Position numbers and translations under genes: made by a program
Source of the DNA: Burkholderiaceae bacterium
GTDB lineage: Bacteria > Pseudomonadota > Gammaproteobacteria > Burkholderiales > Burkholderiaceae_B
Reading direction: 5' to 3'
NCBI GenBank assembly: GCA_021208885.1
Contig: JAJOJF010000047.1
Location: 1-64,000 of the forward strand
DNA: 64,000 nt
The notes under the pieces: model-generated
What the model was told of the DNA's origin: nothing
Seen by the model: the letters and a program-made list of their open reading frames with translations, nothing else
Database searches by the model: none
Shown here: positions 1-64,000 of the stretch, one piece after another
Numbering within the stretch: position 1 is the stretch's first letter
How the letters are laid out: each line of letters opens with the position of its first letter

Positions 1-1
1 C

Positions 2-415
2 GCAGCCAGAGGCCCAGCTGCCGGCATCCTCAAGCCAGGTCATCACGGAACCACCTTTGGCGGGGGGCCACTGGTATGTGCTGCGGCACTAGCCGTGCTT
101 GACACGCTGGAGAAAGACAACCTGCTGGAACATGCACACAAGGTCGGAAGTGCCATGCTTGCGCGGTTACACGCCGAACTCGATGGCGTCGATGGCGTCA
201 CTGAAGTTCGCGGCCGTGGCCTGATGATTGGTATCGAGCTAAACCGTCCGTGTGCGGAACTTGTACGCCAAGCGCTAGAGGCGGGCCTTCTGATCAATGT
301 GACCCGTGACAAAGTCGTGCGCATACTGCCACCGCTTATTATCAGTGAGCAAGAAGCCAATGAGTTGCTTGACGGCGTGATTCGTCTTATTAAAAAGTTT
401 TTAAGCAGCCAGTAG
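2..415 (+). CDS. argD: Acetylornithine/succinyldiaminopimelate aminotransferase, C-terminal part (truncated by window start)
   Basis: Frame open from base 2: AARGPAAGILKPGHHGTTFGGGPLVCAAALAVLDT..GRGLMIGIEL; class-III aminotransferase C-terminus; followed by argF. Confidence 0.88.
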   Translation, partial: AARGPAAGILKPGHHGTTFGGGPLVCAAALAVLDTLEKDNLLEHAHKVGSAMLARLHAELDGVDGVTEVRGRGLMIGIELNRPCAELVRQALEAGLLINVTRDKVVRILPPLIISEQEANELLDGVIRLIKKFLSSQ

Positions 416-446
416 GCTCTGCTGTGCTGCCAACCGGATTTCGCTT

Positions 447-1391
447 ATGACTGACAAGAACGCTACAGCCCACAAAACGCTGCGTCATTTTCTGCAGCTC
501 ACGGACTTGTCGCGCGCAGAGCTCATACATGTGCTCGAACGCGCACGTATCATCAAAGACAAATTCAAGCGCTACGAGCCCTACCAACCGCTGCACGACC
601 GCACGCTAGCCATGGTGTTTGAGAAAGCCAGCACCAGGACTCGGGTTTCGTTTGAGGCTGGAATGTACCAGATGGGTGGTGCTGTCATTCATCTAACCAC
701 CAATGACTCCCAGCTCGGGCGATCTGAACCAATTGAGGACACCGCTCGCGTGGTTTCGCGCATGGTTGACCTGGTCATGATTCGCACCTTTGAGCAAAGC
801 CGCATCGAGCGTTTTTCTGAATACTCGCGGGTGCCAGTTATCAATGGGCTAACCAACGAATACCACCCCTGCCAGATTCTGGCCGATGTATTTACCTATC
901 TTGAGCACCGCGAGTCCATCGAAGGCAAGGTTGTCGCGTGGATTGGCGATGCCAACAACATGGCCTACACCTGGATACAAGCAGCCGAGCGTCTAGGGTT
1001 CAAACTGCACTTTAGTGCACCGCCCGGCTACCAGCTCGAAGCCCAACGCCTGTCTGGCATGGACCCGACTGTTTACCAATCATTTGACAACCCCCACGAC
1101 GCTTGTGAAGGGGCTGATCTGATTACGACCGATGTCTGGACCAGCATGGGCTATGAAGCTGAAAACGAGGCTCGCAAAAAAGCATTTGCCAATTGGTGTG
1201 TGGATTCTTCCATGATGGCCAGAGCCAAACCAGACGCGCTTTTTATGCACTGCCTGCCAGCCCACCGGGGCGAGGAGGTCACTGCTGATGTCATCGATGG
1301 GCCACAAAGCGTGGTTTGGGACGAAGCGGAGAACCGTCTGCACGCACAAAAGGCTTTGATGGAGTTTTTACTGCTCGGACAAGTCAACTAA
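447..1391 (+). CDS. argF: Ornithine carbamoyltransferase
   Basis: Motifs FEKASTRTRVSFE and HCLPAHRGEEV; 314 aa; arg cluster context. Confidence 0.96.
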   Translation: MTDKNATAHKTLRHFLQLTDLSRAELIHVLERARIIKDKFKRYEPYQPLHDRTLAMVFEKASTRTRVSFEAGMYQMGGAVIHLTTNDSQLGRSEPIEDTARVVSRMVDLVMIRTFEQSRIERFSEYSRVPVINGLTNEYHPCQILADVFTYLEHRESIEGKVVAWIGDANNMAYTWIQAAERLGFKLHFSAPPGYQLEAQRLSGMDPTVYQSFDNPHDACEGADLITTDVWTSMGYEAENEARKKAFANWCVDSSMMARAKPDALFMHCLPAHRGEEVTADVIDGPQSVVWDEAENRLHAQKALMEFLLLGQVN

Positions 1392-1472
1392 AATAGCAAA
1401 CCAGTGACGAATCAAACTGTCCGATGTCCTGATCCAATGACGCCGGATGCATATTTAATAAAAGGCAACCCC

Positions 1473-2693
1473 ATGAGCAACATCAACAAAGTAGTGCTGG
1501 CCTATTCGGGCGGGCTTGATACATCGGTTATTCTCAAATGGCTGCAAGACACCTACCAGTGTGAAGTGGTCACATTCACGGCCGATATCGGTCAGGGTGA
1601 AGAGCTAGAGCCAGCCCGTGCCAAAGCCTTGCAATTTGGAATCAAGCCAGAGCACATCTTTATCGATGACCTGCGCGAGGAGTTTGTACGCGACTTCGTG
1701 TTCCCGATGTTCCGCTGCAACACCATCTACGAAGGCGAGTATTTGCTTGGCACCTCGATTGCCCGCCCCTTGATTGCCAAGCGCCAGATCGAAATCGCGC
1801 GCCAGGTTGGCGCGGACACTGTGTCGCACGGCGCCACGGGCAAAGGCAATGACCAGGTCCGGTTTGAACTTGGCTACTACGCACTTGAGCCGGGCATCAA
1901 AGTCATCTCGCCATGGCGCGAGTGGGATCTGTTGTCGCGCCAAAAGCTGCTTGCTTACGCCGAAGCCGCCGGCATTCCGGTTGACATGAAACACAAGCAA
2001 GGTGGTGCGCCCTATTCCATGGACGCCAACCTTTTGCATATCAGCTATGAAGGTCGCCACCTCGAAGATCCCAATGCAGAGGCCGAGGAATCCATGTGGC
2101 GTTGGACAGTGGCACCCGAAGCCGCACCGGATGAGGCTCAGTACATTGACATTGAGTTCGTCAAAGGCGACCCGGTAAGCATCAACGGCGAAAAACTGAC
2201 GCCTGCGGCCTTGCTCGCACGACTCAATGCCATTGGCGGCAAACACGGGATTGGCCGCTTAGACCTCGTAGAGAACCGCTACGTCGGCATGAAATCACGC
2301 GGTTGCTACGAAACCCCGGGCGGAACCATTCTTTTGAAAGCGCACCGCGCCATTGAGTCGATCACGCTTGACCGCGAAGTTGCTCACTTGAAAGACGATT
2401 TGATGCCGCGTTACGCCTCGCTCATTTACAACGGCTATTGGTGGTCGCCAGAGCGCAAAGCACTGCAGACATTGATCGACCACACTCAGCACCATGTCAA
2501 TGGCACCGTCAGGCTAAAGCTCTACAAGGGCAATGTCTACACGGTGGCGCGCGACTCGGCTGACACGTTGTTTGACCAAACCATCGCCACGTTCGATGAC
2601 GATGGCGGCGCATACAACCAGGCCGATGCGGCGGGCTTCATTAAGCTTAATGCATTGCGCATGCGTATCGAAGCCAGGAAAGGACGCAAGTGA
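1473..2693 (+). CDS. argG: Argininosuccinate synthase
   Basis: [20 protein letters not shown]-loop; ATG at 1473 preferred over the track start 1404. Confidence 0.96.
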
Positions 2694-2770
2694 GGTGGTC
2701 ATTTAGGTCGTAACCGAGATCGCCAGCAAGCTCTCACATGACTTTCAGCCTAAGCTTGCAAGCTATAAAG

Positions 2771-2802
2771 AAAGCCCCGCAAACAATCGGTTTCGGGGCT
2801 TT
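2771..2802. terminator. Intrinsic (possibly bidirectional) terminator between convergent argG and tex
   Basis: AAAGCCCCG / CGGGGCTTT inverted repeat with flanking A/T tracts. Confidence 0.8.
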
Positions 2803-2848
2803 CTGTTACTTGGTCGAGATCCCTGTGGAGTTTGGCTCGAAATCAAGC

Positions 2849-5218
2849 CTAACGCTTTAGCTTGGCAAACGCAGCGGCCATGGCGCCAGCAGGCTCAGAC
2901 CCCCTGTTTGCCGGCTTGTCTTTGCCATTCGGGCGAGCGCTAGACCTGTTGTTGGCACTCACCGATGCCAAAGTGCCGGTGCGAGCGCCAGGCTCGTCTT
3001 CCATGCGCATCGTTAACGCGATGCGCTTGCGTGCCAAATCCACCTCTAACACTTTGACTTTCACCGATTGCCCGGTGCGCACGACCTCACGCGGGTCTTT
3101 GACAAACTGGTTTGAAAGGGCCGATATGTGCACTAGCCCGTCCTGATGAACCCCGATATCCACAAACGCCCCAAAATTAGCGACGTTGGTGACCACACCG
3201 TCTAGTACTTGCCCTGGCTTTAGGTCATTCATGGTCTGAACGCTGTCGTCAAAAACCACGGGCTTAAACTCTGGCCTTGGGTCACGACCAGGCTTTTCTA
3301 GTTCCGCAAGGATATCCTTGACAGTTGGCAGGCCAAAGCGCTCATCAGTGAACTCCGATGGCGATAAGCCATTTAATAACTGACGGTTACCCATGACTGC
3401 TTTAACGTCTGCCTGCACTTTGGACAGAATGCGTTGCACCACCGGGTAGGCTTCGGGATGCACAGCTGATGCATCAAGCGGATTGGCGCCGCCGTTGACA
3501 CGCAAAAAGCCCGCAGCCTGCTCAAAGGCCTTCTCGCCAAATCGCGGAACAGCCAGCAGGTCAGCACGAGACTCAAACCGCCCGTTCGCATCGCGGTAGC
3601 TGACGATATTCTTTGCAAGGCCGCTGTTAAGCCCTGAGACATGGGTCAGCAATGCCGCAGAGGCGGTGTTAACGTCAACACCCACGGCGTTGACGCAATC
3701 TTCGACAACAGCGGTGAGTGTGGTGGCCAATTGACGCTGGTTGACATCATGCTGGTACTGGCCAACGCCGATGGACTTGGGCTCTATTTTGACGAGTTCA
3801 GCAAGCGGATCCTGCAAGCGTCTGGCAATTGAAACCGCTCCGCGCAAACTGACATCGAGGTCTGGAAACTCTTGCGCAGCGACTTCAGAGGCAGAATAAA
3901 CTGAGGCCCCCGCCTCCGAGACGGTCACCCGACTTAAATTCAGCTCAGGCTGCGCCTGACAAAGTGTGGCCACGAGCTTGTCAGTTTCGCGTGATGCGGT
4001 GCCGTTGCCAATGGCCACGAGCTCTACCTGATGACGCTTGGCTAGATCAGCCAGTGTTCTTAGGCTGCCTTGCACATCGCGCCTGGGCTCAAATGGATAG
4101 ATGGTTGCGGTGTCAACCACTTTGCCGGTGCGATCGATCACCGCGACTTTGACGCCAGTCCGAATGCCAGGGTCAAGCCCCATGACCGCTTTAGGTCCGG
4201 CTGGCGGTGACAGCAGCAAATCCTTCAAATTGTTCGCAAAAACGTCAATGGCCTGGGTCTCTGCGCGCTCTCTGAGCGCCCCGACAATCTCCATCTCAAA
4301 AAACATCAACAGTTTGACTCGCCAACACCAACGGCACACTTCCGCTAGCCACTGTTCGCGCTCGGTGGCTTTGCTGCCAAAGATCTGCAGACCAAGCCCG
4401 AGGAACACAGCGATACGTTCAGTACAAGGGTGCGGCAGCAAAGCCTCTTGAGCCTCGGAGAGGCCAATACGCAAGTCGAGCACCCCTTGTTGACGGCCAC
4501 GCAACAGCGCGAGCATTCGATGCGACGGAATGGTCCCAATTGATTCACTGAAATCAAACCAGTCTCTGAAGTTCGCACCCTCTTCTTCTTTGCCGGTCAC
4601 CACCTTGGCGTAAATCAAGCCCTGTCGCATCAGCAATGAACGCAAATCTGCCACGAGATCGGCATTTTCTGCGAACTGCTCCGCCAAAATGTCGCGCGCA
4701 CCATCCAAAGCTGCCTTTGTGTCCGCCACACCCTTATCAGCATCAACGAAGGCTTCTGCAGCCTGGTGTGGTGCACAAGACACATCCGTTAGCAACTGAT
4801 CTGCCAACGGCTGCAACCCAGCCTCACGAGCTATCTGGGCACGTGTGCGACGCTTGGGCTTAAATGGCGCGTAGAGGTCCTCCAGTCGCTGCTTGGTATC
4901 AGCCTCATCAAAGGCTTGACGCAACTCATTAGTCAATTTGCCCTGCTCGTGGACCGAGGCCATCACCACATCGCGTCTGGCTTCAAGCTCTTGCAAATAC
5001 AACAAACGCACCTCGAGCTGGCGCAAAACGGTGTCGTCCAAGCCGCCAGTGGCCTCCTTTCGGTAACGTGCAATAAACGGCACGGTCGAACCTTCAGCCA
5101 TGAGCTGCATGGTGGCCCCAACCTGTTGTGGGCGCACGCCAAGCTCATTGGCCAACTGCGTTTGCAGGCGAAGCTCGATTTCATGGGGACTACGGGCGGT
5201 AAATTCAGCGTCAGACAT
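2849..5218 (-). CDS. tex: Tex-family transcription accessory protein (YqgF-like, HhH and S1 domains)
   Basis: GLDPGIRTGVKVAVID; C-terminal S1 domain LDGVVTNVANFGAFVDIGVHQDGLVHIS; start MSDAEFTARSP at 5218 preferred. Confidence 0.93.
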   Translation of the reverse strand: MSDAEFTARSPHEIELRLQTQLANELGVRPQQVGATMQLMAEGSTVPFIARYRKEATGGLDDTVLRQLEVRLLYLQELEARRDVVMASVHEQGKLTNELRQAFDEADTKQRLEDLYAPFKPKRRTRAQIAREAGLQPLADQLLTDVSCAPHQAAEAFVDADKGVADTKAALDGARDILAEQFAENADLVADLRSLLMRQGLIYAKVVTGKEEEGANFRDWFDFSESIGTIPSHRMLALLRGRQQGVLDLRIGLSEAQEALLPHPCTERIAVFLGLGLQIFGSKATEREQWLAEVCRWCWRVKLLMFFEMEIVGALRERAETQAIDVFANNLKDLLLSPPAGPKAVMGLDPGIRTGVKVAVIDRTGKVVDTATIYPFEPRRDVQGSLRTLADLAKRHQVELVAIGNGTASRETDKLVATLCQAQPELNLSRVTVSEAGASVYSASEVAAQEFPDLDVSLRGAVSIARRLQDPLAELVKIEPKSIGVGQYQHDVNQRQLATTLTAVVEDCVNAVGVDVNTASAALLTHVSGLNSGLAKNIVSYRDANGRFESRADLLAVPRFGEKAFEQAAGFLRVNGGANPLDASAVHPEAYPVVQRILSKVQADVKAVMGNRQLLNGLSPSEFTDERFGLPTVKDILAELEKPGRDPRPEFKPVVFDDSVQTMNDLKPGQVLDGVVTNVANFGAFVDIGVHQDGLVHISALSNQFVKDPREVVRTGQSVKVKVLEVDLARKRIALTMRMEDEPGARTGTLASVSANNRSSARPNGKDKPANRGSEPAGAMAAAFAKLKR

Positions 5219-5487
5219 AAGCAAGAGAAGTGGTGTCCTGAAAGGGTTGTTACAGAGTCGGGGCATTTTGCCATAACCAGCGATTAACCATGCCCGGCAC
5301 GCCTGACACAGGCGTTTCACAGCTAGCCAAACCATGCGAGCATGTCAAAACGATGATTAACATGAACATGTGATAGCCCTGAGTATCAAAATGCCCATAT
5401 GCTCTAGCGAAGAGCTTACTGATGCTGGCTTGACTCAGTCAGACGCCAATCCACCAAGGCTAATAAGCCTAGCAAGCAGATCTGCCC

Positions 5488-6591
5488 ATGCAAACCCGTC
5501 ACAAAATTCTCCTAATCCTGTTGGCCGTGGTAACAGGCAGCGTCGCACTATGGGCAACTGATTTGCTTTGGCCTAAAAAGATCACGGTTGCCGTTGATGC
5601 CCCTCTGATGAGCAAACTCATCTTTGATCCGAGCGACATGGATGCAGCTCGCTTTTACTTCGAAGAAAATCCTGATAGCCGCTTGCAACTGAGAGAGATT
5701 TTCTACGACTTTGACCCGGCGGGATCAGCACCTAGGTTTCAGGCTGCGATCGCGGATGGAATTCAGTTTTTTGTGACGACGCAACCCTCATCAACGCTGA
5801 CCGCAAGCACACACCTTTTCAACAAGCCTGATTCACTTGTGATTAATACCTCGGCGACAAGCCCGACCATGACCAGCAGAGATGACTACATGGTGCGCAT
5901 TATTGCTGACGCCTTGCAAGAACAACAAGCGATTGCCGACTTTATCAACACCTTGCCTGGACAGCGTTTGCTCGTGTTGCAAGACAGTGCCAATGCAGCC
6001 TACACAGATCCGGCCTTTAAGTACCTCATGCAGCATTTTCGGCAACAGAATCGTTGGGAGATTACACATGAGCGCTTTGAATTTGAGACATTTCGGCCAG
6101 GCACACTGGCACAAACAATGGCCGAACCATTTGATGTGCTTTACGTTCTTGGCGGGGACTTCCAGGCAAGCATGGGCAACATGGTGCAGCTCTTTTACCA
6201 GCGACACCCCCACGCAACCATTGTGCTCACCCCATGGGCTCGATCAAATGCGATCTATGAAACTGCAGGCCCAGCCATCGACAACGTGGTGTTAATTAGC
6301 CACCATCCCGCTAAAAGCGTCGACCAAGCAATAGCCAACTACCTCAACCGCTTTAAGCAACGGTTTGGGTATCAACCCATGGCCATGGCTCTAATGGTGC
6401 GCCAGAGCCTGGAAATACTTGAGCAGGCAGTATCAGCCGGACATACAACGCCAGAGGCTGTTAAACGCTATCTGCTATCCCAGGAGTCGCTGCAAACCAG
6501 TCTAGGGGAAATCAGACTGAACAAGTATGGAGACAGGGTGCCGGAGTTCTACCCTATCAGTGATTTGAGCGCCGAACTAAGATCAGAGTAA
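5488..6591 (+). CDS. Type-I periplasmic-binding-fold protein (ABC substrate-binding-like) with N-terminal hydrophobic anchor or signal, copy 1
   Basis: N-terminal KILLILLAVVTGSVALWA; RLLVLQDS, YVLGGDFQ, VLTPWARSN; paralogous to the next gene. Confidence 0.65.
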   Translation: MQTRHKILLILLAVVTGSVALWATDLLWPKKITVAVDAPLMSKLIFDPSDMDAARFYFEENPDSRLQLREIFYDFDPAGSAPRFQAAIADGIQFFVTTQPSSTLTASTHLFNKPDSLVINTSATSPTMTSRDDYMVRIIADALQEQQAIADFINTLPGQRLLVLQDSANAAYTDPAFKYLMQHFRQQNRWEITHERFEFETFRPGTLAQTMAEPFDVLYVLGGDFQASMGNMVQLFYQRHPHATIVLTPWARSNAIYETAGPAIDNVVLISHHPAKSVDQAIANYLNRFKQRFGYQPMAMALMVRQSLEILEQAVSAGHTTPEAVKRYLLSQESLQTSLGEIRLNKYGDRVPEFYPISDLSAELRSE

Positions 6592-6717
6592 TCACGCTAC
6601 GTCGATTAACTAACGACAATTCCTGACACATGTGACTTCCCCGAAACGATGTCCCGATGCAGCTGAAAACAAACCCGATTAACCCAGACCTTCTTGGCCC
6701 GACTGCGATCACTGTCC

Positions 6718-7815
6718 ATGAGCCCGAACTTCAAGGAAAATAAAGTGTTAGCTGCAATGACTACAGCCGTGCTAGCGGTTGTGGTGTACGCGGCTCACTC
6801 ATACCTTTGGACAGCCAAGGTCACAGTCTCTCTTGATGTGCCTGCCGTGGGCCAACAGATTTACGATCCTAGTGGGCTTGATGCGGCTAGATTTTATTTT
6901 GAGGAGAATCCCGACAGCGCCCTTGCTCTGAAAGAGATACTGTATGACCCAAAACTAGCCAATTCACAATCTGTCTTTACGACAACACTCAATGATGGCG
7001 ATCAGTTCTTTATCACCAGTCAGCCATCATCAATGCTAACCACAGCGACAGAACTATTTGAAAGACCACAAGCGCTTCTGATTAACACCGCTGCAGCTAG
7101 TTCGGCATTAAGTGCAAGAGATGACTTCATGCTGCGACTGATTGCCGATACAGGGCAAGAACAAAAAACAATCGCGCAATATATCAACCAGTTGCCTGGA
7201 AATCGACTGTTGGTGCTGCAAGACTCTTCCAACTCTGGCTATACCGACAACGCTTATCGCTATTTCCTGAATGAGATCAATAAAAACTGGGAGATTACCC
7301 ATTACCGGTTTTTGTTTAAAGACTTTAGGCCTGACTCATTTGAGCCCTTGCTGGCTCATCGGTTCGATGCGCTCTATGTTTTGGGGGGTAACTTTCAACC
7401 AAACATGGGCAACATTGCACAAATGTTTCATCAATCGCATCCAAATGCACCCATTGTTCTGACGCCCTGGGCTCGTTCGAATTTACTTTACGAGTTTGCT
7501 GGACCAGCAATCAAACGCATGGTCATCCTCAGCCATTACCCCAATAGCGCTGACGATTCGGCCGTTGCAAATTATCTGAAACGGTTTGAGCAGCGATTTG
7601 GATATCAACCCCTGGCGATTAGCCTCACTATCCGACAGGCGCTCGAATTGCTGGAGCAAGCCTTAGCGGCGGGACACAGCTCTCCTGAATCGATCAAGCG
7701 CTACCTGTTATCAAGACCTGAACAGTCGACAAGTCTTGGCACCATCATTTTTGATGAATACGGCGATTCAGTGCAACCGCTGCATCCCGTATCAAACCTT
7801 GACCGAAAACCATAG
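6718..7815 (+). CDS. Type-I periplasmic-binding-fold protein, copy 2 (tandem paralogue)
   Basis: Shares DAARFYFEENPDS, QPSS, RLLVLQDS, YVLGGNFQ, VLTPWARSN, RFGYQP, KRYLLS with 5488..6591; start at 6718 likely. Confidence 0.65.
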   Translation: MSPNFKENKVLAAMTTAVLAVVVYAAHSYLWTAKVTVSLDVPAVGQQIYDPSGLDAARFYFEENPDSALALKEILYDPKLANSQSVFTTTLNDGDQFFITSQPSSMLTTATELFERPQALLINTAAASSALSARDDFMLRLIADTGQEQKTIAQYINQLPGNRLLVLQDSSNSGYTDNAYRYFLNEINKNWEITHYRFLFKDFRPDSFEPLLAHRFDALYVLGGNFQPNMGNIAQMFHQSHPNAPIVLTPWARSNLLYEFAGPAIKRMVILSHYPNSADDSAVANYLKRFEQRFGYQPLAISLTIRQALELLEQALAAGHSSPESIKRYLLSRPEQSTSLGTIIFDEYGDSVQPLHPVSNLDRKP

Positions 7816-7878
7816 AGCCATCCAGACGAACCATGCCAGCGCCACTTACCGAAAGCCCCGCCTTGCGTAGAGTTTCAC

Positions 7879-10845
7879 ATGCCTAACTCCAGCACATTAC
7901 GGGAAAAGAATCTTCGCCTCGATATCAGCGCGGCGATAGCCACTGTTCTGATCATCATCGCAGCCATTTGGTACGTATTCGAAGCTCTACAAGAACGTTT
8001 TGTCGCAGTCAACGTAGCAGATGCCGGCAATGTGAACGTGTTTATTGATGCCGAGTTATCCAATGCCCAGGAGCAGCTCGTGCTGTTTGGCTCACTGCCA
8101 CAGGCACAACGACGTGAGCTTGCGAAGCGGCGGTTTGGGTCGTTTTCAGATCTATATGCTCTTGACGCTGCGGGCCAAGTGACCGAGATCTATAAGTCAA
8201 GCCAGAACAGCCAAATCTTTCGAGGCTACACCTTTGCGGCAGGACCTGTCTGGGATCAGCTTCTAAAAAAAAGCAATATGGCGACACTATCAACAATTGT
8301 GCAGGGCTACGAAGACAGCTTGCCCAGCGTATATGTGGCGTATCGTTCTCAGGACCAAACCATTCTTGGACGCCTGGATCTTAGCTTCATTAGGGATTTG
8401 ATCAATCAGTACTCGCAAATTACGGGCAATGTATTGCTGCTGACAACCGCTCAGGGCGTGGTAATGGTTTCTGGACGACCTGACATCACGGTGCCGCGTG
8501 TCAACGCCGAATGGCGAAGCGACAGTCCCAAGCTTGATACGCCACGAATCCAAGCCGATGGACAAGGCTGGATTTCGGTTGTCAATGACTACGAGCCACT
8601 CGGCGCTAAAGTCGTCGTCCTGGTATCAACCCGATTGCTCGATGAACAACGCAATACCCTGCTGATTGCGCTCGGTGCAATTCTGTTTGGATTGATTTTC
8701 ATCATTGCGATAAAAAGCCGCAAACTCCGCCAAGACGTCTTGGCGCCCATCGGTGCACTGATGTCACGAATTCGAACGATGGAGGCTGGACAAGCCCTAA
8801 CCCCGATGGCTAGTTTGACCGGCCAGCCGCGTGAATTCATCGAAATCAACCAGCACTTTGAATCAATGGCCAACGCCATTTGGCAGCGCGAACAGGCCCT
8901 TGAATCCGCCGCGGCCGAGCTCAAAGCACAAGAGACCGAATTACGCCTGATTCTGCAGCACGTACCCATTCCGCTGATCGTGTTCGACACCACATCTCCT
9001 TCACCGATCACTTTCATTAACGCTACTTTTACGGAAGTGTTTGGGTACACCGCCATTGAAATTCAGAACCTGCACCGATTATTCGACTTTTCCTGTCAGG
9101 ATGAAAAAACTGCTGCGCTTGTCTCCAAACAAGTGGCTGAAATGGTGAAGTCTCATGCGGTTAACGGCACCCCGAGCGATCCAATTGAGGTATCGATTGC
9201 CTGCCGAAGCGGCGTCAAGCATGACGTGATCGTTGCCGCCATTTCCTTAAACGATTCGGCCATTGCCACTTTCGTCGATGTCACGCCACTTCGAACCTCT
9301 CAGCGCGAGCTGCTCAAAGCCAAAACTCAGGCCGAAGAACAAGAACAACAGAAAGCACAGTTTTTAGCGATGATGAGTCATGAGATCAGAACGCCCTTGA
9401 CCAGCATCTTGGGAATCACCGAGCTTTTACAAGCTGAAGATCTCAATGCCCGTCAACGTGACCTCGTTAGCCGCCTGATCGATGTGGACCATCTTTTGAT
9501 GAGAATTGTCAACGATGTGTTGGATCACTCCAAAATCGAAGCAGGCGAGCTTTCATTAGAGTCAACACAATTTAGCCTTGTCGAGGTCATCACCAAATGC
9601 GAAAGGATGTTTGCGAAGCTTGCAACAGACAAAGGCATTGGGTTGATCTGCCACGTAGCACCCGACTGCCCTGACTGGCTTATGGGAGACGGATTTCGGA
9701 TTGAACAGGTGCTTGCCAACCTGGTTGGCAATGCCATCAAGTTCACGAACCGCGGCGAGGTCACTGTCACAGTTACCTACATAAAGGGACATGCCCCCCT
9801 TCGAGGCATCCGGGTTGAAGTCAAAGACACCGGTATCGGCATCCCGAAGGAACTAGAGCCCATGGTGTTTCAGCCTTTTAAACAAACTGACAGCGCAGCA
9901 GCGCGCCGCTTTGGTGGCACAGGACTAGGACTATCCATCAGCAAACGTATTATTGAGTCCATGGGTGGCTCAATTGGATTCAAAAGTCTGCCCAACATCG
10001 GCAGCACATTCTGGTTTGAGTTGTCGTTGCCCGGTGTAATGCCTATCGCCTCGGCAACAAAAGCAGACAAGAACGTCGAGTTAAATACAGATCATTTGAA
10101 TGACACCCATGTGCTCGTTGTTGAAGACAGCCAGGCAATACAGTTTCTGGTCAATGAAATGCTTGGTTCCGTTGGCATTCGGGTAACTGCCGCCCTAGAT
10201 GGTCGTCAGGCGCTAGAGCGTCTGAAGTCCGCTGAAACTGACTTTGACGCAGTGCTGATGGACATACAGATGCCAAACATGGATGGCATCGAGTGCACGC
10301 GTGTTATTCGCTCTGACCCAAGCCTGCGTGAGCTGCCAATCATTGCCATGACGGCTGATTTGGTGGGGCCTCAACGAGAGGAGATTTTGCAGGCGGGAGC
10401 TGATGTATTGCTGCACAAACCGCTACAGCAAGAAGCGTTAGTGCGTTGCTTGGCCGAACGCATTGAAACAGCGCCATGGCGGATGTTTCCGGCAATTGAC
10501 GGCATCGATCTTGAGCACGCCATGCAAACCATGAGTCACAACCCTGATCTTTTTAAACGTCTGCTGCCAATTTTCGTGTCAGAAAACCGACACATCGCGC
10601 AACAAACCCGAGACGACCTAGACAATGGGCTGTTTGAACAGGCCGCACAAAGAATGCATGCCCTACGTGGCAGTTCAAGCCAAGTCGGGGCCCTGAAGAT
10701 CCGGGATATCGCTCAAGAGATCGAGATGTTGATATTGAGTCAGAAGCGCATTCCAACGTCGCTGACTGACAGCCTTGACCTTGAACTCGCGAGAATGAAG
10801 GCATCGATGGAAAAAAAGATGCCTGAACGCAGGCAACGCGCCTGA
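7879..10845 (+). CDS. Hybrid sensor histidine kinase (extracytoplasmic sensor, TM, PAS, HisKA, HATPase, REC, HPt)
   Basis: FLAMMSHEIRTPLTSILG (H-box), NAIKFTNRGEV (N-box), GTGLGLSISKRI (G-box), VLMDIQMPNMDGIE (REC), MHALRGSSSQVGA (HPt). Confidence 0.93.
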   Translation: MPNSSTLREKNLRLDISAAIATVLIIIAAIWYVFEALQERFVAVNVADAGNVNVFIDAELSNAQEQLVLFGSLPQAQRRELAKRRFGSFSDLYALDAAGQVTEIYKSSQNSQIFRGYTFAAGPVWDQLLKKSNMATLSTIVQGYEDSLPSVYVAYRSQDQTILGRLDLSFIRDLINQYSQITGNVLLLTTAQGVVMVSGRPDITVPRVNAEWRSDSPKLDTPRIQADGQGWISVVNDYEPLGAKVVVLVSTRLLDEQRNTLLIALGAILFGLIFIIAIKSRKLRQDVLAPIGALMSRIRTMEAGQALTPMASLTGQPREFIEINQHFESMANAIWQREQALESAAAELKAQETELRLILQHVPIPLIVFDTTSPSPITFINATFTEVFGYTAIEIQNLHRLFDFSCQDEKTAALVSKQVAEMVKSHAVNGTPSDPIEVSIACRSGVKHDVIVAAISLNDSAIATFVDVTPLRTSQRELLKAKTQAEEQEQQKAQFLAMMSHEIRTPLTSILGITELLQAEDLNARQRDLVSRLIDVDHLLMRIVNDVLDHSKIEAGELSLESTQFSLVEVITKCERMFAKLATDKGIGLICHVAPDCPDWLMGDGFRIEQVLANLVGNAIKFTNRGEVTVTVTYIKGHAPLRGIRVEVKDTGIGIPKELEPMVFQPFKQTDSAAARRFGGTGLGLSISKRIIESMGGSIGFKSLPNIGSTFWFELSLPGVMPIASATKADKNVELNTDHLNDTHVLVVEDSQAIQFLVNEMLGSVGIRVTAALDGRQALERLKSAETDFDAVLMDIQMPNMDGIECTRVIRSDPSLRELPIIAMTADLVGPQREEILQAGADVLLHKPLQQEALVRCLAERIETAPWRMFPAIDGIDLEHAMQTMSHNPDLFKRLLPIFVSENRHIAQQTRDDLDNGLFEQAAQRMHALRGSSSQVGALKIRDIAQEIEMLILSQKRIPTSLTDSLDLELARMKASMEKKMPERRQRA

Positions 10846-10954
10846 CATGCAGACTACTGACCAACATACTGGGCTTTTAGGCAGAAACGACGGATGACAG
10901 GAAAGACGGGGAATAGAGAGAGGAAGGGAAAAGAAAAAGATAGAAGATCAACCG

Positions 10955-11030
10955 TGGTGGGTGCTAACGGGTTCGAACCGCTGACCTACGCCTTGTAAGG
11001 GCGCCGCTCTACCAGCTGAGCTAAGCACCC
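10955..11030 (-). tRNA. tRNA-Val (anticodon TAC)
   Basis: Cloverleaf on minus strand: GGGTGCTTAGCTCAGC..CCCTTACAAGG..GGTTCGAACCC..AGCACCCACCA; CCA encoded. Confidence 0.95.
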
Positions 11031-11161
11031 ACGGTATTTACTGACAACATCACTAACAACAGTACGTAAACCGAACCTCTAGTGTAAGACAAAAAGAGAC
11101 CGCTTCGTTACATGAACTGGCGTTACCTAAGTCAATCAAAAAACTGAAATCTCAAAAGCAA

Positions 11162-11183
11162 CGGTCCGCATTATAGCGGACCG
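11162..11183 (-). terminator. Likely terminator of the HU gene
   Basis: CGGTCCGC-ATTATA-GCGGACCG stem-loop just downstream of the HU stop; U-tract weak on the minus strand. Confidence 0.5.
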
Positions 11184-11210
11184 CAGCGTTACTGCAAAAC
11201 GCAGGTGTGA

Positions 11211-11483
11211 TTAGTTCACAGCGTCTTTCAGAGCCTTGCCAGGACGGAACTTCGGCACTTTGGCTTTTTTGATTTTGATGGTTTCGCCAGTGCGCGGGTT
11301 ACGGCCGGTGCGAGCAGCGCGAGCCGAAACAGCGAAAGTCCCAAAACCGACCAAAGTCACCGTGCCACCTTTTTTGAGTGTGGTCTTAACACCGCCGATC
11401 AGAGCGTCGAGGGCACGTGCTGCAGCAGCCTTCGAAATGTCCGCCTTCGTGGCGATGTGGTCGATCAATTCGGTTTTGTTCAT
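11211..11483 (-). CDS. hupB: DNA-binding protein HU
   Basis: [48 protein letters not shown]. Confidence 0.95.
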
Positions 11484-11747
11484 GTCAGGATTACCCCTTC
11501 CAATTCAAGTTAATAATGTCCCACAGCGAGCCGTCGTGTGGAGTGTTTCGCAACGCTAGCAGTGTCGCTGCGTCGCATACTAGTATTTAGCCTTCACAAA
11601 TGCACACTGTCAAGTAAAAAATCACGCTGAGAACCGCATATTCATTGGGTGTGACGAATTAGACACTGTAAGAAAGTACGTTGTAAGCAATGGTTGGATG
11701 ATTCTTAAAAACTAAGGTATAAGCAGGCACCACAAACTGGCTTAACC

Positions 11748-12998
11748 TCAAACAAATTCGTCCAGTGCCCTGGCGAAATCGTCAAGCAAATCATCAATGT
11801 CTTCAATACCGACGGAGACTCGAACCAAGCCGTCGTCAATGCCCATCCGGGCTCGCATGGAAGGTCCCATCTCATGATAAATCGTTTGTGCCACGGGAAG
11901 CGCTAAGGTACGTGTATCGCCCACATGAGTGGCCAAGACCGGCAATGTGAGGCTGTTTAAAAAATCAACGCAGTTGATTTCAGGCTTGAGCGTAAAAGAC
12001 AACAAGGTACTAAACCGGCCCGCGAACAAACTGGCAGCGCGTTCATGTTGTGGATGATGCTGCAGCCCTGGGTAGGCGACTCTGGCAACACAGGGATGTT
12101 TGTCAAGCATTTGTGCAAGTGCTAACGCATTGGCACATGCTTTGTCTAATCGCAGTGCCAACGTCTCCGCACCAATCGAAATTCGATGTGCTGGCTCAGC
12201 CGCCAGCGTGGCTCCCATGTCACGCAGGCCTTTTTTCTTGATCTGGGTTATGGCCCAAGTCTTGGGCTCACCCTTTTGATAGGTCGGCAATATGTTGGGG
12301 TAAACCGACCAGTCAAAGAGACCGGTGTCGATCACCACACCACCAAGCGCTTGTGCATGGCCAGCAATGTGCTTTGACAACGAGTGCATGGTCAGGCTTG
12401 CGCCGACGGATTTTGCCTGCAGTAAATATGGCGAGGTAAGCGTTCCGTCAACCAGGTAGACCAGATTGTTGGCTTTGGCAAATTCACCAATACCGGCCAA
12501 GTCAGCGATTTGTGTACCCGGATTGCCGATTGTTTCAACAAAAATCATGCGTGTGTTAGGTCGAACTGCGGCCTTGACCTGCGCCAGATCGGTTGCATCA
12601 ACCAACGAGACATCGATGCCAAGCTGCGCCAAGGTCCCAAACAGGCTGTTGGTATTGCCAAACACGTACTGGCTTGCCAGCAGATGGTCACCCGACTTCA
12701 AGAGCGTCGTAAAAACCGCGGCCAATGCCGCCATGCCCGTGGCGAAAGTGATGGCGCTTAGGCCACCTTCCATTTGTGTGAGCTTTGCTTCGAGAGCCGC
12801 CGTCGTTGGCGTACCCTGTCTTGCATAAGAAAACCCGGGCTTGCCCTGAAACACCGCCACGAGGTCACGCGCGTCCTCGTAGCCATACTGCGAGGATGTA
12901 TGAATGGGTTGATGCACAGCACCATGCTCGGTGCCGCGAAGACGATCATGATGCAGAATTTCAGTGGTGAAGCCCTTGGGCGTGCCTTTGACAGTCAT
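11748..12998 (-). CDS. metZ: O-succinylhomoserine sulfhydrylase-type trans-sulfuration PLP enzyme
   Basis: HQPIHTSSQY, YARQGTPT, SLTMHSLSKHIAGHAQALGG lysine motif; Cys/Met-metabolism PLP family. Confidence 0.82.
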   Translation of the reverse strand: MTVKGTPKGFTTEILHHDRLRGTEHGAVHQPIHTSSQYGYEDARDLVAVFQGKPGFSYARQGTPTTAALEAKLTQMEGGLSAITFATGMAALAAVFTTLLKSGDHLLASQYVFGNTNSLFGTLAQLGIDVSLVDATDLAQVKAAVRPNTRMIFVETIGNPGTQIADLAGIGEFAKANNLVYLVDGTLTSPYLLQAKSVGASLTMHSLSKHIAGHAQALGGVVIDTGLFDWSVYPNILPTYQKGEPKTWAITQIKKKGLRDMGATLAAEPAHRISIGAETLALRLDKACANALALAQMLDKHPCVARVAYPGLQHHPQHERAASLFAGRFSTLLSFTLKPEINCVDFLNSLTLPVLATHVGDTRTLALPVAQTIYHEMGPSMRARMGIDDGLVRVSVGIEDIDDLLDDFARALDEFV

Positions 12999-13031
12999 CT
13001 TGGAACATTAGTTGGAATTAACAAGCGCAGT

Positions 13032-13778
13032 TTACTGTGATGGCGTGGTGCGCTGGCGGACTGTCTCGTAAAGACATACGCCAGTGGCTACGCTTACATT
13101 GAGACTTTCTACCGATCCTGCCATGGGTATGTGCACCAAATGGTCGCACAATTCCCGGGTCAAGCGTCTCATTCCCGCGCCTTCAGCACCCATGACCCAG
13201 GCTACCGGACCACGCTGATCAACCTCATGCAGACTATGCTGCGCTCGCTCATCCGTGCCGATTAGCCAAACGCCACGGTCTTTCAAATCGCGTAATTGGC
13301 GTGCCAAATTGGTCACCATGATGTAGGGCACTGATTGAGTTGCACCACAGGCGACACGCTCGACTACCGGACTCAAGCCCACTGCCCTGTCTTTGGGCGC
13401 GATCACTGCATGCACTCCGGCCGCATCCGCCGTGCGCAGGCAGGCACCCAAATTGTGCGGATCAGTCACGCCATCAAGCACCAAGAACAACGGTGCTGAC
13501 TTCATGCTGTCAAACACTTCGTCGATGTCTTGGGCCAAGCTCAAAGCTTCCACAATCGCTACCACGCCCTGATGACGCACGCCTTGCGCGAGCTGCTCAA
13601 GACGTTCGCCATCAACAACATGACAGGTAACACCATGTTCCTTCAGACTCGACATCAGGCTAGTCATGCGCTTGTCACGGCGCGCGGCATCGACGTACAC
13701 ATCGCGTACCGAGCCAGGGGCCTGACGCACTCGCGCTTGCACAGCATGGAAACCCGCTAGTAATTTAGACTGACTCAT
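13032..13778 (-). CDS. rlmB: 23S rRNA (guanosine-2'-O-)-methyltransferase, SpoU family
   Basis: [65 protein letters not shown]. Confidence 0.93.
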
Positions 13779-13805
13779 TGACTGCCATCTTTAAACTGTT
13801 TGCCT

Positions 13806-16238
13806 CTAGCGTCTGCGGCTAGGGGATTTTTTGACTGATCGTCTGCCAGCCTTTTTAGGGGTCGCACTCTCAACCTTGGCACTGCGTTTGGCTTGGGCTC
13901 GACGTTGTTTCGCAGACTGACCCTTGAGTTCCGACGGTTTAGCCGATGCCGCTTTTTTGACATGGCGATTGCCATTAGTCGCTCCGCGGGCAGCCTCGCG
14001 CTTGAGCGACGCAAAGGAGGTACCCGCTACAAGCCGAAACTCGATGCGACGTGCCTCCAAATCCACCCGCGCGACCTGGACTTGGACCGAGTCAGTAAGT
14101 CGGTAACGCATGCCGGTACGCTCACCTCTGAGTTCGTGCATGGCCTCGTTGAACTGGAAATATTCCGTGCCCAGTTCTGAAACGTGCACCATGCCTTCGA
14201 CGTGCAAAGTATCAAGCGTGACGAATATCCCGAAACTGGCCACACCCGTAATCCGACCGCTGAAGACTTCGCCAACCCGTTCCTTGACGAACCAGCATTT
14301 GAGCCAAGCCTCAACGTCGCGCGATGCATCATCGGCGCGACGCTCTCGTGCTGAAAGCAGGATTCCTAACTTTTCCCAAAGGTCATGCTCATACTCTTTG
14401 CGGGTCATGCCAGGGACAACCACGTGATCGGGCGCTGCCGGCAAGTAACGATCCTTGGCAAGCAACGCCTTGATCACCCGATGGGTAAGCAAATCCGGAT
14501 AACGCCTGATCGGCGAGGTGAAATGCGTGTACTCGGGATACGACAAACCAAAATGGCCGACGTTGTCAGGCGAATAAATCGCTTGCTGCATGGACCGCAG
14601 GCACATGCTCTGGAGCAAATCAAAATCTGGCCGGTTGCGTGCCTTGTCCACCAGGGCGGCGTAATGGCTTGCCTGGGGATCATCGCCACCCGCCAAGTCA
14701 AGACCAAGCGTTTTAAGAAACGTCCTGAGGCTCTGAAGCTTCTCCGGCGTCGGGCCTTCGTGGATACGGAACAGTCCCAGATGCTTGCTGCGACGCATAA
14801 AGTCAGCCGCACAAGTATTGGCTGCCAACATGCATTCTTCAATCAACCGATGCGCGTCATTGCGCACCAGGCCAACGATGCGCTCAATGCGGCCAAGCTC
14901 ATTGCAAACAATCTTGGTCTCAACGGTATCAAAGTCAATAGCACCGCGTCGCTTTCGCGCATCAGCCAGCAAGCCGAACAACTCATGCAGGTTTTGAAGT
15001 TGCGGCAAAATCGGACCGAGCTGTTTGGCCACTGGGCCTGTGGGCTGTTGCAGTGCTTCCCAGACTTGCGTGTAGGTAGTGCGCGCATGCGAGTGCATGA
15101 CAGCGTTATAGAACTGGTAAGCCACAACCTCGCCCGCCTTGGCGCCAGAGGCTGCGATCACCATGTCACACACGAGTGCCAGTCGATCGACGTGGGGGTT
15201 TAAAGAGCACAACCCATTGGAAAGCTTGGTTGGCAACATTGGAATGACGCGCCGCGGAAAGTACACGCTGGTGCCTCGTTCACGAGCATCATCATCCAAG
15301 GCGTCCCCATCCTTGACGTAATGACTGACGTCGGCAATCGCAACCAACAAACGCCAACCTGGACGTTTGCGAGCCTCGCCCAGATCAACGGGCTCGCAAT
15401 AGACAGCGTCATCGAAGTCGCGCGCGTCTTCACCGTCAATCGTAATGAGCGGCACATCTCTGAGATCCACACGACCTTTGAGATCCTGTCGCCGGACCTC
15501 ATCGGGCAATTTGTCGCACAGACGCTGGGCTTGGTCAGAGAAGTCCACCGGCACATCGAACTTGCGAACCGCAATTTCAATTTCCATGCCGGGGTCATCA
15601 ATCTCACCAAGAATTTCGGCCACCCGACCCAGTGGCTGGGTATGACGGGTCGGTTGTTCGAGGATTTCAACGGTCACGACCTGGCCGTGCTGAGCACCAG
15701 CAGTATCTGACGGCGGGATCAACACATCGTGCTTGATACGCTGATCCTCGGGCACAACAATCGACACACCCCGTTCGTTCAAAAACCGGCCAACCAGACG
15801 ATTGGTGCGACGCTCGAGCACCTCGACAATTGTGCCATCCGGCTTGCCACGATAGTCCCCGGTTATCTTGACCAATACACGGTCACCATGAAGCACCTTA
15901 AGCATTTCACGAGGCGACAGAAAAACATCCTGTAAACCGTCGTCACGCTGCAAAAACCCAAAACCGTCACGATGGCCAAGTACTTTGCCAGCAATAAAGT
16001 CCAGTTTCTTGGCAAGCAGCAAAACGCCCTTGCGATTTGGCATTAACTGGCCGTCTCGCTCCATGGCTGCCAGCCGACGCTCAAATCCAACCCATGTCGC
16101 GTCACGGTCAACGCCGAGCTGCTCAGCCAATTCAGCTGGCGTAAGCGGTTTGGTTGCACGCCGCAACTCCAGCAAAATCGCCTCGCGCGACGGCACGTCT
16201 GGATCGAAATCCGGGATCTCTGAACTGCTAGATGTCAT
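13806..16238 (-). CDS. rnr: Ribonuclease R
   Basis: TIDGEDARDFDDAVYCEP; YTHFTSPIRRYPDLLTHR; C-terminal S1 domain and basic tail. Confidence 0.95.
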   Translation of the reverse strand: MTSSSSEIPDFDPDVPSREAILLELRRATKPLTPAELAEQLGVDRDATWVGFERRLAAMERDGQLMPNRKGVLLLAKKLDFIAGKVLGHRDGFGFLQRDDGLQDVFLSPREMLKVLHGDRVLVKITGDYRGKPDGTIVEVLERRTNRLVGRFLNERGVSIVVPEDQRIKHDVLIPPSDTAGAQHGQVVTVEILEQPTRHTQPLGRVAEILGEIDDPGMEIEIAVRKFDVPVDFSDQAQRLCDKLPDEVRRQDLKGRVDLRDVPLITIDGEDARDFDDAVYCEPVDLGEARKRPGWRLLVAIADVSHYVKDGDALDDDARERGTSVYFPRRVIPMLPTKLSNGLCSLNPHVDRLALVCDMVIAASGAKAGEVVAYQFYNAVMHSHARTTYTQVWEALQQPTGPVAKQLGPILPQLQNLHELFGLLADARKRRGAIDFDTVETKIVCNELGRIERIVGLVRNDAHRLIEECMLAANTCAADFMRRSKHLGLFRIHEGPTPEKLQSLRTFLKTLGLDLAGGDDPQASHYAALVDKARNRPDFDLLQSMCLRSMQQAIYSPDNVGHFGLSYPEYTHFTSPIRRYPDLLTHRVIKALLAKDRYLPAAPDHVVVPGMTRKEYEHDLWEKLGILLSARERRADDASRDVEAWLKCWFVKERVGEVFSGRITGVASFGIFVTLDTLHVEGMVHVSELGTEYFQFNEAMHELRGERTGMRYRLTDSVQVQVARVDLEARRIEFRLVAGTSFASLKREAARGATNGNRHVKKAASAKPSELKGQSAKQRRAQAKRSAKVESATPKKAGRRSVKKSPSRRR

Positions 16239-16337
16239 TGGGTTTGGTTGTCTTTTAAGGTAGCCTGGTGGCGAAATTGCCTATGAATCAATCTCGTATA
16301 TAATTTGCGTCCTGTTAGACATTATGCCTGACACAGT

Positions 16338-16422
16338 GCCCAGGTGGCGGAATTGGTAGACGCGCATGGTTCAGGTCCATGTGCCGCAAGGTGTGGAGGT
16401 TCGAGTCCTCTCCTGGGCACCA
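16338..16422 (+). tRNA. tRNA-Leu (anticodon CAG)
   Basis: GCCCAGGTGGCGGAATTGGTAGAC..ATGGTTCAGGTCCAT..variable arm..GTTCGAGTCC..CCTGGGCACCA. Confidence 0.95.
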
Positions 16423-16499
16423 CTAGTATCAAATGACGGCGACTGGCTCTACCCCATTATGGAGGGGATGAGTGGATCGATGGTAACCGCGAGTGACTG

Positions 16500-16533
16500 G
16501 CCTTTTAACGGACGACGTTAGGAGGCTTTTTTG
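16500..16533 (+). terminator. Intrinsic terminator downstream of tRNA-Leu
   Basis: GCCTTTTAACG-GACGA-CGTTAGGAGGC (11 pairs including 2 G.U) followed by TTTTTTG. Confidence 0.75.
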
Positions 16534-16674
16534 TTTTTGTAGACGTGCTTTTGGTTTGCCTTTGGTTTGGAAGCTGCTCCTCGTTCGTATTACAACCCCT
16601 AGCCACATGCATGAAGCTTATACTGCCTGGTGTTAACTGAGATCTAGCTCTCTCCCACCAATGAGGTTGCAAGA

Positions 16675-17547
16675 TTGGAACTGAGACACTTGCGGTACTT
16701 CAAAACGCTGGCTCAAGAACTGAGCTTCACCAAAGCTGCCGCACGCCTGCACGTCACGCAATCAACCCTGTCACACCAGATCAAGCAGCTCGAAGATGAA
16801 ATAGGCGTCGACCTTTTACAACGCGACGGCAAGAAAATCTCGCTAACGCATGCTGGGCAAACTCTCTTACAGACCACCTTGCGCACCATGGAAGACCTTG
16901 ACCAGACGCTGCGCGATTTGAAATTGCAAGACAAGCCGATGACTGGGCGTTTGGTTATCGGTGTCACACATACGTTTTCTATGCGATTGCTGGGACAGTA
17001 TTTGGCTGAATTTGTTAGTCATTTTCCGCTTGTAAAGCTGGATATCAAGGAACTTCCTGCTATTGAAATAGAATCAAAGCTGCTTGCAGACGAACTCGAT
17101 GTTGGCGTGGCTTATGCCCCAACATCCCTGCCAGGCCTGTGGGTAGAGCCACTTTTTTCCGAGCCCCTCATGCTTGTAACGAGCAAGCGGCATCCATTCG
17201 GCAACCGCAAACGGTTGCGCATGGTTGAATTGCACAATCAAAAGCTTGCCTTGCTGTCACCCAATTTCGCCACACGCGTGATGCTTGATGCCTGTTTTAA
17301 GCAGGCCGGCATAGAACCGCAGGTTGTAGCAGAAACCAACACGATTTTTCCGATTTTGCAGCTGGTCAAAAGCCAATATATTGCGACGATCATTTCCGAA
17401 CGCGCCATTGCAGATCGCAGTGACTTGCACACGATTATTTTGCAAGATCCGAGCCCAACCAGAACAGCCGCACTGGTTTGGAACAAACACAGGCATTACT
17501 CGGAAGTCGCTTTAGCCTTTGCCAGCTTGGTCAAAACACGAGGCTAG
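16675..17547 (+). CDS. LysR-family transcriptional regulator (TTG start)
   Basis: MELRHLRYFKTLAQELSFTKAAARLHVTQSTLSHQIKQLEDEIGVDLLQR. Confidence 0.92.
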   Translation: MELRHLRYFKTLAQELSFTKAAARLHVTQSTLSHQIKQLEDEIGVDLLQRDGKKISLTHAGQTLLQTTLRTMEDLDQTLRDLKLQDKPMTGRLVIGVTHTFSMRLLGQYLAEFVSHFPLVKLDIKELPAIEIESKLLADELDVGVAYAPTSLPGLWVEPLFSEPLMLVTSKRHPFGNRKRLRMVELHNQKLALLSPNFATRVMLDACFKQAGIEPQVVAETNTIFPILQLVKSQYIATIISERAIADRSDLHTIILQDPSPTRTAALVWNKHRHYSEVALAFASLVKTRG

Positions 17548-17566
17548 CTGGCCACACGGGCACTGG

Positions 17567-18703
17567 CTATTGCGCTCCAATTAAGCGAAGAATCTCTTCT
17601 CTATGCTCATCAAGCATCGGCGGTGGCGTCATGCTGGTCATTCGCTGCCCATCAATACTTACCGGGAACCGAACTGAATTGAACCTCCCGAGTTTCGGGT
17701 GCTCACCTGAAACGGTCAACCCAAGATGTTTGGCCTGGGGATCATCAAGGGCTTCGCTGCTGTCATAAACGGGCGCATGGGGCACATCCTTGGCCAAAAG
17801 CAGATTGCACCAGACCGCTCTCGGTTTAGTCAGGAAAACGGGACTGAGCAGTTCAATAATCGCCTCCTGATTCTCAATGCGAGCTTGACGATCGGCAAAG
17901 CGTGGGTCTTTAAATATGTCCAACATGCCCGTCACCTCAGCCAATCCATCCCAAAACTTTTGTGGGGATGACATGTGCAACGCGATCCACTTTTTATCAG
18001 CGCACTCAAATACGTACGACTGGGACACTCGAGGGCGACTGTAAGGACCCACGATCTCATCGAGTGAGAAATAATGCGTAAAGGCATCAATGTTGAAATA
18101 ACTCATCGCCTCGAGCATTGACACCTCAACCCGATGTCCTTTGCCTGAGCGCGCCCTCTCGCTAAGCGCGGCCAGAATTCCCATCGCGGCGTACATCCCG
18201 GTAATGGAGTCCGCTAGCGCCGGACCCACAACCCTTGGGTTTTCTGGGTTAACCAGCAAGTGCAAGAGCCCGCTGGCCGCTTGCGCAACTGAGTCATAGG
18301 CGGGCCGGCTCGCCGATGGGCCATCTTGCCCGAAGCCACTGATAGCACAGTAGACAAGATCGGGTTTGATCTGGCGAAGCCGCTGCTCATCTGCGTTTAA
18401 TTTTTGAGCCACCCCAGGACGGAAATTCTGCAGGTAGACATCAGCTGTTGCGATTAATTGATCAAAAACAGCCAGGTCCGCTGGCTGACGGGTATCCAGG
18501 GCAATGCTTCGCTTGTTGCGATTACACGCTTGATAATGGGGGCTGTAAAGCTCCCCTTTATAGGCACGAAACGGGTCACCTGTGACTGGTTGTTCTACTT
18601 TGATCACTTCAGCACCCAGATCTGCGAGCAGCATTCCAGTAGCAGGCCCTGTAATGTAGGTGCCCTGATCGATAACCCGAACTCCCTGCAAAATGGTTAG
18701 CAT
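17567..18703 (-). CDS. CaiB/BaiF (family III) CoA-transferase
   Basis: VRVIDQGTYITGPATGMLLADLGAEVIKVEQP..YCAISGFGQDGP. Confidence 0.92.
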   Translation of the reverse strand: MLTILQGVRVIDQGTYITGPATGMLLADLGAEVIKVEQPVTGDPFRAYKGELYSPHYQACNRNKRSIALDTRQPADLAVFDQLIATADVYLQNFRPGVAQKLNADEQRLRQIKPDLVYCAISGFGQDGPSASRPAYDSVAQAASGLLHLLVNPENPRVVGPALADSITGMYAAMGILAALSERARSGKGHRVEVSMLEAMSYFNIDAFTHYFSLDEIVGPYSRPRVSQSYVFECADKKWIALHMSSPQKFWDGLAEVTGMLDIFKDPRFADRQARIENQEAIIELLSPVFLTKPRAVWCNLLLAKDVPHAPVYDSSEALDDPQAKHLGLTVSGEHPKLGRFNSVRFPVSIDGQRMTSMTPPPMLDEHREEILRLIGAQ

Positions 18704-18719
18704 GCTGAAGAGCCCCTCA

Positions 18720-19502
18720 TTAGTTTCCGTCGTATTGAATACCCTGGGCGGCTATGCCTGACATGATAAAGCCGATTGGCCTGGTTGCCTCTTCATTCAA
18801 ATGGGCAATCAAGCTAGCTGTGCGCGCCAAAATAGGTATCCCCTTTAGCGCATGCACAGGAAAGCCGATATCCAACAACACCGCCGGGATAGCGCCTGAC
18901 ACATTAATGGGCAACGGCTTTCCAAGTACCTCGCCAATAGCCTGTTCGACTGCATAAAGCATTTGAATGTAGTCGCCGGCAACGCCCCTTTCTTTTGCGA
19001 GCGTCAACAGCCTTATGGCGCGGGGATCTCCCTCGGAGTGCTGCGGATGTCCAAACCCCGGAATTGCCTGCTTATTGGACCGCAATTGACGCAACCCCCC
19101 GATGGCAACCGTCTCGGCAGGTCCTGATCCTTGCTTGACCTGATCAACCAAAGATATTAAGAACCTGCCGCAGGCCTCGGTGCTACCAAGCACAACTGAA
19201 CCACATCCCAAAATACCCGCAGCAACAGCACCCTGCAACGCATCGGGTGCTGCGGCATAGGTCATGCGGGCTGCCTGCACACTCGGAACCAGACCATGCT
19301 CGGATATTGATAGTAAAACGGCGTCGATAAAGAACTGTTGGCTCTCACTAGGCTTTTGACCCGTTAGCAAGAAGTAAAAGTACTCAGTGAATCCCATTTG
19401 ACCAATCAACTCGTCGCACAGGTCTTTGCCCCTGACCGTAATTGAGTGTGCATCTGACGTGCAAATAGCAGTAAATGGGTTGTCTTGCTTTCCGATTCTC
19501 AT
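18720..19502 (-). CDS. Citrate synthase-family protein, citryl-CoA lyase-like
   Basis: Short (260 aa) citrate synthase-like protein: GFTEYFYFLLTGQKP, IPGFGHPQHSEGDPRA, NVSGAIPAVLLDIGFP. Confidence 0.78.
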   Translation of the reverse strand: MRIGKQDNPFTAICTSDAHSITVRGKDLCDELIGQMGFTEYFYFLLTGQKPSESQQFFIDAVLLSISEHGLVPSVQAARMTYAAAPDALQGAVAAGILGCGSVVLGSTEACGRFLISLVDQVKQGSGPAETVAIGGLRQLRSNKQAIPGFGHPQHSEGDPRAIRLLTLAKERGVAGDYIQMLYAVEQAIGEVLGKPLPINVSGAIPAVLLDIGFPVHALKGIPILARTASLIAHLNEEATRPIGFIMSGIAAQGIQYDGN

Positions 19503-19539
19503 GGCAGGTCCGCTTAATTTATCAATGGTGATTCAATGG

Positions 19540-20499
19540 TCAATCAATACGAGCGTTGGCCTTGGTAATGATATCTGCCCACTTAACGATTTCAGTGTCC
19601 ACGAAAGAATTCAAAGCCGCACCGGTAATCGGCTTGCCCTCAATGCCGAGCTTGAGCAGCGTTTGCTTGACAGTCGGGTCATCAATCACTTTGGCAGCTG
19701 CGGTGCGCAAACGGCTTTCCACATCGGCGGGCAAACCTGCGGGTGCTGCCAACATAAACCACGCTTTCAAATCAAACCCTTCAAAGCCAACCTCATCAAT
19801 TGAAGGCACATCAGGGGCCAAGTTGGCGCGCTCTTTTGAGCTTGCACCGAGTGCTTTAAGCGTGCCAGCCTGGATGTGTGGCACAACCGCAACCGGGTGA
19901 TAAAACAGAAAGTCAACCTGGCCGCTAATCGTATCGGTCAATGCCTGCGCACCGCTCTTGTACGGAATATGCGTCATATCAACATTTGCAAGATTCTTGA
20001 GCAACTCGCCAGCCAAATGACCTGATGTGCCGTTGCCAGCCGAGGCAAAAGTAACCGCACCTGGCCTTGCACGGGCATCGTTGACGAGATCGGCAAGGGA
20101 TTTGTAAGGCTTGGCGCTAGCAACTACCAACAAAGTAGGCGTGTAGCCAGGCATCAGGAGGTAAGTAAAGTCTGTGGACGGATCGTATGGAAGCTTGGCA
20201 TACAGTCCCTTGTTGATTGCAAAGGTTCCGACTGTGCCGAGCTCCAGCGTGTAGCCATCTGGTGCGGATTTTGCGACCAGATCAGTGCCAATGGTGCCGC
20301 CTGCACCTGCCTTGTTATCCACAATAATGGGTTGACCCAGCTCTTTGGAAAGTGACTCGCCAATGGCCCGGGCAATGGTGTCAGTAGTGGTGCCGGCGGC
20401 AAACGGCACAATCATTCGGATTGGTTTGTCAGGGTAAGCAGCAAATGCTGGGGAGCTCGCGAGAGCGAGCGTGGCAAGAAGCGAAACTATTTTTTTCAT
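19540..20499 (-). CDS. Bug/TctC-family tripartite tricarboxylate transporter solute receptor
   Basis: Signal peptide MKKIVSLLATLALASSPAFAAYPDKPIRMIVPFAAGTTTDTIAR..VDNKAGAGGTIGTDLVAKSAPDGYT. Confidence 0.93.
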   Translation of the reverse strand: MKKIVSLLATLALASSPAFAAYPDKPIRMIVPFAAGTTTDTIARAIGESLSKELGQPIIVDNKAGAGGTIGTDLVAKSAPDGYTLELGTVGTFAINKGLYAKLPYDPSTDFTYLLMPGYTPTLLVVASAKPYKSLADLVNDARARPGAVTFASAGNGTSGHLAGELLKNLANVDMTHIPYKSGAQALTDTISGQVDFLFYHPVAVVPHIQAGTLKALGASSKERANLAPDVPSIDEVGFEGFDLKAWFMLAAPAGLPADVESRLRTAAAKVIDDPTVKQTLLKLGIEGKPITGAALNSFVDTEIVKWADIITKANARID

Positions 20500-20754
20500 C
20501 GTTGTCTCCTTTGTTGTATTGCTACTAGCCAAGTTTATCGATACGACTGGTTAAATAAAAATGAAATTTAAATCTGGTAACCATCGATAGAATCGATCAA
20601 ATGTGGCCAGCAACTCGACTTCAGTCAATTGACCAAACGAATGAAAAATTGATTTCAATCAAATTAGATTTGGCTAAGTTTAATTAGACTGGGGCGTGAC
20701 TAAAGATCACATGACAAGAAATCAATTGCATCCAAACCAGTGGAGGATTAAGAC

Positions 20755-22404
20755 ATGCTGCCCAACCCAAGACTGCTCGGAAGTATATTGTTTGCTGCGC
20801 TAGGGCTTGCAATGAGCGCATCGCCGGCAAGCGCGAGCGTCGATCAAGGGAATGTGTCACCAATCATCACGACCTCATCGGGTAAGGTGCAAGGCGTACT
20901 GCGCAATAACGCACTCGAGTTTCGAGGTATCCCCTATGGGGAGTCGACCGCCGGGCAAAGTCGCTGGACTCTACCAAAACCTGCCAAACCCTGGAGCGGT
21001 GTCCTGCAGGCAAAGGACTTTGGGCCAGCGTGCGCGCAAGCAGTTCGCTACGGAATGACTGAGGCAAGTGACCATGAAGACTGCCTTTATTTAAATATTT
21101 CAATGCCTGCGAGCGGCTCGCAAGTCAAGCAACAGCCCCTGCCTGTGATCATCTGGATTCACGGCGGTGCTTTTGTTGGCGGTTCTAGTTCGTTGTATCG
21201 GCTCGACTGGCTTGCCGAGAAAGCCCGTGCAGTGGTTGTCTCGATTAACTATCGCCTTGGTGTTCTGGGGTTCATGCCACACCCTGCTTTTGATCAACAA
21301 CACAACGGCGGTTACGCACTTGAAGACCAACGCTTGGCCATGCGTTGGGTAAAACAAAACATTGCCGCGTTTGGTGGTGACCCGAATAACATCACGCTAG
21401 CCGGTGAATCAGCTGGCGCCTCGTCCGTTTGTATGCACCTCATTACTCCGGAACAGACCGAAGGTTTGTTTCACAAAGCAATTATTCAAAGCGCTGCCTG
21501 CACATTTGCGTTGCGCGAAGCATCGGCATGGAACACATTTGGCACAGAGGTTGCACAACAGGCGGGATGCACAGACGCCAGCAAGGCGCTTGCCTGTATG
21601 CGTAGCAAAGACGTTCAAACGCTAATCGCCGCCGCTGCACAAGTTGCTGGTGAAGATGCCATGGCTTTTGCGCCGGTATACGGAACGCAGACCGTACCTC
21701 GCCAAGCGCTTGAATCGCTGATGTCAGGCAAGTTTGTTCGCGTGCCTGTCATGAACGGCAACACGCGAGACGAGATGCGCCTTTACGTAGCGTACGACGT
21801 TCAGGCCGGCAAACAATACACTGCTGCCAACTACAGCCAAACGCTTGAAGCTATCTATGCAGAGCATGCGAGCGAGGTAGAAAAGCGCTATCCGTTAGCT
21901 AACTATTCGTCGGCACCAGCTGCGCTTGGCTCAGTGATGTCAGACTTCAGGCCCGATCTTGGCATCAATCATTGCCAGTCTCTTGACACGTCGTTGATCT
22001 TATCGGGCGAAACAACGGTTTTTCATTCAGACTTCGCCGACCGCAGCGCACCTGTGCTTGGCGTGTCAGTCCCTGTCGAGCCGGATCCGGGGTTTGAGCT
22101 TGGGGCAGTGCACTCGGCCGAGCTCAACTACTACTTTCCGAATTTCTCAAATACCTCAAAGATCGACGGACCAAGCCTGCCTGACGAGTCGCAAGCGCTC
22201 TCTAATCAGATGATTGAAACGTGGGCAAACTTTATCCGCACGGGCCGACCTAGCGCAAAGAATTTACCCGCCTGGGATCAATTCGATGCGACCCGGAAGA
22301 CCATGCGACTTGAACCCGGGAAAAACCGGTTGATCGACGCAGAAAAGCTCTATCAGTGCGATTTTTGGAGATCACTCTACCCAGAGCATTTCTCTGCCAA
22401 CTGA
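20755..22404 (+). CDS. Type-B carboxylesterase, secreted
   Basis: Signal peptide; PVIIWIHGGAFVGGSSS; NITLAGESAGASSVCMHL (GESAG nucleophile elbow). Confidence 0.92.
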   Translation: MLPNPRLLGSILFAALGLAMSASPASASVDQGNVSPIITTSSGKVQGVLRNNALEFRGIPYGESTAGQSRWTLPKPAKPWSGVLQAKDFGPACAQAVRYGMTEASDHEDCLYLNISMPASGSQVKQQPLPVIIWIHGGAFVGGSSSLYRLDWLAEKARAVVVSINYRLGVLGFMPHPAFDQQHNGGYALEDQRLAMRWVKQNIAAFGGDPNNITLAGESAGASSVCMHLITPEQTEGLFHKAIIQSAACTFALREASAWNTFGTEVAQQAGCTDASKALACMRSKDVQTLIAAAAQVAGEDAMAFAPVYGTQTVPRQALESLMSGKFVRVPVMNGNTRDEMRLYVAYDVQAGKQYTAANYSQTLEAIYAEHASEVEKRYPLANYSSAPAALGSVMSDFRPDLGINHCQSLDTSLILSGETTVFHSDFADRSAPVLGVSVPVEPDPGFELGAVHSAELNYYFPNFSNTSKIDGPSLPDESQALSNQMIETWANFIRTGRPSAKNLPAWDQFDATRKTMRLEPGKNRLIDAEKLYQCDFWRSLYPEHFSAN

Positions 22405-22492
22405 TCGCTGCGCCGATATCACGACTAGAGAGTTGTCAAATCTGAGTGACAAAACGCCTGTGGCGTTATTCTCAAACCGGCAATGACCGTAT

Positions 22493-23701
22493 ATGCAGAC
22501 CACACAAATTAGCCCCAAATCAACCACCGTCGTGCTCGTCATACTTGGCATGCTCAGTGCCTTGCCTCCGTTGGCTACAGACATGTACCTGCCGGGATTT
22601 GACTTGCTGGCTGATTCACTCAATGTTCAAGCCAGCCAAATCCAGGCAACGCTATCGGCTTTTTTTCTCGGGCTTTCCGTTGGTCAAGCGATCTATGGAC
22701 CTCTAATTGACCGCTACGGCAGACGGATTCCACTTTTGGCTGGAATATCGCTTTACGCGTTCAGCACCCTCGCCTGCCTGATCACAACAGACATCACCTG
22801 GTTCATTGTTTGGCGCTTCCTGCAAGCGATCGGTGGCTGCGCCGGGATGGTGATTGGTCGGGCCATGGTCAACGACCTTTTTGACGAGCGTGAAAGTGCG
22901 CGTGCATTGTCACTGCTGATGATGGTAATGACGCTTGCGCCCATCATCGCGCCTTTGCTTGGTGCCGTGATTTTAAGCTACGCTGGATGGCACATGCTGT
23001 TTGTTGTGATGTTGGCGTTCGGTTTGCTCTGCATGGCGCTGACGTTTTATCAGCTACCCGAAACCCTGAAAGACAAAACCCTTGATGCTGCCAAGGCACA
23101 CCACTGGTGGACAGTTGCATTTGGCAACTATCTCAAGTTATGCCAACAGTCCGCCTTTTTATTGCCCACCTTGATCGGTGGGTTTGCCCAAGGAAGCATG
23201 TTTGCCTTTATCACCGGCTCGCCCTTTGTCTTTATGCGTATTTACGGCGTAGACGAACAGACATATGGGTGGTTATTTGGTCTCGTAGCGCTTGGTCTGA
23301 TCCTGGCCGCTCAAATGAATCGCATTTGTTTAAAACGATGGGGCACACAAACACTGCTATTTGCTTCGTTATTGTTCAACCTGGCGGCCACCCTTGTGCT
23401 TCTGATGCTGACACAATCTCAAAGCATTGCAGTTCTTTTGGTGCCACTTTGGCTAGCGATTGCATCGTTAGGATTTATTGGTGCCAACGCGACAGCAATA
23501 GCAATGCGTGCAAGCCAAAGCCAGGCCGGCTCTGGATCAGCTTTAATTGGTGTGCTGCAATTTGGATGTGCTTTTATCGCGAGCGGATTGGTCGCGCTGA
23601 CAGAAAACGGAACCGCATGGCCGATGACGATTGTGATGATGATTTGTAGCACTGCCGCATTTCTTTCATTGATTTGTCACCGTAAGTTTCAGGGCTCATG
23701 A
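22493..23701 (+). CDS. Bcr/CflA-type MFS drug-resistance transporter
   Basis: LGMLSALPPLATDMYLPGF; GQAIYGPLIDRYGRRIPLLAG; 12-TM pattern. Confidence 0.88.
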   Translation: MQTTQISPKSTTVVLVILGMLSALPPLATDMYLPGFDLLADSLNVQASQIQATLSAFFLGLSVGQAIYGPLIDRYGRRIPLLAGISLYAFSTLACLITTDITWFIVWRFLQAIGGCAGMVIGRAMVNDLFDERESARALSLLMMVMTLAPIIAPLLGAVILSYAGWHMLFVVMLAFGLLCMALTFYQLPETLKDKTLDAAKAHHWWTVAFGNYLKLCQQSAFLLPTLIGGFAQGSMFAFITGSPFVFMRIYGVDEQTYGWLFGLVALGLILAAQMNRICLKRWGTQTLLFASLLFNLAATLVLLMLTQSQSIAVLLVPLWLAIASLGFIGANATAIAMRASQSQAGSGSALIGVLQFGCAFIASGLVALTENGTAWPMTIVMMICSTAAFLSLICHRKFQGS

Positions 23702-23760
23702 GACTTTTGCGCCAAGCCAGCTCGCAAAAAACGTACATGGAGTAGCCTGGCTAGCCTTTT

Positions 23761-24216
23761 CTAGGCAATCAAGCGCTTAACCATCAAAACATGCTCAATG
23801 CCAGCCTCCATAAACCTGTCGCCTTGAGTCACAAAACCTAGCGACTGGTAGAAACTCTCGGCATCGCATTGAGCATGTAGCTTCAGTTCCCGTAAACCAA
23901 GGGATTGGGCCCGTTCGATAAGCGCCTGCATCATGATCTTGCCATGACCCTTGCCGCGATAAGACTTCTTGACTGCAAGCCGCCCGATTTTGCCGAGGGC
24001 TTTATCCATAACGATCAACCTACCTGTGCCAACTACTACACGAGGAGGCACAAACGCGACAACATGGACGGCCTGCTGATCGTACTCGTCTTGCTCGAGC
24101 TCAATGGGCACCCCCTGCTCTTGCACGAACACAGCCAATCGAACCGGCAAGGCCAGTGGTTTGAGCTCTGTCCAAGGCCCAAACTCCAGATAAAGAGCTT
24201 TATCGGTGGTATTCAA
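23761..24216 (-). CDS. GNAT-family N-acetyltransferase
   Basis: VFVQEQGVPIELEQDEYD; IGRLAVKKSYRGKGHGKIMMQALI; HAQCDAESFYQSLGF. Confidence 0.88.
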   Translation of the reverse strand: MNTTDKALYLEFGPWTELKPLALPVRLAVFVQEQGVPIELEQDEYDQQAVHVVAFVPPRVVVGTGRLIVMDKALGKIGRLAVKKSYRGKGHGKIMMQALIERAQSLGLRELKLHAQCDAESFYQSLGFVTQGDRFMEAGIEHVLMVKRLIA

Positions 24217-24298
24217 GCAACGTCCTTTAAAGTTGGCTGATGTGCAGCTGCACGCAAAGGTACACTTCAGACTAATTCAATTTTACCGACGGCACTCG

Positions 24299-25246
24299 AT
24301 GTTCGCAGCGGTCATAAATTCAGTGGTACCCATTTTTGGGTTGATTTTGTTGGGCTGGCTATGCGGCAAGCGTGGCTTGCTCAATGCCACCGCCACCGAT
24401 GCACTGAACCGATTCGTCGTTTACCTGGCACTGCCAGCATTGCTGTTTGTGGCCATGGCGCGTGCCGATCTAGAGGCCATGGCCGAGATTGGATTTGTCG
24501 CAAGTTTCACGCTAGGCACACTAATTACCACGCTCATCTACCTCTGGCTTAGCCGGAAACAGGGACTCGCCGATCTGCCACGCATGATCAATGGCATGAG
24601 CGTCAGTTACGCCAACGCCGGATTCATGGGCATTCCGCTAATCTTATTGGTGTTTGGTGACAAAGCCCTGCCAATTGCCATCATTGGAACGGTGCTAACC
24701 GTTGCCGTGCAATTTGGCTGCACCATTGTCGTCATCGAAATCCAGCGCGCACGTGGCGGCAGTCTCCTGCCAGCGCTCAAAAAAGTATCGTTGTCGCTAC
24801 TCAAGAACCCCATTTTAGTCGCAACAGTGCTCGGTATTTTGAGCTCGGCACTTGAAATCCGGTTGCCCGAATCGGTTATCGGTGGCATCGACCTGCTCGG
24901 AGCGGCTGCCACACCTTGCGCCCTTCTGACGATAGGCCTCTTTTTGGCCCAAACCACGGTACCTGCCGGCAGTGGCTCGGTCATGCAAATCGTGATCCTA
25001 AAATTATTTGTGCATCCCCTCGCTGTAGGCATATTGGCCATCGGCGTGTTCGAACTTGACCCCCTTTGGGCTTGGTGCGCCATTTTGGCTACGGCCCTGC
25101 CAGTGGGGACTGGCCCATTCATGTTGGCCAATTTGTATCAGCAAGATGCCGCGCTCAGTGCTCGCGCCATCCTGATCAGCACGCTGGGATCCGTTATTAC
25201 CCTAAGTGCCCTGATTGCCTGGGTAAATATCCAAGGAATTACATAA
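24299..25246 (+). CDS. AEC-family auxin efflux carrier-like permease
   Basis: FAAVINSVVPIFGLILLGWLCGKRGLL..NRFVVYLALPALLF; AEC pattern; ATG at 24299 preferred. Confidence 0.88.
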   Translation: MFAAVINSVVPIFGLILLGWLCGKRGLLNATATDALNRFVVYLALPALLFVAMARADLEAMAEIGFVASFTLGTLITTLIYLWLSRKQGLADLPRMINGMSVSYANAGFMGIPLILLVFGDKALPIAIIGTVLTVAVQFGCTIVVIEIQRARGGSLLPALKKVSLSLLKNPILVATVLGILSSALEIRLPESVIGGIDLLGAAATPCALLTIGLFLAQTTVPAGSGSVMQIVILKLFVHPLAVGILAIGVFELDPLWAWCAILATALPVGTGPFMLANLYQQDAALSARAILISTLGSVITLSALIAWVNIQGIT

Positions 25247-25327
25247 CTTTCTGCTATCTTACCCAAGCAATAAATCAAAATATGGAAGCGCTTACTTTCA
25301 CGCCTTAGCCTGGCCGGAGACACGACG

Positions 25328-27004
25328 ATGATCAGCAACCACCTGCCCCCGTTTCGCGGTCAGTTTGCAGTTTTCTGGGTTGTGTTTGCCTTGAGTTTCG
25401 TATTTCCTGTGTTTGGCATAATCTGGCACAAGGAGTGGTGGCTTTTGGCGTTTGCGAGCTGGGGCTTGATGGCGCTTGGCATTTACGACTTAAAACAAAC
25501 CCATCACTCGATTCGGCGCAACTACCCCATCATTGGCAATATGCGTTATTTGCTAGAGTCGATTCGACCCGAGCTGCGTCAATACTTTTTTGAAAACGAT
25601 CAAGACGACACCCCATTTTCTCGAGCCAAGCGCTCGCTGGTTTATCAACGCGCCAAGCAACAGCTCGACAAAAAACCATTCGGCACTGAAGAAGACGTCT
25701 ACGCTGAGCAGTACGAATGGATTAATCATTCGATGCAGCCAGCGCATATCGAAAACAAAGATTTTCGGATACGAGTCGGCGGCAAAGACTGCACACAGCC
25801 AGTCGAGCTTTCAGTACTGAACATCTCGGCCATGAGTTTTGGTGCGCTCTCGGCCAATGCTGTCCTGGCTTTGAATGAAGGCGCCAAGATCGGTGGCTTT
25901 GCCCACGACACAGGCGAAGGCGGCATCAGCGAATATCACCTGCGCCCTGGTGGCGACCTGATCTGGAATATCGGCTCGGGCTACTTTGGTTGTCGCAATG
26001 AGGATGGCAGCTTTAGCGAAGAAAAATTTACGGCCAACGCCAACCGCCCAGCCGTCAAAATGATCGAGATCAAGCTCTCGCAAGGTGCCAAGCCTGGTCA
26101 TGGCGGCATTTTGCCAGGCGGCAAGGTAACGCCCGAGATCGCAGCCGCCCGTGGCGTACCAGTGGGCAAAGACTGCAACTCGCCGGCAGCACACTCAGCA
26201 TTCAACTCCCCGATTGAACTGATGCACTTCATTGCCAAACTCAGAGAATTATCGGGCGGCAAGCCAGTTGGCTTTAAGCTTTGTATCGGTCATCCCTGGG
26301 AATGGTTCGCGATTGCCAAGGCGATGCGACAAACTAACATCCTGCCCGATTTCATCGTGGTCGATGGCGCTGAAGGTGGGACAGGTGCTGCACCGGTGGA
26401 GTTCATTGACCACGTCGGAACACCACTCAGAGAAGCGCTTCGGCTGGTACACAATACCCTTGTGGGCCTTAACCTGCGCGATCAAATCAAGCTAGGCGCC
26501 TCCGGTAAGATCGTCACCGCCTTTGACATGGCTCGCATCATGGCGCTAGGAGCCGATTGGTGCAACAGTGCGCGCGCCTTTATGTTTGCGATCGGCTGTA
26601 TTCAAGCACAGTCCTGTCATACCGGACGATGCCCAACCGGGGTCGCCACGCAAGACCCCTTGCGCCAACGCGCGTTGGTTGTCGAAGACAAAGCGCCAAG
26701 AGTCGCAAACTATCATCGCAACACCCTCGCAGCCTTGGCCGAGCTGATAGGGGCTGCGGGCTTACACCACCCCGATGACCTTAAAGCCCATCACATCGCC
26801 TGTCGTTTGTCAGCCAATCACGTCACGTTGCTGTCAACGGTGTTCCCTGAAGCGCGTCCCGGCGAAATCCTGGAAAACGATCTGCGCTCGCGAGTACTTC
26901 AACTTGGCTGGCCCATGGCTGATCCAAACTCATTTAAGCCTGCCGGCGACCTCTCTGCGCGTCTGGCCGAAATGGACACTCAGGCATACCCCTATACCGT
27001 GTAA
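25328..27004 (+). CDS. FMN-binding glutamate synthase-family protein
   Basis: N-terminal TM pair; SAMSFGALSANAVLALNEGAKIGGFAHDTGEGGIS; PGHGGILPGGKVTPEIAAARGVP; VVDGAEGGTGAAP. Confidence 0.9.
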   Translation: MISNHLPPFRGQFAVFWVVFALSFVFPVFGIIWHKEWWLLAFASWGLMALGIYDLKQTHHSIRRNYPIIGNMRYLLESIRPELRQYFFENDQDDTPFSRAKRSLVYQRAKQQLDKKPFGTEEDVYAEQYEWINHSMQPAHIENKDFRIRVGGKDCTQPVELSVLNISAMSFGALSANAVLALNEGAKIGGFAHDTGEGGISEYHLRPGGDLIWNIGSGYFGCRNEDGSFSEEKFTANANRPAVKMIEIKLSQGAKPGHGGILPGGKVTPEIAAARGVPVGKDCNSPAAHSAFNSPIELMHFIAKLRELSGGKPVGFKLCIGHPWEWFAIAKAMRQTNILPDFIVVDGAEGGTGAAPVEFIDHVGTPLREALRLVHNTLVGLNLRDQIKLGASGKIVTAFDMARIMALGADWCNSARAFMFAIGCIQAQSCHTGRCPTGVATQDPLRQRALVVEDKAPRVANYHRNTLAALAELIGAAGLHHPDDLKAHHIACRLSANHVTLLSTVFPEARPGEILENDLRSRVLQLGWPMADPNSFKPAGDLSARLAEMDTQAYPYTV

Positions 27005-27143
27005 CTGCCACGAAGGTCTATCTAGAGATATGATCGGGGGCTTACGTGGCATGAAACAAAGCTGTCATGCATTGTGAAATCGGTCAAGTTTCATGAATTG
27101 ACCAAGCCGATCCGCGTGGACAGCTGCTTTTTGGGGGGCAGGT

Positions 27144-28160
27144 TTGAACGAGCAGCAACAAACCCTGATTGCGTTGTATCGCATGATGGTGCGAATAAGA
27201 GCATTTGAAGACGCCGCCGAAGCGGCTAGCCAAGGAGGCGTGGCCGTTTATGGCCAGGCTGCCAGTGGCAACGCCAAAGTGCGTGGACCACTGCACCTGT
27301 CAACCGGACAAGAAGCCGTCGCCGCAGGCGTTTGTGCGCACCTGAGCCCGAAAGACTACCTAACCTCGACCCACCGCGGTCACGGTCATACGCTAGCCAA
27401 AGGTGCAGATATGACGCGCATGATGTGTGAGCTATTTGGCAAGTCTCACGGTTTTAATGGCGGGCGCGGCGGGTCGATGCACATCGCCGACTTTTCTGTC
27501 GGGATGCTTGGTGCCAATGGCGTGGTCGGCGCTGGCATGCCCATTGCGGTGGGTGCAGCCCACGCACAGAAACTGCAAGGCAGGCCCGACATCACAGCTT
27601 GCTTTTTTGGGGATGGCGCCATTAACCGCGGACCGTTCCTGGAATCACTTAACTGGGCGCAGGTGTATCAGTTACCCGTCTTATTTGTCTGTGAAGACAA
27701 TCAATGGAGTGCCACCACAGCCACCAGTGCCATGAGCGCGGGCGACGGTGCGGCTGCCCGGGCGCGCAGCATGGATATCGAGGCCATTGAGGTTGACGGC
27801 AACGATGTTCTGGCCATCTACGAGGCCGCGAAACAGTTAGTTCAAGCAGTACGAGAGGGTCAAGGCCCCAAACTGCTGCATACTCGCACCTACCGGATCA
27901 AAGGGCATGTCTCGGTAGATAAGGCCGCTTATCGGGACCAAGCCGAGGTTCAAGAAGCCCTAACCCGTGACCCGATTCAACGGGCCAGAACCGCTTTGCT
28001 GAGAATGCACGGCGCCGATGCCAGCTTGCTCGAACAGATCGAGTCCGAGGCACAAGCTGAAATCCAAGCTGCGGTCGCATTTGCTGACGCTTGCGAGCCG
28101 CCGCATCCCGATATTGCATTTACACACATTCAAACCGTCGGAGCAGGCCAATGGCATTGA
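27144..28160 (+). CDS. Thiamine-pyrophosphate-dependent dehydrogenase E1 alpha (pyruvate/acetoin dehydrogenase type), TTG start
   Basis: GPLHLSTGQEAVAAGVCAHL; GFNGGRGGSMHIAD; FFGDGAINRGPFLESLNWAQVYQLPVLFVCEDNQWS. Confidence 0.9.
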   Translation: MNEQQQTLIALYRMMVRIRAFEDAAEAASQGGVAVYGQAASGNAKVRGPLHLSTGQEAVAAGVCAHLSPKDYLTSTHRGHGHTLAKGADMTRMMCELFGKSHGFNGGRGGSMHIADFSVGMLGANGVVGAGMPIAVGAAHAQKLQGRPDITACFFGDGAINRGPFLESLNWAQVYQLPVLFVCEDNQWSATTATSAMSAGDGAAARARSMDIEAIEVDGNDVLAIYEAAKQLVQAVREGQGPKLLHTRTYRIKGHVSVDKAAYRDQAEVQEALTRDPIQRARTALLRMHGADASLLEQIESEAQAEIQAAVAFADACEPPHPDIAFTHIQTVGAGQWH

Positions 28161-29134
28161 TGAGTTACGCTCAAGCCGCCGTGGCGGCATTAGACGATGC
28201 AATGAAAACCGACGATCGCGTCATCGTTCTCGGTGAAGATGTTGGCCGGGGCGGCATCTTTGCTCAATATGCCGGTTTGGCACAAACATTTGGACCAGAG
28301 CGCATCATCGACACACCCATCAGTGAGGCCGCCATCATGGGCGCGGGTGTGGGCATGGCATTGGCTGGCATGCGCCCCGTGATCGAACTGCGGGTCACGG
28401 ACTTTGCCATGTGTGCCATGGACGAAATCGTTAATCAAGCTGCCAAGAACCGCTACATGTTCGGCGGCCAAGGTACGGTGCCTGTGGTGGTACGCATGCC
28501 GATGGGGATTTGGGACGCTTCGGCAGCCCAGCACAGCCAGTCGCTGGAGAACTGGTTTGTGCACTTGCCAGGCCTTGTTGTGGTCGCACCATCAACACCT
28601 CAGGACAATTACAGCTTGTTGAGAGCCGCGCTAGCCTGTGAAGACCCGGTGATTTTTCTGGAACACAAGACGCTTTGGGGCGCTACTGGCGAAGTTGATA
28701 CGCGCAAAGCCATCGAGATTGGCCAAGCTGATGTCGTGACTGCTGGCAATGACCTCACATTGGTTACCTGGAGCCGCCAGCGACATATATGCCAACAGGC
28801 TGTCGAGAAATTGGCTAGTCAAGGCATTGAGGTTGAGCTAATTGATCTCAGAAGCCTGTGGCCCTGGGACAAGCAAACGGTGATAGATTCGTGCCGCAAA
28901 ACCGGCCGCCTGCTGGTCGCGCACGAAGCGGTTCAAGTGGGTGGCTTTGGTGCAGAAATCGTCAGCACTGTCGTGGAGAACCTGCCCTGCCAGGCCAGGC
29001 GCTTAGGCGCACCGCGCATCCCCGTGGGCTACGCCGCTGAACTTGAAGCCTTGGCAAGGGTCAGCGTTGACCAGATCGTAGCGTGCGCTCAACGCATGCT
29101 GGACCACAACCCCAACCAAACGGTTGCGACATGA
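28151..29134 (+). CDS. Thiamine-pyrophosphate-dependent dehydrogenase E1 beta
   Basis: VIVLGEDVGRGGIFAQYAGL..RIIDTPISEAAIMGAGVGMALAGMRPV; overlaps E1 alpha by 10 bp. Confidence 0.9.
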   Translation: MALMSYAQAAVAALDDAMKTDDRVIVLGEDVGRGGIFAQYAGLAQTFGPERIIDTPISEAAIMGAGVGMALAGMRPVIELRVTDFAMCAMDEIVNQAAKNRYMFGGQGTVPVVVRMPMGIWDASAAQHSQSLENWFVHLPGLVVVAPSTPQDNYSLLRAALACEDPVIFLEHKTLWGATGEVDTRKAIEIGQADVVTAGNDLTLVTWSRQRHICQQAVEKLASQGIEVELIDLRSLWPWDKQTVIDSCRKTGRLLVAHEAVQVGGFGAEIVSTVVENLPCQARRLGAPRIPVGYAAELEALARVSVDQIVACAQRMLDHNPNQTVAT

Positions 29135-29646
29135 AGCCAGACCCCCTTGCACCCACAACTGATGAGTCCTCGCCAGAGATTGCTCAGCCCAAAGTACCGT
29201 TGGCGATTGAGGATGTCCTGACAGCAGCCGTCATGGGGGCATTGGCATTAATCACCTTCGTCAACGTGGTAGTTCGCTACTTCACCGACCAGTCGTTTGC
29301 TTGGACCGAGGAGATCTCGGTATTTTTGATGATCGTACTCGCATTGGTCGGGGGTTCAGTTGCGTTTGCCCGCAACCATCACATCCGCATCGAGTTCTTT
29401 GTAAACAAATGCAAGCCAGCCACTCAACGGTGGCTCGCCGAGTTTGCCGCCTGGCTTGGGGCTGTGATGTTTTTCGCGTTGGCGATACTGAGTGCGCGCC
29501 TGGTGTGGGATCAATATGAGTACGAGGAAATTACGCCAGCCATCGGTGTACCCCAATGGTGGTATTCCATCTGGTTGCCACTTTTGTCGCTGGCAATCGC
29601 ATGCAGGCTGCTTGGTCTTTGGATGCGCACGAGGAAATCCTCATGA
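29131..29646 (+). CDS. TRAP transporter small permease (DctQ-like)
   Basis: Four-TM small protein; YFTDQSFAWTEEISVFLMIVLALVGGSVAFARNHHIRIEFF; overlaps E1 beta stop. Confidence 0.9.
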   Translation: MKPDPLAPTTDESSPEIAQPKVPLAIEDVLTAAVMGALALITFVNVVVRYFTDQSFAWTEEISVFLMIVLALVGGSVAFARNHHIRIEFFVNKCKPATQRWLAEFAAWLGAVMFFALAILSARLVWDQYEYEEITPAIGVPQWWYSIWLPLLSLAIACRLLGLWMRTRKSS

Positions 29647-30941
29647 TCGGCTTTGTGCTCTTCGGCGTTTTTATCTTGCTGATGCTGTTGGGCTTGCCGA
29701 TTGGCGTGGCCATGGGTTTGGGTGCCACCTTGGCTATCGGCCTGGCAAACATGGACACGTTCTGGTTTGGCCTGCTGGCAGTCCCACAAAACTTTTACGC
29801 TAGCTTGGGCAAATACCCACTCTTGGCCTTGCCGATGTTCGTACTGGTAGGCACGATATTTGAGCGCTCAGGCGTGGCCAGCCGGCTGGTAGACCTGGCC
29901 ATTGCCGTTCTGGGACGCGGTCCGGGTATCTTGCCTGTGGTGGCCATCACAGTTGCGATGCTGCTCGGTGGCATATCGGGTTCAGGACCTGCCACGGCAG
30001 CGGCCGTGGGTGGTGTCATGATCGCTGCGATGACGCGGGCTGGCTATTTGCCATCATTTTCTGCGAGTGTCATTGGCGCATCAGCGGCAATTGATATCCT
30101 GATCCCACCCTCTATTGCGCTCATTGTTTATTCCATTCTGGTGCCAGGTGCCTCAGTGCCAGCGATGTTTGCAGCCGGCTTGTTTCCAGGCTTGCTATTT
30201 GGTGTCGCGCTCATGATCCCGGCATTCTTTCTGGCCCGCAGATATAACATGGGTGCCAACGAGGCCTCACTGCCACGGCCGCCGTTCTGGAAGAGCTTGA
30301 AAGAAGCATCCTGGGGATTGGCTGCACCGGTACTGATCCTGGGTGGCATGAGAGCGGGTTTGTTCACGCCCACTGAGGCAGCCGTTGTTGCCGTGTTCTA
30401 CGGGCTGTTTGTCGGCATGGTGGTTTACCGCACGATCAAAATCAAAGATTTGTATGGGATTTTTAAGGATGCTGGCGAGCTCTCTGCCATTATTCTCATG
30501 GTGGTAGCCTTGGCGGGCATCTTTGCTTACTCGCTCTCGACGCTTGGCATTATCGACCCGATCACCAAAGCCATCACAAGCTCCGGGCTTGGCGAGTATG
30601 GCGTTCTCGCACTTGTGCTCTTATTGCTGGTGCTTGTCGGCATGGTTCTGGACGGTGTATCGATCTTTCTGATTTTTGTGCCGCTACTAATGCCAATTGC
30701 GCTGTTCTATCAATGGGATCTGGTTTGGTTTGGCGTGATCCTGACTGTCATGGTGGCCATCGGCCAATTCACCCCGCCGATTGCGGTTAATCTGATGGTC
30801 TCATGCAAGATTGCCAAAGTTCAGATGGAAACCACAATCCGATGGGTGATGTGGTTGCTGTTGGCTGCTGCAGTGGTCTTGCTGTTATTGGTAGTATTCC
30901 CGGAAATTGTAGTCTGGTTACCCAGGTCCCTGGGGTATTGA
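29643..30941 (+). CDS. TRAP transporter large permease (DctM-like)
   Basis: GLPIGVAMGLGATLA; VTVAMLLGGISGSGPATAAAVGGVMIAAM; ATG overlaps dctQ stop. Confidence 0.93.
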   Translation: MIGFVLFGVFILLMLLGLPIGVAMGLGATLAIGLANMDTFWFGLLAVPQNFYASLGKYPLLALPMFVLVGTIFERSGVASRLVDLAIAVLGRGPGILPVVAITVAMLLGGISGSGPATAAAVGGVMIAAMTRAGYLPSFSASVIGASAAIDILIPPSIALIVYSILVPGASVPAMFAAGLFPGLLFGVALMIPAFFLARRYNMGANEASLPRPPFWKSLKEASWGLAAPVLILGGMRAGLFTPTEAAVVAVFYGLFVGMVVYRTIKIKDLYGIFKDAGELSAIILMVVALAGIFAYSLSTLGIIDPITKAITSSGLGEYGVLALVLLLLVLVGMVLDGVSIFLIFVPLLMPIALFYQWDLVWFGVILTVMVAIGQFTPPIAVNLMVSCKIAKVQMETTIRWVMWLLLAAAVVLLLLVVFPEIVVWLPRSLGY

Positions 30942-30994
30942 TATTTTTGTTCTTTGATTTCTACAAACGACATTGACATGGAGGAGATCTAACC

Positions 30995-31999
30995 ATGAAC
31001 TTTAAAACCACAATCAAGGTGGCACTGGCCACCGCTGCGATGGCAGTCGCCACGGGCGCTGCTGCACAAAACTACAAGCCCGAGTACCGCATGTCGCTAG
31101 TGGTGGGAACCGCTTTCCCGTGGGGTCAAGGCGGCCAAATTTGGGCTGACCTGGTGCGTGAGCGCACCGATGGCCGCATCAACATAAAACTCTATCCTGG
31201 TGTTTCTCTGGTCAATGGCGACCAAACCCGTGAATTCTCGGCATTGCGCCAGGGCGTGATCGACATGGCCATCGGCTCGACGATTAACTGGTCACCCCAG
31301 ATCAAGGAACTCAATGTTTTCTCGTTGCCATTCCTCGCAACAACCTGGGCACAAACCGATGCCCTGACCGGCGGCGAAGTTGGCAAAGAGATCTTTGAAA
31401 TTATCGACAAGCGCGGCGCTGTTCCGCTGGCCTGGGGTGAAAACGGCTTCCGTCAGCTCACCAACTCCAAACGCATCGTTTCTTCGCCAGCTGACATGAA
31501 AGGCATGAAAATCCGCGTCGTTGGCTCGCCGCTCTTTATCGATGCCTTCACAGCACTTGGTGCCAACCCCACGCAAATGAGCTGGGCAGATGCACAGCCT
31601 GCACTGGCAAGTGGCGCCGTTGACGGGCAGGAGAATCCACTGTCGATCTTTGTAGCGGCCAAGATGGACAAGCTTGGCCAGAAATACATCACCGAGTGGA
31701 ACTACATGAACGATCCGCTGGTGTTTGTGGTCAACAAAGACGTCTGGAACTCATGGACGCCAGCTGACCGCGACATCGTTCGCCAAGCTGCCCAAGACGC
31801 TGCCAAGCAGCAAATCGAACTGGCCCGCAAGCCTGTCGAAGAGACTATTTTGGCCATGGGTGTTGGCATCACCAAGCTGACCCCGGCCCAGCTTGATGAG
31901 TTCAAAAAAGTGACCAAGCCCGTATACGACAAGTGGGTAAAACAAATTGGTCCGAGCTTGGTCAAAAAAGCTGAGCAGGCAGTGGCTAGCGCGAAGTGA
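30995..31999 (+). CDS. TRAP transporter substrate-binding protein (DctP-like)
   Basis: Signal peptide ending AAAQ; RINIKLYPGVSLVNGDQTREFSALRQGVIDMAIGS; MKIRVVGSPLFIDAFTALGANPTQMSWADAQPALASGAVDGQENP. Confidence 0.93.
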   Translation: MNFKTTIKVALATAAMAVATGAAAQNYKPEYRMSLVVGTAFPWGQGGQIWADLVRERTDGRINIKLYPGVSLVNGDQTREFSALRQGVIDMAIGSTINWSPQIKELNVFSLPFLATTWAQTDALTGGEVGKEIFEIIDKRGAVPLAWGENGFRQLTNSKRIVSSPADMKGMKIRVVGSPLFIDAFTALGANPTQMSWADAQPALASGAVDGQENPLSIFVAAKMDKLGQKYITEWNYMNDPLVFVVNKDVWNSWTPADRDIVRQAAQDAAKQQIELARKPVEETILAMGVGITKLTPAQLDEFKKVTKPVYDKWVKQIGPSLVKKAEQAVASAK

Positions 32000-32052
32000 T
32001 CCTAACAAGCTGGACAGCCAGACCAGATACTTGACGGCTGATCATGCCAGTC

Positions 32053-32087
32053 AATGAGTAAGGGCGGCGTTGCCGCCCTTACTCATT
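32053..32087. terminator. Bidirectional terminator between convergent dctP and ectD
   Basis: AATGAGTAAGGGCGGC-GTT-GCCGCCCTTACTCATT, perfect 16-bp stem. Confidence 0.8.
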
Positions 32088-32141
32088 ATGACGTTGTGCT
32101 CTAGCGCTTGGTACGGTCTCAAAGTGGCTCAGCACAAACGT

Positions 32142-33062
32142 TTAGACCAACTTCGAGGCGGGCGTGAAATCCTCACGCTCGGCGATGAAATTAGGTCTTG
32201 GTGCAAGGCCACAAAACGGTGCCACTGGTTTGTTTTGTAGACTGTTGTAGACGATGAAAATGTTGCTGCGCGCCATAGGCGTGATGTTTGAGCTTGAGCC
32301 ATGCATGGTGTTGCAATCAAAAAACGTCACAGAGCCTGCTGGCCCAGTGGGCGCTACTATGCCGAAATCATGCACGAGCTTGGTCAAACTATCCTCGTCT
32401 GGCACACCGAGCTCCTGTCGACGCAATGATTCCTTGTAGTGATTCTCCGGAGTTTGGCCCACACAAGAGACAAAGCGGTGATGTGAGCCCGGGATCAGCA
32501 TCAGTGGTCCGTTATGCGGCGTGTTGGGTGTCAAACTGATAGAACAACTGACCGTTCGCATGGCGGGCAGGCCATCCTCGACGTGCCATGTTTCAAAATC
32601 CGAGTGCCAGTAAAACTCTTTGCCCCGAAATCCGCCTTTGTAGTTGATGCGTGACTGATGTACATACACCGGCCCACCTAGCAGTTGTTCCACAATATGG
32701 ACAATCTTAGGGTGAGCCGCCAAGCGTTGCATGATGCCACTGCTTTGATGAACCGCAAAAATCGAGCGCAATTCCTGGCTTTCAGGCTCAACAATTGCCT
32801 CGGGGCTTGCCTTGACCGTAGCGCTGCCCCTGAGTCGATTCAACTCATCGACCCAGTTCTGCAGATCGTCAGCATCAAAGAGCGACTCAAAATGTAGCAA
32901 GCCGTTTTCTTCGTAGTGGTCAAGTGTGGTCTGATCAAGCGGTCCATCCACAGCCTTGCCGTAAACCACTGGATCAATGCGCCTTGTAACAGCAGGTTTG
33001 TCAGCAACCCGAGAGGGATAGCGGTCTGGGATGACCGCCGGGTTTTCCAGGACTGAATCCAT
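32142..33062 (-). CDS. ectD: Ectoine hydroxylase
   Basis: Phytanoyl-CoA dioxygenase-like; FYWHSDFETWHVEDGLPAMRTVSCSISLTPNTPHNGPLMLIPGSH; located after ectABC. Confidence 0.95.
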   Translation of the reverse strand: MDSVLENPAVIPDRYPSRVADKPAVTRRIDPVVYGKAVDGPLDQTTLDHYEENGLLHFESLFDADDLQNWVDELNRLRGSATVKASPEAIVEPESQELRSIFAVHQSSGIMQRLAAHPKIVHIVEQLLGGPVYVHQSRINYKGGFRGKEFYWHSDFETWHVEDGLPAMRTVSCSISLTPNTPHNGPLMLIPGSHHRFVSCVGQTPENHYKESLRRQELGVPDEDSLTKLVHDFGIVAPTGPAGSVTFFDCNTMHGSSSNITPMARSNIFIVYNSLQNKPVAPFCGLAPRPNFIAEREDFTPASKLV

Positions 33063-33094
33063 CGTTTTCTCCTAATGCAGCCGTTTGGTTTGAA

Positions 33095-33484
33095 TCATTC
33101 GCTCAACACGTACGCACCGCTTTCATCGTGCACTTCTCTGCCAGTAAGTGGCGGATTGAAAACGCACACCATGCGCATATGTGTCCCTTTGTTGGCGCGC
33201 AGAACATGACGATCATGATTGTTTAACGCGTAGATCGTTCCGGGACGAATCGCATGAGTCTGCCCCGTAGCCAGATCCGTAATCTCGCCCTCACCTTCAA
33301 TGCAGTAAACCGTTTCAAAGTGATTTCGGTACTCCATTTCCAGTTCGGCGCCGGGCTTGATGATGGTGTCATTAACCGAATAGCCCATGCCGGCATCTTT
33401 GTAGATCAGCCGGCGACTGGTCCAGCCCTCGGTGTCGACATCTGCCTCGGTGCCCAGCACATCGTCAAGGTGCTTTACGATCAT
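33095..33484 (-). CDS. ectC: L-ectoine synthase
   Basis: [59 protein letters not shown]. Confidence 0.96.
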
Positions 33485-33505
33485 GTGTTGTTCTCCTTGC
33501 TACTC

Positions 33506-34771
33506 TTATTCGGCATTAACCGTCGTATTCTCAAGTACGGCTTGCAAACTTTGCTCAATAATGTCCAAGCCATGGTTCAGATCAGCCTCGTCGATGGTCA
33601 AGCTCGGCAAAAGCTTCAGAACCTGATCATCAATGCCAGCAGTCTCGATGATCAAGCCACGTTCAAAACAAGCCTGCGATACCTGCGCAGCAAGCTCCCG
33701 ATCTGAGAACTCAACGCCCCAGATCAGCCCACGGCCACGGATATCAGCTTCAATTTCTGGGTCTTGCACCATGGCATCAAGACGCCGTTGAACCAACTTG
33801 GACTTTTTTCGGACTGACATTTCCAAGTCGTTGTCTGCCCAGAAGTCTAGTGCCGCGGTTGCCGTCACGAATGCCGGACAGTGGCCCCGGAACGTGCCGT
33901 TATGCTCGCCAGGCGACCATACATCAAGCTCAGGCCTCATCAATACAAGCGCCAAAGGCAAGCCATAGCCAGACAAAGACTTGGACAATGTGATGATGTC
34001 AGGTTCAATGCCCGCATCCTCAAAACTGAAAAACGCCCCCGTTCTTCCACATCCGACCTGAATATCATCGACGATCAACAAAATATCGTGCTGCTTGGTA
34101 ATGGCACGCAAACGTGTGAGCCACTCGTTGCTCGCCACATTCACGCCACCCTCGGCTTGCACGGTCTCAACAATCACTGCCGCGGGTATTTCCATGCCAC
34201 TACCGTTGTCAATCAGCATGGCCTCAAGGTATTGAAGTGTGTCGATTTCTTGACCCAGATAACCCTCAAATGGCACAGCAGCCGTATGATGCAACGGTAC
34301 TCCAGCACCTGCGCGCTTAAAGCTGTTGCCAGTCACAGCCAACGACCCCAAGGTCATGCCATGAAATGCATTGGTGAAGTTCACCACTGTCTGGCGTCCA
34401 GTTACTTTGCGGGCGAGCTTGAGCGCTGCTTCAACCGCATTGGTTCCTGTAGGCCCGGGGAACTGAAACTTGTAGGAAAGACCACGCGGCTTTAACACTA
34501 CATCGTTAAAACGCTGAATAAACCGTTGCTTGGCTTCGCTGTACATATCGAGCGTGTGTGTAATGCCATCGCCAAGCAAATAGCGAATCAACGGCTGTTT
34601 GATGCGATCGTTGTTGTGACCATAGTTCAACACACCAGCACCGCTAAAAAAGTCCAGATAACGCTGCCCGCTCGTGTCAGTCATCCAGGCTCCCTTTGCC
34701 GACGAGAAAACCGCCGGAAAGTTGCGGCAATAACCACGCACCTCAGATTCGTACTGTTCAAATATATTCAT
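33506..34771 (-). CDS. ectB: Diaminobutyrate-2-oxoglutarate transaminase
   Basis: MNIFEQYESEVRGYCRNFPAVFSSAKGAWM; class-III aminotransferase DDIQVGCGRTGAFFSFE; start at 34771 preferred. Confidence 0.96.
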   Translation of the reverse strand: MNIFEQYESEVRGYCRNFPAVFSSAKGAWMTDTSGQRYLDFFSGAGVLNYGHNNDRIKQPLIRYLLGDGITHTLDMYSEAKQRFIQRFNDVVLKPRGLSYKFQFPGPTGTNAVEAALKLARKVTGRQTVVNFTNAFHGMTLGSLAVTGNSFKRAGAGVPLHHTAAVPFEGYLGQEIDTLQYLEAMLIDNGSGMEIPAAVIVETVQAEGGVNVASNEWLTRLRAITKQHDILLIVDDIQVGCGRTGAFFSFEDAGIEPDIITLSKSLSGYGLPLALVLMRPELDVWSPGEHNGTFRGHCPAFVTATAALDFWADNDLEMSVRKKSKLVQRRLDAMVQDPEIEADIRGRGLIWGVEFSDRELAAQVSQACFERGLIIETAGIDDQVLKLLPSLTIDEADLNHGLDIIEQSLQAVLENTTVNAE

Positions 34772-34846
34772 GCTGCTTTCCTCCTGGTTTGGCCTATTTG
34801 CTATCTGTGCATTCGAATAAGGCTCGGGCACGGACAACTGGCCGAT

Positions 34847-35398
34847 TCAGGCACGCGTGCGCGCACCACTGCGAATGGGACCAATGCGATAAATCGGCTC
34901 AGGCCTATGCCCGGCCGGGAAGTGGTCCGAGATAAATCGGGGCGACACAGTGCATGACATCCCCATAGACTCTGCAAAACCTCTAAACAATTTGTCAGAG
35001 GCCTGGTTGTCGTCAGCCACAGTCGCTGTGAGCCATCGAACATGTCGATTGGCCGGTAAATCAAGCCAAGCTGACAACAGACGCTTACCCAAGCCTTGAC
35101 CACGCCACTGCGCCAAGACGCCGATTTGCCAACAAAAGGCTGTGTCAGGCTGGCTTGGCGGGTGGTAACCGATCAACACACCAGCGATTTCATTGCCGTC
35201 TTCGGCAATCAGGCAAGTATGGCGAAAGTCACTACAAAAAATCAGATAGAAATACGCGGTATTGGGCTCTAACGTGCCGGTGTTCTGAACCGCTCGCCAA
35301 ACAGCAACACCGTCAGCCGTATTGGGTGTTCGAAGCGTAATCGATGAAGTAGCTGCCAACGGGCGTGCGTAATGATGTGCGTAGTCAGTCTCACTCAT
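34847..35398 (-). CDS. ectA: L-2,4-diaminobutyrate N-acetyltransferase
   Basis: GNAT fold; CLIAEDGNEIAGVLIGYHPPSQPDTAFCWQIGVLAQWRGQGLGKRLL; adjacent to ectB. Confidence 0.94.
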   Translation of the reverse strand: MSETDYAHHYARPLAATSSITLRTPNTADGVAVWRAVQNTGTLEPNTAYFYLIFCSDFRHTCLIAEDGNEIAGVLIGYHPPSQPDTAFCWQIGVLAQWRGQGLGKRLLSAWLDLPANRHVRWLTATVADDNQASDKLFRGFAESMGMSCTVSPRFISDHFPAGHRPEPIYRIGPIRSGARTRA

Positions 35399-35686
35399 GC
35401 GTTGTGTTTATCTTGTCTGACGCCATCAAAGACCGAACCGTATCGGCCTAGGCGCTTGGCTGTTGCGATGCTTTGCTCATCGACTGCAACGGCCGCTCGT
35501 CCTGTTAAAGGACTCGAAAAACATGGTTGCATCAAAACTTCAACGGCTAACCACAACCAGGTCCGAATCAACTCTTTCGCAGCAAAGACTATTGAAAGAA
35601 CTGAAAGTCAGGCAAGCGTTCATGCTCACCCGCGACGTTTTGAAGGTTAGTCACAAAATTGGTTCAGTACAAATCACTGGCGAATT

Positions 35687-35698
35687 TTGTGATCACAA
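35687..35698. promoter_or_regulatory. Candidate operator palindrome 1
   Basis: Perfect palindrome TTGTGATCACAA in the ectA/gntR divergent intergenic region. Confidence 0.5.
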
Positions 35699-35758
35699 TT
35701 AATCCAATTTGTAACATTTGGTATAAAAATTATGAATCCATCGATATTCTTGCCAGTG

Positions 35759-35770
35759 TTGTGATCACAA
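35759..35770. promoter_or_regulatory. Candidate operator palindrome 2
   Basis: Second identical TTGTGATCACAA, 72 bp from the first. Confidence 0.5.
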
Positions 35771-35860
35771 GATGACTGACAAACTTGCAATTCAGGATAA
35801 GCTTGGCTTCACAAAGAATATTTGTACCCATCCATTTCACACTCATCAATATCAAGGTCA

Positions 35861-36616
35861 ATGACAACATCTAGCCGAACCGACTCAGCTGCCAACCCTG
35901 CACGACAAACAGCCGCAGACAATGTTTACAACAAGCTCAGAATGCTGTTGATGACCGGTGCGCTGCAGCCTGGCCAAAAACTCACCCTGCGTGCATTGGC
36001 CGAACAGTTTGGCACGAGCATGATGCCAATTCGCCAGGCCATCAGCCGATTGACAGCCGAGGGTGGATTGCAGATGCACGCCAATCGAACCATCTGGGTC
36101 AACTCACCTACACCAACCAAATTTGCCGAGCTCATCAAAATCCGCTGCGCACTCGAAGGGCTTGCAGCCGAAGTGGCGTCTCGCCAAATAACACCCGCTG
36201 AGCTCATGAAACTCAGACATCATGCACAGCGTTTCGAGAAGGAAGGACATAAACCGCGGCCAAACCCAACATTACTGGCAAGGGTCAATCGGGACCTGCA
36301 TTTTGGGGTCTATCGGGCCGCTAGGATGCCTCAACTGCTCGACATGATCGAAGGCGTATGGATTCAGGTGACACCTTCGATTTCATCGACACTACGACAT
36401 GCCACGCGCGGCATCACTCAATGGGAATCGTTCGCACATCACGCCAAACTGATTGATAGTTTGGCTCGGCGAGATCCGGCTCGCGCCCGGCAAGCGATTG
36501 TGGCTGACATTCGAGACACCGGCAGTTTTATTTTACGATCCGGAGCGCTTGAGTTTTTAGGCGACGTCTCGCCGGCTCAACTCAGACACCCAAGCCGACG
36601 GCAACATCGGCTCTAG
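35861..36616 (+). CDS. GntR-family (FCD-type) transcriptional regulator, divergent from ectABCD
   Basis: VYNKLRMLLMTGALQPGQKLTLRALAEQFGTSMMPIRQAISRLTAEGGLQMH; C-terminal all-helical effector domain. Confidence 0.88.
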   Translation: MTTSSRTDSAANPARQTAADNVYNKLRMLLMTGALQPGQKLTLRALAEQFGTSMMPIRQAISRLTAEGGLQMHANRTIWVNSPTPTKFAELIKIRCALEGLAAEVASRQITPAELMKLRHHAQRFEKEGHKPRPNPTLLARVNRDLHFGVYRAARMPQLLDMIEGVWIQVTPSISSTLRHATRGITQWESFAHHAKLIDSLARRDPARARQAIVADIRDTGSFILRSGALEFLGDVSPAQLRHPSRRQHRL

Positions 36617-36760
36617 CCCAGACGGCTTACCATCATCAGCATCACGTGAGGCATGCTTGAGCTCGCTCAATGTCAGCGACAATCGCACAAACTACAATGT
36701 TGGTGTTAGTTTGAGTCTTGGGTATGTTGCCTTGGGTGCCTAGGTAATGCGCCGCCCGTA

Positions 36761-36802
36761 AAAAAACCCGCTAACCTAGGTTAAGGCTAACGGGCTTTTT
36801 TG
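36761..36802 (-). terminator. Intrinsic terminator of the tRNA-Met gene (minus strand)
   Basis: On minus strand: CCCGTTAGCC..GGTTAGCGGG followed by TTTTTT; the G.T wobbles pair only in this orientation. Confidence 0.7.
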
Positions 36803-36807
36803 ATATC

Positions 36808-36884
<77 letters not shown>

Positions 36885-36960
36885 GATGTCGCTGATTGCG
36901 CGAGGCAGTCAGGAACGAGAATATAGCACTTTTTTGGACCGATTTCAGGATTAAAAACGC

Positions 36961-37662
36961 ATGAAGCACAACCCGAGCAAAGCCGACGTCCGTATCTGGG
37001 ATCTACCAACTCGCTTGTTTCATTGGCTGTTTGCCGCGAGTGTCATCGGCGCCGTGGTCACTGTCAAAGTCGGCGGTAGTTGGATGGACTGGCATTTGCC
37101 GCTTGGCATCGCAGCACTGGTGTTGCTGACATTTCGCTTGATTTGGGGGTTCACAGGGTCACGCTACGCCCGATTTGCAAACTTTGTTCGCTCCCCACGC
37201 CAAACCCTCGCATACCTGCGGCAAGCACACCAAACCGACACCCCGGGACACAACCCCTTGGGCGCTTGGTCAGTGCTGGCATTGCTGCTTGTGGTTGGCA
37301 TACAGGCATTTACCGGGCTTTTTACAACCGATGAGATCCTCACGCAGGGACCCCTGAATCAGTTTGTCAGCGGTGATGTGTCAAGTGTGATGAGTTCGAT
37401 TCACAAATTCAATGAAAAGCCCCTGTTCATTCTGGTCGGGTTGCACCTGGTGGCAATCATCGTTTACGCAATCAAGGGCAAGCGCCTGGTGCCGCCTATG
37501 ATCACAGGCAACAAGCCAACTGACAGCTTGCCAGTCAACACGCCCGATGCTCGCGATGATGTCGGCTTAAGAGCCTGGGCTTTGGTGCTGATCGTGATTC
37601 TGGGTAGCATTGGCTGGTGGCTAGTTGAATTGGGCAACTCCGCTGGCATGAGTTTTAACTAA
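36961..37662 (+). CDS. Cytochrome b561-type diheme membrane protein
   Basis: VRIWDLPTRLFHWLFAASVIGA; GLHLVAIIVYAIKG; conserved His and TM pattern. Confidence 0.88.
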   Translation: MKHNPSKADVRIWDLPTRLFHWLFAASVIGAVVTVKVGGSWMDWHLPLGIAALVLLTFRLIWGFTGSRYARFANFVRSPRQTLAYLRQAHQTDTPGHNPLGAWSVLALLLVVGIQAFTGLFTTDEILTQGPLNQFVSGDVSSVMSSIHKFNEKPLFILVGLHLVAIIVYAIKGKRLVPPMITGNKPTDSLPVNTPDARDDVGLRAWALVLIVILGSIGWWLVELGNSAGMSFN

Positions 37663-37674
37663 ACCACGTTAAGC

Positions 37675-37707
37675 AAGAATAAGGGCGCCGTTGGCGCCCT
37701 TATTCTT
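37675..37707. terminator. Bidirectional terminator between convergent cytochrome b561 and cytochrome c' genes
   Basis: AAGAATAAGGGCGCC-GTT-GGCGCCCTTATTCTT perfect 15-bp stem. Confidence 0.82.
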
Positions 37708-37781
37708 GGACTTGCTTTCTAGTCTGTCAATAACTGGCACAATCGCCGATCATCGCCATGCTCATTCTGTTGACACATCAA

Positions 37782-38234
37782 TTAATCACGGAAACTATCG
37801 TGACAGGCCTTGCAGGATGCGCCCGTATCGGCAAAAGCCTTTTTTAACTGATCCAGATTGCCAGCTTTGGCTGCTGCGGTCAGTGGACCCAGTGAGTCAA
37901 GGTATTTCTTCTGAGCAGCCTTAAAGCCCTCTTCGTCCAACCAGATGTCATCACGTGCTTTGCCGCCTTCAGTGCCAGGGCCAAACGCCTTCCAGGGCAA
38001 GTTGGAAACCTGGTCCAGGATTTCAACGTCGGCCAGAACGGCTGCCTGATCATAGGCGACCTGGCCTTTCACCACAGGCTGCAACGCGCCAAAGTGTGCC
38101 TTGATGATCTGGAAAGCGCCTTGGCGATACTGGACTGCGTCATCAGCCTTGCCAAAGGCTTGTGCATGCACGTTGGCAGCCAGCAGGGGAGCAGCCAATG
38201 CCAAAGTAATGGATGCGAATGCGGATTTCTTCAT
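37782..38234 (-). CDS. Cytochrome c'
   Basis: Signal peptide MKKSAFASITLALAAPLLAANVHAQ; C-terminal CKACHDSFRD heme motif; start at 38234. Confidence 0.9.
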   Translation of the reverse strand: MKKSAFASITLALAAPLLAANVHAQAFGKADDAVQYRQGAFQIIKAHFGALQPVVKGQVAYDQAAVLADVEILDQVSNLPWKAFGPGTEGGKARDDIWLDEEGFKAAQKKYLDSLGPLTAAAKAGNLDQLKKAFADTGASCKACHDSFRD

Positions 38235-38278
38235 AACGGTACCTCCTAAAAAAGACATTGCTTCTTGACTATACCCGC

Positions 38279-39715
<1,437 letters not shown>

Positions 39716-39851
39716 TCAGCCACGCTTGCCTCATGACGATAAACTCAGTCAATCGAATTATCGAACGAAACCCCATCAAAGATATCGTCTGACTGTGTGG
39801 GATTAGCCCTCGATGTTCGTCTCTACCTTACTTGTATAGAAGTGCTGGATT

Positions 39852-40463
39852 ATGAAACTGATTGGCTCGCTCACAAGTCCCTACGTCCGCAAAGTGCGGG
39901 TTGTCATGGCAGAAAAAAAACTGGAATGTGAGTTCGAACTCGAGGACGTCTGGAGTCCAAACACCGAAATCCAGACCTATAACCCGCTTGGCAAAGTGCC
40001 TTGCCTGGTTATGGAAGACGGTGGCGCGCTGTTTGATTCACGCGTTATTGTGGAATACCTTGATACCCTATCACCCTACAACCGCTTGATTCCGCAAGCT
40101 GGTCGCGAGCGAGCAGCCGTGCGTTGCTGGGAAGCATTGGCTGATGGCGTACTTGATGCCGCGGTGACCATTTTCAAAGAACGTCAGCGCCCCGCTGAGC
40201 AAATCAGTCAACCCTGGATCGATCGACAACTCGGCAAAATCAACGCTTCGCTCAAAGCCATGAGCCAAGCGCTGGGCGATCAGCCTTTCTGTCGAGGCAA
40301 TTCAGTGACGCTGGCCGATATCGCCGCCGGTTGTGCTTTGGCTTACCTGAATTTTCGTTTCGCTGAAATCGAGTGGCGCTCAAGCTACCCTAACCTGGCT
40401 GCCCTTCACGACAAAATGGCGGCAAAGCCGTCATTTGTTGAAACCGCGCCACCTCAGCCATGA
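39852..40463 (+). CDS. Glutathione S-transferase family protein
   Basis: MKLIGSLTSPYVRKVRVVMAEKKLECEFE; NPLGKVPCLVMEDGGALFDSRVIVEYL. Confidence 0.9.
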   Translation: MKLIGSLTSPYVRKVRVVMAEKKLECEFELEDVWSPNTEIQTYNPLGKVPCLVMEDGGALFDSRVIVEYLDTLSPYNRLIPQAGRERAAVRCWEALADGVLDAAVTIFKERQRPAEQISQPWIDRQLGKINASLKAMSQALGDQPFCRGNSVTLADIAAGCALAYLNFRFAEIEWRSSYPNLAALHDKMAAKPSFVETAPPQP

Positions 40464-40489
40464 CATCTGGCAGGGCTTTGGATAAATCA

Positions 40490-41620
40490 TCACGGTTGTC
40501 GCGCAGTGATGATGCCTCCGCCCAAGCAAACATCGCCATCGTAGAGCACAGCTGACTGCCCTGGCGTGACTGCCCATTGCGCTTGTTCGAAGTGCAACCC
40601 AAAGCCATCAGCAGCGGCTTGCGTGAGTGTGGCTCGCGCATCGGCCTGCCGATAACGCGTCTTGACACCGTACGAGCGGTCAGCATCCGGCGTGCGCCCT
40701 GCAACCCAGCTGGCTTGATCAGCAATCAATGCCGTTGACAATAGCCAAGGATGATCGTGCTCAGGCACCACATAAAGGGTGTTGTTAGCCATGTCTTTCT
40801 TTGCGACGTACCAAGTAGGGCCGCTGCCATCGGCATGCTGATACTGCTTGACTCCGCCGATGCCCAGTCCCTTGCGTTGCCCCAAGGTGTAGAAGGCCAA
40901 GCCATGGTGCTCACCGACTTTGACGCCATCAGTGCTTAGGATTGGCCCAGGGTCGGTCGGCAAATACTGGTTTAAAAACTCACGAAATGGCCGCTCACCA
41001 ATAAAACAAATGCCCGTAGAGTCTTTCTTGGCGGCATTAGGCAAACCCAGATCATGGGCGATTTCACGCACACGGGTCTTAGGCAAATCGCCTAGCGGGA
41101 AACACGCCTTGGAAAGTTGTTCTTGCGTTAATCGATGCAAAAAGTAGCTCTGATCCTTGCTCGAGTCCAAACCTTTGAGCAACTCAAACTCACCCTGCAC
41201 GGTGGGTGAAGGCCGCACCCTCGCATAGTGGCCTGTGGCGATCAAGTCAGCGCCTAGTGTCATGGCATGGTCCAAAAACGCCCGAAACTTGATCTCAGCG
41301 TTGCACAACACATCCGGATTGGGGGTTCGACCGGCCTGATACTCCCGCAAAAACTCTGCAAACACCCGATCCTTGTACTCAGCCGAGAAGTTCACAGCCT
41401 CAATATCAACACCAATCAGGTCGGCCACGCTAGCGGCGTCTAACCAATCTTGGCGCGCCGAACAGTACTCATCGTCATCATCGCCTTCCCAGTTTTTCAT
41501 GAACAGGCCAACGACCTCATGACCCTGCTGCTTGAGCAGCCAAGCCGTGACGGACGAATCCACCCCACCGGACATGCCGACGACGATACGTTTTGATTGC
41601 GCTTTATTTGATCTATCCAT
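40490..41620 (-). CDS. mnmA: tRNA-specific 2-thiouridylase
   Basis: [57 protein letters not shown]. Confidence 0.96.
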
Positions 41621-41691
41621 AGCTTAATTGTACGGTGCTGTTGTATAACGGTTGTTTTAGCAAAACAACGAATAACAACAGGAGAAACTCG

Positions 41692-42810
41692 ATGCGCATC
41701 GGGATCCCCAAGGAGACCCGCGATGGCGAGACCCGGGTGGCTGCCACGCCGGAAACCGTCAAGAAACTCATCGCGGCCGGACACCAGGTCCTTGTCGAAC
41801 GTGATGCGGGCACGAAAGCCCGCTTTCCGGATGCGGCTTATGCCGAGGTCGGTGCTGAACTGACTGATGCGGCTACCGCATTGTCGGCTCAAACCGTTCT
41901 GAAAGTGCGCGCGCCTAGCAGCGACGAGCTTAAACACATGAAATCGGGCAGTGTGCTCGCTGGCATGCTCGATCCGTTTGACAACGAAGGGCTAGCTGCC
42001 ATGGCCGGCGCAGGCTTGACCGCGTTTGCCCTTGAGGCAGCGCCACGCACCACGCGTGCACAAAGCCTTGATGTCCTTTCGTCTCAGGCCAACCTCGCTG
42101 GCTATAAGGCTGTGATGCTGGCAGCCAATTATTACGGGCGCCTTTTCCCGATGATGATGACAGCCGCGGGTACGCTCAAGGCTGCCCGGGTGGTCGTGTT
42201 AGGAGCCGGCGTTGCAGGCCTACAAGCGATTGCCACCGCCAAGCGTCTGGGTGCCGTGGTCGAAGCATCCGATGTCAGACCTGCCGCCAAGGAGCAAGTC
42301 GAGTCTCTGGGTGCCAAGTTCATCGATGTCCCGTTTGAGACCGACGAGGAACGAGAAATCGCTGAAGGCGTTGGCGGCTACGCCCGTCCCATGCCACCGG
42401 CCTGGATGGCCCGTCAGGCCGAACTCGTGGCTGCGCGCTGCATGCAGGCCGATATTGTGATTACCACCGCCTTGATTCCAGGCCGCCCCGCCCCACAACT
42501 CGTCAGCGCTGACACCGTGCGCGGCATGAAGCCTGGCAGCGTGATTGTGGATCTCGCCGTTGAACGCGGCGGTAACTGCCCGCTGTCCGTTGCCGGTGAG
42601 GTCATCGAAAACAATGGCGTCATTCTGGTTGGATTGACCAACCTGCCGGGCATGGTAGCCACCGACGCCTCGGCACTCTATGCACGCAATTTGCTGGACT
42701 TTCTCAAGCTGATTGTTGATGCTCAAGGCGAGCTTGCCATTAACCGCGAAGACGACATCGTGCAGGCTTGCCTAGTATGCGAAGCCGGCCAAGTACTGAG
42801 GAAGAATTGA
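41692..42810 (+). CDS. pntAA: NAD(P) transhydrogenase subunit alpha, part 1 (NAD-binding domain)
   Basis: MRIGIPKETRDGETRVAATPETVKKLIAAGHQVLVE; VVVLGAGVAGLQAIATAKRLGAVVEASDVR. Confidence 0.94.
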   Translation: MRIGIPKETRDGETRVAATPETVKKLIAAGHQVLVERDAGTKARFPDAAYAEVGAELTDAATALSAQTVLKVRAPSSDELKHMKSGSVLAGMLDPFDNEGLAAMAGAGLTAFALEAAPRTTRAQSLDVLSSQANLAGYKAVMLAANYYGRLFPMMMTAAGTLKAARVVVLGAGVAGLQAIATAKRLGAVVEASDVRPAAKEQVESLGAKFIDVPFETDEEREIAEGVGGYARPMPPAWMARQAELVAARCMQADIVITTALIPGRPAPQLVSADTVRGMKPGSVIVDLAVERGGNCPLSVAGEVIENNGVILVGLTNLPGMVATDASALYARNLLDFLKLIVDAQGELAINREDDIVQACLVCEAGQVLRKN

Positions 42811-42811
42811 C

Positions 42812-43129
42812 ATGGAAGCCATTAGCCCGACCCTCATTAACCTCATCATTTTTGTGTTGGCCGTCTATGTGGGCTACCACGTAGTCTGGAATGTCACGCC
42901 AGCGCTGCACACACCACTGATGGCTGTGACCAACGCCATCTCAGCCATTGTGATTGTGGGTGCCATGCTGGCAGCCGCGCTCACCGAAAGCTCGCTGGCA
43001 CGCTTCATGGGCGTTTTTGCGGTGGCACTCGCGGCCGTCAACGTCTTTGGTGGCTTTTTAGTGACCCGCCGCATGCTCGAGATGTTCAAGAAAAAACAAA
43101 AAGCCGCCAAGCCGGGAGACGCCGCATGA
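42812..43129 (+). CDS. pntAB: NAD(P) transhydrogenase subunit alpha, part 2 (membrane domain)
   Basis: 105-aa TM protein between pntAA and pntB; LARFMGVFAVALAAVNVFGGFLVTRRML. Confidence 0.93.
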   Translation: MEAISPTLINLIIFVLAVYVGYHVVWNVTPALHTPLMAVTNAISAIVIVGAMLAAALTESSLARFMGVFAVALAAVNVFGGFLVTRRMLEMFKKKQKAAKPGDAA

Positions 43130-44562
43130 TTTCCATGAACCTTGTCACCCTGCTTTACCTGGTTGCTTCGGTTTGTTTTATCCAGGCGCTCAAGGGACTG
43201 TCGCACCCTACCACCTCACGCATTGGCAATACCTTTGGCATGGTCGGCATGGCGCTCGCCATCTTTACGACAGGCGCACTCATCATGAGCTTAGCTGGCA
43301 CTGAAGGCGCAGCCATGGGCTTGGGCTGGGTGGTGCTTGGCCTGATCATTGGCGGCACGATCGGCACCATCATGGCCAAACGCGTTGAGATGACCAAGAT
43401 GCCCGAGCTCGTTGCCTTTATGCACAGCATGATTGGCTTGTCAGCCGTAGCAATTGCCGTGGCCATCGTGGCCGAGCCGCAAGCCTTTGGCATTGTTGAT
43501 GCTGTGGGCAACATACCAATAGGCAACCGGCTCGAGCTCTTTATCGGGACCTTTGTCGGTGCGATTACGTTCTCGGGCTCGGTTATTGCCTTTGGCAAGC
43601 TGTCTGGCAAATACAAATTCCGTCTGTTTCAGGGTGCGCCGGTCGTCTTTGGCGGCCAGCACATGTTGAATCTGGTGCTAGCCATCATCATGATCGCCTG
43701 CGGCATCTGGTTCATGGTGACTGAGACCTGGACACCATTCATCATCATGACCATCATCGCCTTCATTCTTGGGGTGTTGATCATCATCCCGATTGGTGGC
43801 GCTGACATGCCTGTCGTGGTCTCGATGCTAAACAGCTACTCTGGCTGGGCTGCTGCCGGCATTGGGTTCTCGCTTAATAACTCCATGCTGATTATTGCCG
43901 GCTCGCTCGTGGGTTCATCTGGTGCAATTCTGTCTTACATCATGTGCAAGGCCATGAACCGCTCATTCTTTAACGTGATTTTGGGTGGTTTTGGTGGCGG
44001 TGCCGACGATGGTGCATCAGCGGCTTCACAAGGCGCTCGCAATGTGCGCTCAGGCAGTGCTGAGGATGCGGCCTTTATCATGACCAATGCCGAGTCTGTG
44101 GTCATTGTGCCGGGGTATGGTTTGGCCGTGGCGCGTGCACAGCATGCCTTGAAGGAACTCGCAGAAAAACTCACCGAGCAAGGCGTCACGGTAAAGTACG
44201 CGATTCACCCAGTGGCCGGTCGCATGCCGGGACACATGAACGTGCTCTTGGCCGAAGCTGAAGTGCCATACGACCAGGTGTTTGAGATGGAAGACATCAA
44301 CGGCGAGTTTGGCCAGACCGATGTGGTACTGGTGCTTGGCGCCAATGACGTGGTTAACCCGGCCGCCAAAAACGACCCGAAATCGCCGATTGCCGGCATG
44401 CCGATCCTGGAGGCCTACAAGGCCAAGACGGTGATCGTCAACAAGCGATCCATGGCTGCTGGCTATGCTGGGCTAGACAACGAGCTCTTTTACATGGACA
44501 AGACCATGATGGTGTTTGGCGACGCCAAGAAAGTCATCGAGGACATGGTCAAGGCTGTTTGA
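43126..44562 (+). CDS. pntB: NAD(P) transhydrogenase subunit beta
   Basis: PIGGADMPVVVSMLNSYSGWAAAGIGF; VVIVPGYGLAVARAQHAL; ATGA overlap with pntAB. Confidence 0.96.
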   Translation: MISMNLVTLLYLVASVCFIQALKGLSHPTTSRIGNTFGMVGMALAIFTTGALIMSLAGTEGAAMGLGWVVLGLIIGGTIGTIMAKRVEMTKMPELVAFMHSMIGLSAVAIAVAIVAEPQAFGIVDAVGNIPIGNRLELFIGTFVGAITFSGSVIAFGKLSGKYKFRLFQGAPVVFGGQHMLNLVLAIIMIACGIWFMVTETWTPFIIMTIIAFILGVLIIIPIGGADMPVVVSMLNSYSGWAAAGIGFSLNNSMLIIAGSLVGSSGAILSYIMCKAMNRSFFNVILGGFGGGADDGASAASQGARNVRSGSAEDAAFIMTNAESVVIVPGYGLAVARAQHALKELAEKLTEQGVTVKYAIHPVAGRMPGHMNVLLAEAEVPYDQVFEMEDINGEFGQTDVVLVLGANDVVNPAAKNDPKSPIAGMPILEAYKAKTVIVNKRSMAAGYAGLDNELFYMDKTMMVFGDAKKVIEDMVKAV

Positions 44563-44614
44563 TGTGACACGTTAAGTTTGCGGTTTAGTCGCCTAGGCAA
44601 GCGCGAGACCACTG

Positions 44615-44657
44615 AACAAAGAGCCCACCGATCGCCAGGATTGGTGGGCTCTTTGTT
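44615..44657. terminator. Bidirectional terminator between pntB and glcF
   Basis: AACAAAGAGCCCACC..GGTGGGCTCTTTGTT, 15-bp perfect stem. Confidence 0.8.
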
Positions 44658-44673
44658 GCAGACTCACCGCAAG

Positions 44674-45903
44674 CTATCGCAACGCGGCATCCACGACTTC
44701 AACCCAGTGCTTGACCGGTGTGTCCGTGCCAGACTGCAGGTGACCGATGCAGCCGATGTTGGAAGACACAATCACATCGGGCTTGGCCTGATTGATATGC
44801 CCAAGCTTGCGATCACGCAGATTCGTCGAAATCTCTGGCTGCAAAACCGAATAGGCCCCGGCGGAACCGCAACACAGGTGGGTTTCGGCAAAGGGTTGCA
44901 GGTCTAGCCCTATTCCTTTTAACAAGGCTTCACTCTCTGGCCTTAGCCCTTGCCAATGCTGCAAGGTGCATGGCGGGTGAAACACGGGCTTGTTGGGCAA
45001 CCGAGCAGCATCAACGATTTCTTTTAGTTTGGCGGCTTCTGGCGCCAGAAACTCGGCAATGTCCTTGACATGCTCGCTGACCAACTTGGCCTTCTCAGCG
45101 TATACGGGGTCTAAGCGCAGGTGGTGCTCGTACTCGCGCACCATGCCACCACAGCCCGAGGCATTCATCACGATCGCCTCCACCTCACCACTGGCTAGCA
45201 ACGGCCACCAGGCGTCGATATTGGCGCGCATCTGCGCCCTGCCCGCCTCCTGTGCATCGAGGTGGAAATTCAATGCGCCACAGCAGCCTGACTCCTGCAA
45301 GATCTGTGCACCAATGCCAAGCCTATCCAAAATCCGAATCGTGGCCGCGTCAATATTAGGCATCATGCCCGGTTGCACGCAACCCTTTAGCATGATGACC
45401 TGACGGGCATGGCCGCGATTCTCCGGGATTGCACCGGCCGACTGTTTAGCAACCACTTTGCGCTTGATCGACTCTGGCAACCATTGACGCACGGATTGCC
45501 CAATCTTGTAGGCTTGTGCAAACCAAGGGGAATTCAAAGTGCGGCGCAAACCCTCACGCTTGATTTTATCGGCCGTCGATCGCGGCACCCGTTCATCCAC
45601 AATCTGGCGACCGATGTCGATCAACTTGCCATACTCAACACCAGACGGGCACGTGGTCTCGCAATTACGACAGGTCAGACATCGATCAAGGTGCACCTGA
45701 GTGGCCTGGGTGACTTCTGCACCCTCAAGCATTTCCTTGATGAGGTAGATCCGTCCCCGCGGACTGTCGAGTTCATCTCCGAGCACCTGATACGTTGGAC
45801 AAGTTGCCGTACAGAATCCGCAGTGCACACAGCGGCGCAGGATTTCTTCAGCCTCCTGGCCCAAAGGCGTGTTCTTGATGTCGGGCAACAACTTGGTTTG
45901 CAT
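44674..45903 (-). CDS. glcF: Glycolate oxidase iron-sulfur subunit
   Basis: MQTKLLPDIKNTPLGQEAEEILRRCVHCGFCTATCPTYQ; CLTCRNCETTCPSGVEYG; start at 45903. Confidence 0.94.
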   Translation of the reverse strand: MQTKLLPDIKNTPLGQEAEEILRRCVHCGFCTATCPTYQVLGDELDSPRGRIYLIKEMLEGAEVTQATQVHLDRCLTCRNCETTCPSGVEYGKLIDIGRQIVDERVPRSTADKIKREGLRRTLNSPWFAQAYKIGQSVRQWLPESIKRKVVAKQSAGAIPENRGHARQVIMLKGCVQPGMMPNIDAATIRILDRLGIGAQILQESGCCGALNFHLDAQEAGRAQMRANIDAWWPLLASGEVEAIVMNASGCGGMVREYEHHLRLDPVYAEKAKLVSEHVKDIAEFLAPEAAKLKEIVDAARLPNKPVFHPPCTLQHWQGLRPESEALLKGIGLDLQPFAETHLCCGSAGAYSVLQPEISTNLRDRKLGHINQAKPDVIVSSNIGCIGHLQSGTDTPVKHWVEVVDAALR

Positions 45904-45916
45904 GCTTGCCTTTCCT

Positions 45917-47017
45917 TCAGATGCCGGCAACCAGTCGGCCCGGGTTAAATATGGACTTGGGATCGAACTCTTTCTTAAGCCGCTGAACGATTGACCGCGC
46001 AGCCGGCGCCAATGGCTGAAACACCCCATCGGCGGGTAGGTTGCCAACCTCAGTGGCACGAAACAATGTGGCATGGCCGCCTGCGGCAACAGCCACATCA
46101 CGAACTGCTTGGGCATCAAGCTCGCCTGTGACCCAACGGAGCTCGCCAGCAAGATCAAACGCCGTCACCCCCAGATCGAGTGCCGGTGTTTGCCCACGCA
46201 CGGCAATTCGCCAAACCGGGCCAGCATTAAAGAATGCAGCAGTCTGATCACGCAAAGATTGCCACCATTGACCAGCGGCATCCACAGCAAGCTCCTGACC
46301 ACCTAGAATCTGCTTGGCGTGCTCAACGGCCGACTCGGCCCCGCACACTCGTATGGCCAAATGACCAACCTGGCTTTCGGTATCTGGCATCCAGGCAGCT
46401 GCTTTGATCGGCATGGCTTTGGACCGAAACCCGGCACAATGCGCAAGCGCCTGGCCTTCAGTTAATTCAAACATCAAGGTCACATCACGCATCGGCAATG
46501 GCAGAACCTTCAACGACACTTGCACAATCACACCGAACATGCCGAGCGAACCAGTCAACAGTCTTGAAACGTCGTAGCCAGCAACGTTTTTCATGACCTC
46601 GCCACCGAATTTCAAGATTCGACCTTGTGCATCGAGCAAGTGGGCACCCAACACGTAGTGCCGCAGCGGCCCATACCCAAAACTCAGCGGCCCAGACAAG
46701 CCACTAGCGACCACGCCACCGATTGTGCTCGTTGAACCAAATCGTGGTGGATCAAACGCCAGCATCTGGCCTTGTTCTGCCAAAGCACTTTCGATCTCGC
46801 TTAACGGGGTACCCGCCAAGGCCGTCATGACAAGCTCGCTAGGCTCATAGGTCACAATGCCAGAAATCGCTGACAAGTCCAGACGCGTGGCTTTATCTTG
46901 GTCAGGCAAGGGATTGCCATAGAAGCGCTTGGTACCGCCCCCAACAATCTCGATTGCCTGCAAGTTTGCACGAGCCGTCATGACCTGCTCACACAACCGC
47001 GATAGCGCGTAATCCAT
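45917..47017 (-). CDS. glcE: Glycolate oxidase FAD-binding subunit
   Basis: FAD_binding_4-like; STIGGVVASGLSGPLSFGYGPLRHYVLG; between glcD and glcF. Confidence 0.92.
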   Translation of the reverse strand: MDYALSRLCEQVMTARANLQAIEIVGGGTKRFYGNPLPDQDKATRLDLSAISGIVTYEPSELVMTALAGTPLSEIESALAEQGQMLAFDPPRFGSTSTIGGVVASGLSGPLSFGYGPLRHYVLGAHLLDAQGRILKFGGEVMKNVAGYDVSRLLTGSLGMFGVIVQVSLKVLPLPMRDVTLMFELTEGQALAHCAGFRSKAMPIKAAAWMPDTESQVGHLAIRVCGAESAVEHAKQILGGQELAVDAAGQWWQSLRDQTAAFFNAGPVWRIAVRGQTPALDLGVTAFDLAGELRWVTGELDAQAVRDVAVAAGGHATLFRATEVGNLPADGVFQPLAPAARSIVQRLKKEFDPKSIFNPGRLVAGI

Positions 47018-47036
47018 CTTTTAAACCTCGCTATCT

Positions 47037-48536
47037 CTAGAACCGCGGTATGTCGGCAAACGGCAACTTGCCACCATGAACATGCATCTTGCCGTATTCG
47101 GCACAGCGCGCAAGCGTCGGTATGACTTTCTCCGGGTTTAACAACCCGTCGGGATCAAACGCGCGTTTGACGCCAAAGAAAGTGTCGAGCTCATCACGCT
47201 CAAACTGAACGCACATCTGGTTGATCTTCTCAAGGCCCACACCGTGTTCCCCGGTAATCGTGCCACCGACCTTCACACAAAGTTCAAGAATTGCAGCACC
47301 GAACTTCTCAGCCCGATCGACCTCATCGGCGTCGTTCGAATCAAAAAGAATTAGGGGATGCAAATTGCCATCACCCGCGTGAAATACATTGGCGCAACGC
47401 AACCCATAAGTTGTCTCCATGCCTTCAATAGCCTGCAGAACCTCTGACAACCGACGCCTTGGAATCGTGCCGTCCATGCAGTAATAGTCAGGGGACACCC
47501 GCCCGGCAGCCGGGAACGCGTTCTTGCGTCCGGCCCAGAACAACAACCGCTCACGCTCTGTCTCGGAAACCTGAATACGGGTCGCCCCGACCCCTTCAAA
47601 CACTTGTGTCATGCGATGAATTTCTTCAGCGACTTCCACTTCTGTGCCGTCAGACTCGCACAACAGGATCGCTTTGGCGTTAACGTCGTAGCCGGCTTTG
47701 ACAAATGGCTCAACCATCTCAGTGGCCCGCTGGTCCATCATCTCTAGGCCCGCTGGAATGATGCCCGCAGCAATAACCGCCGCCACCGCTTGCCCAGCTT
47801 TGTCAACATCATCAAAACTGGCCATGATGACCTTGGCAAGCGCTGGCTTTGGCAACAGGCGCAGCGTAACCTCGGTTACGACCCCAAGCATGCCCTCAGA
47901 ACCAATAAAAGCCGACAAAAGATCTGGACCCGGGTAATCGGGCGCTTCGCTACCGAGCTCAACAATCTCGCCATCGAGGGTGACCATTCGGACTTTGAGC
48001 ACGTTGTGAACAGTCAGACCATACTTCAGGCAATGCACCCCACCGGAGTTCTCGGCGATGTTGCCACCAATGGTGCATGCGATCTGGCTCGAGGGATCCG
48101 GCGCATAGTAAAGCCCGAGATGAGCAACAGCCTCGGAGACCGCGAGGTTGCGCACCCCTGGCTCAACAACTGCCGTGGCTGACACCGGGTCAACATGCCT
48201 GATGCGATTGAACTTTGACATGCCAAGCAAGATCCCTTGTGCATGCGGCATGGCACCGCCCGAGAGCCCTGTGCCCGCTCCTCGCGTTACCACAGGCACA
48301 TTGAGCCGTTTGGCTGCGCGCAGCACACCCTGAACCTGAGACTCGTTTTCTGGGAGCACCACCACCATGGGGATTTGTCGGTACAGCGACAACCCATCAC
48401 ACTCATAGGGCCGCTTTTGTTCATCACGCGCCAGTATGCAGTGCTCGGGCACGACGACCCTAAGCGCATGCAAAATCTCATCCAAGGCAGGCACAACGGT
48501 CTCAGAGACCGGCATTTCCAGTTCAGTAGTCATCAC
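47037..48536 (-). CDS. glcD: Glycolate oxidase subunit
   Basis: NVPVVTRGAGTGLSGGAMPHAQGILLGMSKFNRI; GTITGEHGVGLEK. Confidence 0.94.
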   Translation of the reverse strand: MMTTELEMPVSETVVPALDEILHALRVVVPEHCILARDEQKRPYECDGLSLYRQIPMVVVLPENESQVQGVLRAAKRLNVPVVTRGAGTGLSGGAMPHAQGILLGMSKFNRIRHVDPVSATAVVEPGVRNLAVSEAVAHLGLYYAPDPSSQIACTIGGNIAENSGGVHCLKYGLTVHNVLKVRMVTLDGEIVELGSEAPDYPGPDLLSAFIGSEGMLGVVTEVTLRLLPKPALAKVIMASFDDVDKAGQAVAAVIAAGIIPAGLEMMDQRATEMVEPFVKAGYDVNAKAILLCESDGTEVEVAEEIHRMTQVFEGVGATRIQVSETERERLLFWAGRKNAFPAAGRVSPDYYCMDGTIPRRRLSEVLQAIEGMETTYGLRCANVFHAGDGNLHPLILFDSNDADEVDRAEKFGAAILELCVKVGGTITGEHGVGLEKINQMCVQFERDELDTFFGVKRAFDPDGLLNPEKVIPTLARCAEYGKMHVHGGKLPFADIPRF

Positions 48537-48628
48537 GTTGGTTCACTTCATGTTGCATACCACAACAATACCTTGTCGTGATGCAATTGACAGCGAGGAT
48601 TTACCCCAAATGCGGGTATTCCAGATGC

Positions 48629-50041
48629 TCAGAGAACCGGTAAAACCTTTCCTGGGTTAAGGATATTGCCCGGATCATAGGCACGCTTTAATGCCCACAT
48701 GAGTTCGAGCGCCGCCTCACCGTGCTCCTCATGCATGAAGCCAAGCTTGTGCAAGCCAATGCCGTGTTCACCGGTGCATGTGCCATCTACTGATAGCGCC
48801 ATTTCTACCAGCGCGTGGTTTAGTTGTTCTGATTCATCCCATTCTTTAGGGTCTTCTGGGTCAAGCAACATCAGCACGTGGAAATTGCCATCGCCAACGT
48901 GACCCACGATGGTGAATGGAAAGGAGGCTTTTGCCAGCAATTGACTAGCGCCATCAATACACTCGGCCAAACGCGAGATAGGCACGCACACATCTGTTGT
49001 GCTCGCGCGGCATCCAGGGCGCAATTGCAGGCCAGCGAAATAAGCGTTGTGGCGGGCTGTCCAGAGACGGTTACGCTCTTCAGGCAGGTTGGCCCACTCA
49101 AAATCCATGCCCTCGTGATCACGGGCAATTTCCTGCACCAGTTGAGCCTGCTCCTGCACTGCGGCCTGACTGCCATGAAACTCAAATAGCAGCAACGGCG
49201 TCTCGCGCAGGGTTAAATGGCTATAGGCGTTGCTGGCGCGAACCGCATTGCTGTCCATCAATTCCACACGAGCCACCGGCACACCCATCTGAATCGTCTG
49301 GATCACCGCTGCCACGGCATGTTGCATCGTGGGGAAATGGCAAACCGCTGCGCTGACGGCCTCGGGCTGAGGATAGAGACGCACCGTCACTTCCGTGATA
49401 ACCCCAAGCGTGCCCTCACTACCTACAAAAATACGCGTCAAGTCGTAACCGGCAGAGGATTTCCGTGCCCGGCGGGCGGTGCGCACCACCTTACCCTGGG
49501 CAGTCACAACCTCTAGCCCGAGCACATTCTCACGCATGGTGCCATAGCGAACGGCGTTGGTGCCTGAAGCCCGAGTTGATGCCATGCCGCCGATTGAGGC
49601 ATCAGCACCCGGGTCGATCGGAAAGAACAAGCCTGTGTCACGCAACTGCTCATTTAACTGTTTGCGTGTCATGCCAGGCTGCACCGTGACCGTTAAGTCC
49701 TCGGTATTTAGCGAAACAATCTTGTTCATCGCGCTGACGTCGAGTGAGATCCCGCCCTCGATGGCCAGCAGGTGCCCCTCAAGCGACGAGCCCGAGCCAT
49801 ACGGAATCAATGGGACGCCGTGCTGCGAACACGCCTTGACCACAAACACCACATCGTCTGTGGACTCGGCAAACACCACGGCATCGGGCAGCATGTTCGG
49901 AAAGGGCGATTCGTCCCTGCCATGATGCTCACGCACCGGCATTGCCTGCGAGAACCGTTTGCCGAACCGGGCTTCAAACGCTTGCACCATCTCGGGCGGC
50001 AAGGGCTTGCGCAGACGCTGTTCAATTGACATATGTCCCAT
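48629..50041 (-). CDS. FAD-binding oxidoreductase, D-lactate dehydrogenase/GlcD-like paralogue
   Basis: GVPLIPYGSGSSLEGHLLAIEGGISLDVSAMNKI; SVDGTCTGEHGIGLHKLGFM. Confidence 0.9.
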   Translation of the reverse strand: MGHMSIEQRLRKPLPPEMVQAFEARFGKRFSQAMPVREHHGRDESPFPNMLPDAVVFAESTDDVVFVVKACSQHGVPLIPYGSGSSLEGHLLAIEGGISLDVSAMNKIVSLNTEDLTVTVQPGMTRKQLNEQLRDTGLFFPIDPGADASIGGMASTRASGTNAVRYGTMRENVLGLEVVTAQGKVVRTARRARKSSAGYDLTRIFVGSEGTLGVITEVTVRLYPQPEAVSAAVCHFPTMQHAVAAVIQTIQMGVPVARVELMDSNAVRASNAYSHLTLRETPLLLFEFHGSQAAVQEQAQLVQEIARDHEGMDFEWANLPEERNRLWTARHNAYFAGLQLRPGCRASTTDVCVPISRLAECIDGASQLLAKASFPFTIVGHVGDGNFHVLMLLDPEDPKEWDESEQLNHALVEMALSVDGTCTGEHGIGLHKLGFMHEEHGEAALELMWALKRAYDPGNILNPGKVLPVL

Positions 50042-50083
50042 GATTAGTCCCGTGGTTAGTTCCGCGTTTTTTGCCCGATGAAA

Positions 50084-51157
50084 CTACTTGCCTGAGGTCA
50101 CCAACGTGCGACGACGCGCCTGTACAGCCTGCGCAAGCTCATCAAGCACTGCGACTGATGAATCCCAGTCAATGCAGCCATCCGTGATGCTCTGGCCGTA
50201 CGTTAATGGCTGTCCGGGCACCAAGTCCTGCCGACCGCCTACCAAATGACTCTCGACCATCACACCGATGATCCGAGTATCGCCTGCGGCGACCTGTTGT
50301 GCAATGTCATGACAGACCGCAGGCTGGTTCTCAGGCTTTTTGTTGCTATTGGCGTGACTGGCATCGATCATGACACGCTGAGCTTGACCGGACTTGGCAA
50401 GCTCCTCACAGGCTGCCTGCACACTTGGCGCATCAAAATTCGGGGCCTTGCCGCCACGCAGAATCACATGGCAATCCTCATTGCCTTCGGTTGACACGAT
50501 CGCCGAATGCCCGCCTTTGGTCACTGACAAGAAGTGATGTGGCTGAGAGGCTGCCTTCATGGCGTCAACGGCAATCTTGATGTTGCCGTCAGTCCCGTTC
50601 TTAAAGCCCACCGGACACGACAAGCCAGAAGCGAGTTCGCGGTGCACCTGACTTTCTGTGGTGCGAGCGCCAATGGCACCCCACGACACCAGGTCAGCAA
50701 TGTATTGCGGCGTAATCATGTCCAGAAACTCGCAACCGGCTGGCAAACCCAGCGAGTTGACGTCTAGCAATACCTCGCGTGCCAACCGCAGGCCTTTGTT
50801 GATCTGAAAGCTGCCGTCCAAATCGGGATCGTTAATGAGTCCTTTCCAGCCAACTGTTGTGCGAGGCTTTTCAAAGTAAACGCGCATGACAATTTCGAGG
50901 TCGGCTTTCAGGCGCTCACGAACGGGCTTAAGCCTATTGGCGTATTCCATGGCTGCTTTGGTGTCGTGGATCGAGCAAGGCCCAATGACCACCACCATGC
51001 GGTCATCCATGCCGTGCAAGATGCGATGAATCGCCTGACGAGCCTCATGCACAACATTGCTAACCTCTTCCGTGCAGGGAAACTCCCGCATGGCATGCGA
51101 TGGCGGTGCAAGCTCTTTGATTTCTCGAATTCTGATGTCGTCGGTATTGTGTGGCAC
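50084..51157 (-). CDS. aroG: 3-deoxy-7-phosphoheptulonate (DAHP) synthase, class I
   Basis: VVVIGPCSIHDTKAAMEYA; MRVYFEKPRTTVGWKGLINDPDLDGSF; GTU start: GTG at 51157 preceded by GAGGAG at 6-nt spacing preferred over track TTG at 51178. Confidence 0.94.
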   Translation of the reverse strand: MPHNTDDIRIREIKELAPPSHAMREFPCTEEVSNVVHEARQAIHRILHGMDDRMVVVIGPCSIHDTKAAMEYANRLKPVRERLKADLEIVMRVYFEKPRTTVGWKGLINDPDLDGSFQINKGLRLAREVLLDVNSLGLPAGCEFLDMITPQYIADLVSWGAIGARTTESQVHRELASGLSCPVGFKNGTDGNIKIAVDAMKAASQPHHFLSVTKGGHSAIVSTEGNEDCHVILRGGKAPNFDAPSVQAACEELAKSGQAQRVMIDASHANSNKKPENQPAVCHDIAQQVAAGDTRIIGVMVESHLVGGRQDLVPGQPLTYGQSITDGCIDWDSSVAVLDELAQAVQARRRTLVTSGK

Positions 51158-51204
51158 AGCTAACTCCTCGGATTCCAATAAACGTTTTAAGCATCCACAA
51201 ACAA

Positions 51205-51229
51205 AAACCGCCAGCTTGGCTGGCGGTTT
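51205..51229 (-). terminator. Intrinsic terminator in the aroG leader (attenuator)
   Basis: Minus strand AAACCGCCAGC-CAA-GCTGGCGGTTT then TTGTTTG; lies about 48 nt upstream of the aroG GTG. Confidence 0.8.
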
Positions 51230-51254
51230 CAGATTCGGTTCAGTTTTTTAGGCA

Positions 51255-51332
51255 CTAGGCAACCGACCTTCCGCCAGCAAGGGGAGGAAAGCTAAAAAAA
51301 TAAAACCAGAAATAAGTTGCGTTCTTGACCAT
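51255..51332 (-). CDS. Putative aromatic leader peptide of aroG, MVKNATYFWFYFFSFPPLAGGRSVA
   Basis: 25-aa ORF with YFWFYFFSF run ending 26 nt before the terminator. Confidence 0.75.
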   Translation of the reverse strand: MVKNATYFWFYFFSFPPLAGGRSVA

Positions 51333-51441
51333 GGCGATGAATCTACCACAAATAGCCTGACATAAAGATTGCAAAAAGGCATAGACCCCACAATGTAGCG
51401 CATTTACAACAGCCGCACCAACTTCCAGCGAGATTGGCGAA

Positions 51442-52899
51442 TCAAGCCGTGCCACCCACCGTCAGGCCATCAATCCGGATGGTGGGCATGCCAACACCCA
51501 CCGGCACACTTTGGCCTTCTTTGCCGCAGGTTCCCACCCCACTATCTAGCTGCATGTCATTGCCAATCATGGATACACGCGTCAGCGCATCCGGACCATT
51601 CCCAATGAGCGTGGCACCCTTGACCGGATAAGTAATCTCGCCATTTTCTATCATGTAGGCCTCAGAGGCCGAGAAGACGAACTTGCCACTGGTGATATCA
51701 ACCTGCCCGCCCCCGAAATTCACCGCATACAAGCCTTTTTTGACAGACTTAACAATCTCTTTGGGGTCGTCCTGGCCAGCAAGCATGTAAGTGTTGGTCA
51801 TGCGCGGCATCGGCAAGTGCGCAAATGATTCGCGACGACCATTGCCCGTGGGAGCCACACCCATCAAGCGTGCGTTGGTTGTGTCTTGTAGGTACCCCTT
51901 CAGAATCCCGTCTTCAATCAATACATTGCGCTGAGTCGGATTGCCCTCGTCGTCAATGTTCAATGAGCCGCGACGCCCGCTAAGCGTGCCATCGTCGACA
52001 ACCGTCACGCCTTTGGACGCCACACGCTGGCCAATACGCCCGGCAAAGACACTTGAGCCTTTACGGTTGAAGTCCCCCTCTAGGCCGTGACCCACGGCTT
52101 CATGCAGCAAAATCCCGGGCCAGCCACAGCCAAGCACCACGGTCATCTCGCCAGCGGGTGCAGGCCGTGCCTCAAGGTTGACCATGGCCTCATGCACCGC
52201 CTGATCGACATACGACTGCAACACCTCGTCGGTGAAGTAGCCAAGCGTTGTGCGACCGCCGCCGCCAGAACGCCCTGTTTCACGTCGACCGTTGCGCTCG
52301 GCAATGACAGTTAACGACAAGCGCACCAAGGGTCTAATGTCGGCGCATTGACGCCCGTCACTGCCCACAACCATCACCACGTCATACTCCATGCCCAAAG
52401 ACGCCATCACCTGCACCACATGCGGGTCACGACGACGGGCCATCTTCTCTAGCCGTTCGAGCAAGCGGACTTTTTCATCGGCAGGCAGGCTGGCAACGGG
52501 ATCAAGGCCTTGGTAGAGATCATGCGCGCCAGCCACCGGCTTGCCAGTCGAGCCAATGCGGCGAATCTGGCCAGCACCAGCGATTTCGCGCACCGCACGC
52601 GCGGCATTCATGATGGCATCCGAAGACAAGGCATCCGAGTAGGCAAAAGCCGTTTTTTCACCGGCAACGGCACGCACACCGACGCCTTGTCCGATGGAGA
52701 AACTGCCAGTTTTGACAATGCCTTCTTCAAGACCCCAGCCTTCGCTTCGGGTGTATTGAAAATACAGATCGGCATAATCGATCTTGTGCTTAAAAATCTC
52801 GCCCATGGCCCGATCGAAATCGCGGTTGCCTAAACCCCAAGGATCTAGCAACAAATTCTGTGCAACATGCATGGGATGGGTATCAAGGACAGCACTCAT
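51442..52899 (-). CDS. tldD: Metalloprotease TldD
   Basis: GWPGILLHEAVGHGLEGDFNRKGSSVFAGRIGQRVAS (HExxxH-like); 485 aa. Confidence 0.95.
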   Translation of the reverse strand: MSAVLDTHPMHVAQNLLLDPWGLGNRDFDRAMGEIFKHKIDYADLYFQYTRSEGWGLEEGIVKTGSFSIGQGVGVRAVAGEKTAFAYSDALSSDAIMNAARAVREIAGAGQIRRIGSTGKPVAGAHDLYQGLDPVASLPADEKVRLLERLEKMARRRDPHVVQVMASLGMEYDVVMVVGSDGRQCADIRPLVRLSLTVIAERNGRRETGRSGGGGRTTLGYFTDEVLQSYVDQAVHEAMVNLEARPAPAGEMTVVLGCGWPGILLHEAVGHGLEGDFNRKGSSVFAGRIGQRVASKGVTVVDDGTLSGRRGSLNIDDEGNPTQRNVLIEDGILKGYLQDTTNARLMGVAPTGNGRRESFAHLPMPRMTNTYMLAGQDDPKEIVKSVKKGLYAVNFGGGQVDITSGKFVFSASEAYMIENGEITYPVKGATLIGNGPDALTRVSMIGNDMQLDSGVGTCGKEGQSVPVGVGMPTIRIDGLTVGGTA

Positions 52900-52980
52900 T
52901 CAATTTTCCTAGGACAAAGCTATTTAAAAATTTTTCAAGGCAAGTGCAGCGGACTGAACTTGCAACATACTCAAGTCGGT

Positions 52981-53787
52981 TCATAACACCCGGTTTTGCA
53001 GGGCGGGCAAAGAAGACCTCACCGAGCGAAGTTTGTCTCGTCTTACCTCACCTGATATCACGCCTTCACCAAGCTCTATCTCCGCCATGATCTCACCCCA
53101 AGGGTCTATCAGCATGGAATGCCCCCACGTGCGTCGTGCCCCGGGGTGCTCGCCACCTTGCGCTGCAGCCAGGACGTAGGCCTGATTCTCGATAGCGCGC
53201 GCCCTAAGCAGCGGCTCCCAGTGAGCACGTCCTGTTGTCTCGGTAAAGGCTGCGGGCACTACGATCAGGTCAACAGTGCCCAAGGCCCGATACAACTCGG
53301 GAAAACGCAAATCGTAGCAGGTAGAAAGGCCAACACGCCCAAATGGCATCTCTACCGTTCGGGTCTCCTGCCCGGCAACCACTGAGCGCGACTCGTTATA
53401 CCTCTCATTACCCTGGCTGAAATTAAAAAGGTGAATCTTGTCATAACGGGCAATCACTTTGCCGTCGGGTGAAAAAACCAACTGAGTATTAAAGACCTTG
53501 TCGTTTTGCCCCGATTTGATTGGCAATGTGCCACCAACAAGCCATACACCCGTTTCACGCGCCAAATTGGACAAAGCCGTTTGGATCGGCCCATCACCAT
53601 AATCTTCAGCGATCTCTTTTTTAGCCTCATCGCGGGGACTTAAAAGACAGAAATACTCTGGCAAAACAACGAGTTGTGCATTCTTGTCAGCGGCTTGCCT
53701 GATTCCATGAGATGCCCGCTCAATATTAAAACCGACATCATCCGTTGAAACCATTTGAACCGCTGCAACTAAAAAATGGTCAGCCAT
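52981..53787 (-). CDS. Carbon-nitrogen hydrolase (nitrilase family)
   Basis: LVVLPEYFCLLSPRDEAK; YDKIHLFNF; VGLSTCYDLRFPELYRAL (E-K-C triad). Confidence 0.92.
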   Translation of the reverse strand: MADHFLVAAVQMVSTDDVGFNIERASHGIRQAADKNAQLVVLPEYFCLLSPRDEAKKEIAEDYGDGPIQTALSNLARETGVWLVGGTLPIKSGQNDKVFNTQLVFSPDGKVIARYDKIHLFNFSQGNERYNESRSVVAGQETRTVEMPFGRVGLSTCYDLRFPELYRALGTVDLIVVPAAFTETTGRAHWEPLLRARAIENQAYVLAAAQGGEHPGARRTWGHSMLIDPWGEIMAEIELGEGVISGEVRRDKLRSVRSSLPALQNRVL

Positions 53788-54171
53788 AAAATCTCCTTAA
53801 TAATCTCCAATATGGCAGTTTGACAGCCGCTCTAACAATCACTTTGACTTACTCATGAAAATTAATGTTTATAATCTGACTCTGTCATCAGTTTAGATTT
53901 CATCAAACTGCAATAAACAAATTTTAGTTTTAAATCAGTCTGTTAGAGCAAAGCTGTCTGAAGGTTTTTTCATAATGCTGCAGTAGTGCGCCCATTGGTA
54001 TCAGACAGCGTTCATTCGCAGAGATCGTTATCGAATAGATCGATATATTTGTTTAGCAATCACAAGCTTCAGTTCGAGTGTGACTAATTCAGACCAATAA
54101 CAGCTAACCCAACCGGACTTGCCAAACCCACTTAATGGTTTTACTTGATTAAATAAAACAGGAAAACAATC

Positions 54172-54540
54172 ATGCCCCGTCAAAACTACGCAGCCCTGCA
54201 AGCCAAGATTGAAAAAGAGATCGAAAAACTCAAGAAACAGGCCCAGGCCCTACAAAACAAGAAGCGCCTACCCGTGATCCGCTCGATCATTAAATCAATG
54301 AAAGAGTATGACATTACGCCAGAAGAAATTACAGCAGCATTTGGCAAACGTGGCGCCAGCAAAACCGCCGCCCCTAAAACCACATCCGGCAAACGGGGAC
54401 CTCGCGGCCCGGTTCCCATTAAATATCGTCATCCCGAGACTGGTGACACGTGGACGGGCCGTGGCAAGGCCCCCCGCTGGGTGACTGACGCCGAGGCCAC
54501 CGGCCGCAAGCGCGAGGAGTTTCTGGTGCAATCGACTTAA
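54172..54540 (+). CDS. H-NS family nucleoid-associated protein
   Basis: N-terminal coiled coil; YRHPETGDTWTGRGKAPRWVTDAEATG H-NS DNA-binding motif. Confidence 0.94.
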   Translation: MPRQNYAALQAKIEKEIEKLKKQAQALQNKKRLPVIRSIIKSMKEYDITPEEITAAFGKRGASKTAAPKTTSGKRGPRGPVPIKYRHPETGDTWTGRGKAPRWVTDAEATGRKREEFLVQST

Positions 54541-54561
54541 GCCAGTCGGTTCAATTTCGAC

Positions 54562-54598
54562 AACGGCAGCGCTCTTTTGGGGGGCGCTGCCGTTTTGT
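54562..54598 (+). terminator. Intrinsic terminator downstream of the hns-like gene
   Basis: AACGGCAGCGC..GCGCTGCCGTT followed by TTGTTC. Confidence 0.75.
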
Positions 54599-54660
54599 TC
54601 TTGGCTCGGACTAAAATCGGTGAAATATTTTGATTCTCACGAATAAACCGCCGCCGACTC

Positions 54661-57357
54661 ATGACTGTTTACCGCAACGACTACCAGCCCTTTGCTTATC
54701 AAATCCCGACCGTCTCGCTAACCTTTGATCTAAACCCCGAGGCCACCCGAGTGACTTCTGTCTTGTCGGTAATCCGAGCTGACAGCGCGGCGGCCAACAC
54801 CCCGCTCCAACTCAATGGCGAAGACATCGCCTTTGTCAGTCTGAAGATCAATGGTCAAGCTTGTGCGCCTGAGAGCTACGTGCTCGATGACAATGGTTTG
54901 ACAATACTGGACTTGCCCTCAAAGTGCGAAATCGAGATCGTGTGCCTAAACCACCCTGCACGCAACTCCAGCCTGATGGGGCTATATGTTTCGGGCCAAA
55001 GTCTGTTTACTCAGTGTGAAGCAGAAGGGTTTCGGCGGATCACTTATTTCGCTGATCGTCCAGATGTGATGTCCACTTACAGCGTCACGCTTAGAGGCAA
55101 TCGCAATCAATACCCTGTGTTGCTGTCAAACGGTAATCTGGTCGGAGAAACCAAGCTCGACGATGGGCGCCATGAATGCCGCTGGCACGATCCATTCCCC
55201 AAGCCCTGTTATCTGTTTGCGCTCGTTGCTGGGACATTTGATTTGCGTGAGCAGCAAACCTACACCCGTTCAGGCAAACCCGTCACACTGCAGATCTATA
55301 GTGACCCGGGCACGTATGACCGCACCGAGTGGGCCATGCAATCGCTTGAGCGCTCAGTTCAGTGGGATGAGCGCCGCTTCGGTCTTGAGCTCGATCTTGA
55401 CCGCTTCATGATTGTGGCTGCACGCGATTTCAACATGGGCGCCATGGAGAACAAGGGCCTGAACATTTTTAATGCAGCTTATGTATTGGCTGATCCTGAA
55501 ACAGCAACCGATGCCAACTATCAAGCGATCGAGGCCGTTATTGGCCACGAGTACTTCCACAACTGGACTGGTAACCGCGTGACATGCCGTGACTGGTTTC
55601 AGCTAAGCCTCAAAGAAGGCCTGACGGTGTTTCGCGATCAGGAATTTACCGCAGACATGCTTGCTGAAGGGCTTGACGAGGTTGCTGCCGCGAGCGCGCG
55701 TGCAGTCAAACGCATTGATGATGTCATCATGCTTAGAGCAGCCCAGTTCCCGGAAGATGCTGGACCCATGGCACACCCCATTCGGCCCGAAAGCTTTGAA
55801 GAAATCAGCAACTTCTACACCGCAACCGTTTATGAGAAAGGCGCTGAAGTCATTCGCATGATGCATACGCTGCTAGGTGAAGACACTTTCCAGCAGGGCA
55901 TGCGAGAGTACTTTCGTCGCCATGATGGTCAGGCAGTTACCTGCGATGACTACGTCGCTTCGCTCGAATGGGCGTTGCAGCAGCGCGATCCACATCGCAA
56001 CTTACAAGTGTTTCGTCGATGGTACAGCCAGGCTGGCACGCCCTGCGTGCACGTAACCGTTGAAAGCCAATCTGACGGCGTGCGCCTGAGCTTGACACAA
56101 GAATGCGCGGTCGTCGGTGTCGAGAAATCCAGTGGCCTTACCAAACAGCCGTTTCACATCCCTCTTAGAATTGGTGCCATTGGCCAGGATGGGCAATCAC
56201 GGCAGCTGACGGTCTGTGCTGAAGACGAAGGCAAAAGCCTGTCAGGCGAGTCAGTGCTCTTAGAGTTAACCGAGCATCGCCAAAGCTGGATGATCAAAGG
56301 CCTTTTGGCCGACGACATTCTGTCGCTTAACCGCGGCTTTAGCGCACCGGTCGAACTCGATTACGAGTACCGCAACGAGGATTTAGCAACCTTGGCCCAA
56401 CACGACCCGGATGCCTGGGCGCGCTGGGAAGCGATGCAGATGCTCTTGACCCGCTATCTGCTGGGCAAAGCACAATCATCAACGCAAGCTGCAGATGATG
56501 CCCGTTTGCTTCAGATGATTATTGAGGTTGGCAAAGCAACACTTGCTGACACTGCCCTGGATGCCGCTTATGTCACACGACTGTTGAGCCTGCCATCTGA
56601 CAAATATCTGCTGCAGCAAATGCAGGCCATGGATCCATTGTCTCTGGCACGTGCCAAGCATGACCTTGAGACCACACTCGGTGACAGACTGGCCGACATC
56701 CTGACCGAATGTGTCAATCAATGCCCTGCAACGATCGAATTTGATGCATCGCCTGAGGCTGCGGGCAAGCGAGCACTGCGAAATCTGGCTCTGAGCTGGC
56801 TCAGTCTGGCGGGCTCAGACCACGCCAAGGCAATGGCTGCCTCGCAATACGATGCCGCACACAACATGACTGATCGCATGGGTGCACTGCGCGCGTTGCT
56901 GCTGCACCCTCACCGTGACGACCGGGTTGATGCCGCACTCGCCCACTTCTATGACCGCTTCCAGGACGACCCGTTAGTCGTTGACAAATGGTTTGCCATT
57001 CAGGCAACGGCACCAACCACGACGCTGCAAACGGTGGCGCATTTGCTCGGGCACCCGGCATTTGTCTACCGCAACCCGAACCGGTTACGCGCACTGGTGT
57101 TTCAGTTTTGCCTGAACAATCCACTCGGATTCCATGTCGCTGACGGCAGTGGCTATCGCTTCTGGGCCGAGCAAGTTAAACGCATCGATGAGGCCAATCC
57201 AGAGGTGGCTGCGCGTCTGGCGCGTGCACTCGATCATTGGACCCATCACGTCGAGCCTTTGAAGTCACAGATGCGTGCTGCCTTGCAGTCGGTTGCTGAT
57301 GCCACCAAACTGTCTGGCAACACCCGAGAAATCGTGACCAAGGCGCTAACACTCTAA
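54661..57357 (+). CDS. pepN: Aminopeptidase N
   Basis: [49 protein letters not shown]. Confidence 0.97.
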
Positions 57358-57389
57358 CCTTTTTCAGTCTTTCTCCAAGCGAGCCAATC

Positions 57390-58415
57390 ATGTCCAAAAA
57401 ACGCACATCGTTAACTCAATATCTGGTCGAGAAGCAACGCACCGACAAGGCCCTGCCCGCCGAGCTGCGCCTACTCATAGAGATTGTCTCCCGGGCCTGC
57501 AAAACCATCAGCCATTCGGTCAGCAAAGGTGCGCTTGGTGGTGTGCTTGGCAGCCTTGACCAAGAGAACGTTCAGGGCGAGGTTCAGAAAAAACTCGATG
57601 TGATTGCCAACGAGGTTTTGCTTGAGGCTAATGAATGGGGTGGACATCTGGCCGCCATGGCTTCTGAGGAAATGGAAAAAATCCACCTGATTCCCAATCG
57701 CTATCCCAAAGGTGAATACCTGCTGATGTATGACCCACTCGATGGCTCATCGAACATTGACGTCAACGTCTCGATCGGCACCATCTTTTCGGTCTTGCAA
57801 GCGCCACCGAGTGCATCTGGACGAGACATCACAGAAGAAGATTTTTTACAGCCTGGCGTCACGCAAGTCGCAGCCGGCTATGCGATTTATGGCCCACAAA
57901 CCATGCTCGTGCTCACTGTCGGTGAAGGCGTGGTTGGTTTTACGCTGGATCGCGAAATGGGATCATGGGTGTTGACCCACGAAAACATGCAAATCCCTGA
58001 AGACACACAGGAATTTGCCATCAATATGTCCAACGTGCGCCACTGGGCACCACCCATGAAACGTTATATCGATGAATGCTTGGCCGGCAAGGATGGCCCT
58101 CGCGGCAAGAACTTCAACATGCGATGGATTGCCTCGATGGTTGCTGACGTGCATCGCCTCATCATGCGCGGCGGCATCTTCATGTACCCGTGGGATTCAC
58201 GTGAACCAAACAAGCCCGGCAAGCTGCGACTGATGTACGAGGCCAACCCAATGAGCATGCTGGTTGAACAAGCCGGTGGCATGGCCACCGATGGCCGTCG
58301 CCGGATTCTGGACATTGAGCCCAAGGGCATGCATGAGCGCGTAAGCGTCGTGCTCGGCTCAAAAAACGAGGTCGCCCGCGTGACGCAATACCATCTTGAG
58401 GCCGATCAGGCGTGA
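57390..58415 (+). CDS. fbp: Fructose-1,6-bisphosphatase class I
   Basis: [51 protein letters not shown]. Confidence 0.96.
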
Positions 58416-58475
58416 TCGAAGGCTTGATCTAACGACTGGTCCAAGGCCTGTACCAAGGTCAGCCGACTACCATCA

Positions 58476-58507
58476 CCATAAGGGCCTGTATTAACAGGCC
58501 CTTATGG
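58476..58507. terminator. Bidirectional terminator between convergent fbp and qor
   Basis: CCATAAGGGCCTGT-ATTA-ACAGGCCCTTATGG. Confidence 0.82.
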
Positions 58508-58571
58508 TTTCATACAGCGATACAAACTCACTCAATGCATTGATTTCATGAGTAGTGCATTGAAGTTTTGC

Positions 58572-59558
58572 TTACTCAAACACAAACACCGATGCGCCGG
58601 TGGTCTTGCGTTCTTTCAAAGCAATCTGTGCCGCGGCAGCTTGATCGAGCGTGTAACGCTGATCGATTTGCATCTTGATTTTCTTGGCCAACACCAATTC
58701 AAAGAGCTCATCAGCAGCGGCTTGCATCTTCTCTGGCGTAGGCACGTGGGCCGCGAGCGTCGGGCGAGTCACGTAAAGCGAGCCCTTGGCCGCGAGAATA
58801 CCCAAATTCACGCCATCCACAGCACCCGAAGCATTCCCGAAACTGACCATCAAGCCACGTGGCTGCAGGCAGTCTAGCGAGGTCTCCCAAGTGTCTTTGC
58901 CCACACCGTCATAGACCACAGGCACTTTCTTGCCTTTGGTCAACTCCATGACGCGTTCAACCACATTCTCATTGCTGTAGTTGATCATCTGCCAGGCGCC
59001 ATGCTTTTTAGCCAATGCCACTTTCTCAGGTGTGGAGGCCGTGCCGATGAGTTTGACGCCAAGCGCCTTGGCCCACTGGCAAGCGATCAGACCCACGCCA
59101 CCGGCAGCGGCATGAAACAGAATCGTCTCACCGCCCTGCAGGCGATAGGTCTGGCGAAACAGGTATTGAACAGTCAGGCCCTTTAGCATCATGGCTGCGG
59201 CGTCTTCAAATGAGATGCCTTTGGGCAGTTGAACGACCTGACCGGCTGGCACGTTACGAACCTCGGCGTATGCACCAATCGGGCTTTGGCCGTAGGCCAC
59301 GCGATCGCCTACTTTAAAGCGCTTGACCGCCTTGCCCACGGCAATCACTTCGCCAGCCCCTTCAAAACCCAAGCCGTGAGGCAACGGCGATTTGTAGAGC
59401 CCAGTACGGAAGTAGATATCGATGAAATTCAGGCCCACGGCGCGCTGACGGATCGTGATCTCGTTGTCTGCTGGCGCTGGCACCTCGATTTCGACCAACT
59501 GCAGGACCTCTGGTCCACCGTGCTGCTCAATGCGGATAGCTTTTGTGAGGGTACTCAT
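58572..59558 (-). CDS. qor: Quinone oxidoreductase (zinc-independent MDR family)
   Basis: KAIRIEQHGGPEVLQLVEIEVPAP; ILFHAAAGGVGLIACQWAKALGVKLIGTAS; start at 59558. Confidence 0.92.
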   Translation of the reverse strand: MSTLTKAIRIEQHGGPEVLQLVEIEVPAPADNEITIRQRAVGLNFIDIYFRTGLYKSPLPHGLGFEGAGEVIAVGKAVKRFKVGDRVAYGQSPIGAYAEVRNVPAGQVVQLPKGISFEDAAAMMLKGLTVQYLFRQTYRLQGGETILFHAAAGGVGLIACQWAKALGVKLIGTASTPEKVALAKKHGAWQMINYSNENVVERVMELTKGKKVPVVYDGVGKDTWETSLDCLQPRGLMVSFGNASGAVDGVNLGILAAKGSLYVTRPTLAAHVPTPEKMQAAADELFELVLAKKIKMQIDQRYTLDQAAAAQIALKERKTTGASVFVFE

Positions 59559-59715
59559 GGTGCTCCCTATCTTGTTGTATGTGGTTGTAAAAACAACTGC
59601 ACCAAGGGCCAACCCGAGCCTAAATCGGGACTCGTAACCAGCAATTGGTGCTTGACGGATAGTGTATCTCGAGGCGGGCTAAAATGATGGTTTTTTAGTC
59701 AACGGACACAGCGAC

Positions 59716-60447
59716 ATGGCAGGTCACAGCAAATGGGCAAACATCCAGCACCGCAAAGGTCGTCAAGACGCCAAGCGCGGCAAGCTTTGGACCAAAATCA
59801 TCCGTGAGATCACGGTGGCGGCTCGTGCCGGCGGCCCGGACCCCGAGTCCAATCCGCGCCTGCGTCTGGCCTGGGACAAGGCCACCGCGGCTAACATGCC
59901 CAAGGACAATATCCAGCGCGCGATTGCCCGAGGCGCTGGCACAGGCGATGGTGACAACTACGATGAGATTCGCTACGAGGGCTATGGCATCAATGGGGCA
60001 GCCGTGATAGTGGACTGCATGACCGATAACCGAACCCGAACCGTGGCTGACGTTCGACATGCGTTTTCCAAGCATGGTGGCAACCTGGGGCAAGACGGCT
60101 GTGTGGCTTTTATGTTTCGCCATGTCGGGCAGTTCCTGTTCGCACCAGGCACTTCCGAAGACACCGTCATGGAAGCAGCGCTTGATGCAGGTGCCGATGA
60201 TGTCGCAACCGATGAGGAAGGGGTGGTTGAAGTGATTTGTGAGCCTGGTAAATTCGGTGAAGTCAAGGCAGCCCTTGAGGCCAAGGGCTTAACGGCCGAG
60301 ATGGCAGACGTCATCATGAAACCAGAAAACGAAGTGGCGCTTGCCGGCGAAGACGCCACCAAAATGCAAAAGCTGCTTGACGCGCTCGAGTCGCTAGACG
60401 ACGTGCAGGAGGTCTACACCAATGCTGTGCTTGCAGCCGATGAATAA
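59716..60447 (+). CDS. yebC: YebC/PmpR-family regulator
   Basis: [37 protein letters not shown]. Confidence 0.96.
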
Positions 60448-60545
60448 AGCGCTCACATTGCTGTTCTGAGTCTGCGTTTTGTGATTCAACGCCACCAGAC
60501 TAAAACCGCTTCTTCAATATTGATGACCAACAAGGAACACAACCC

Positions 60546-61835
60546 ATGCGCAAACTGCTAGTCATCGGCTCAGGTGGTCGTGAACACGCGCTTACTTGGG
60601 CGTTGCTGCACTCAGCCAAGGTTACCCACGTATACGTGGCACCAGGCAACGGTGGCACGGCCACCATGGATCACGTCACCAACGTAGCCATATCGGACCC
60701 CGCCGAACTCGCCAAGTTTGCCCAGGACAATGACATCTACCTCACGGTCGTGGGACCAGAAGCGCCGTTAGCTGCCGGTGTGGTTGATGTGTTTCAGGCG
60801 CGGGGCTTGCGCATTTTTGGGCCTACGCAAGCATGTGCGCAGCTTGAGAGCTCCAAGGACTACGCCAAGGCCTTTATGCAGCGTCACGGCATCCCAACGG
60901 CTGCTTACTCAACCTTTACCGACCCGGCACAAGCCCACGCTTACATTGATCAGCACGGCGCACCCATTGTGATCAAAGCCGATGGCTTGGCTGCTGGGAA
61001 AGGCGTGGTGGTAGCCGCCACCCTAGCGGAGGCCCACGCCGCAGTTGACAGCATGCTCGGTGATGGCAGCTTGGGCGCAGCCGGTGCGCGCGTGGTGATC
61101 GAGGCCTGTCTCTTGGGTGAAGAGGCGAGCTTCATCGTCATGGCCGATGGCAAACATATCCTCGCGCTTGCCAGCAGCCAGGACCACAAACGCTTGGGCG
61201 ATGGCGACCAAGGCCCCAACACTGGCGGCATGGGTGCATACTCGCCAGCACCAGTGGTCAGCCCAACCATCCACGAACGCATCATGCGAGAAGTCATTGA
61301 GCCCACGATTGCTGGCATGGCTGCCGATGGCCTGCCCTACACGGGCTTTTTGTACGCCGGCGTCATGATTGGCGACGGCACGGATGACACCCGATCAATC
61401 AACGTGCTGGAGTTCAATTGCCGCATGGGTGACCCCGAAACTCAGCCCATTTTGATGCGACTGAAGTCCGATTTGCTTGACGCACTCGATGCCGCGGTCG
61501 ATGGCAAGCTAGATCAAGTCAAGCTCGATTGGGATCCGCGCACAGCCTTAGGCGTGGTGATGGCTAGCGCCGGCTATCCGGCCAAAGCCCGAACGGGTGA
61601 TGTGATCACCGACACCGGCACAGGCACAGACAACAAAGACGCCGTGGTGTTTCACGCCGGCACGACATTGACGGACCATCAACTCCTCACCTCTGGTGGA
61701 CGGGTACTTTGCGTCACTGCCATGGGTGACACAGTTGAACGCGCCCGACAAAACGCCTACGCCAGACTTAAACAGATCAAGTTTGACGGCGCCCAATACC
61801 GCACCGATATCGCCTGGCGAGCATTAAAGCGCTGA
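60546..61835 (+). CDS. purD: Phosphoribosylamine-glycine ligase
   Basis: KLLVIGSGGREHALTWAL; GNGGTAT; NTGGMGAYSPAPVVSP. Confidence 0.97.
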   Translation: MRKLLVIGSGGREHALTWALLHSAKVTHVYVAPGNGGTATMDHVTNVAISDPAELAKFAQDNDIYLTVVGPEAPLAAGVVDVFQARGLRIFGPTQACAQLESSKDYAKAFMQRHGIPTAAYSTFTDPAQAHAYIDQHGAPIVIKADGLAAGKGVVVAATLAEAHAAVDSMLGDGSLGAAGARVVIEACLLGEEASFIVMADGKHILALASSQDHKRLGDGDQGPNTGGMGAYSPAPVVSPTIHERIMREVIEPTIAGMAADGLPYTGFLYAGVMIGDGTDDTRSINVLEFNCRMGDPETQPILMRLKSDLLDALDAAVDGKLDQVKLDWDPRTALGVVMASAGYPAKARTGDVITDTGTGTDNKDAVVFHAGTTLTDHQLLTSGGRVLCVTAMGDTVERARQNAYARLKQIKFDGAQYRTDIAWRALKR

Positions 61836-61868
61836 TGATCAGATGACCTGCTACTTGATAACGCGACC

Positions 61869-62813
61869 ATGAACAACGCAACCGAACCATCCATGCCAAC
61901 CGACCAAGCACCCGACGTGCCGCGTGTACACGCCTACTTGCTCGGCTTGCAGGATTCGATTGTCCGCGCACTCGAAGCAGCCGATGGCGGCAAGTTCCTG
62001 CGCGACGAGTGGACGCGTGAGCAAGGCGGCGGCGGCATCTCGCGCTTAATCGAAGGCGGTGACTTGTTTGAGCGTGCCGGTGTGTTGTTTAGCCATGTCA
62101 AGGGCGACACGCTGCCAGCGTCTGCCACGGCGCATCGCCCCAATGTGGCTGGCCGCAGTTGGGAAGCCATGGGCGTATCCATGGTGCTGCACCCAGACAA
62201 TCCCTATGTGCCCACCACGCACATGAATGTGCGCATGTTTGTGGCGTACGCCAAGCCCGGCTCGGGTGAACAAGACATCTTCTGGTTTGGCGGGGGCATG
62301 GATCTGACGCCCTATTACGTGTTTGAAGAGGACGCCAGGCACTTTCATCAGACCTGCAAGCAGGCACTCGATCAGCACGATACCATGCTCTATCCCGCCT
62401 ACAAAACCTGGTGTGATGAGTACTTTTACCTCAAACACCGCCAGGAAACCCGCGGGGTGGGCGGGGTGTTTTTTGATGATCTGAGCGACAAGGGCTTTGA
62501 AGGCTCATTTGCTGTCATGCGTGCCGTCGGTGATGCCTTTGTCGAGGCTTACCTGCCCATTGTCGAGCGCCGCCGTTCGATGCCTTACAGTGTGCGCGAG
62601 AAGGACTTTCAGCGCTATCGCCGCGGACGCTATGTCGAGTTCAACCTAGTGTTTGACCGTGGCACACTGTTTGGGCTGCAATCAGGCGGGCGCACGGAGT
62701 CGATACTGCTTTCCATGCCACCTGAAGTCACCTGGCGCTACGACTGGCACCCTGAGCCGCAATCTCCTGAAGCACGGCTGTATGACTACCTGAAACCAAG
62801 GGAATGGGTCTGA
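61869..62813 (+). CDS. hemF: Oxygen-dependent coproporphyrinogen III oxidase
   Basis: [79 protein letters not shown]. Confidence 0.97.
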
Positions 62814-63433
62814 TGCGCATTGGTTTGCTCGGCGGGAGTTTTGATCCAATACACCGGGCGCATGTCGAGCTTGCTAAAACCGCGCTGAGTGAGCTCAAGC
62901 TTGATGAAGTGCAATTGCTGCCTGCCCGTCAACCCTGGCAAAAGCCAGCCCTTGCAGCGAGCACCCAAGACCGCCTGGCCATGATCGAGCTGGCGATCGG
63001 GAATATTGCAGGGCTATCGGTCAATCCGATCGAACTTGCCAGATCCGGCAAGACCTACACCATCGACACGCTGGAGCAACTGCCAGCACAACACACTTAC
63101 TTCTGGATTTTTGGGGCCGACCAACTACAAAACTTCACGACCTGGCATCGCTGGCAAGACGTTGCCAGACACGTCACGCTCGTGGCAGCCCAACGCCCTG
63201 GTGCTCAACTTGACATCCCGCCGGCGCTGCGGGCCCAAATCGATGCCAATAAAGCCCAGGTTCTAACACTGGATTTTGAACCGATGGACATCTCGGCCAC
63301 CGAGCTTCGTCAGGCTCTAGGGCTAGGCAAGCCCGTCGATCAATGGCTAGACCCCCACGTTGCAGCCTATATTGCCCAGAAACACCTCTATCAATCCAAC
63401 AGTCAGCCGTCAATACGGTCTGGCATCAGTTAA
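62813..63433 (+). CDS. nadD: Nicotinate-nucleotide adenylyltransferase
   Basis: [36 protein letters not shown] overlaps hemF stop (TGATG). Confidence 0.94.
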   Translation: MRIGLLGGSFDPIHRAHVELAKTALSELKLDEVQLLPARQPWQKPALAASTQDRLAMIELAIGNIAGLSVNPIELARSGKTYTIDTLEQLPAQHTYFWIFGADQLQNFTTWHRWQDVARHVTLVAAQRPGAQLDIPPALRAQIDANKAQVLTLDFEPMDISATELRQALGLGKPVDQWLDPHVAAYIAQKHLYQSNSQPSIRSGIS

Positions 63434-63443
63434 CATCTACCTC

Positions 63444-63935
63444 ATGGACATTAAAAAACAACAGCGCGCTGTCGTCGACGCCCTTGAAGACGTCAAGGCA
63501 CAGGATATCGAAGTCTTTAACACTGAAGAACTGACGAGCCTGTTTGACCGGGTGGTGATCGCCACCGCCACATCCAACCGCCAAACCCGGGCATTGGCTA
63601 ACTCAGTGCAGGACAAAGCCCGCGAGCTTGGCATTGGGGTGATTGCAACTGAAGGCCAGGAAACCGGCGAATGGGTATTGGTAGACCTTGGTGACATCGT
63701 GGTGCATATCATGCAGCCAGCCATTCGCCAGTACTACAACCTTGAAGAAATCTGGGGCGGCAAGCCGGTGCGTGTGAAGCTTGGTGGCCCGGCCCCAACG
63801 AAAGCCGTAACCAAAGCCCCGGCCAAAGCAACCGTCAAAAAAGCGGCTGCCAAGAAAGCACCAGCTAAAAAAACCGCCGCTAAAAAAGCAACCAAAAAAA
63901 CAACCAAGAAGGCAGCATCCACCAAAGGCGCATGA
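63444..63935 (+). CDS. rsfS: Ribosomal silencing factor RsfS with Lys/Ala-rich C-terminal extension
   Basis: ALEDVKAQDIEVFNTEELTSLFDRVVIATATSNRQ; EWVLVDLGDIVVHIMQPAIRQYYNLEEIWG; tail KAPAKATVKKAAAKKAPAKKTAAKKATKKTTKK; start at 63444. Confidence 0.94.
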   Translation: MDIKKQQRAVVDALEDVKAQDIEVFNTEELTSLFDRVVIATATSNRQTRALANSVQDKARELGIGVIATEGQETGEWVLVDLGDIVVHIMQPAIRQYYNLEEIWGGKPVRVKLGGPAPTKAVTKAPAKATVKKAAAKKAPAKKTAAKKATKKTTKKAASTKGA

Positions 63936-64000
63936 AGCTCACCATTGTTGCGGTCAGCCAGCGTCCGCCCGAGTGGGCTCAGTCAGCGTTTGACGATTAC
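63932..64000 (+). CDS. rlmH: 23S rRNA (pseudouridine1915-N3)-methyltransferase, N-terminus (truncated by window end)
   Basis: MKLTIVAVSQRPPEWAQSAFDDY; ATGA overlap with rsfS; canonical nadD-rsfS-rlmH order. Confidence 0.85.
   Translation, partial: MKLTIVAVSQRPPEWAQSAFDDY

Follow-up and report, generated by a model that had tools for sequence, protein, structure and literature searches.

How do Burkholderiales adjust aroG to the supply of aromatic amino acids? DAHP synthase, the product of this gene, controls the flux towards Phe, Tyr, Trp and the other products of chorismate. In a comparative survey, the TyrR and TrpR regulons were confined to gammaproteobacterial lineages and absent from other classes (PMC5343134). 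We analysed a 64,000-nucleotide stretch of the genome of a Burkholderiaceae bacterium (contig JAJOJF010000047.1; hereafter the window), for which a sequence-only reading had proposed a complete attenuator upstream of aroG. Conservation, co-occurrence and coevolution among relatives support that proposal. We are highly confident in the prediction that a ribosome-mediated transcription attenuator controls aroG, and the gene would very probably be switched on when Phe or Tyr run short.

Leader, terminator and aroG in the window

The locus has the following features.

51340..51348, minus strand: predicted extended -10 promoter element TGGTAGATT, 7 nt before the leader ATG
51255..51332, minus strand: leader peptide ORF MVKNATYFWFYFFSFPPLAGGRSVA, ATG to TAG, 25 codons
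51288..51314, minus strand: control codons Y F W F Y F F S F, in-frame aromatic codons in relatives
51271..51281, minus strand: segment 2, CTTGCTGGCGG, 5' arm of the antiterminator core, inside the leader ORF
51261..51269, minus strand: 5' arm of the outer antiterminator helix, AGGTCGGTT, in the last leader codons; coevolves with the 3' arm
51231..51240, minus strand: 3' arm of the outer antiterminator helix, AACCGAATCT, in the stretch before segment 3
51219..51229, minus strand: segment 3, AAACCGCCAGC, common to antiterminator and terminator; CCGCC invariant in 76 of 76 loci
51205..51215, minus strand: segment 4, GCTGGCGGTTT, 3' arm of the terminator, followed by the U-rich tail TTGTTTG (51204-51198)
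50084..51157, minus strand: aroG, 3-deoxy-7-phosphoheptulonate (DAHP) synthase, GTG start, with GAGGAG at 51169-51164

AroG scores 595 bits with the NCBIfam equivalog NF006723, above its cut-off of 568, and its PDB matches are Phe-sensitive DAHP synthase (E 2.6e-155). Read on the minus strand, positions 51332-51255 run from ATGGTCAAGAACGCAACTTATTTCTGG to GCCTAG and translate to MVKNATYFWFYFFSFPPLAGGRSVA*. Our re-reading agrees with the earlier one that eight of the nine residues in the run YFWFYFFSF are aromatic (5 F, 2 Y, 1 W), and no rival ORF of 10–60 codons on either strand of the window exceeds five in nine. The hairpin AAACCGCCAGC-CAA-GCTGGCGGTTT, previously read as a terminator, was placed by both the sequence and a terminator scan at 51229-51205, followed by TTGTTTG. 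This intrinsic terminator folds at -18.1 kcal/mol and lies between the leader and the structural gene, 25 nt past the leader stop and 47 nt before GTG 51157. The alternative arm CTTGCTGGCGG was likewise located where it had been proposed, within the ORF at 51281-51271, and its pairing with segment 3 is worth -25.4 kcal/mol.

The gene upstream, tldD, ends about 110 nt before the leader region on the same strand. This position would suit an ordinary tldD terminator, the aromatic ORF then being a chance product of a U-rich stretch. Folding of the leader as a whole also fits such an explanation, as the stability of the 181-nt leader is unremarkable (z -0.7). The free-energy z-score is uninformative as evidence, and stability alone proves nothing; what does is conservation.

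Conservation of the leader and terminator with aroG

The aroG gene and its upstream region were taken from relatives of the window genome and from 80 named genome records, giving 150 usable upstream regions. Of these homologues, 119 have an aromatic leader followed by a terminator ahead of aroG, with named examples in Achromobacter, Bordetella, Pigmentiphaga, Advenella, Herbaspirillum, Collimonas, Duganella and Noviherbaspirillum. The leaders comprise 116 called automatically (at least five aromatic residues in nine) and three with shorter runs called by eye (L061, L118 and L128); L069, which has no terminator, was left out of the automatic set. All 119 leader loci have the terminator, 117 by the pattern CCGCC...GGCGG-T and two by eye. 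In the Advenella loci L137 and L141 it falls outside the pattern and contains a G-U pair. The terminator is missing in 29 of the 31 leaderless loci (Fisher p 3e-26 for co-occurrence by pattern, a test that ignores relatedness). Neither leader nor terminator was found in Zwartia, Sheuella and related freshwater Alcaligenaceae, or at two loci from 0.8-Mb genomes (L051 and L057). Loss of the aromatic codons or of the CTTGCTGGCGG segment from relatives that keep aroG had been named as an outcome that would speak against an attenuator; the aromatic codons and the GG[C/T]GG core of the segment are conserved with aroG across the order.

Two single loci are worth recording. In L110 aroG is preceded by a worn terminator and no leader that we could recognise, which may be a step in the decay of the element. 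L071, a metagenome-assembled genome record titled Lautropia mirabilis, encodes an AroG 94% identical to that of the window behind a near-identical leader, and its title may be misassigned.

Aromatic codons number 6.8 per nine in frame compared with 2.8 and 2.4 in the other two frames (124 relatives), part of this contrast being selection since leaders were picked for aromatic content. The first codon position is T in 79% and the third is T or C in 92%. Even so, the placement of A at the second position and C at the third shows that amino acids are conserved and not mere U-richness. The leader is thus a short ORF rich in codons for the product amino acids, conserved and specific to one frame. 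Among 76 nonredundant loci, Phe is found in every aromatic run, Tyr in 71 and Trp in 15. The last aromatic position is most often Phe (62 loci), less often Tyr (11) or Trp (3). A Trp codon is present in 43 of 124 leaders in the wider set. Because these are a minority, the idea that the leader senses Phe, Tyr and Trp fits the genus of the window and not the element generally.

Spacing and coevolution of the alternative helices

The last aromatic codon and the GGCGG core of segment 2 are separated by a median of 11 nt (interquartile range 11–11, range -1 to 20; 76 loci). This fixed spacing has the form of a ribosome ruler. Median distances are 20 nt from the core to the leader stop and 23 nt from the stop to CCGCC. 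The ruler and the frame-specific codons both argue against a tldD terminator with a chance ORF, as does the joint loss of leader and terminator in many relatives where tldD and aroG stay adjacent. Conservation refutes that explanation in practice, and we consider it extremely unlikely.

In the terminator, GGCGG of segment 4 is invariant across the 76 nonredundant loci, and 94.3% of pair cells hold standard pairs. One pair, immediately outside CCGCC:GGCGG, is A-U in place of G-C in 30 of the 76, a change on both sides, and both-side-change cells outnumber those in all 500 shuffles, although the shuffles ignore relatedness. These data bear on how the leader would act on aroG. Attenuators that work through translational coupling, sequestration of a ribosome-binding site or Rho exist, and a leader ending about 100 nt before aroG could be of such a kind. 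The conserved target, however, is a hairpin with a U tract, and the pairing arms exclude the aroG ribosome-binding site, which makes these routes very unlikely in comparison with intrinsic termination.

The antiterminator is mutually exclusive with the terminator, and its 5' arm lies just past the control codons. The pairing of segment 2 with segment 3 is conserved. The segment 2 core GG[C/T]GG is present in 67 of 76 relatives, and changes in the core pairs mostly affect one side. Outside this core lies a second helix, the outer helix, with two arms that coevolve. Its variants include TCGGTT:AACCGA in the window, GGGAA:TTCCC in Pusillimonas relatives and CGGT:ACCG in Oxalobacteraceae. Pairing between cognate halves is worth -9.68 kcal/mol, compared with -8.17 for mismatched halves (z -6.3, 0 of 2000 permutations), and the preference holds with one representative per sequence cluster (p = 0.00035, 18 representatives) and against dinucleotide-shuffled partners (z -8.8). 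Control pairings tested in the same way had no cognate preference. Of the two alternative structures, the terminator shows compensatory change and the antiterminator shows coevolution in its outer helix.

A protector (1:2) hairpin between CTTTCC, in the last Phe and Pro codons, and GGAAGG is attractive by eye. The two can pair, yet binding is no stronger between cognate than between mismatched partners (z +2.7, opposite in sign to coevolution), though the sequences may be too conserved to tell. This hairpin, present in trp, was not treated as essential to ribosome-mediated attenuators.

These results also bear on whether the RNA is the target of a regulator that binds aromatics, or itself senses an aromatic amino acid in the manner of a riboswitch. 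The confinement of TyrR and TrpR to gammaproteobacterial lineages in the survey cited above would call for a local sensor. No structured domain was found besides the two alternative helices, however, and the conserved upstream part is an in-frame run of aromatic codons; we regard this explanation as exceedingly improbable.

Predicted switch

For a ribosome stalled on the final aromatic codon, before segment 4 exists, the calculated probability of the antiterminator core averaged 0.81, with a median of 1.0. With all of the RNA present, the terminator wins in every ribosome state, including the stalled one (P ~0.99 over the set); in the window with a stalled ribosome, the terminator fold at equilibrium is at -29.7 versus -24.9 kcal/mol. 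Equilibrium folding was rejected as proof of a switch, as the terminator always wins. Since this is so even with a stalled ribosome, control would have to be kinetic.

The sequence-only reading had the ribosome at the stop covering the core segment. In the window such a ribosome reaches 4 nt into the antiterminator core. For most relatives the estimated 5' edge of its footprint falls about 3 nt short of the core, and it is the outer-helix arm that is covered instead. In Advenella L137 and L141 the leader stop comes before segment 2.

From the elements, their spacing, conservation and coevolution, and their joint presence and absence, we infer stalling, termination and the physiological response as follows. 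RNA polymerase would start at or just before the leader ATG, and the first ribosome would initiate on the 5'-terminal AUG without a Shine-Dalgarno site. A shortage of charged tRNA-Phe or tRNA-Tyr, or in the window also of tRNA-Trp, would stall the ribosome in the aromatic run. Segment 2 and the codons that follow it would then be bare and could pair with segment 3 and the stretch preceding it before segment 4 is made. Formation of the core and outer helix would block the terminator, and aroG would be transcribed. When aromatic aminoacyl-tRNAs are plentiful, the ribosome would reach the stop, cover the outer-helix arm and disturb segment 2; segment 3 would then pair with segment 4 and transcription would end before aroG. 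The mechanism predicted in this way is classical attenuation of the trp/pheA type.

Predicted promoter and translation start of the leader

A TGnTAnnnT motif ends 4–10 nt before the leader ATG, nearly always 6–9 nt, in 68 of 124 nonredundant loci. The chance expectation is 1.0 in 124, with a maximum of 4 in 200 shuffles. A sigma-70 scan of the window leader called no promoter, because the scan needs a match to the -35 hexamer. Shine-Dalgarno-like tetramers precede 21 of 124 leader starts compared with 98 of 124 aroG starts. A -10 box this close to the ATG in about half of the set, together with scarce Shine-Dalgarno sites, predicts leaderless translation. In lineages with the close -10 box the leader is probably translated from a leaderless, or nearly leaderless, mRNA. 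For Oxalobacteraceae and some others, inspection by eye suggests a 5' UTR instead.

The locus is expected to yield a small leaderless transcript that stops at the terminator. This would suit a small RNA or a trans-acting leader peptide as the main product, as with Sinorhizobium rnTrpL and peTrpL, with attenuation of aroG secondary. Every constraint that we found concerns cis elements beside aroG, however, and beyond the aromatic run the leader peptide varies freely between families. We therefore think a trans-acting main product very unlikely and favour attenuation of aroG in cis.

Distribution within and beyond Burkholderiales

A covariance model built from the 76 nonredundant loci found the element once, over its full length, in the genome from which the window comes (E 7.5e-14). 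In a draw of 400 genomes from the order, the model matched 140 at E <= 0.01, including 127 of the 347 of good quality; among the weaker matches, some are bare terminators. Of 69 order-wide matches examined, 66 adjoin aroG; 65 of these have an aromatic leader by automatic call and one, L192, by eye (MAAKLYFYFFANLKLAEGDGC). The predicted attenuator is thus an order-wide element across many Burkholderiales families and no peculiarity of one lineage. Fourteen second DAHP synthase genes (47–60% identical) have no aromatic leader, and 10 of the 14 come from genomes with a leader on the main aroG copy. Two contigs of one assembly (G353:C105 and G353:C119; L255 and L256) each have an aroG copy with a leader, and the assembly may be mixed.

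Three model matches lie away from aroG. L225 has no clear leader. L227 (G392:C95:17023-17146, minus) has a Tyr-rich leader, MAQTFLQASRAYYYGYRTHLAAPGKLAD, and a GCCGCC...GGCGGC hairpin upstream of an ORF beginning MENTLPWIEHLPCGFPGH, and is possibly a Tyr-sensing attenuator of another gene. In L221 (G360:C1:274402-274535, minus), a Leu-rich leader (beginning MELFIAALLSLLLLSRLKDRAG) and a terminator are followed by an acetyltransferase-like ORF and then leuA, an arrangement suggestive of a leucine attenuator with a gene in between.

Among 369 genomes drawn from the whole class, only 11 matched at E <= 0.001. Four of them, in two families outside Burkholderiales (L228-L231), have an aromatic leader (FYFWYYFPKPLAEEG in one) with an AroG 71–73% identical, through either transfer or common descent. 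L234 (G629:C8:69756-69856), also outside the order, has a DAHP synthase of 33% identity, a leader ending in VACFFYFSFFSPALGG and a CCCCCAG...CTGGGGG hairpin; the putative attenuator there is the same logic in a different sequence.

Comparison with known attenuators

The Phe_leader family (Rfam RF01859), the leader of E. coli pheA encoding PheL, likewise has a Phe-rich leader with a terminator downstream, but precedes pheA where the element described here precedes aroG. The window scored 34.2 bits against the full RF01859 model, below the gathering score of 55 bits, and none of 8 relatives gave a gathering-level match. In E. coli PheL the gap from the last Phe codon to segment 2 is short, as in the aroG leader, and PheL is not known to have Tyr or Trp codons. 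The pheL stop precedes segment 2, whereas in the window it follows segment 2; Advenella L137 and L141 share the pheL layout. As in E. coli trpL, competing antiterminator and terminator would be governed by ribosome position, but the amino acid and operon differ and no supported 1:2 protector hairpin was found here.

Leader-peptide attenuation of a DAHP synthase gene has a counterpart in Corynebacterium glutamicum, where AroR, with Phe-Tyr-Phe, is described as the leader in ribosome-mediated attenuation of aroF (Neshat 2014 via PMC11802643; PMC4046766). AroR-aroF was reported to respond to limitation of Phe and not of Tyr (Neshat 2014 via PMC11802643). That system belongs to a different phylum, and only Phe-Tyr-Phe is reported for its leader, compared with about seven aromatic residues here. 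Sinorhizobium meliloti rnTrpL starts with the trpL ATG (PMC7298713), a parallel to the attenuator transcript beginning at the leader AUG that we predict, but rnTrpL is Trp-specific and concerns trp genes.

Implications for control of aroG

Rfam, Pfam and NCBIfam hold no entry for a Burkholderiales aroG attenuator, and the element could for this reason be useful as an annotation marker. A literature search found no description of one, although the surveys of Vitreschak 2004 and Lopatovskaya 2010 could contain a prediction. Attenuation of DAHP synthase is already known in kind; the Burkholderiales family is apparently new and may have variant features. We put forward tentatively, at somewhat less than an even chance, that this is an undescribed pan-Burkholderiales attenuator family and the principal control, at the level of the gene, over entry into the aromatic pathway in an order reportedly lacking TyrR and TrpR. 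It would be a variant with a leaderless mRNA, an antiterminator arm within the ORF before the stop, and a ribosome at the stop that masks the outer helix and not the core.

The natural variants differ in whether the stop precedes or follows segment 2, in the last control codon (Phe or Tyr), in the presence of Trp and in whether the mRNA is leaderless, and make a ready comparative series on how attenuators are tuned. For Achromobacter, Bordetella, Herbaspirillum and other Burkholderiales, the element offers a concrete, testable answer to how aroG is adjusted.
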